Shown here in pieces: positions 1-25,747 of a stretch of DNA of 25,747 nt. How positions within the stretch are numbered: the first letter of the stretch is position 1; every line of letters begins with the position of its first letter. Under the pieces are notes generated by a model. The model did no database searches, had not been told where the DNA came from, and was given only the letters and a program-made list of their open reading frames with translations. Source of the stretch: a virus; the IMG/VR virus record IMGVR_UViG_3300025117_000214, positions 1-25,747 of that record. The stretch is one strand, 5' to 3'. The translations under genes were made by a program, and so were the position numbers.

Positions 1-980
1 CAAATTTTATCGTGTTTGATCAGTTCATAAATATGTATAAGATTTATTTCTGTAATTTTTTTATTAAATAGTTCAGTAATCTTTAATACGGAAGACTTAG
101 GAATATTGTCATTAGAAAGCTTCATAAGCTTATAATTCAAAATATATTGGTTTATATTGTCTGATAGTAATCTGAATGCTCTGGCGTCATCTGTGTGATC
201 GTGGGAGTAATCTAGAACGTTATCTACGGTGTATTGTTTGTCTTCATTTAAGAAACTAAAATGCTTGTTTATATTCTTAATTCCTAATCCCTTTATTCCC
301 GGTACATTATCACTTTTGTCACCAACCATAGATTTATATAAGGCAAAGTTATTTGGACTAACGTTAAATCTTGTTAATACATTTTCTTTTGTGACAACTT
401 CTTTTTTAATAGGATTCCAAACTTTTACTCTATCATCAATTAGCTGATAAAAATCTTTATCTGAAGAGATGATAAATAATTCCTGTAGTTCTTTTTTATT
501 TTTACATATATCTATTAAACAGCTTATTGAATCATCAGCTTCAATGCTATCTATACATATAAAAGTTATAGGAAGATTTTTTAAATATTGAACAATACGC
601 AATAATTGATATTGCATTTGTTTTCTTTCTTCTTCTTCATTTTCCCACTTATAAGCTCTGTTTAATCTTGTACCAGATCCACGGTTTTCTTTATAATCAG
701 GAAATATTTTTTTTCTTCTTTTAGAAGAGTCTTTACCATCTAAAACAATAAAAATACGAGTGGGTCGTAATGCTCTAATAGAAACCCCCAAAGTATGAAG
801 AAAACCGACTATTCCACCAACATGGCGTCCATCTTCATTTGTTGTAGGCATTACAACCCAAATTCGTATGAAATTATTTAAACAGTCAACAATTAAAATT
901 CTAGAATTTAAAGTTAAATCTTTTTCTTCTTTATGTTCTTTTTCTATTATTTTAAGAAGTTCTTCAAATTTTTCATTCAT
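1..980 (-). CDS. rnh: 5'-3' exonuclease / flap endonuclease, T4 RNase H-like (3' end cut by window edge)
   Basis: I translated this frame by hand: it is open for 326 codons from ATG at 980 to the window edge, so the C-terminus is missing. The family removes RNA primers and 5' flaps on the lagging strand using two metal ions. Seen: the first metal Asp in ILIVDCLNNF (D32), IVLDGKD (D81), an acidic cluster SIEADD (E148-D150), ISSDKD (D174, D176), and the helix-3-turn-helix stretch MVGDKSDNVPGIKGLG (about 218-233) with D221 and D224. These match the PIN/FEN fold of T4 RNase H (about 305 residues), so little is missing. The start overlaps the uvsX stop as TGATG, implying translational coupling. 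It is the last gene of a gp32-uvsX-nuclease operon, consistent with a shared role in replication and recombination. Family call is firm; the symbol is by analogy to T4. Confidence 0.9.
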   Translation of the reverse strand, partial: MNEKFEELLKIIEKEHKEEKDLTLNSRILIVDCLNNFIRIWVVMPTTNEDGRHVGGIVGFLHTLGVSIRALRPTRIFIVLDGKDSSKRRKKIFPDYKENRGSGTRLNRAYKWENEEEERKQMQYQLLRIVQYLKNLPITFICIDSIEADDSISCLIDICKNKKELQELFIISSDKDFYQLIDDRVKVWNPIKKEVVTKENVLTRFNVSPNNFALYKSMVGDKSDNVPGIKGLGIKNINKHFSFLNEDKQYTVDNVLDYSHDHTDDARAFRLLSDNINQYILNYKLMKLSNDNIPKSSVLKITELFNKKITEINLIHIYELIKHDKI

Positions 981-2287
981 CAATCTTCTACTGTTTCGTC
1001 AATTTCTATTTTAGATTTATCTATATTTTCAGAATTTCTGTCTACGTATTTCATAATGATTTTATCTGCAAGATTATCATACAACAGCTGTTTCTTTTGT
1101 GGATTATTAATTATTAATTCTTCGAAATTTGGGTTTTGAAATCTTGTCATTTCTAAATCGTTTTCTATCATATACCACCCTTTTACTTCTTTAAATTTAT
1201 TATCTTTATTTTCTGACTTAGTTTCATCTTCTAATTTTTTGGCTTTAATAATAGAACCATATTTTTTTCCTGTTTCAAACCAAGTTGTAGAATTATCTAA
1301 CCCTCTATCAAAATAAACATCATAATCACAAGATCTAAAAGATGGACCTAATTTACTTTTTATAACTTTACAGTTACCTCTAATACCAATTATATCAGTG
1401 CCACTTTTTAGTTTGCTTATATTTTTTAATCTCAATCTTAATGATGCATGAAATTGTATTGCCTTTCCGCCTGATGTTGTATACGGATCTCCAAATGTTA
1501 CTCCAATATTTGATCTTAATTGATTTGTAAAAATTAAAGCTATTTTATGATTAGCTATTACTTTACCAATTTTCCTCATAGCTTGTGATAATATTGTTGC
1601 CTTTTGAGTAGCAAACCCTTGTTTATCATATGTTCCCTCATCTTCAACTTTATTTGTTGCACCCATAATAGAGTCAAGAGCAATGGTAACTAATCTATCA
1701 CTGTTTGCTTTTCTAACACTCTCAATAATGTTTTCTATAGTCTGGAATGCGTCTTCTATAACTGGTATTGGAGCATAAATCATTTTACCTAAATCTAATC
1801 CTATTGCTTTCATAAATTCTCTATCAGCAGAATGTTCAGTATCTATTAATACAGGAACTCCATTCTTTTTTTGAGTTTCTAATAATATATGATGAACTAA
1901 TAAAGACTTGGCTGTGTTATGATTCAACATTCCATTTCCAAAATAACATTGATCATCATAATTTTTTTCATCTATTACTATATCTACAATTTTATATTTT
2001 CCAATATAATTTACTGCTTTTACTAAATGATAATTATCGTCATCACATAATATTTTAGTTTCATTTGGTATCAATTCGAGTGTTTTTACCCACCCAGAAT
2101 TAGTAAAAAATTGATGTTTTTTTGCTACATTTTGTTTATAGTTATTTTTTAATATAACTTGCCAAGTATCTAATAATCCTTTTTCAATGTATTTTTTTAT
2201 ATATACGTATTCTCCATTTTTTGATTTAACTTTTATTTTTTTATTTTCTTCAAGTAATTTTTTTATTTCTTTAATTTCTACTTGCAT
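980..2287 (-). CDS. uvsX: UvsX recombinase C-terminal part preceded by the C-terminal half of a split intein
   Basis: Residues 1-124 are an intein C-terminal fragment ending in NGMLNHN, and residues 125-435 are the UvsX C-extein beginning TAKS. The extein shows RecA-fold landmarks: the end of the Walker A loop (T125-S128), an IDTEHSA catalytic Glu region (E151), Walker B ALDS (D205), and the DNA-binding loop region with NQLRSNIGVTFGDP and SGGKAIQFH. UvsX coats ssDNA and performs strand exchange in phage recombination-dependent replication. Joined to the 77-residue N-extein upstream, it gives 388 residues, matching T4 UvsX (391). ATG at 2287 lies within the last 10 bases of the endonuclease gene (TTATGCAAGTAG), so its translation is probably coupled to that gene. 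The protein can be active only after trans-splicing, because this ORF lacks the N-terminus and half of the P-loop. The stop overlaps the nuclease start by one base. Confidence 0.93.
   Translation of the reverse strand: MQVEIKEIKKLLEENKKIKVKSKNGEYVYIKKYIEKGLLDTWQVILKNNYKQNVAKKHQFFTNSGWVKTLELIPNETKILCDDDNYHLVKAVNYIGKYKIVDIVIDEKNYDDQCYFGNGMLNHNTAKSLLVHHILLETQKKNGVPVLIDTEHSADREFMKAIGLDLGKMIYAPIPVIEDAFQTIENIIESVRKANSDRLVTIALDSIMGATNKVEDEGTYDKQGFATQKATILSQAMRKIGKVIANHKIALIFTNQLRSNIGVTFGDPYTTSGGKAIQFHASLRLRLKNISKLKSGTDIIGIRGNCKVIKSKLGPSFRSCDYDVYFDRGLDNSTTWFETGKKYGSIIKAKKLEDETKSENKDNKFKEVKGWYMIENDLEMTRFQNPNFEELIINNPQKKQLLYDNLADKIIMKYVDRNSENIDKSKIEIDETVED
1916..2287 (-). other. Split intein, C-terminal fragment (IntC, 124 aa)
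   Basis: Codons 1-124 of the downstream uvsX ORF. Seen: a block B-like segment AKKHQFFTNSGW with the conserved His (H58) but Ala (A55) where TxxH inteins usually carry Thr; a block F-like segment VDIVIDEKNYDDQCYFGNG; and block G NHN with penultimate H123 and terminal N124. The next residue is T125, a valid +1 nucleophile. There is no endonuclease domain inside. The fragment holds nearly the whole HINT fold, so the split lies close to the N-terminus, unlike the common split near the endonuclease insertion point. Confidence 0.9.
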
Positions 2288-3492
2288 AATTTTAATAATC
2301 TTTCTTTCTGTTTTGAATTTAATATAATTAAATTATTTTTTATTAAATTTAGAATTTTATTTTTATTTAAAATATTTTTTATATCATAAGTTTCTTCTGT
2401 TATATAATTACATTTTAAATTAAATTTGTTACAATATTCTTTTAATGCATAAAATTTAAGTTTATTTAAAGATAAATTGATTAATACTTTGGGTTTGATT
2501 TCATATATATTGTTTTCTATAATAATGTCTGGATTATATGTTTTTTTTGTGTTTTTATATTTAAAGCTTATTCTATGTTTAGATAATGAAAAATTTATAT
2601 TATTTTCTATTAGATAAATAAAAATTGATAATTCTAAAGAACTTCTAAATAAAATTTTTTTACCATTATTAATTAAATGACCAAATATTCCTCTACCTGA
2701 TAAATATGATGGAGATCTTCCATACATTGAAGTTCTTTTTGTTTTTCCATATAATTTTTTAAGATGTATATAGTTATGAAATTGATTTATATTTTTTAAT
2801 TTTAATTTAATGTCTTTAGCAAAATCATTATTCTTTAATCCATCTATATATATCCCTTTAGCATCATTACTTAATTCTGGTAAAGCATTTTTTCTATCTA
2901 AAGCATTTTGATGTAATCTTTGTGCATTTTTTTTAAATTGATTTTTAGCTTTTATAGCATTTAATATTTTACCATTATTTTTTGCATTTTCAAAAAAATT
3001 ATAAAATTTTAAATAATTAGTTATAGGAATTGGACCAATTTTTGTTATTTTGCATATATCAGTTATAGACTTTCCGTTTTTTATTTCTTCTCTAATCAGT
3101 TCTCCAAAATTTTTATTAATATTGTTGAATCTTTTTATTCTTTTTAATTTTTGATATTTTTTTAATTTTATAGATTTATTTCTTTTGTTTGTACCATTTA
3201 ATTTGTTCTCTAATTTAAGTTTTGTTTCATCTTTGGATATTTTAAATCTTTTTTTTAGTGTTTTTTCATATATATTATAAAAATTATATTCTTTGACTGT
3301 TTGTAAAATTATTCTTTCATTTTTTATATTAAAAATTTTTGCTATTTCAAATCTATTTTTTCCTTCTATCAGTAAGTTTTTAATTTTATTCCAATTATCA
3401 AATTTAAATTTACAAATATGATAATGCGAATTATAATTATTTTTACTAATTATTTTATTACACAATTCACATTTTATATAATTTACTATCAA
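2278..3492 (-). CDS. Free-standing homing endonuclease lying between the split intein halves
   Basis: A 404-residue protein, very rich in Lys, Asn and Ile. N-terminus: a zinc finger-like CELC with H23 and C27 (C8-x2-C11-x11-H23-x3-C27). Two helix-turn-helix-like stretches follow (about 39-71 and 131-166), both ending in a similar NYLKFYNF/EYNFYN pattern. The C-terminal domain (about 256-370) reads as a PD-(D/E)XK nuclease: E287 in RSSLELS, PD at 321-322 in YNPDIII, and E331-I-K333 in YEIKPK. It probably cleaves intein-less uvsX at the P-loop and so spreads the insertion; that is inference from position. The start is TTG at 3492, chosen because GGAG sits 7 bases upstream. The gene ends 10 bases inside the downstream uvsX ORF. 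It looks even more AT-rich than its neighbours, fitting a separate mobile origin. It could belong to the Vsr-like EDxHD endonucleases of fractured genes, but the visible motif is closer to PD-(D/E)XK. Confidence 0.82.
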   Translation of the reverse strand: MIVNYIKCELCNKIISKNNYNSHYHICKFKFDNWNKIKNLLIEGKNRFEIAKIFNIKNERIILQTVKEYNFYNIYEKTLKKRFKISKDETKLKLENKLNGTNKRNKSIKLKKYQKLKRIKRFNNINKNFGELIREEIKNGKSITDICKITKIGPIPITNYLKFYNFFENAKNNGKILNAIKAKNQFKKNAQRLHQNALDRKNALPELSNDAKGIYIDGLKNNDFAKDIKLKLKNINQFHNYIHLKKLYGKTKRTSMYGRSPSYLSGRGIFGHLINNGKKILFRSSLELSIFIYLIENNINFSLSKHRISFKYKNTKKTYNPDIIIENNIYEIKPKVLINLSLNKLKFYALKEYCNKFNLKCNYITEETYDIKNILNKNKILNLIKNNLIILNSKQKERLLKLCK

Positions 3493-3524
3493 AAAATTTC
3501 TCCATATACTTATTTTTATTATTA

Positions 3525-3532
3525 TATAAATA
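3525..3532 (-). promoter_or_regulatory. TATTTATA box before the homing endonuclease
   Basis: Sense-strand TATTTATA, 32 bases before the TTG start. The same box occurs before four other genes (20085-20092, 23022-23029, 25045-25052, 25643-25650), so it may be a promoter element giving the endonuclease its own transcript. It is the reverse complement of the T4 late box TATAAATA. Confidence 0.3.
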
Positions 3533-3548
3533 TATGGATTTTGAAATT

Positions 3549-3821
3549 TTATTCAATTATTATATCAATAATTGTATCTTCAGAAACACAACTTTCTAGT
3601 CCGTTTATTTCTGTAATTCTTCCAACAGGAATTCCACCGTTTCTTCTATTTGATATTACCATATCCATGATTGGGTCTCCAATCGAGACCCAATCTGTAA
3701 TGTCTGATGGATTCCATTCTGGATTATCAAGAAAATATGCACTAAAAGGACTTTCAGAAGAATTTATAACATTATATACTGAAGAAATTAATTCATCATG
3801 AATTTCACTTTTTTTCTTCAT
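3549..3821 (-). CDS. uvsX: UvsX N-terminal part plus 13-residue N-terminal split-intein fragment
   Basis: A 90-residue ORF. Residues 1-77 are the UvsX N-extein, ending RITEINGLES, the first half of the Walker A loop. Residues 78-90 (CVSEDTIIDIIIE) start with Cys and match intein block A (C-x4-T-x-I). A TAA stop follows directly, and the frame downstream holds more stops, so the intein piece is really only 13 residues as written. The GIPVGRITEINGLES context is typical of RecA/UvsX just before the P-loop. ATG at 3821 lies two bases after the gp32 stop, so the two genes are co-transcribed. Alone, this fragment cannot bind ATP. Splicing would join S77 to T125 of the downstream ORF, restoring GLES-TAKS. 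As in T4 UvsX (from memory, with Phe there), the usual Gly before the P-loop Lys is replaced, here by Ala. Confidence 0.92.
   Translation of the reverse strand: MKKKSEIHDELISSVYNVINSSESPFSAYFLDNPEWNPSDITDWVSIGDPIMDMVISNRRNGGIPVGRITEINGLESCVSEDTIIDIIIE
3552..3590 (-). other. Split intein, N-terminal fragment (IntN, 13 aa)
   Basis: Codons 78-90 of the upstream uvsX ORF, from TGT (Cys, the splicing nucleophile) to the Glu codon before TAA. CVSEDTIID fits intein block A. From memory, the best known short IntN pieces are AceL-TerL (25 residues) and VidaL (about 16), so this would be among the shortest natural ones. Confidence 0.85.
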
Positions 3822-3823
3822 TT

Positions 3824-4600
3824 TTATTTCTTAGGAAATAATTTATCAAAAGCTGCAGATGCTTTATCGACATCTTCATTTTTTACTTCTTCTTCATCAT
3901 TACTATTATTTGAAATTTCTTTTTCTTCCTTACTATTTTTGTTCTTTAACCAATTTTCTAGAATATCTTTCAGTTCGTCATATTCCAATTCTTTATAGAT
4001 ATCATTGATATTTTTTTGTTCATCAAGATATTTTTTAATTAATTCTTCAGAGTCTGAAAGTGGACTGGTATTTCTTTTTGTTCTAATTGAAGTTTTACCA
4101 AAATTGTTTCCTGCCTCTTCTGGAGTTTGATAAGTTATTACTAAATCAGTTCCATTATTTATATCAGAAATATCACCGTAATCTGGATCTGACATAATTT
4201 TTAGAATTTCTTCATAAGTAGTTTTACCAAATTGCCAAAATCTTATTCCCTCATCTTCCTCACTTCTTACTAAAACTGGAACAAATATTCTCATTTTGGC
4301 TCTTAATGTTCTGCTTAGTGCATAATCATTTTTATCTCCAGTTGCAGCTAGTTTATCAGCAAACTTTTCAAAGGGGTCTGGATTTCCAAAGGACTTTGGG
4401 GAAATATAATTTTTATTGTCTATACCATAGTGGAAAAATAATTCTATAAAAGGATACTCGGCGTGTTTATATGGAACTATTCTTACTGTGTGTTCTCCTG
4501 TAGGCTTCCACATCCCAGAAGTTCTCTGAGATGAATCTTGTAACCCTTTGAGTGTTTTTCGAACTTTATCTAAAAGTTCTTTGTGAGATCTTGTCTTCAT
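3824..4600 (-). CDS. gp32: gp32-like single-stranded DNA-binding protein
   Basis: A 258-residue protein that coats ssDNA during replication, recombination and repair and interacts with UvsX and polymerase. Seen: the gp32 core with FFHYGID (near residue 56), the FGNPDPFEKFADKL region, PVLVRSEEDEGIRFWQFGKTT (a highly conserved gp32 stretch, about 107-127), DYGDISDINNGTDL, and an acidic tail rich in Glu, Asp and Ser that ends in AAFDKLFPKK. The basic N-terminus (KTRSHKELLDKVRKTL) corresponds to the cooperative self-interaction region of T4 gp32. ATG at 4600 is supported by GGGAG 10 bases upstream. It is the first gene of the tightly packed gp32-uvsX-nuclease operon. Its leader carries a repeated hairpin-forming element (separate entry). 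T4 gp32 has about 300 residues; this one is slightly shorter. Confidence 0.93.
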   Translation of the reverse strand: MKTRSHKELLDKVRKTLKGLQDSSQRTSGMWKPTGEHTVRIVPYKHAEYPFIELFFHYGIDNKNYISPKSFGNPDPFEKFADKLAATGDKNDYALSRTLRAKMRIFVPVLVRSEEDEGIRFWQFGKTTYEEILKIMSDPDYGDISDINNGTDLVITYQTPEEAGNNFGKTSIRTKRNTSPLSDSEELIKKYLDEQKNINDIYKELEYDELKDILENWLKNKNSKEEKEISNNSNDEEEVKNEDVDKASAAFDKLFPKK

Positions 4601-4704
4601 TTTTTATTACTCCCATTATTTAATGTTTAATAATTTATTAGTTATCAGTTAATATTTTAATGCATAACCAAATAACCAATTTTTAATAAATATAAAAAAA
4701 AATT
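4601..4704 (-). promoter_or_regulatory. gp32 leader with tandem TTGGTTAT repeats and a potential hairpin (candidate operator)
   Basis: Reading the sense strand, TTGGTTAT occurs twice in tandem (4679-4664). ATAACTAA (4645-4638) downstream can pair with either copy in an 8-bp stem containing one G-U pair. Another short palindrome, TAATAAATTATTA, overlaps the 3' arm. The rest is an AU-rich run leading to GGGAG and ATG. In T4, gp32 represses its own mRNA through a structured and unstructured leader, so an analogous role is possible but unproven. Confidence 0.4.
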
Positions 4705-5106
4705 CTACAATTCAACTATTTTAAGTAATTTAGTATTAATTTTTTTGAATTCATTGTTGTCTATAACTAATATTGAATTTGAATAATTATTCCAGTCAAC
4801 TAAAAATTTTTTATCTAATATTCCATCGTTAAGTAGAGTAATAAGATGATTCAAAGCATTTATAGTATAGAGAGTATTGGAAATCTTTTTCCTGTGAACT
4901 GAAATTGTATTTATAGGAATAGTTTCAACTTTGATTTCTTTTGAGCTGTCTATATTATAGCTACAGATTAGTTTATTATTCTCATTAACACTCTGTAAAA
5001 TAAATATTTTATCAAATAGAATTGTATAAGAACTTTTAATAGATTCAACTATTTTATCTAAATTCTTACTGTCTGTAAATGTTATTAGTAATTGAGAAGT
5101 AAACAT
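4705..5106 (-). CDS. Hypothetical protein in the replication module (133 aa)
   Basis: I do not recognise a named family. The protein has an N-terminal alternating strand/helix region (LLITFTDSKNLDKIVESIK) and a conserved-looking centre (ISVHRKKISNTLYTINALN, about residues 69-87). The end is VDWNNYSNSILVIDNNEFKKINTKLLKIVEL-like, suggesting a small compact alpha/beta protein. There is no signal peptide or membrane segment. ATG at 5106 follows the 53-aa gene's stop by 14 bases; the Shine-Dalgarno is weak. Position between the polymerase-like gene and gp32 suggests a replication or late-transcription accessory role, which is inference only. T4 RegA was considered and the sequence does not resemble it as I remember it. 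Confidence 0.6.
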   Translation of the reverse strand: MFTSQLLITFTDSKNLDKIVESIKSSYTILFDKIFILQSVNENNKLICSYNIDSSKEIKVETIPINTISVHRKKISNTLYTINALNHLITLLNDGILDKKFLVDWNNYSNSILVIDNNEFKKINTKLLKIVEL

Positions 5107-5120
5107 TTAGTTTTATAATG

Positions 5121-5282
5121 TCAACATTTATTAATAATTTTTACGCGATATTTCTTATTATCATATTCAAATTCTTCTATACCTCTATTATTCTTAGCAG
5201 AAGCAATTGCTTTACTAAGAATTTTGGCTCCGCTGTAAGAATTAACTAATTTTTTAGCTACACCTTTTATAGGAGCTGCCAT
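5121..5282 (-). CDS. Small hypothetical protein (53 aa)
   Basis: A short ORF translated by hand: ATG at 5282, TGA at 5121. The protein begins MAAPIKGVAKKLVNSYSGAK, continues with KAIASAKNN, and ends EYDNKKYRVKIINKC. A good ribosome binding site, AAGGA, lies 8 bases before the ATG, and the gene fits exactly between its neighbours. The N-terminal half is basic and Ala/Ser-rich; the C-terminal half looks like two beta strands. Function unknown; location suggests the replication module. Confidence rests on the ribosome binding site and the tight fit, not on homology. Confidence 0.62.
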   Translation of the reverse strand: MAAPIKGVAKKLVNSYSGAKILSKAIASAKNNRGIEEFEYDNKKYRVKIINKC

Positions 5283-5320
5283 ACAATTTCCTTTTTATCA
5301 TTTTATAATAAATATATAAA

Positions 5321-6640
5321 TTATACAATTTTTATTAAGTTTTCATAATCTTTTCCATATAATATAGAAACAGGAAATTTATGATCTTGTTCAATTATGT
5401 CCTTGATTTTTAAAATAAAATCTTTTCCATCATTTAAATTAAAGTCAATAAGTACTGAATCATAAATATATAATACAGTTTTTGATTCATAGTTTTCCAT
5501 AAATTCGTATAATTTATCGAGCATTATCATATTGTTCTCAGTTTCATATGCCTGTAAGTAATAATTAAAGAGTTTATTTGGAGTAATATTTTTAATGTTA
5601 CTAATTTTCTTTTTGAATAATCTAGTTTCTGTGTAACTATTTTCTTTATAAAATCTATATAGTTCGGTGATAAATTTTTGTGTCTTATAAAAAAATGGAA
5701 TACTTAAAAATTCTTCCGGAATATTACCATAAATAATTTCAAATAAAAGTTGTTTAGATTGTTTATATTCTTCTTCTGTTAAATCATCTTTATTGAAAAA
5801 TATTTTGCCTAAAACTTTATAAGGATGTTCTTTAAATTTTTCACCAATAATATCAGCAATTAAATAGAAATGATATGCGTTATAATCTATTAACAATAAA
5901 TAACCACTGTCGCTAAATCGACTTATAAAATGCTTTCTTGTTCCGTCATTTTTATTCATTGCTACAAAGTTAAATCCGTTATATGTACATGATGGTCTTT
6001 CTGTAGACGTATAGGGATTGTATTTGTAAAAAATTAACTCATCAGCATTATCAGTCTTTATTCCATTTCTTTCAATTCTATAGAGATTATTTAATAATAA
6101 AGAATTCATTTTATTGTAAGTATCTGATTCTAATATATTTTTGTTTTCTAATAATTTTAATATTTTATCTTTAATGTTATGCAAATATTCTATATGTTTT
6201 TGTAATGGAATGATTAAATTATTCTCACTGTTATTATAAAATTTTCTATAAATAAACTTGTGAGCTTGTGTATATTCATAAAAATTATTTTTTAATTTGT
6301 TGCTAATAATATAATCTAATAATTCCATATCTTTCCAAGTTTCATCTAATTCTTCTTTAAAATTATGCTGAATATTTCTCTTGTCTATTATAAATTTTTT
6401 ATTTTTAGACAATTTAATTAATGACAATAATTTATTTACTTCTTCATTTGATATATTTAAACAATCTGGATGGTTGATTGGAACAACAAATTCTTCATTT
6501 TTTGATATGTAAATAATAGAAATATTGTTTAGAATAGGATGGACTTTGTCATTATAAAAAATAGGAATTAAGATAAAATCATTAATTTCTGTTTCTTTTA
6601 TTAATTTTAGATATGATTCTTTAGATTCTGTTATTAACAA
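5321..6640 (-). CDS. Diverged, shortened family A DNA polymerase-like protein
   Basis: A 439-residue protein with the three polymerase motifs of the Pol I family in order. A thumb/palm entry YNPYTSTERPSCTYNGFNFV (about 207-226) corresponds to the T-x-T-G-R-L region. Motif A is LLLIDYNAYHFYLIADIIG with D252. Motif B is EYKQSKQLLFEIIYG with K293, K296, F300 and Y304-G305. Motif C is YIYDSVLID with D394, where HDE is usual. Both metal-binding Asp are kept, but the motif A Glu and motif C His/Glu are replaced. The N-terminus looks like a decayed 3'-5' exonuclease: PINHPD, then DMELLDYI, where DTMLxxYL is usual, without the DxE catalytic motif. The start is TTG at 6640 with AAGG 6 bases upstream; no nearby ATG is better. 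It may be a working minimal polymerase, an accessory enzyme, or a catalytically altered relic. Confidence 0.72.
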   Translation of the reverse strand: MLITESKESYLKLIKETEINDFILIPIFYNDKVHPILNNISIIYISKNEEFVVPINHPDCLNISNEEVNKLLSLIKLSKNKKFIIDKRNIQHNFKEELDETWKDMELLDYIISNKLKNNFYEYTQAHKFIYRKFYNNSENNLIIPLQKHIEYLHNIKDKILKLLENKNILESDTYNKMNSLLLNNLYRIERNGIKTDNADELIFYKYNPYTSTERPSCTYNGFNFVAMNKNDGTRKHFISRFSDSGYLLLIDYNAYHFYLIADIIGEKFKEHPYKVLGKIFFNKDDLTEEEYKQSKQLLFEIIYGNIPEEFLSIPFFYKTQKFITELYRFYKENSYTETRLFKKKISNIKNITPNKLFNYYLQAYETENNMIMLDKLYEFMENYESKTVLYIYDSVLIDFNLNDGKDFILKIKDIIEQDHKFPVSILYGKDYENLIKIV

Positions 6641-6759
6641 ATGTAACCTTTTTTAAATAAATATAAAAAAAATTACAAAAAATTTTAATTTTTATATATT
6701 TATTTTTGTCCCTCTAGTATTAAAAAATTAAGTTAACTATAAACTAAAAGTTCATTAAT
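6641..6759 (-). other. Intergenic spacer at the border of virion and replication modules
   Basis: An AT-rich spacer of 119 bases between the last virion gene and the polymerase-like gene. On the sense strand, a segment beginning AAATATATAAAAATTA can pair imperfectly with TAATTTTTTTTATATTT downstream, so a weak terminator-like structure is possible. A TTTATATTTATT element lies just before the polymerase-like gene and may be its promoter. No ORF of note is present. Confidence 0.3.
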
Positions 6760-8394
6760 TTACTTCTTAAATTCTGTTAATTTATTTTCTAATAGTTTTT
6801 TTATTCCCATTAACTGTATTTCAGCATCATTCAATATATTTAAATTAGTATTAATAATATTATCTGTATTTCCAGTAATTTTCCATTTAATGCTTAAATT
6901 TGAGTAAAATGGATCTGATTGAAATTTGTTAAACTGAGCTGTATCTACTTCTAATATTTTAGATTTAGGATTGTTTACCTGTCTTAGAAAATATCTTGTA
7001 AAATATCCATTATTATAGTCAGCTTCTTTTGGTAAAGTCTTCTTTTCTTTAGCATAATCGTTTGCGGGAGCATTAGTCAATTTTTTATAAATTTGAATAG
7101 TTATTACATTTTCTTTGCTTAATTTATTGATTATAATTTTACTTGGTAATAATTCTATTATTCCGCTTGGCAGTGAAACGATAATTTCTTCTATAAATTC
7201 TTCTAATGTGAAGTCTGATATAAATAAAGTTTCTATACTAATGTCACTATCAATATTCACGTTTCTTATTAATCTATCAATTATATTTGTTGTAGCATTT
7301 AAATTTGCTAATATTTGTATTGAATCTGTTGTACGACATAAAACATAAGTATTTATTGAGGAACTTTCAACTAATTGAATAGTTTTTATTAATCTATCTA
7401 TTTCTAAGTTTGTATTGACATTTAAATCAGCTGATATATTTACAAAATTTCCTTTTGTAATATTACAGGTTATCAATGTTGTGCCAGTAATATCACTGTT
7501 TAAATTTGTCTCTTTTATAAGAGTGTCAATTATTTTAGTGGTTGAATTTAAACTAGCTAATAATTCTATTGAATTTAATGTTTTACACGATATATAAGTG
7601 TTTGTTAATGAACTCTCAGTTAATTGAATTGTTTTTACTAACTTATCTATTTCTAGACTTGTAGAAATATTTAAATTAGCAGATATGTCTATAGGATTTG
7701 CTGGATTTCCAGTCGTGATATTACATGTTATTAATGTAGTACCGTTAATACTACTCACTGGAAGCGAATCAACAGTTAATTCTAAATTTAATAAAGTGTT
7801 TATAGAACTTGTTTCATATGTTATTATGTTTCGTATTAATCTATTGTTTATAAGTGTGTTTATTGATGAAGTAGAAACTAAATTAATTACTGAAGATGTT
7901 TCATATACTGCATAAATAGCATTTAAAAATTGTTGATTAGTTGATGTTGAAGTGCCCCATGGATTGACTAAAGAAGTATTATTTGTTGAATTATAATGAT
8001 GTTCTTGTGTTGCATCAGCAGTAGTATCTATAGAAGATGCTGTAGTTGTATTATCAATTTGTAATGCCAGCCAATAAGTAGTTCCAGAAACTATTGCAAT
8101 ATTTAACCCAGATGCTGTTTTCCATCCAGAAATTGTTCCTTTAGCAACATCACCGCTGGAACCAAGTAAGACATCTGGCTGATCACTTCCAGAATGGCTG
8201 TAGATTCCTATCTGAAAATTTGCTGCATCACTATTGTTCGACGCCCAATATCCCATTTGTGTAACTGAGCCATTAATAGAAGAAATTACACGAAATGCTC
8301 GTGAAGTATTATCTGTTACAATACCTGCACCAGCAGGATCAGCTGTTGGTGCTACAGATACAAATCCACAATTTGTTCCTAATACTAATGCCAT
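6760..8394 (-). CDS. Repeat-containing tail adhesin with lectin-like N-terminus
   Basis: A 544-residue virion protein in three parts. Residues 1-165 look like a jelly-roll, carbohydrate-binding type domain (FQIGIYSHSG, GTTYWLALQIDNT, NPWGTST, AIYAVYE). Residues about 166-390 are repeats: GTTLITCNIT starts at 218 and again at 304, giving two copies of about 86 and 83 residues, and shorter units of the form SINTLINNRLIRNI recur before and inside them. Residues about 400-544 form a separate domain with NNGYFTRYFLRQVNNP and LSIKWKITG, a type I recall from other T4-like structural proteins and which probably anchors it to the baseplate. ATG at 8394 is three bases after the tailspike stop. The tailspike's C-terminus contains the same repeat motif, so the two proteins share modules. 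Probable role: host-surface binding. Confidence 0.65.
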   Translation of the reverse strand: MALVLGTNCGFVSVAPTADPAGAGIVTDNTSRAFRVISSINGSVTQMGYWASNNSDAANFQIGIYSHSGSDQPDVLLGSSGDVAKGTISGWKTASGLNIAIVSGTTYWLALQIDNTTTASSIDTTADATQEHHYNSTNNTSLVNPWGTSTSTNQQFLNAIYAVYETSSVINLVSTSSINTLINNRLIRNIITYETSSINTLLNLELTVDSLPVSSINGTTLITCNITTGNPANPIDISANLNISTSLEIDKLVKTIQLTESSLTNTYISCKTLNSIELLASLNSTTKIIDTLIKETNLNSDITGTTLITCNITKGNFVNISADLNVNTNLEIDRLIKTIQLVESSSINTYVLCRTTDSIQILANLNATTNIIDRLIRNVNIDSDISIETLFISDFTLEEFIEEIIVSLPSGIIELLPSKIIINKLSKENVITIQIYKKLTNAPANDYAKEKKTLPKEADYNNGYFTRYFLRQVNNPKSKILEVDTAQFNKFQSDPFYSNLSIKWKITGNTDNIINTNLNILNDAEIQLMGIKKLLENKLTEFKK

Positions 8395-8397
8395 ATT

Positions 8398-10578
8398 TTA
8401 TAAGACTGTTGTAATTGGAATGTTTCTAATTATTTTACTATTAATAAGTGTCAATATAGAACCCGTGGTATATAAAATAAAAGAATTACTTTGACTTTGA
8501 AATTCATATGCACCAAGATCAAACGTTCCTAATCTATTAAAATGCAAAATATCACTATCAAATAATGAAAATGAAGTATTAAGTGATATTGAAGTGGCAT
8601 AATTAATAGCTGGAGAGCCTGATTGTAGGCCAAAATTTATAATATTAAAATTAGAATCAGAAGGCTGTAAATAAAAATTAGATGATGATATGTCATAAAA
8701 TAATGGATCTAAGTGAATATCATTTGCTCCTGATGTCCAACTTAAAGCATCATATATTGAATTACTATAGGATAAATTATAGTCAAAAATACTTCCATGA
8801 TTGGTACCACCAACTTGCAAACCTCTTGCACCAAAAACAGTAATATTATTTTTAACTGTCACATTTAATTGAGATGATCCCTTAATTCCACTATCATATG
8901 AACCATGACATGTATTAAAAACAATAATATTTGCATCATTTCTAAATGAATGAGATGTTGCTGATATTCCCACTCCACAGTTATACATTAAATTATTATA
9001 TACATCACAACGTTTTGCAGCATAAACAGCAACACCAGCCGCTGATGCTGTTGGGGGTTTCCATCCGCTTGTGCTCCAAATTACATTCTTCATTATATTA
9101 TTTCTTACTATACAATATTCACATTCCCATTCATAAGCATCACTGGGAGCATCAGTTATGCCAGTCCAAGAAATTGGAATATCAAAAACAACACCACTCC
9201 CATCACCACTTCCACACCAGTCAATTATATTATCTTCTATTATAACATGTTCCCAACCATGCGTCTGAATGCAGTTAAATCCTTGTGCTACTTGAAGTCC
9301 ACCATCACTATATCTATATCCACTTGATATTATTATATTTCTAGAAACATTTGATTCAGTAACTGATCCAGATCTTGAACTTAATAAAGATAATCCTACT
9401 ATTTCTCCTTCTATATATTCAAAATAATTATCAGTTATTTGCCAATTATATGAACTACTTCTCGGATAAATAAAATCAGGATCGCGATAATAATTAATTG
9501 CTTGATTATTTATATTTTTAAAAGAATTATGTGTTATAAATATATCTCTTGCCAAGCCCTCTGATCCAAACAAACCTCCAGGAACAAATCCATCATTAAA
9601 TCTCTGCAATCCCTCATCAGGTGGTACTGCATGATCATATTGAAAAGTCATTCCAAGCCCACGGCCACCGCTTTGTGAATAATTCGTATTATTATTTAAT
9701 GGAATTCTGCTATCTAAATCATGAAAATTATTGTGACTTATATATATATGATGAGTATCAACATGCGAATTATTTCTATTTAATAAAAACTTTATTCCTT
9801 CTCTAGTTCCTGTAAATTCTGATCGAGTTACTATTAAATTTGCCACATCTTGAAAAAAAACCATGCCACCCCTCTCATCATAAACACCCCATCTTGTAGA
9901 ATCTACTCCCCAATTATCAAATTTACAATGATCTATTTCTATATATTGACAACCTTGACCAAATCTTATTAAAGCTGTTGTCCAATTACCTGATTGTGAA
10001 AATTGAACATCTGTTATATTTAAATTTTCAAATTTTAAGTATTTTCTTGAGCTATTAATATCTATTACTCTTTGTAATTCGCCACCACCACTTAAATCAG
10101 GCTTGCTTCCACTTCCATAAGCACCAAACGTTATATATCTACTTTGAGAGCCCTCAGCTGAGATTGTAAATGATTGAGTTGGCCATAGAACACCTCTTTT
10201 GAATAAAACATTATCACCATTAATTAAAGTCGTTGAATTTAATTTAGATAAATTTTGCCACGGAACTAACGATGATGTTCCTATATTTGCATCACTCCCG
10301 CTATCAAAATCTAAATAATATGTTGTCCCACTGATAGCTGTAAAATTATTATTTAAAGAATCAGTCGACTGAGTTATTTCTATTTGAGTCGGAGTAAAAG
10401 TTATACTTTTTTTAGTAGGAGTTATAAAGCCATTAAACTCATTTATAAAAGACTGACTATACTGACCATTAGCATCTGTATATACTATATAGTTACTGGA
10501 AGAATCTTCAATAGATACTGTTACTAATGTAATTGGAATACTTGCACTATTTATAGATCCCGATACAATTATTGCCAT
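8398..10578 (-). CDS. Tailspike with right-handed beta-helix, probable polysaccharide depolymerase
   Basis: A 726-residue protein. Residues 1-85 resemble a small immunoglobulin-like or carboxypeptidase-regulatory-like domain (TVSIEDSSSNYIVYTDANGQY). From about residue 87, YYLDFDSGSDANIGTSS followed by PWQNLSKLN and LFKRGVLW is the classic opening of a pectate-lyase-type parallel beta-helix. Many NNxF/NNIM-type turns follow (HNNFHDL, DNYFEYI, EDNIIDW, RNNIMKN, YNNLMYN). SPAINYA and LGTFDLGAYEFQ near the end are typical of the last coils. The final 27 residues (GSILTLINSKIIRNI) match the repeat motif of the next protein. Such proteins bind or cut host surface glycans. The active site cannot be picked out by eye. 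ATG at 10578 directly follows the hub stop codon, with AAGGA in the overlap. Confidence 0.8.
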   Translation of the reverse strand: MAIIVSGSINSASIPITLVTVSIEDSSSNYIVYTDANGQYSQSFINEFNGFITPTKKSITFTPTQIEITQSTDSLNNNFTAISGTTYYLDFDSGSDANIGTSSLVPWQNLSKLNSTTLINGDNVLFKRGVLWPTQSFTISAEGSQSRYITFGAYGSGSKPDLSGGGELQRVIDINSSRKYLKFENLNITDVQFSQSGNWTTALIRFGQGCQYIEIDHCKFDNWGVDSTRWGVYDERGGMVFFQDVANLIVTRSEFTGTREGIKFLLNRNNSHVDTHHIYISHNNFHDLDSRIPLNNNTNYSQSGGRGLGMTFQYDHAVPPDEGLQRFNDGFVPGGLFGSEGLARDIFITHNSFKNINNQAINYYRDPDFIYPRSSSYNWQITDNYFEYIEGEIVGLSLLSSRSGSVTESNVSRNIIISSGYRYSDGGLQVAQGFNCIQTHGWEHVIIEDNIIDWCGSGDGSGVVFDIPISWTGITDAPSDAYEWECEYCIVRNNIMKNVIWSTSGWKPPTASAAGVAVYAAKRCDVYNNLMYNCGVGISATSHSFRNDANIIVFNTCHGSYDSGIKGSSQLNVTVKNNITVFGARGLQVGGTNHGSIFDYNLSYSNSIYDALSWTSGANDIHLDPLFYDISSSNFYLQPSDSNFNIINFGLQSGSPAINYATSISLNTSFSLFDSDILHFNRLGTFDLGAYEFQSQSNSFILYTTGSILTLINSKIIRNIPITTVL

Positions 10579-13332
10579 TTATATCCTTTCATATTCTTGT
10601 GAAACTTTAAAGACTTGATCAACGTATTCTCTGTTCCAAGAATCAACTGGTTTACCAAATTTGTATAAGTCTATGATTCTGCCTTGCCCTATATTGTATG
10701 CTGCAACTGTCCCCATTAATAATTCATTACCAGATATTCCAACTTTAATAAGAGAATTTCTTTTTTCATTTAAAATATCTATTGCTAGTTTAGTTGCAGG
10801 TACAGGAGATTTCCATTCGCCAGCTATTATTCTATCATAAATCCAACCGGGCTTGTTAGCAACATCGTTTATTTGCCAAAATGAATGTGCTGTTCCATTT
10901 CCATCAGGATTTCTTACTTCACAATTAGTTTTTGCATCTTTATCTAAATCTATAAACACACCGTATTCTGCATATAAAATTCCTGCAAGTATAGATTCTG
11001 GATATGAATCAAAACTCCTTGTTAATAATAATTGAGACACGATAATATCGCCCATGTTGTCTTTTATCCATTTTAGAATATTTTTTTGTGGCTGGCCATT
11101 CCACCTACTATTATTTAAGTTAGCTAAATCTTTGGCGGTTTGACTGCTTTGTTGTTTATACTTTATTTGTCCTACTGATTTATCAAATACTCTTAATATA
11201 GCTCTTATTTTAGTGGTCCAATAATTACTTTGAACTGAATGATCTATTCCAGAAATTTGAAAGACAGAATTTTTATTATAAAAATCAGGAACCATATCTA
11301 AATTAAACACATCTCCAATTTTTAATCCACTTATTCCCTTAATGTCAAAATCTAAATCTGCAGGAATAACAAATTCATATTTACTATTATTTTTTTCAGG
11401 ACTAGAATATATTTTCTTTTTCATAGCATTTATCAGATCATTTTCATTTACTTCTTTTTTCCATTCTAATCTTGGCAACATCGTTATTTTAAAATCATCG
11501 TTGAATCCACTATTGTCTTCAGATGTAAACAGTTGATCTTTATCATTTTCATTTTGTGTCTGATTTGTGTTAGAATCCTCATTTGATGATGCTTTAGCCA
11601 ATCCTGGAGTGTTAGGCAATTCGTATTTAGTAGTCTTTATAAAAAAATCGACATAGGATTCTTCATTCCATATATTTATTATGCTATCGTTGTCTGTATT
11701 TAATTGTACAGGGTCATCAGACTCTTTATTCAGTCCATATAGAGATGTCATAGTAACAGACTCTGGAAGCTTAGTAATAAAATTAATATTTTTTATAATT
11801 CCCTCACCACCATACATCTTAAATGTATATAATTTATCAGATTCACCGTCTATAATTTCTAAGAGTTTTGGATCGAAATAATTATCGTCTATGACACACA
11901 TTTCTTGTGTAGGTTCTTTAATCTTTAACTTAAAATTCCAAAAATTTATACATGCTGAATTTATTTGATTTAATATAGACATCAGTGCATCTACAAGCTT
12001 GTCATTATCTTTGAATGCCCTTTTTACAACTTCTAAATCAACATAAATGTGTCTAATATATCCTGCTGATTTATCTGAATTGTCTGGATTGTTGGTTGAC
12101 TCATTAAATCTTATTCCATATTTCTCATTAGCTTTTTGTCCGTTATTTATATAACAGACACTTAAATTTGTAGACCTTAAAAATTCGTTATTACTTATTT
12201 TGTAAGAATTTCTTTCTTTATCTAAAAAACTGCTAAATCTTTTATTATTTATTTCTCTACTGAATCCTTTAGATAATATTTCATTGTTTTTTGATGATAT
12301 TTTTGGAGCCGACTCTTTACTGCTAAGTCTAAATATCTGCCCGTCTTCATTAGAGAACTTAGCTCCAAGATGTGAATTTACTATTATATCTTCTATGAAT
12401 CCCCAAGTAACAAACTTTTTGATATTACCAATAGTACTTGTTATATTTGTTACGCCTGTAGGACCTGGGGTTCTTGTTGTTATATTATTTTTTGATTCTC
12501 CAGAATCAATATAAACGTGTATATCTCTGCTTAATGAATTATTACTGTTGCTATACTGTCCACTGGTTACAATTTCTTCTAAATCATTTTCTACAAATTG
12601 CTTTATTGTCCTTTTATACTTTTGTTCTATTCCACCACTAGAGATTTTTGGTTTTAATTCTACTTGTTGAACTAACTGTAATCCGTACATCAATGCTCCT
12701 TCATTAATAACGTCAGTTGTACAATTAAATCCACCATCACTTCTTAGTGTTATATCAAAATTAGATACTATTCCAAAACAACCATCATAATTACCATTGC
12801 TTTTTAACGATCTTTCATAAAACAAAAGCCACTGGTTATGCTTATATACATCCAAATCATACAAATCAGAATCGTTAAGAGTAAATAAATCTCCATCTTG
12901 TAACCATCCCCATTCAATTAACACAGACCTACCAGGGTTCAAAAAATATGGAGCATATTGATTCAATTGCTGTTTAGAATTTATTTGCCATTGAATCTGG
13001 GCTATTCTGGTTCCTCCCCTCGAGCCCTTATATTTAATATCTATCCCGGTAATTCCTGGACGGAACCTGTAAGAATCTGATTCATCATAGACATTGTTAA
13101 AAACAAAGCTGGATTGGTTCTCATTTTTATTTTTTATAATGCCAACCATAGAAATAAATTCGGGATTATTTAAAGATTTCACACCACTCGTGACTTTCAC
13201 CCAAGCAGTAATTTGATTTATTCTTGATTCTGGAAGCTGTTTTTTACTTAGTTCATCTCGAATATTTTGTTGTAAAAAAGAAACATAGGGAAAACCTTCA
13301 TATCTGCGAACATCTTCAAAGATTTGTGTCAT
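10579..13332 (-). CDS. Baseplate hub protein with C-terminal lysozyme/transglycosylase-like domain
   Basis: A 917-residue protein. The N-terminal part looks like a contractile-tail hub (gp27/late-control-D-like), with RIAQIQWQINSKQQL, LNPGRSVLIEWGW (a WGW motif near residue 140) and FGIVSNFDITLRSDGG. The middle includes an Asn/Asp-rich linker and DIKGISGLKIGDVFNLD with FQISGIDHSV, typical of hub beta-barrels. The last 170 residues look like a goose-type lysozyme or lytic transglycosylase: ILAGILYAEYG with probable catalytic E789, HSFWQIN (from H816), and GTVAAYNIGQGRI. The fusion would place a peptidoglycan-cutting domain at the tail tip for DNA entry, as gp5 does in T4. ATG at 13332 has only a weak Shine-Dalgarno. 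It is followed directly by the tailspike gene. Confidence 0.78.
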   Translation of the reverse strand: MTQIFEDVRRYEGFPYVSFLQQNIRDELSKKQLPESRINQITAWVKVTSGVKSLNNPEFISMVGIIKNKNENQSSFVFNNVYDESDSYRFRPGITGIDIKYKGSRGGTRIAQIQWQINSKQQLNQYAPYFLNPGRSVLIEWGWLQDGDLFTLNDSDLYDLDVYKHNQWLLFYERSLKSNGNYDGCFGIVSNFDITLRSDGGFNCTTDVINEGALMYGLQLVQQVELKPKISSGGIEQKYKRTIKQFVENDLEEIVTSGQYSNSNNSLSRDIHVYIDSGESKNNITTRTPGPTGVTNITSTIGNIKKFVTWGFIEDIIVNSHLGAKFSNEDGQIFRLSSKESAPKISSKNNEILSKGFSREINNKRFSSFLDKERNSYKISNNEFLRSTNLSVCYINNGQKANEKYGIRFNESTNNPDNSDKSAGYIRHIYVDLEVVKRAFKDNDKLVDALMSILNQINSACINFWNFKLKIKEPTQEMCVIDDNYFDPKLLEIIDGESDKLYTFKMYGGEGIIKNINFITKLPESVTMTSLYGLNKESDDPVQLNTDNDSIINIWNEESYVDFFIKTTKYELPNTPGLAKASSNEDSNTNQTQNENDKDQLFTSEDNSGFNDDFKITMLPRLEWKKEVNENDLINAMKKKIYSSPEKNNSKYEFVIPADLDFDIKGISGLKIGDVFNLDMVPDFYNKNSVFQISGIDHSVQSNYWTTKIRAILRVFDKSVGQIKYKQQSSQTAKDLANLNNSRWNGQPQKNILKWIKDNMGDIIVSQLLLTRSFDSYPESILAGILYAEYGVFIDLDKDAKTNCEVRNPDGNGTAHSFWQINDVANKPGWIYDRIIAGEWKSPVPATKLAIDILNEKRNSLIKVGISGNELLMGTVAAYNIGQGRIIDLYKFGKPVDSWNREYVDQVFKVSQEYERI

Positions 13333-13371
13333 TATAAATTAATTCTTCTTGATTTAATAAAATTTTTATTA

Positions 13372-13671
13372 TCATCTATTTAGGTTCTCTAGTTTAGAAA
13401 TTATTTCACCTATTCTCGTTCTATTTGGAATGCAAATCTGGGTACCTGGTTCTATGAATAAAGTTCCTTGGATATTATTTGTTATGGCTATGATCCAGTA
13501 TAGCTCTGGATCATTATAATATTGATATGCCAGTAAATCTAACCTTGTTTCTCTATTTGCAGTTATATAGGTATCAATATCTAATTTAGATATTTCTGGA
13601 TATAATGTTGAACTATAATATCTCTTACCAGTTTTTGTTTTAAATTGTTTTGTGTGAATATATCGATTCAT
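13372..13671 (-). CDS. gp53: gp53-like baseplate wedge protein with LysM-type fold
   Basis: A 99-residue protein. Its centre, RLDLLAYQYYNDPELYWIIA (about 43-62), followed by ITNNIQGTLFIEPGTQICIP, is the pattern of phage LysM-like baseplate proteins such as T4 gp53 and P2 gpX. These clamp baseplate parts together rather than binding cell wall. T4 gp53 is longer (about 196 residues), so this is a short version, mostly the LysM core. ATG at 13671 abuts the stop of the upstream tube/baseplate gene (TAAATG), pointing to coupled translation. Position between that gene and the hub gene fits the role. Confidence 0.75.
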   Translation of the reverse strand: MNRYIHTKQFKTKTGKRYYSSTLYPEISKLDIDTYITANRETRLDLLAYQYYNDPELYWIIAITNNIQGTLFIEPGTQICIPNRTRIGEIISKLENLNR

Positions 13672-15345
13672 TTATTTAATAATACTAAATTTCGTTGATT
13701 TTTGATTAAAATGTGGCATAATTGTTTTTGGTGTAGAAAATCCAAACATTAACGTAAATCCAATTGTTAATTCAACAATCATAGGTAGTTGGAATCCTTC
13801 TTCTATATCCCACAACGTATTTTCATTTGGTCTAAAATTTATACTATCAAAATATCCGTAAATATCATGGTATAAATCTCCAAGAGTTAGTTTAACAATT
13901 GGACCACGCATCACATTGTCATTTTTATATTCTGTTGGATAACAAAGACCAACTAATCTATTTATCTTCCTCCACTGTGATATGACTTCTCTCTTGCTTT
14001 GTGAATATACGTTTAATGTAAAAGATATTTTTCTAGTTGTTCTATCGTAAGTATAAGAAGTGTCAGCACGTCCCAAATAATTAGTCTCAGTCCAAGTTGG
14101 AGAAACATCATCTGCAATATCAGTTAGTATTGCTCTAAATATTATTGTTTCCTTATTAAAAATATCATATACTTTAAACTTTATAGTATCTTTTAGATTA
14201 TCAGTATAATCTTCACCAATATCTAACATATTTATTTTATCTAAAGAATCATTTTCATTTCCAAATTCTTTAGATTTATCAAAATTCATTTGAGGGAATC
14301 CAAGTCTATTTACTATTTCTCTTATATCTGGTCGATTTTCATATCTATTATCTGGATCTGCTTGAACTCCTAAAGACTGTTGATATAATTTTGCTTTATC
14401 AATGTTAGATTGATTAATCTTATTTGATATTGCAGATGTTGCTTTGATGAATCGTGCAAACGATGCTGGTAAAGCATTATTTTTAGCACCTCCTGGTTGT
14501 GCAAAATTATTAATTATAGAATCTGGATTTAAATAACTATTTTTTTTCCAATTTAAAAATCTATTTTCTAAAGTGTCACCATACAACTCTCTAGCATCCT
14601 TATAATTTAATATTTCACTAGCATAACCAATATATTTATCATAGGTAAAATAATTCCCTAAATTATTAGACCATTTTGGCTTTGTCATATCTATCCAAGC
14701 AACAGGTTTTGTATATTTAATTCCTTGTTGAGATAAAATCATAATCTCTGCTGCATCTATTCCTTTTCCAAATGCTCTTTCAAAATCATAATTAGATAAA
14801 GTTCCTGTATTTGCTAATCCAGAAATAACTGGCAATAAAGCAGATATTCCAACACTTTTTATCGTGTTAAAAATTAAATCTGTAGAATTTGATAAATCTA
14901 TCTTATCGATATTTGGAGGGTTTGTCGCCATAAATACTTGGGGTGGTATTGTCTGAAATATCATTCTGCTCTTGGGAATTCCTAAAATATTTGGACTTGG
15001 TAAGAAATTATTTATTGTATTTTCTATGAATGGATTTCTTAAAGCAATACCAGCTAATCTTAATGCAATTGAAGTAATCCCACCCCTTGTAGCACCAGGA
15101 ACTAATAAACTTAATCCATTTTGAACTAAATCAGTAACACTATTTGTCCCAAGTAAAAAACCACCTGCTGTAGATATTAATGAGGTGTAACCATATTTTT
15201 TATAATATATGTCAAGTAAATTTTGACCATTAATACTATTACTAGAAAAATTAAATTTTTTGTAAGTATCTAATAATGTTGTTTTAGAAAATTCAGTGTC
15301 ATATAATGGTATATTTTTTTTATAATGTTCTAACAATTTCGACAT
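13672..15345 (-). CDS. Tail-tube initiator / baseplate protein (gp48/gp54-type role inferred)
   Basis: A 557-residue protein. The N-terminal 150 residues include a glycine/alanine-rich, hydrophobic stretch (LISTAGGFLLGTNSV, GGITSIALRLAGIAL). The C-terminal domain (about 385-557) has FRAILTDIADDVSPTW, YLGRADTSYTYDRTTRKISF and ISQWRKINRLVGLCYP, then VKLTLGDLYHDIYGYF and a final VELTIGFTLMFG. This resembles tube-like beta domains of baseplate proteins that cap the baseplate and start the tail tube. It lies between tape measure and gp53, where such genes are expected. ATG at 15345 is 8 bases after the tape measure stop. The exact T4 counterpart is uncertain. Confidence 0.62.
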   Translation of the reverse strand: MSKLLEHYKKNIPLYDTEFSKTTLLDTYKKFNFSSNSINGQNLLDIYYKKYGYTSLISTAGGFLLGTNSVTDLVQNGLSLLVPGATRGGITSIALRLAGIALRNPFIENTINNFLPSPNILGIPKSRMIFQTIPPQVFMATNPPNIDKIDLSNSTDLIFNTIKSVGISALLPVISGLANTGTLSNYDFERAFGKGIDAAEIMILSQQGIKYTKPVAWIDMTKPKWSNNLGNYFTYDKYIGYASEILNYKDARELYGDTLENRFLNWKKNSYLNPDSIINNFAQPGGAKNNALPASFARFIKATSAISNKINQSNIDKAKLYQQSLGVQADPDNRYENRPDIREIVNRLGFPQMNFDKSKEFGNENDSLDKINMLDIGEDYTDNLKDTIKFKVYDIFNKETIIFRAILTDIADDVSPTWTETNYLGRADTSYTYDRTTRKISFTLNVYSQSKREVISQWRKINRLVGLCYPTEYKNDNVMRGPIVKLTLGDLYHDIYGYFDSINFRPNENTLWDIEEGFQLPMIVELTIGFTLMFGFSTPKTIMPHFNQKSTKFSIIK

Positions 15346-15353
15346 GTAATTAT

Positions 15354-18300
15354 TTAACTTAATTTATTCAACTGTGTACTTCTTGCAATGCTCTCATTTA
15401 TTTTTCTACCATCAATGTAAATATTTTTATTTTCATTAATAGCTTTAATGACATCATCTAATTTTTTATTTACTTTATCAATTCCTTCATTAATAGACTC
15501 AGATTCATTATATATCTTTATCCCCTCTGCTATATTTTCTAATCCTTTAACGTCAGCAATTCCTTTTATAGAAACTTCTATTGATTTTAATGCGTTTGCT
15601 GATTGCATCAATTGAGCACTTGAATTTGCTAATCTTTCTATGTTATCAATAGCAGATGAACCTCCAAATATTCCAGCAAACCTGTCTAACACGTTACTTC
15701 CAGTCATAGATAAACTAAATACAGAAATTGCTCCGCTAAGTGCTAATATTCCAACACTTGCAGCAATCAATTTAGTTCCTGAATTTGCTAATCTTTCTAT
15801 TTTATCAATAAAAGAATTTGATAAAGATTCACCAGCAATTTTAGTTCCAGCTCCAAATATAGCCATTGCCCCACCTAAAGCAATAATTGATAAAATACCC
15901 GCTCCAAATAATAATGCTCCAACTCCAGTAAACATAAGTGTTCCTAATCCAAATGCTGCTAAACTAAAAGCAATTAAAGAAGTGGCAGCAACACCTAATG
16001 TTGTCCAACTTACATTTTCCATTAATTTCATTGAATAAGCAAAGGGAATTAAAGATGTTCCTAATAATGCTATCGCTAATGAACCGATTAATATTTTATC
16101 TGTTGGCATCTTACTCATTATTCCTGCAACTATAGTTAATCCACCAAGTGCAGCACCAGCCATTCCAACATTTTCCCAATCAACTCCTTCAAACTGTTTA
16201 AACGCAAAAGCTAATCCAATTAAAGCTCCTATTAAAATTGCTGATATTGCTGCAAATTTTAATATTGATTTCATATCAATTTTTTTAAAGATGTCTACAA
16301 ACGAACTCATCCCTCTATTAAATTTTCCAGGCCCTTCAGTTTTAAGTTTATCTGGTATTCCAAATCCAAGATCTTTTGATGATGTCTTACCAAATCCACC
16401 GAATAATCCACCAATTCTCCTTTTCAATAAATTAAATAAAGGTTTTCTTGCAACTATTCCCGCTAATAATCCAAATGATGCTAATTGTTTTGTAGCATTT
16501 GAAAGAAAAGTATCTTCACCTTTTTTACCTTTAAACGAATTTATAATAGAATTAATACCATCAGATATGCTACCAATAAATGTAGCAATTGATTTTACAG
16601 CAGGCATTAATGCTTCGAATATAGGTAATATTACTCTTCCTAAACTTGTCGCAACAGCCATTAAATTATTTTTTATGTTTGTTGTTTCTGCTTGAATTCT
16701 TTGTTGATTTAACCATTCTTGGTCAGTTAATTCACCCGCTTCTAATTTTAACATCAATTTATCAGATTCTGTTAATAGACCTGCTCTATCTAATTCTGCA
16801 ACTCTTTGTCGCATTTTTAAAGATTCTTGTATTTTGCTGACAGACAGTCCTGTTACATCTGCTAATGCTTGTTTTTGAATATAATTTAATTTATTAAATT
16901 CTTCTAATGAACCTATTTGTTTAAATATTTCCTGAGTTGCTTCACCAATTTTATTGTTAAAAACTAACTGTCTTACCCTATTAAAGTTTACAGATTTTCC
17001 CAATAATATGGAAGCTTCTAATTCTTTTTCTATAGATGATTCAAAGTCCATAACTGAATCTAAAATTCCACCAACATCTTTAAGAGATATACCTAATTTT
17101 CTTACATTAATAGCAGTCATTATAACTTCTTTTGTATTACCTCTAAAATATTTTCCTATTAATTCAGAACTTTCAGCAATATCATTAAACACGTCAACTG
17201 GAGCAATATAAGATGCTATTGCTAGTTGCGCAGTAGTCGCAATCCAATTTTTTAGATTCTTTTCAGTAACTCCATCCATTTCTAATAATTGTTTAGCAAA
17301 TCCAACTGATGTTTCTTTTGACATTCCTAAATTCTTTTCTAATGTAGATATAATTTGAGCTAAATCTGCTGTTACAAAACTTATATTTTGAAATTGTTTA
17401 TATATTTCAGCAGCCGATCCATAAATATCTTCTATAGTTATTCCATATTTCCTTGCAGATAATGCAGCATCTTCAAGTTCTGGAGTTAGCTTTTTAGTCT
17501 GATCAATTGTCAAACCAGTTACTTTTCTAAAATCTTCAGCCAAACTCTGTAATCTTACAAACTCTTTTATCAATAAAACTATTCCTGTAATAGCAATAGT
17601 CCATGGATTTATTAACAACATTCTGGCAAACTTAAGATAAGTTTGAGCTATCCCTCCAATAGCTACTTTAAATGCACCAGCAGTATCAATTCCTTTTCCT
17701 AAATTAGAAACAAGTGCTTTACCTATATTTTTGTTGATCTGTTCTTTAATTTTATCTAATTCAAGTGCTTTTGAAAAATACTTTCCACCAGGTATTTTTT
17801 CAATAAATGAAAATGCAGTATTTATCATATCTGAAAAAGCTTCTTTAGCAGCAATTAATTGATTGTTTATTAATAGATATGATTGCAATTCTTGTTTTTT
17901 GATATCAATCATCTGTTTAGAATCATTCAATATGTCTTTTGCATTTTTTAACGATTTACCCTTTAATATTCTCTCTTGTTTTGCTTTTTCAACAGCTTCT
18001 TGCATTTTATTACTAATAAGAGTCATTTTATCAAATGTACTTTTTAATAATTTTTCATCAAATAAAGAAGTACCAACTTTAATTCTTGTAGCATCTAATG
18101 TATCTAATAACTGTTTTTTTAATTCAGGCAACATTTTTTGCGTAGACTCTTTTTGAATTTCTATAATTTGTTTTTGAGTAGTATCTCTAATTATTTTTGC
18201 AAGTTGTTGAGCAATTTTTTGTTGTTTTGTGCCGAATTTTCTTGCTTGATCATCAGCCATATCATTCATCTTATCAAGCATAGTTTTTATTACTTTGGTA

Positions 18301-18449
18301 TCCATTATTCCAGTACTTACATTTTTTTTCATATCATTTACTGTTCTAAGAATTTGAACTCTTAAATTATTAAATTCTCTACTAAATGATGTAATTTCTT
18401 TTTGAGGATCAAAGTGTCGTCTATCTTTATCGTCTTTTTCTTTAGCCAT
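15354..18449 (-). CDS. Tail tape measure protein
   Basis: A 1031-residue protein, the longest in the window. It has a long, charged, coiled-coil-like N-terminal third (Lys, Glu and Gln rich, about 1-215), a hydrophobic segment at about 275-298 (INPWTIAITGIVLLI), a conserved-looking centre with SVGFAKQLLEMDGVTEKNL, and a glycine/alanine-rich hydrophobic region (about 720-860) with several possible membrane spans such as FAAISAILIGALIGLAFAF. Near residues 878 and 933 an IERLANS motif is duplicated. The C-terminal NIYIDGRKINESIARS is typical of tape measures. It sets tail length and probably helps form the DNA channel in the host membrane. At the usual 1.5 angstrom per residue this suggests a tail near 150 nm. 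ATG at 18449 has a weak Shine-Dalgarno. Confidence 0.88.
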   Translation of the reverse strand: MAKEKDDKDRRHFDPQKEITSFSREFNNLRVQILRTVNDMKKNVSTGIMDTKVIKTMLDKMNDMADDQARKFGTKQQKIAQQLAKIIRDTTQKQIIEIQKESTQKMLPELKKQLLDTLDATRIKVGTSLFDEKLLKSTFDKMTLISNKMQEAVEKAKQERILKGKSLKNAKDILNDSKQMIDIKKQELQSYLLINNQLIAAKEAFSDMINTAFSFIEKIPGGKYFSKALELDKIKEQINKNIGKALVSNLGKGIDTAGAFKVAIGGIAQTYLKFARMLLINPWTIAITGIVLLIKEFVRLQSLAEDFRKVTGLTIDQTKKLTPELEDAALSARKYGITIEDIYGSAAEIYKQFQNISFVTADLAQIISTLEKNLGMSKETSVGFAKQLLEMDGVTEKNLKNWIATTAQLAIASYIAPVDVFNDIAESSELIGKYFRGNTKEVIMTAINVRKLGISLKDVGGILDSVMDFESSIEKELEASILLGKSVNFNRVRQLVFNNKIGEATQEIFKQIGSLEEFNKLNYIQKQALADVTGLSVSKIQESLKMRQRVAELDRAGLLTESDKLMLKLEAGELTDQEWLNQQRIQAETTNIKNNLMAVATSLGRVILPIFEALMPAVKSIATFIGSISDGINSIINSFKGKKGEDTFLSNATKQLASFGLLAGIVARKPLFNLLKRRIGGLFGGFGKTSSKDLGFGIPDKLKTEGPGKFNRGMSSFVDIFKKIDMKSILKFAAISAILIGALIGLAFAFKQFEGVDWENVGMAGAALGGLTIVAGIMSKMPTDKILIGSLAIALLGTSLIPFAYSMKLMENVSWTTLGVAATSLIAFSLAAFGLGTLMFTGVGALLFGAGILSIIALGGAMAIFGAGTKIAGESLSNSFIDKIERLANSGTKLIAASVGILALSGAISVFSLSMTGSNVLDRFAGIFGGSSAIDNIERLANSSAQLMQSANALKSIEVSIKGIADVKGLENIAEGIKIYNESESINEGIDKVNKKLDDVIKAINENKNIYIDGRKINESIARSTQLNKLS

Positions 18450-18512
18450 CTATGTTTTTTTAATATATTATGTTTATTTTTCTCTATAATCTTTTAATTT
18501 TATCATTTTTAA

Positions 18513-18800
18513 TCAAAATCGATCTATATAAAAGTCTTCTTTTTTTGCATTTAAATCTTTTAAAAATTGTTTTCCTTCTGGAGTATCTAATCTTTGGTTA
18601 TAATGATCTATAACATCTTTTAATCTTTTTGAAATGTCTGCAATCTCTTTTCTTTTTTCTGGTTCTATTAAACTATCTATTTGTCTCATCTTTGGAGACA
18701 TTATTTTTACAATAATACTAGTAATTAAATCTGATATAAATCCTTCTTTGATTATTTTATTATCTTTTACAAGACTTTTTAGCTGTAGTTGTTTTTTCAT
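18513..18800 (-). CDS. Small hypothetical protein upstream of the tape measure (95 aa)
   Basis: Not recognised. It begins MKKQLQLKSLVKDNKIIKEG, a basic amphipathic leader ending in IKE-G, which matches the T4 prohead-protease cleavage pattern [LI]-x-E before G/A/S. The rest is helical: ISDLITSIIVKIM, then charged DISKRLKDVIDHYNQRL. ATG at 18800 has AGGA 7-8 bases upstream. The leader resembles, loosely, the short N-terminal targeting sequence of T4 internal head proteins. It might be a packaged protein or a small tail-assembly factor; both are guesses. Confidence 0.65.
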   Translation of the reverse strand: MKKQLQLKSLVKDNKIIKEGFISDLITSIIVKIMSPKMRQIDSLIEPEKRKEIADISKRLKDVIDHYNQRLDTPEGKQFLKDLNAKKEDFYIDRF

Positions 18801-18869
18801 TAAAATTCCTAAAATGTGGTTAGTACTTACTGCATATTAAAGCATTTTTTCATTATTTGTTGGCCATTT

Positions 18870-20048
18870 TTATTTTTTAATTAAATCTTTAAGATTTATT
18901 TTTTCTTTATTCTTATTATTTATATATTTTTTTAATATAAACATTGAATCAGAATCTTTCGATAAATCAAATACACCATGAAATGAAAATCCATAATTTT
19001 TCCAATATTCTCGCCCTTTTTCAAATGTCATCAATTCTGATAATGATTTTACAGATTTTATATCAGAATCTTTTGATTTTTCGATTAATTTATTAAACAT
19101 CTTGATTTCTTGTTTATCATCTAAATTATATCCTAATCTAGCCCATGTATAATATCCATTAAAGGGAAAAGGACTCCATTTTTTATTTCCTGAATAACTT
19201 TCTAATTTACCAATTCCAGCTGCATTGGTTTCTAATTTTTTTATATTCATTTTTTTAAAATTATTGACTTGATTAAAAAACATATTAGATCCTGTGCCTT
19301 TGGGAGCTTCCGGTGAAATTCTAAAATAATCCATATGCACTAATTTTTTATTAGGATAAATAGTCCTTGTACAATATCCATCATTAGTTATTGCCTCTAA
19401 TTGAATTTCATCTGTTTTTTGTTTTTCTTTTTTTACTGTTGAACGTTTTGTCGTATGATTCCATATGTACACTTCTATGGGATCTCCCTTTTTAATAAGC
19501 TTAGTGTTTATATTTAATATTTGTCCATCTCCCAATAAATTCTGTAATTCATTTTCAGATTTAAAATTAAAAATACCTATGGATTTTTTTTTGTTTGATT
19601 CTATATCACTTCCAAATTTCTTATCAGCTTCTTCAATTAAATGTAAATATGCAGAATACGCTTCATAATTTTCGTCACCTTTTTCATATAAATCTATATA
19701 TTTTTCTCTTAATTTATTAATTACAACATCTGCAGGTTTTTTAAATTCTGGAAATGTTCCATGTTTTATTGTTTTATTTTTTTTTAATAATGCTTTTGCT
19801 AATTGATATACTTGTGTTGATTGATTATAAGTTAAGGCACTAGCAACTTTAATTTTTCTATTAGTTGCTTTATTTAATATTTTAGTATTTAAAATATCCT
19901 TTGTTGATGCCTCATGTACAAGTTCTCTCAATTTAATTCTAGACTTTTTTCTTGAATTAAATTCTTTTCTTATATCTTGTTTATCATTTAGAAATTCATC
20001 AATATAAATTTCTTCATTATGTTTTTTATTTTTTTTTATGGGTTTCAT
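18870..20048 (-). CDS. Hypothetical protein with GNAT-like C-terminal domain
   Basis: A 392-residue, Lys-rich protein. The segment from about residue 238 (VHMDYFRISPEAPKGTGSNM, then FFNQVNNFKKMNIKKLETNA, then FNGYYTWARLGYN) has the layout of a GNAT-like fold: a strand, a G-x-G loop, a long helix, then a strand. The NGYYTWARLG motif reminds me of polyvalent or toxin-associated domains in phages, from memory. The N-terminal half is helical and charged, and includes KLRELVHEAS near residue 40, a possible [LI/V]-x-E processing or targeting motif; the C-terminus ends in NLKDLIKK. ATG at 20048 lacks a Shine-Dalgarno, but a perfect AT palindrome lies just upstream. It sits among tail genes, so it may be a virion or injected protein. 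Acetyltransferase activity is not shown. Confidence 0.5.
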   Translation of the reverse strand: MKPIKKNKKHNEEIYIDEFLNDKQDIRKEFNSRKKSRIKLRELVHEASTKDILNTKILNKATNRKIKVASALTYNQSTQVYQLAKALLKKNKTIKHGTFPEFKKPADVVINKLREKYIDLYEKGDENYEAYSAYLHLIEEADKKFGSDIESNKKKSIGIFNFKSENELQNLLGDGQILNINTKLIKKGDPIEVYIWNHTTKRSTVKKEKQKTDEIQLEAITNDGYCTRTIYPNKKLVHMDYFRISPEAPKGTGSNMFFNQVNNFKKMNIKKLETNAAGIGKLESYSGNKKWSPFPFNGYYTWARLGYNLDDKQEIKMFNKLIEKSKDSDIKSVKSLSELMTFEKGREYWKNYGFSFHGVFDLSKDSDSMFILKKYINNKNKEKINLKDLIKK

Positions 20049-20059
20049 TAAATAAAATG

Positions 20060-20080
20060 AACAAAAATTAAATTTTTGTT
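20060..20080. repeat. Perfect 21-base AT palindrome upstream of the GNAT-like gene
   Basis: Arms AACAAAAATT and AATTTTTGTT flank a single central A, 12 bases before the start codon of the 392-aa protein. It could be a protein-binding operator, or, with its T-run, a weak terminator hairpin for the gp26-like transcript. In such AT-rich DNA chance is also possible. Confidence 0.35.
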
Positions 20081-20084
20081 TATA

Positions 20085-20092
20085 TATAAATA
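20085..20092 (-). promoter_or_regulatory. TATTTATA box before the GNAT-like gene
   Basis: Sense-strand TATTTATA 36 bases before the start codon, preceded by TTTAA. Part of the same recurrent intergenic element; the 21-base palindrome lies between it and the gene. Confidence 0.3.
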
Positions 20093-20108
20093 TTAAAATT
20101 TGTTAAAT

Positions 20109-20333
20109 TTATCTTTTTCTTAATGGAATTTTGGGAATTTTAGATAAGTTTTTAGGAATAGATTTAGTTTTTTTGTTTTCGTCTTCTTTAATTTTAGCTA
20201 GATAATTAAGATAGAATCTTCTTCTGACAGAAGGCATGCTATATGCTTCGTCGTGTGTTATCGCACCATTAGAATAGTATATTAAATCGAAGATTTCAGC
20301 CCAAAGTTTAGGTTTATAATCTTCCGGTAGGCC
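20109..20333 (-). CDS. 74-codon frameshift extension of the gp26-like gene
   Basis: Reading from GGC at 20333, just after the T7 run, the +1 frame is open for 74 codons: GLPEDYKPKLWAEIFDLIYY, then SNGAITHDEAYSMPSVRRRF, YLNYLAKIKE and a Lys/Pro-rich tail ending PLRKR. The frame is closed upstream by TGA at 20366-20364, and between that stop and an internal ATG at the MPSVRRRF segment there is no ATG, GTG or TTG. The conserved-looking domain (NGAIT...AYSMP..RRFYL) therefore has no start codon of its own and is most simply made by a ribosomal shift from the gp26-like frame, giving a protein of about 328 residues. The domain type recalls small proteins encoded next to gp26/gp51-like genes in other T4-like phages (from memory). 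A base error in the T-run would also produce this picture. Confidence 0.72.
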   Translation of the reverse strand, partial: GLPEDYKPKLWAEIFDLIYYSNGAITHDEAYSMPSVRRRFYLNYLAKIKEDENKKTKSIPKNLSKIPKIPLRKR

Positions 20334-21096
20334 AAAAAAAGTTAATGTCCATCGGGAGAGATATCAATTGCTCATGTCCGCAAGAGTCACACAAAAAACC
20401 AACATCAGTGTTTATGCCCGGTGTTATATCTATCAGATGATCCCTAAAAGCCTTAGAGTCTCTCGTTGACATCTCATCAGAAACTAACCTAAATATCTTT
20501 TGCTGACTTGTTTCGTTGTTGTAACTAGTAATAACATAAGATAAACGTGTAGTTATTTCTTGATCTATATCAGTCTTTAATCCCTTTTTAATTCTTTTTA
20601 ATTGAAAATTTATATTAGTTTCGTCTTTATGAGTTAGAAATCTAAATTTAATATTAATTTTGTTGAACGGTAATGTAAAGTCAAATTCATTAATGCCCTT
20701 TGGATATTTTTCAAAGTCTAATTCCTTTGATTCTAAGTCAGATAAATCATAAGTTTTCTCACTTGATTCTCCACAATTTGGACATTTTACTTGAACCTTA
20801 TATTCTTGTCCGTACAATAAAATTCTAGAAGCAATGAATAGACCATTTTTGTCACCCAATAACAAGTCGTCATAATTTATTTTATCTACGATAATTGATT
20901 TTAAAAATTCATCAATAACTATGCCTTTGTTAATAAGATTCTTTGAAGTAAGAATGTCTTCAGATTTGCCCGTCGGATATTTCATTCTAATTTGTCCTGA
21001 AGATAAGATACTATCTTCGGGATAAAAATGTCCATTTGATGGTAAAGTTATAACTTCCGAGTTATATTTTTCTTGTTGTATTTCTCTTTGTTCCAT
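20314..21096 (-). CDS. gp26: gp26-like baseplate/tail-assembly protein with zinc ribbon (zero-frame product)
   Basis: A 260-residue protein. It begins with the ITLPSNGHFYPEDS and GQIRMKYPTGKSED pattern of T4 gp26/gp51-family baseplate proteins. Two CxxC pairs, C105-x2-C108 (CPNCG) and C236-x2-C239 (CDSCG), far apart in sequence, look like one zinc ribbon. The zero frame ends LPMDINFFWPTGRL, where a C-TTT-TTT-TGG run (T7 at 20340-20334) allows a shift into the extension below. In T4, gp26 and gp51 act in hub assembly. Here the gene sits between the tail tube and the tape measure, where other phages keep frameshifted tail-assembly chaperones. ATG at 21096 has AAGG 7 bases upstream. Choice between gp26 and gp51 is uncertain. 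Confidence 0.8.
   Translation of the reverse strand: MEQREIQQEKYNSEVITLPSNGHFYPEDSILSSGQIRMKYPTGKSEDILTSKNLINKGIVIDEFLKSIIVDKINYDDLLLGDKNGLFIASRILLYGQEYKVQVKCPNCGESSEKTYDLSDLESKELDFEKYPKGINEFDFTLPFNKINIKFRFLTHKDETNINFQLKRIKKGLKTDIDQEITTRLSYVITSYNNETSQQKIFRLVSDEMSTRDSKAFRDHLIDITPGINTDVGFLCDSCGHEQLISLPMDINFFWPTGRL
20331..20343 (-). promoter_or_regulatory. Probable ribosomal slippery site (T7 run)
   Basis: On the sense strand the bases are AAC TTT TTT TGG in the zero frame. Slipping forward one base (or back two) on the T-run lets tRNA-Phe re-pair perfectly and moves reading to GGC CTA CCG. Zero frame stops 6 codons after TGG, at TAA 20316-20314. No clear downstream pseudoknot was found by eye. 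Confidence 0.6.
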
Positions 21097-21208
21097 AGTG
21101 ACCTTTCTAATTTTTTGGTATGTTTTTAAATAACTAATCTCATCTTTGATAATGTTTCTTAATTTTGATTTTTAATTCTTGAACTACATTGCTGATTAGG
21201 TTGCATTT

Positions 21209-21817
21209 TTATCTTGTACCAGGTTCATCACTAGATTCGAAGTTGTCAGCATATGACCAACTATTTGTAAACCCAAGAAAGTGAATACCAGTCTTAGTAT
21301 AATTAAATACACTACTAGAATCTATAAACGTTTGTTTTAACATGCCATTTAAATGTCCGCCTATTTTAACTACACTTCCAGTATTTACTGCACTTATTCT
21401 TATAGTATCTGGTGGTGTTAATGTAAAGTATACTGGTGCTGTTAAATTAATTATAGAACCATTTATTACTTTAATTAAATTATATGAAGAGCTTGCAAAT
21501 TGATTTTTAATCATGAAGCCATAACATGAAAAATTAGAACCAGAAATTGCTCTTATACATGTAGATATCGAAGAACTAGTTGAAGAACTAATTATAACAA
21601 ACTGCGAATGATGGCTAGAAGAAAAATCAACTTCTGCTCTAATAAAACTATTTATATTATTACTATTTGATCTAACAGAATTACTTTCAATCAAACAGTC
21701 ACCATTTACCTCAGTCCACATCCATGAACCAGACTGTCCATTAAATGTTTTACCATCATTACTAGCATTTAAATTAGTATTATTATTTCTATTAAAGTTA
21801 TCAGTTATTGTTGTCAT
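21209..21817 (-). CDS. Lectin-like virion protein (202 aa)
   Basis: A Ser/Asn-rich protein with few charged residues, all beta in appearance. It opens with TDNFNRNNNTNLNASNDGKT followed by WMWTEVNG, a pattern I associate with concanavalin-like jelly-roll domains that cover or decorate phage and bacterial surface proteins. It ends YADNFESSDEPGTR. No coiled coil or membrane segment. ATG at 21817 is supported by a strong CAGGAG 5 bases upstream. It sits between the 192-aa gene and the gp26-like gene with spacers of 87 and 112 bases, larger than usual here, so it may be an insertion of an accessory adhesin or decoration protein. Role inferred from composition. Confidence 0.58.
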   Translation of the reverse strand: MTTITDNFNRNNNTNLNASNDGKTFNGQSGSWMWTEVNGDCLIESNSVRSNSNNINSFIRAEVDFSSSHHSQFVIISSSTSSSISTCIRAISGSNFSCYGFMIKNQFASSSYNLIKVINGSIINLTAPVYFTLTPPDTIRISAVNTGSVVKIGGHLNGMLKQTFIDSSSVFNYTKTGIHFLGFTNSWSYADNFESSDEPGTR

Positions 21818-21904
21818 TTTTACTCCTGTTTGTTTTGTTAATTGTTATTTTATTAAAAATTTATTTTTATTTTAACCAATAGATAATTTTTTCATGTATT
21901 ACTT

Positions 21905-22483
21905 TCAAATAGTTGAAGTATTTTCTTTTATATTTTTCCAATCTTTTGTATATCTTTTTATAAGTTTATTTTTATCCTTATCAGAATCAACAGTTATCCC
22001 AGCATCCATAATTTTATATTCACCATTTATATCTTTTTCTATCCAGTGTCCTTTTGGCAATCTATATTTTTTAACTTGTACCATTTTTTTAGATGCACTG
22101 TGTTTAACAGGTCCACTACCTGGGCCACCTTCTTTTAATTCATTTAAAACTTTTTTTATTTCTTTTCTTATTACTTGTCTCAATAATTTATCTTGTTGTT
22201 CATACATCGACAATCCTGCTCCTTTTAAATATAGATTTGATATGTATCTAGCTGCTGCCTGAAAATTTTTTCCCTTTGACTTTATTGTATTAATAACTTC
22301 TTTTTCCTTTTCTGGGCTTATTGAAACATGATCTTGCTTGATGCCGTTTTGAATAAAATCAATAATTTTATTTGGGTCATAATCTTTAAATAACGGTGCA
22401 TGACCAAAATTTTGCCATAATTTATCTTTTTGTTTTTGCAACCATGCTGAAAATGAATTATATTTAGTTAAATCTTGTGGCAT
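21905..22483 (-). CDS. Hypothetical protein with GGPGSGP motif (192 aa)
   Basis: The N-terminal half is helical and aromatic (YNSFSAWLQKQKDKLWQNFG, then a helix with PEKEKEVINTIKSKGKNFQAAARYI); the latter resembles a small folded domain. The middle carries LLRQVIRKEIKKVLNELKE followed by GGPGSGPVKHSASKKM. The LKE-GG step fits the T4 prohead-protease pattern, and GGPGSGP is a motif I recall from phage head-associated polyvalent proteins. The C-terminal part is a small beta region (KKYRLPKGHWIEKDINGEYK). ATG at 22483 follows the tail tube stop by 16 bases. Function unknown; likely a virion-associated or assembly protein. Confidence 0.6.
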   Translation of the reverse strand: MPQDLTKYNSFSAWLQKQKDKLWQNFGHAPLFKDYDPNKIIDFIQNGIKQDHVSISPEKEKEVINTIKSKGKNFQAAARYISNLYLKGAGLSMYEQQDKLLRQVIRKEIKKVLNELKEGGPGSGPVKHSASKKMVQVKKYRLPKGHWIEKDINGEYKIMDAGITVDSDKDKNKLIKRYTKDWKNIKENTSTI

Positions 22484-22499
22484 GAACTATACTCGAATG

Positions 22500-22988
22500 T
22501 TAAAAATTAAGTGTAGCGTAGTCATACGTCAGTTCAACTGTGAGGTCTACTGGATCCCCTGAGCTCCAATCTAAATCACCACCTGTCACGTTGCTTATAA
22601 ATGCACCCTTTAACGTCCATTCCTCAACGATGTCTCCGACTGGACCAAGCATGTTTAATATAACTTCTTTCTTATAGAAATCAGCATATCCTGCTCTACC
22701 AGTCAATGATTCGTAAGACAATCTTATCCATTCCATTACAGCTTGAGCTCCGCTTGGATTGATCGGCTGATATAGTGTCAAACTAATTGCCTGCCACTCT
22801 GGCTTTCCTACCAGCTTTCTTTTCATATTAATGTGTTCCATTGTTATCGGGTTCAGATTAATAGTCGGTTTCCCTGAAGCGTGTATTAAGTATGACGGCA
22901 TTCCGTTAATGTACATTATGAATCTATTTTTAACTTGAGGTTCAAATTCTTGAAAATGTAGTTCCTCTGGATCAAGAAGTTTAGGCAC
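22500..22988 (-). CDS. gp19: Tail tube protein, gp19-like
   Basis: A 162-residue protein matching the length and pattern of T4 gp19: an N-terminal RFIMYINGMPSYLIHASGKP strand pair, INMKRKLVGKPEWQAISLTLYQP, VMEWIRLSYESLTGR, and a C-terminal EEWTLKGAFISNVTGGDLDW with LTVELTYDYATL. Hexameric rings of this protein stack into the inner tube through which DNA passes. Base usage looks more GC-rich than its neighbours, as is common for highly expressed structural genes. The start is GTG at 22988, chosen because AGGAG lies 8-10 bases upstream and the MPKLLDPEE start fits the family. No sheath gene is visible in the window; it would be expected further upstream (to the right). Confidence 0.9.
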   Translation of the reverse strand: MPKLLDPEELHFQEFEPQVKNRFIMYINGMPSYLIHASGKPTINLNPITMEHINMKRKLVGKPEWQAISLTLYQPINPSGAQAVMEWIRLSYESLTGRAGYADFYKKEVILNMLGPVGDIVEEWTLKGAFISNVTGGDLDWSSGDPVDLTVELTYDYATLNF

Positions 22989-23021
22989 AGTTTTTTCTCC
23001 TAATTAAATTTCTTATTTTAC

Positions 23022-23029
23022 TATAAATA
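23022..23029 (-). promoter_or_regulatory. TATTTATA box before the tail tube gene
   Basis: Sense-strand TATTTATA 33 bases before the GTG start of the tail tube gene, preceded by TTGAA. A separate promoter here would suit a highly expressed structural gene. Confidence 0.35.
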
Positions 23030-23051
23030 TTCAATTTTTTATTTTTGTTTA

Positions 23052-24344
23052 TTATTTTTTTAAATTTGTATGTTTAACACCAACTGTATTAAGTAATTCT
23101 TTTCTTCTTTTTTCTATTTTATCTATTTGATTTGTAAAATATTGTTTTTTAATGCCTATAGCTTTATTCTTTTTATCCATTAATTTTCTAATTCTTTCAT
23201 TATAATTCCGCATAGTTTTAGAATAATCAGATATTCCAGATACTGTATCTTTTGATTGTTTTTGTTTATTCCATTCCATTCCTTTAACTCCATACTCTTC
23301 TAATTCTTCTTCAATTTCATCACGAATATATTCTCTCAATTTATTTTCTTTGAGAACATTATTATATTCTTCTTTAATAATCTTTATTAAATTAGATTTT
23401 TTAATTGTACTTTCATTTAAAGCATCATTAGTAATTATACCTACGTTATTTTTAGTTTTTATTATTGAATGATATTGACTAGGACTAGCAATATAAACAA
23501 CTTTTTGATCTTTTTTTAATTTTTCTTTTCCATCTATTTTTTTTAAAACAAAAAGATCAAATTTTTGTAAATCACTAATATTCTTAACATTAGATAATTT
23601 TTTAATAATAAGTAAATCAGAATCTTTAACAATATTAACAACATCTCCTGATTTTATACTTTCTTTTAAATTCATTTTATTCTCCAAAATAAAATTCTTG
23701 TTAACAAAATCAACTGGAAGATGTAGTGTCTTTGAATTATATGCTATTTTATAAATTGATCTTCCCATATTATCTTTAAATTTATTTATTGCAACTATAA
23801 TATCGTCGTTTTTAATTGATACATTACTTAAATTTATATCTTTTTTAGCTCTAAATTTTTGAACAGATTCTTTCATAATTTCTACCTTATTTAAGTTCTT
23901 TTTACCAACAAATATTTTTCCAGAATTATTTTTTATTTTTATTCCATCTTTAGTAAATCCGTCTATTTTTCCATCAAAAGTCTTATCATTGCTTGGAAAA
24001 TGATATTTTACTGTTTGACCTATGTCAAAATTAGTTTTGTTTACTTCTTCTTTTAAATTCTTTTCCATCTTGTCTAAAGCTTGATAGTAATTTGGACTTT
24101 CTCTAAGATGCGCCAATGCAATTTTTCCATATAATACATAATCTTTTACACTATTAGTTCCTGGTGTTTTATCAAGATCTTTGTGTTCACTCATTTCTAT
24201 TTTTATTCCCTCATAAAAATTTTCTATCTGTATTTTTTCAAAATTTACATTTAAATATTCTCCAATTTGTCTAACTAGATCTAAAGTTAAAATATCTACT
24301 TTTTTGCTTAAATCTAAAGTATAATCTGTAAGTTCTTTAATCAT
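23052..24344 (-). CDS. Hypothetical virion-associated protein with DUF5661-like domain (430 aa)
   Basis: The N-terminal region contains EGIKIEMSEHKDLD and IALAHLRESPNYYQALDKME (about residues 45-93), a pattern I recognise from DUF5661-type phage proteins. The middle is a beta-rich region with SH3-like strands (IGQTVKYHFPSNDKTFDGKI), interrupted by MKESV, LKESI and LNEST. The C-terminal part is helical (LIKIIKEEYNNVLKENKLRE, then YIRDEIEEELEE) followed by YGVKGMEWNKQK, a motif often seen in head-morphogenesis proteins (from memory), and a basic coiled coil. ATG at 24344 has no visible Shine-Dalgarno and follows the fibre gene's stop by 9 bases. Role unknown; multiple possible prohead-protease sites would fit a scaffold-like or packaged protein. 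Confidence 0.6.
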   Translation of the reverse strand: MIKELTDYTLDLSKKVDILTLDLVRQIGEYLNVNFEKIQIENFYEGIKIEMSEHKDLDKTPGTNSVKDYVLYGKIALAHLRESPNYYQALDKMEKNLKEEVNKTNFDIGQTVKYHFPSNDKTFDGKIDGFTKDGIKIKNNSGKIFVGKKNLNKVEIMKESVQKFRAKKDINLSNVSIKNDDIIVAINKFKDNMGRSIYKIAYNSKTLHLPVDFVNKNFILENKMNLKESIKSGDVVNIVKDSDLLIIKKLSNVKNISDLQKFDLFVLKKIDGKEKLKKDQKVVYIASPSQYHSIIKTKNNVGIITNDALNESTIKKSNLIKIIKEEYNNVLKENKLREYIRDEIEEELEEYGVKGMEWNKQKQSKDTVSGISDYSKTMRNYNERIRKLMDKKNKAIGIKKQYFTNQIDKIEKRRKELLNTVGVKHTNLKK

Positions 24345-24353
24345 TTAAAAAAA

Positions 24354-25004
24354 TTATCTTATAGCTGTACTTCCGCTAAGATATCTCCACCATCCTCTAC
24401 TATCTTTGTAAACAACATAACTATCAGATCCAGAATCTACTAAATAAAGTGAACCAGTAGTAGCTAATGGAAATATAACATCTAATCCTGATGCAGATGG
24501 AGGAACCAATAGCGATTCAGTTGTATTCATATGAAAATTTACTCCATCAGTTTCAACACTTCCTGAAACAGAAAAACTTCCAGTAGTGGTTACATTACTA
24601 TTTCGTGTTATTACTCCATCATTACTCTGTGTCCAATAAGCTGTTGTTGCAAAACTTGCTGTTGCAGCAGTTCCGAATAAAGATGCAGTAACGCCATTTG
24701 AAACATTAACACTACCAGTAAAAGTATGTGTATCATCTGTACTATTTCCAAATAGAGTAGAACCACTTTGATATATTATAGAAGAGGATATTATTTCCAT
24801 GTGATATTCTTGTGCAACTATATTACCATCTACATTTAATGATCCAGTTATTTCAACATTTCCCTGTCTAGATATTGCTGCTGCACTCTGTGTCCATTGT
24901 CCAGATCCCGTTATCGGATATGTTAATGTTAATTGTCCTCCTATTGTAACTGAACCAGTGTAATTACGTAGGTAATCCATCTGTTCTGAGATGTAAAGAC
25001 TCAA
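24354..25004 (-). CDS. Short repetitive fibre protein (216 aa)
   Basis: A Ser/Thr/Gly-rich beta protein with short repeats of the form GNVEITGSLNVDGNI, HTFTGSVNVSNGV and VTTTGSFSVSGSV, the style of phage short tail fibre or baseplate fibre shafts, in which TGS-type strands wind in a trimer. The C-terminus LYLVDSGSDSYVVYKDSRGW ends in WRYLSG, a small tip-like end also seen in the partial protein upstream (NTYLYKHNGTYWYQF). The start is TTG at 25004, supported by GGAG 7-8 bases upstream. Likely a trimeric fibre or baseplate-attached protein. Which structure it joins cannot be told. Confidence 0.62.
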   Translation of the reverse strand: MSLYISEQMDYLRNYTGSVTIGGQLTLTYPITGSGQWTQSAAAISRQGNVEITGSLNVDGNIVAQEYHMEIISSSIIYQSGSTLFGNSTDDTHTFTGSVNVSNGVTASLFGTAATASFATTAYWTQSNDGVITRNSNVTTTGSFSVSGSVETDGVNFHMNTTESLLVPPSASGLDVIFPLATTGSLYLVDSGSDSYVVYKDSRGWWRYLSGSTAIR

Positions 25005-25044
25005 TTTATTTCTCCTTTTAAAATTTCAAGTTCAAATTCTTAAA

Positions 25045-25052
25045 TATAAATA
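25045..25052 (-). promoter_or_regulatory. TATTTATA box before the short fibre gene
   Basis: Sense-strand TATTTATA 40 bases before the TTG start, preceded by TTTAA as in the copy at 20085-20092. Just downstream is a 17-base near-palindrome, AATTTGAACTTGAAATT on the sense strand. Confidence 0.3.
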
Positions 25053-25060
25053 TTAAATTT

Positions 25061-25624
25061 TTATAATTTTTGTTTGAAATACATAAGTAATTTAGCTCTT
25101 TGACTATTAATGTTTTCAAATATATTCTTTGCCCAATTTAATGTTTGTTTGTTTGGTTTAAATTCTTTTATTTCTCTTATTAATTTATTTTTATTGTTAA
25201 TATTTTTTATTTTTTTAAGACATTCTTTAACCTCTTTTTTACTTTTTGAGTTTAAGTTTGGTTTGAATAATTTTTTATTAGTCTCAACTTCTATAATGAT
25301 TTGCTGATCATTATTTATTAATTCAACATTTTCTACGATTACACTTTCTGAAAGTATTTCAAACTTATCTTTCCATGGTTGGAACACAGTATTGTTTGCT
25401 ATTACTTCAAGAATTACGTCTCCCCTGTTTAAAAAACTGTCTGAAATTGGAGGAATTTCTATAAAACATTCATTATTTTTATAAATGCCCTCAAAAAAGA
25501 TCTTAGTTTTTGATGATTCTGGTGACAGTATTAGACGCATTTGTCTTTTTGGATTATCTCCAGCTCCCTTAATGCTTATTTTACACTTAAAAGTCTCATT
25601 CTTGTTTCTATTCAATGTTAGCAC
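25061..25624 (-). CDS. Hypothetical protein with N-terminal beta domain (187 aa)
   Basis: Residues 1-100 form a strand-rich domain: NETFKCKISIKGAGDNPKRQ, then KIFFEGIYKNNECFIEIPPI, then GDVILEVIANNTVFQPWKD. I recall this pattern from uncharacterised proteins of large marine myoviruses but cannot name it. Residues about 125-187 are helical and basic (KKEVKECLKKIKN, TLNWAKNIFENINSQRAKLL), perhaps a separate binding domain. The start is GTG at 25624 with GGAG 7 bases upstream; the in-phase alternatives are poorer. A TATTTATA box lies 18 bases upstream. It lies among fibre and tail genes, so a structural or assembly role is likely. Confidence 0.6.
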   Translation of the reverse strand: MLTLNRNKNETFKCKISIKGAGDNPKRQMRLILSPESSKTKIFFEGIYKNNECFIEIPPISDSFLNRGDVILEVIANNTVFQPWKDKFEILSESVIVENVELINNDQQIIIEVETNKKLFKPNLNSKSKKEVKECLKKIKNINNKNKLIREIKEFKPNKQTLNWAKNIFENINSQRAKLLMYFKQKL

Positions 25625-25642
25625 ATAATTTCTCCAGTTTTA

Positions 25643-25650
25643 TATAAATA
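25643..25650 (-). promoter_or_regulatory. TATTTATA box before the 187-aa gene
   Basis: Sense-strand TATTTATA 18 bases before the GTG start, inside TTTTTATATTTATATAAAA. It lies closer to the start than in the other copies, leaving a very short leader if it is a -10 element. Confidence 0.3.
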
Positions 25651-25672
25651 TAAAAATTTAAAATATTGTCTT

Positions 25673-25747
25673 CTATGGACTAAATTGATACCAATAAGTA
25701 CCATTATGTTTATATAAATATGTATTACCATTGTTAGCAATTGTTAA
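25673..25747 (-). CDS. C-terminal end of a fibre-like protein (partial)
   Basis: An open frame of 24 codons enters from the window edge and stops at TAG 25675-25673. It reads LTIANNGNTYLYKHNGTYWY and ends QFSP. The aromatic, Gly/Asn-rich ending resembles the tips of phage fibre proteins and the end of the nearby 216-residue fibre (SYVVYKDSRGWWRY), so a structural protein is likely. Only the tail end is visible, so family and length cannot be given. Confidence 0.5.
   Translation of the reverse strand, partial: LTIANNGNTYLYKHNGTYWYQFSP

What the first reader, a model, noticed from the sequence alone, without database searches (positions are those of the whole stretch)
980..3821. Fractured uvsX: split intein in the P-loop with a homing endonuclease gene between the halves
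The recombinase gene is in two pieces 1.2 kb apart. The first ends GLES-CVSEDTIID-stop; the second contains an intein C-terminus ending NHN followed by TAKS. Joining gives GLES-TAKS, a Walker A loop, and a 388-residue UvsX. Between the pieces lies an independent nuclease gene. This is the fractured-gene arrangement reported from marine metagenomes (Dassa et al. 2009, from memory, for helicase, IMPDH and ribonucleotide reductase genes). I cannot say whether uvsX has been described as a host gene. Here an essential recombinase, which itself would help repair the homing break, depends on trans-splicing.
Basis: partly seen in the sequence, partly recalled or inferred. Interest (0 to 1): 0.95.

Follow-up and report, generated by a model that had tools for sequence, protein, structure and literature searches.

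The report
Recombinase gene split by an intein
A phage DNA-repair gene (uvsX) is broken in two by a split protein-splicing element, whose first piece is only 13 amino acids, with a homing-nuclease gene between the halves; this is a real new case of a known arrangement, and its relatives show how such splits form, decay and heal.

Summary
On the minus strand, uvsX-N (77 residues) ends in a 13-residue intein start, CVSEDTIIDIIIE-stop. A 404-residue nuclease gene follows, then an ORF of 124 intein residues (ending NHN) plus 311 UvsX residues. Joining gives 388 residues that align without a gap at the junction with an intact phage UvsX. Two other contigs carry the region base for base, so it is not an assembly artefact.

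Viral contigs hold 14 further split uvsX genes at the same P-loop position, all with 13- or 14-residue IntN and conserved splicing residues. Some have the nuclease intact, others only remnants; a few phages have the intein unsplit. Cultured Pseudomonas phages (PA5oct, Paride) carry a related fractured uvsX whose intein is close to VidaL, a split intein with measured splicing. The nuclease is a T7-endonuclease-I/TnsA-like PD-(D/E)XK enzyme.

Best reading: an S1-split class 1 intein (VidaL type) that rebuilds UvsX by trans-splicing, with a homing endonuclease between the halves. Splicing and cutting were not assayed. It is a new member of a known kind (fractured genes). Its IntN is shorter than the 15-residue record in the papers read, and the family documents decay and re-joining.

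The parts
3591..3821 (-). uvsX N-extein, 77 codons (M1-S77), ends ...RITEINGLES: residues 1-4 of the Walker A loop
   Evidence: ORF; phrog_97 UvsX E 4.6e-8; aligns with Mel-JY01 UvsX
3549..3590 (-). IntN: CVSEDTIIDIIIE (13 aa) + TAA; block A with nucleophile Cys1 (residue 78 of the ORF)
   Evidence: sequence; 13 or 14 aa in all 15 split loci of the family
3493..3548 (-). 56-nt spacer with GGAG ribosome-binding site for the nuclease gene
   Evidence: sequence
2278..3492 (-). free-standing homing endonuclease gene, 404 aa (TTG start): N-terminal zinc-finger-like motif, HTH-like segments, C-terminal PD-(D/E)XK nuclease
   Evidence: HTH_7 and Phage_endo_I weak Pfam hits; family: Phage_endo_I 6/8 members, TnsA_N 4/8, phrog_15427 3e-13, T7 endonuclease I structures E 0.0014
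3412..3471 (-). zinc-finger-like motif C8-x2-C11-x11-H23-x3-C27 in the nuclease
   Evidence: read from the sequence; not tested by profile
2491..2646 (-). predicted nuclease core: R283-S-S-L-E287 ... P321-D322 ... E331-I-K333-P; R283, S284, L286, E287, P321, D322, E331-P334 invariant in 8 homologues
   Evidence: alignment A7
2278..2287 (-). ATGCAAGTAG: IntC start codon inside the end of the nuclease gene (10-nt overlap)
   Evidence: 4-nt overlap in 6 homologous loci, 26 nt in one
1916..2287 (-). IntC, 124 aa: block B H58, block F/G ...CYFGNGMLNHN with H123 and N124
   Evidence: AF2 model pLDDT 76, best PDB match VidaL 6vgv; family profile against 7cfv 2e-11 and 6vgv 2.6e-7
980..1915 (-). uvsX C-extein, 311 codons + stop: T+1 AKSLL (rest of Walker A) to the end of UvsX
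   Evidence: Pfam RecA 3.4e-41, phrog_97 3.8e-40
1..983 (-). neighbour: 5'-3' exonuclease gene (runs off the window)
   Evidence: complete copy L003:7305-8363, Pfam 5_3_exonuc_N 2.3e-29
3824..4600 (-). neighbour: gp32-like single-strand DNA-binding protein
   Evidence: Pfam gp32 2.3e-14, phrog_1192 2.3e-19

Best explanation
This is a fractured uvsX. The gene of the phage recombinase is cut between the 4th and 5th residue of its Walker A loop by a class 1 mini-intein (137 residues in all) that is split right after its first beta-hairpin (S1 site). The 13-residue IntN is the tail of the UvsX-N polypeptide; the 124-residue IntC heads the UvsX-C polypeptide. IntN docks into IntC and completes the Hint fold. 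Cys1 takes over the N-extein, Thr+1 accepts it, Asn124 cyclises with the help of His123, and a continuous 388-residue UvsX is released. The ORF between is a PD-(D/E)XK homing endonuclease predicted to cut uvsX alleles without the insert near the P-loop codons, so that repair copies in IntN, nuclease and IntC together. The IntC start overlaps the nuclease stop, so production of the second UvsX half is probably translationally coupled to the nuclease. Shown: gene anatomy, homology, conserved catalytic residues, selection on the protein, recurrence, and nuclease decay in relatives. Inferred: splicing, cleavage site, homing and coupling.
For: Gapless junction with an intact UvsX. Same region in three contigs. 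Fifteen split uvsX loci including this one, all split at the same P-loop position, with IntN of 13 aa (12 loci) or 14 aa (3 loci), Cys1, block B His, His-Asn end and Ser/Thr+1 throughout. 75 of 75 other UvsX loci checked have an uninterrupted GLExSGKSLL, the empty site. IntC model matches inteins, best VidaL; profile E 2.6e-7 to VidaL and 2e-11 to a DnaX mini-intein. Contiguous versions of the same intein in uvsX (L112, L115, L123, L142). dN/dS 0.03-0.36 for IntN and IntC and 0.18-0.41 for the nuclease in compared pairs. Nuclease family present in 8 loci with E...PD...ExK invariant. Intein more alike than host between window and L104 (64% against 39%); UvsX tree rejects window+L104+L105 as one clade, p-AU 0.007. 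Cultured PA5oct/Paride have a homologous fractured uvsX, and the PA5oct C-half ORF is annotated as seen by ESI-MS/MS.
Against: No splicing or cleavage assay exists for this protein. The window's intein alone is below Pfam's cut-off; the family profile, not the single sequence, is convincing. The block B Thr/Ser position (T-x-x-H) is Ala here. Walker A has Ala for Gly, so the ATPase of this particular UvsX could be altered, though some T4-type UvsX have GDSKSFKS without that Gly (L095). The structure model leaves the last 16 residues of IntC at low confidence and contains no IntN. The nuclease could not be folded (pLDDT 40), so its class rests on profiles. The intein tree does not reject window+L014 as sisters (p-AU 0.098), so horizontal movement is likely rather than proven.
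Confidence: 0.88

Rival explanations
1. Genes in pieces: the two UvsX parts work as a non-covalent complex and the intein sequence is a relic, as for the split NrdA of phage Aeh1.
For: Split phage enzymes that work without splicing exist (PMC2988022).
Against: The break lies inside the Walker A loop. Catalytic residues at both ends of the intein are kept in all 15 loci, and IntN and IntC are under purifying selection. Contiguous, in-frame versions exist that must splice to give a normal P-loop.
Confidence: 0.05
2. The intein is too short at its N-end to splice and gives only cleavage products; the gene is a pseudogene in a decaying phage.
For: 13 aa is below the shortest characterised natural IntN, 15 aa (PMC10189870, PMC13014065). 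Block B Thr is replaced by Ala, Walker A Gly by Ala.
Against: 13-14 aa is the family norm. An 11-aa IntN works in the artificially split M86 intein (PMC13014065). Selection acts on all parts. The VidaL relative splices with a half-life of about 1 min (PMC13014065).
Confidence: 0.05
3. The nuclease is not a homing enzyme but an unrelated gene that landed in an already split uvsX.
For: Several relatives keep the split without an intact nuclease (L014, L092, L104, L106, L107, L127, L135). No cleavage data.
Against: One nuclease family occupies this exact spot in 8 phages, and six loci without an intact copy keep its 3' tail beside IntC (five of them at 0/200 shuffles). So the split state goes with this nuclease family.
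Confidence: 0.12
4. Assembly artefact or strain mixture: a continuous uvsX exists in the same phage.
For: Contig from a metagenome.
Against: Identical in three contigs, one of 112.8 kb, where a RecA-family search finds only this copy. The same layout recurs in unrelated contigs and in sequenced isolates.
Confidence: 0.01

Closest known systems
Fractured genes (Dassa et al. 2009, NAR 37:2560; known here only by title and from citing papers)
   Same: Conserved phage enzyme gene in two ORFs, split intein halves at the break, free-standing endonuclease gene between, phage replication/repair gene as host.
   Different: From memory, half of the known loci have Vsr-like nucleases; here it is T7-endonuclease-I/TnsA-like PD-(D/E)XK. 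The split is the atypical S1 type with a 13-aa IntN.
VidaL split intein (PDB 6vgv, 6vgw)
   Same: S1 split just after the first beta-hairpin, Cys1 type, ultra-short IntN, best structural match of IntC, profile E 2.6e-7.
   Different: IntN 16 aa against 13 aa. About 21% identity to the window; it is much closer to the fractured uvsX intein of phage Paride (E 3.5e-39), so VidaL is probably itself a uvsX intein. Host gene not confirmed in papers available here.
PolB16 OarG split intein (PMC10189870)
   Same: S1-type split, very short IntN (15 aa), DNA-replication host gene.
   Different: Ser1/Ser+1, cysteine-independent chemistry, PolB host, IntC 168 aa.
Fractured uvsX of Pseudomonas phages PA5oct, Paride, MIJ3 (Wroclawvirus)
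   Same: Split intein at the same P-loop position (GESG|SGKS), nuclease gene between, cultured phages.
   Different: IntN 17 aa, Vsr-like nuclease of 477 aa. The MIJ3 paper reports only the PolB split intein (PMC6892783).
Contiguous intein in RecA/UvsX of T5-like phage Cyrano
   Same: Intein in the UvsX P-loop.
   Different: Contiguous, roughly 470 aa, inserted after GPPSAGK, three residues further downstream.
gp41-1/gp41-8 and NrdJ-1 split inteins
   Same: Phage split inteins from fractured genes.
   Different: Canonical late split: long IntN, short IntC.

Membership tests
Fractured gene with split intein | conserved enzyme gene broken into two ORFs at one point, parts add up to the full protein | tested here: met
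   388 aa joined, gapless at the junction against Mel-JY01 UvsX
Fractured gene with split intein | intein halves with splicing residues at the break | tested here: met
   Cys1, block B His, His-Asn, Thr+1; fold and profile matches
Fractured gene with split intein | free-standing endonuclease gene between the halves | tested here: met
   404-aa ORF with PD-(D/E)XK motif and endonuclease profile hits
Fractured gene with split intein | nuclease of the Vsr-like (EDxHD) family (half of the known loci, from memory; not a required feature) | tested here: not met
   profiles hit T7 endonuclease I and TnsA, not Vsr
Fractured gene with split intein | trans-splicing yields active enzyme | not testable with these tools
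   needs expression
Class 1 intein | Cys/Ser1, block B T-x-x-H, block F, block G His-Asn, nucleophile at +1 | tested here: met
   all but the block B Thr, which is Ala here and Ser in most relatives
S1-split (VidaL-type) intein | split directly after the first beta-hairpin, IntN about 15-17 aa | tested here: met
   IntN 13 aa, slightly shorter than the known range; contiguous relatives run on at the same point, e.g. L112 CVTEDTEIDVIID-NPTKIKIKEV; IntC best matches VidaL
PD-(D/E)XK homing endonuclease | E ... PD ... (D/E)xK active site with DNA-binding modules | tested here: met
   E287, D322, E331-x-K333 invariant in 8 homologues; HTH_7 E 9e-5
PD-(D/E)XK homing endonuclease | site-specific cut of the empty allele and biased inheritance | not testable with these tools
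   needs cleavage and mixed-infection assays
UvsX/RecA recombinase | RecA-type ATPase core with Walker A GxxxxGK[ST] | tested here: met
   RecA 3.4e-41; Walker A is GLESTAKS, Ala for Gly

The most novel reading that the evidence does not exclude
The uvsX P-loop intein family preserves a whole cycle of gene breaking in present-day phages. A contiguous mini-intein (L115, L142) was broken by a nuclease gene at the first loop, leaving a 13-residue IntN. The nuclease gene then decayed while the split remained (L014, L104, L106, L127, L135). In some phages the halves fused again: L123 reads CVTEDTIIDVIIE directly into the old IntC start Met. Translational coupling of IntC to the nuclease stop would make the host gene depend on the parasite while it is present.
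Probability: 0.5. Interest if true: 0.72.

Novelty: new member of a known kind. Interest (0 to 1): 0.58.

Why it matters
If the native pair splices, CVSEDTIIDIIIE is shorter than the 15-residue record in the papers read, which is useful for attaching synthetic peptides. The host protein is the recombinase that homing itself needs, so the element relies on a gene it has cut. The family offers matched intact, decayed, nuclease-less and re-joined alleles at one site, including a 99.3% identical pair that differs by a nuclease deletion (L127/L128), so how split inteins arise and disappear can be tested directly. Cultured Pseudomonas phages with a homologous fractured uvsX make protein-level tests possible now.

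Tried and rejected
Group I/II intron instead of intein: no Rfam match at gathering thresholds in the window. Assembly artefact: three contigs agree. Vsr-like nuclease: not supported by profiles. tblastn of the nuclease against isolated phages: no match. Intein family in bacterial/archaeal genomes: none confirmed. The apparent match of Mel-JY01 to part of IntC was alignment overrun; its uvsX is intein-free. The intein tree alone does not resolve the order of split and contiguous states. Papers linking uvsX to split inteins: none among open-access texts; Dassa 2009 not held; the VidaL paper was not among the papers found, so its host gene is inferred from sequence only.

Full report
OBSERVATION. 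The window is a 25.7-kb IMG/VR virus record. On its minus strand lie, in order, a gp32-like ssDNA-binding gene (4600-3824), uvsX-N (3821-3549), a nuclease ORF (3492-2278), IntC+UvsX-C (2287-980) and a 5'-3' exonuclease (983 off the end). uvsX-N has 77 UvsX residues ending GLES, then CVSEDTIIDIIIE and a TAA stop. The downstream ORF has 124 intein residues ending LNHN, then TAKSLL. Joining GLES to TAKS gives 388 residues, 40% identical to the intact UvsX of Microcystis phage Mel-JY01 with no gap at the junction. Window 901-4000 is present base for base in contigs 3300025015_000154 and 3300025030_000051. The 112.8-kb contig has a single RecA-family match, so no second uvsX was seen there. No Rfam intron was found.

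WHAT THE INTERRUPTION IS. Single-sequence intein hits are weak (Pfam Intein_splicing E 1e-4 for the ORF and 0.015 for the joined intein, below cut-off). With relatives added the case is strong. Thirteen of 14 members hit Intein_splicing, best 8e-10. The profile hits solved inteins: DnaX mini-intein 2e-11, gp41-1 1e-8, VidaL 3e-7. An AlphaFold model of IntC from four sequences (pLDDT 76) has inteins as its top 34 PDB matches, VidaL first. The split falls directly after the first hairpin (S1).

RELATIVES. Scans of viral contigs gave 15 non-redundant split uvsX loci including the window, all split between P-loop residues 4 and 5. IntN is 13 aa in 12 of them and 14 aa in 3, always closed by a stop codon. 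Eight have a full nuclease of one family (window, L105, L108, L109, L110, L111, L114, L141). L014 keeps only the catalytic half, and L104 a 5' piece and the tail. L092, L106, L107, L127 and L135 have no nuclease ORF, but the spacer still translates into the nuclease C-terminus; with L104, five of the six tested reach 0/200 shuffles and L107 2/200. L127 and L128 are 99.3% identical over 4.5 kb; L127 carries a nuclease remnant where L128, at its contig end, still has the nuclease ORF. L112, L115/L116, L123 and L142 have the intein contiguous, and L123 reads straight from IntN into the former IntC start Met. All 75 other UvsX loci checked are uninterrupted.

NUCLEASE. The family shows R-S-x-L-E ... 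PD-I ... E-I-K-P, invariant in eight members. Profiles point to T7 endonuclease I (E 0.0014), Phage_endo_I and TnsA and phrog_15427 endonuclease (3e-13). The window's copy also has a zinc-finger-like motif and HTH-like segments. It is therefore a modular PD-(D/E)XK nuclease, not Vsr-like. The IntC start codon overlaps the nuclease stop by 4 nt in six loci, 10 nt in the window and 26 nt in L105, which suggests translational coupling.

SELECTION AND MOVEMENT. dN/dS is 0.03-0.36 for IntN and IntC and 0.18-0.41 for the nuclease in the pairs compared; synonymous changes are near saturation in several pairs, so these are rough. The window's intein is 64% identical to that of L104 although their UvsX are only 39% identical; its UvsX sister is L014 (59%). 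The UvsX tree rejects window+L104+L105 as a clade (p-AU 0.007). The reverse test on the short intein is not significant (0.098). Horizontal movement is likely, not proven.

CULTURED COUSINS. Pseudomonas phages Paride, PA5oct and MIJ3 have the same layout; read in Paride: uvsX-N ...FAGESG|CLPETAKVKIRLSKKQS-stop, a 477-aa Vsr-like nuclease, IntC ...SSHN|SGKSYIV. The PA5oct C-half is annotated 'ESI-MS/MS'. Salicola phage SCTP-2 carries a related contiguous intein at the same site. The Paride intein matches VidaL at E 3.5e-39. VidaL splices with a half-life near 1 min and has a 16-aa IntN; the shortest characterised natural IntN is 15 aa in PolB16 (PMC13014065, PMC10189870). The MIJ3 paper describes only the PolB split intein (PMC6892783).

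MECHANISM AND STATUS. Trans-splicing by an S1-split class 1 intein is the best account, and homing by the nuclease the likely reason for its presence. Anatomy, homology, selection and recurrence are shown; splicing, cutting, homing and coupling are inferred. Open points are the Ala in Walker A and the Ala at the block B Thr position, both peculiar to or uncommon in the family.

NOVELTY. It meets the definition of a fractured gene; Vsr membership of the nuclease was tested and not met, but that is not a required feature. New here, as far as the open literature searched shows: uvsX as a recurrent host with more than a dozen cases, a 13-aa IntN, a different nuclease family, and allele series showing nuclease loss and re-fusion. 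It is a new member of a known kind with above-average value for studying how split inteins arise.

Noticed in passing
L003:8856-11801 (same phage as the window, contig 3300025030_000051): The gp41-type helicase gene downstream also looks fractured at its P-loop: ...SPGMGK|CVGKNTKIDIQ...-stop, a 308-aa MTES_1575/Vsr-like nuclease, then IntC ...LSHN|SWQL + DnaB_C.
   Followed up: partly
L014:6537-9505: Second fractured gene in that phage: gp41-type helicase ...SQANR|CLFLDTN... with a long IntN, MTES_1575/DUF559-like nuclease, IntC ...VHN|SGSS.
   Followed up: partly
L107, L112, L114, L123, L135 (6.6-8.9 kb region of L107, L112 and L114): uvsX is broken a second time after GDxx: CVDPxTTKIKIRYxx (15-aa IntN in most), followed in several by a GDFWHANP (Vsr-like) nuclease and an IntC ending NHN|TxSGGKA. 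In L107, L114 and L135 UvsX would come from three polypeptides.
   Followed up: partly
L100, L118, L119 (Pseudomonas phages Paride, PA5oct, MIJ3): Fractured uvsX in cultured jumbo phages, not mentioned in the MIJ3 paper; the intein is very close to VidaL.
   Followed up: yes
L103:2737-4707 (Salicola phage SCTP-2): UvsX with two contiguous inteins, one at the P-loop site and one at ISGG|CLVADTD.
   Followed up: partly
L102:632-3904 (LR756500, huge phage): PhoH-like ATPase fractured in its P-loop: KAG|CLYPDEKIKIYKMKSKNKINSKNQQE-stop, nuclease ORF, IntC ...SSHN|TGKTLL.
   Followed up: no
L095:4472-7182: Helicase gene fractured in the P-loop with an 18-aa IntN (CVHPDTQIRVRITSPRVS) and an HNH-like nuclease gene on the opposite strand between the halves.
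   Followed up: no
window 1904-1915 / 3591-3602: The rebuilt Walker A is GLESTAKS with Ala where every relative checked has Gly.
   Followed up: partly
window 4705-5106: Small conserved gene without Pfam or PHROG match next to the gp32-like gene; similar ORFs stand at the same place in L014, L092, L107, L115 and others.
   Followed up: no
window 7277-7686 in ORF 8394-6760: Imperfect repeats of about 160 bp (76% identity) spaced about 249 bp in a large structural-looking gene.
   Followed up: no
L003:8413-8865: IS605 OrfB/TnpB N-terminal fragment between the exonuclease and helicase genes.
   Followed up: no
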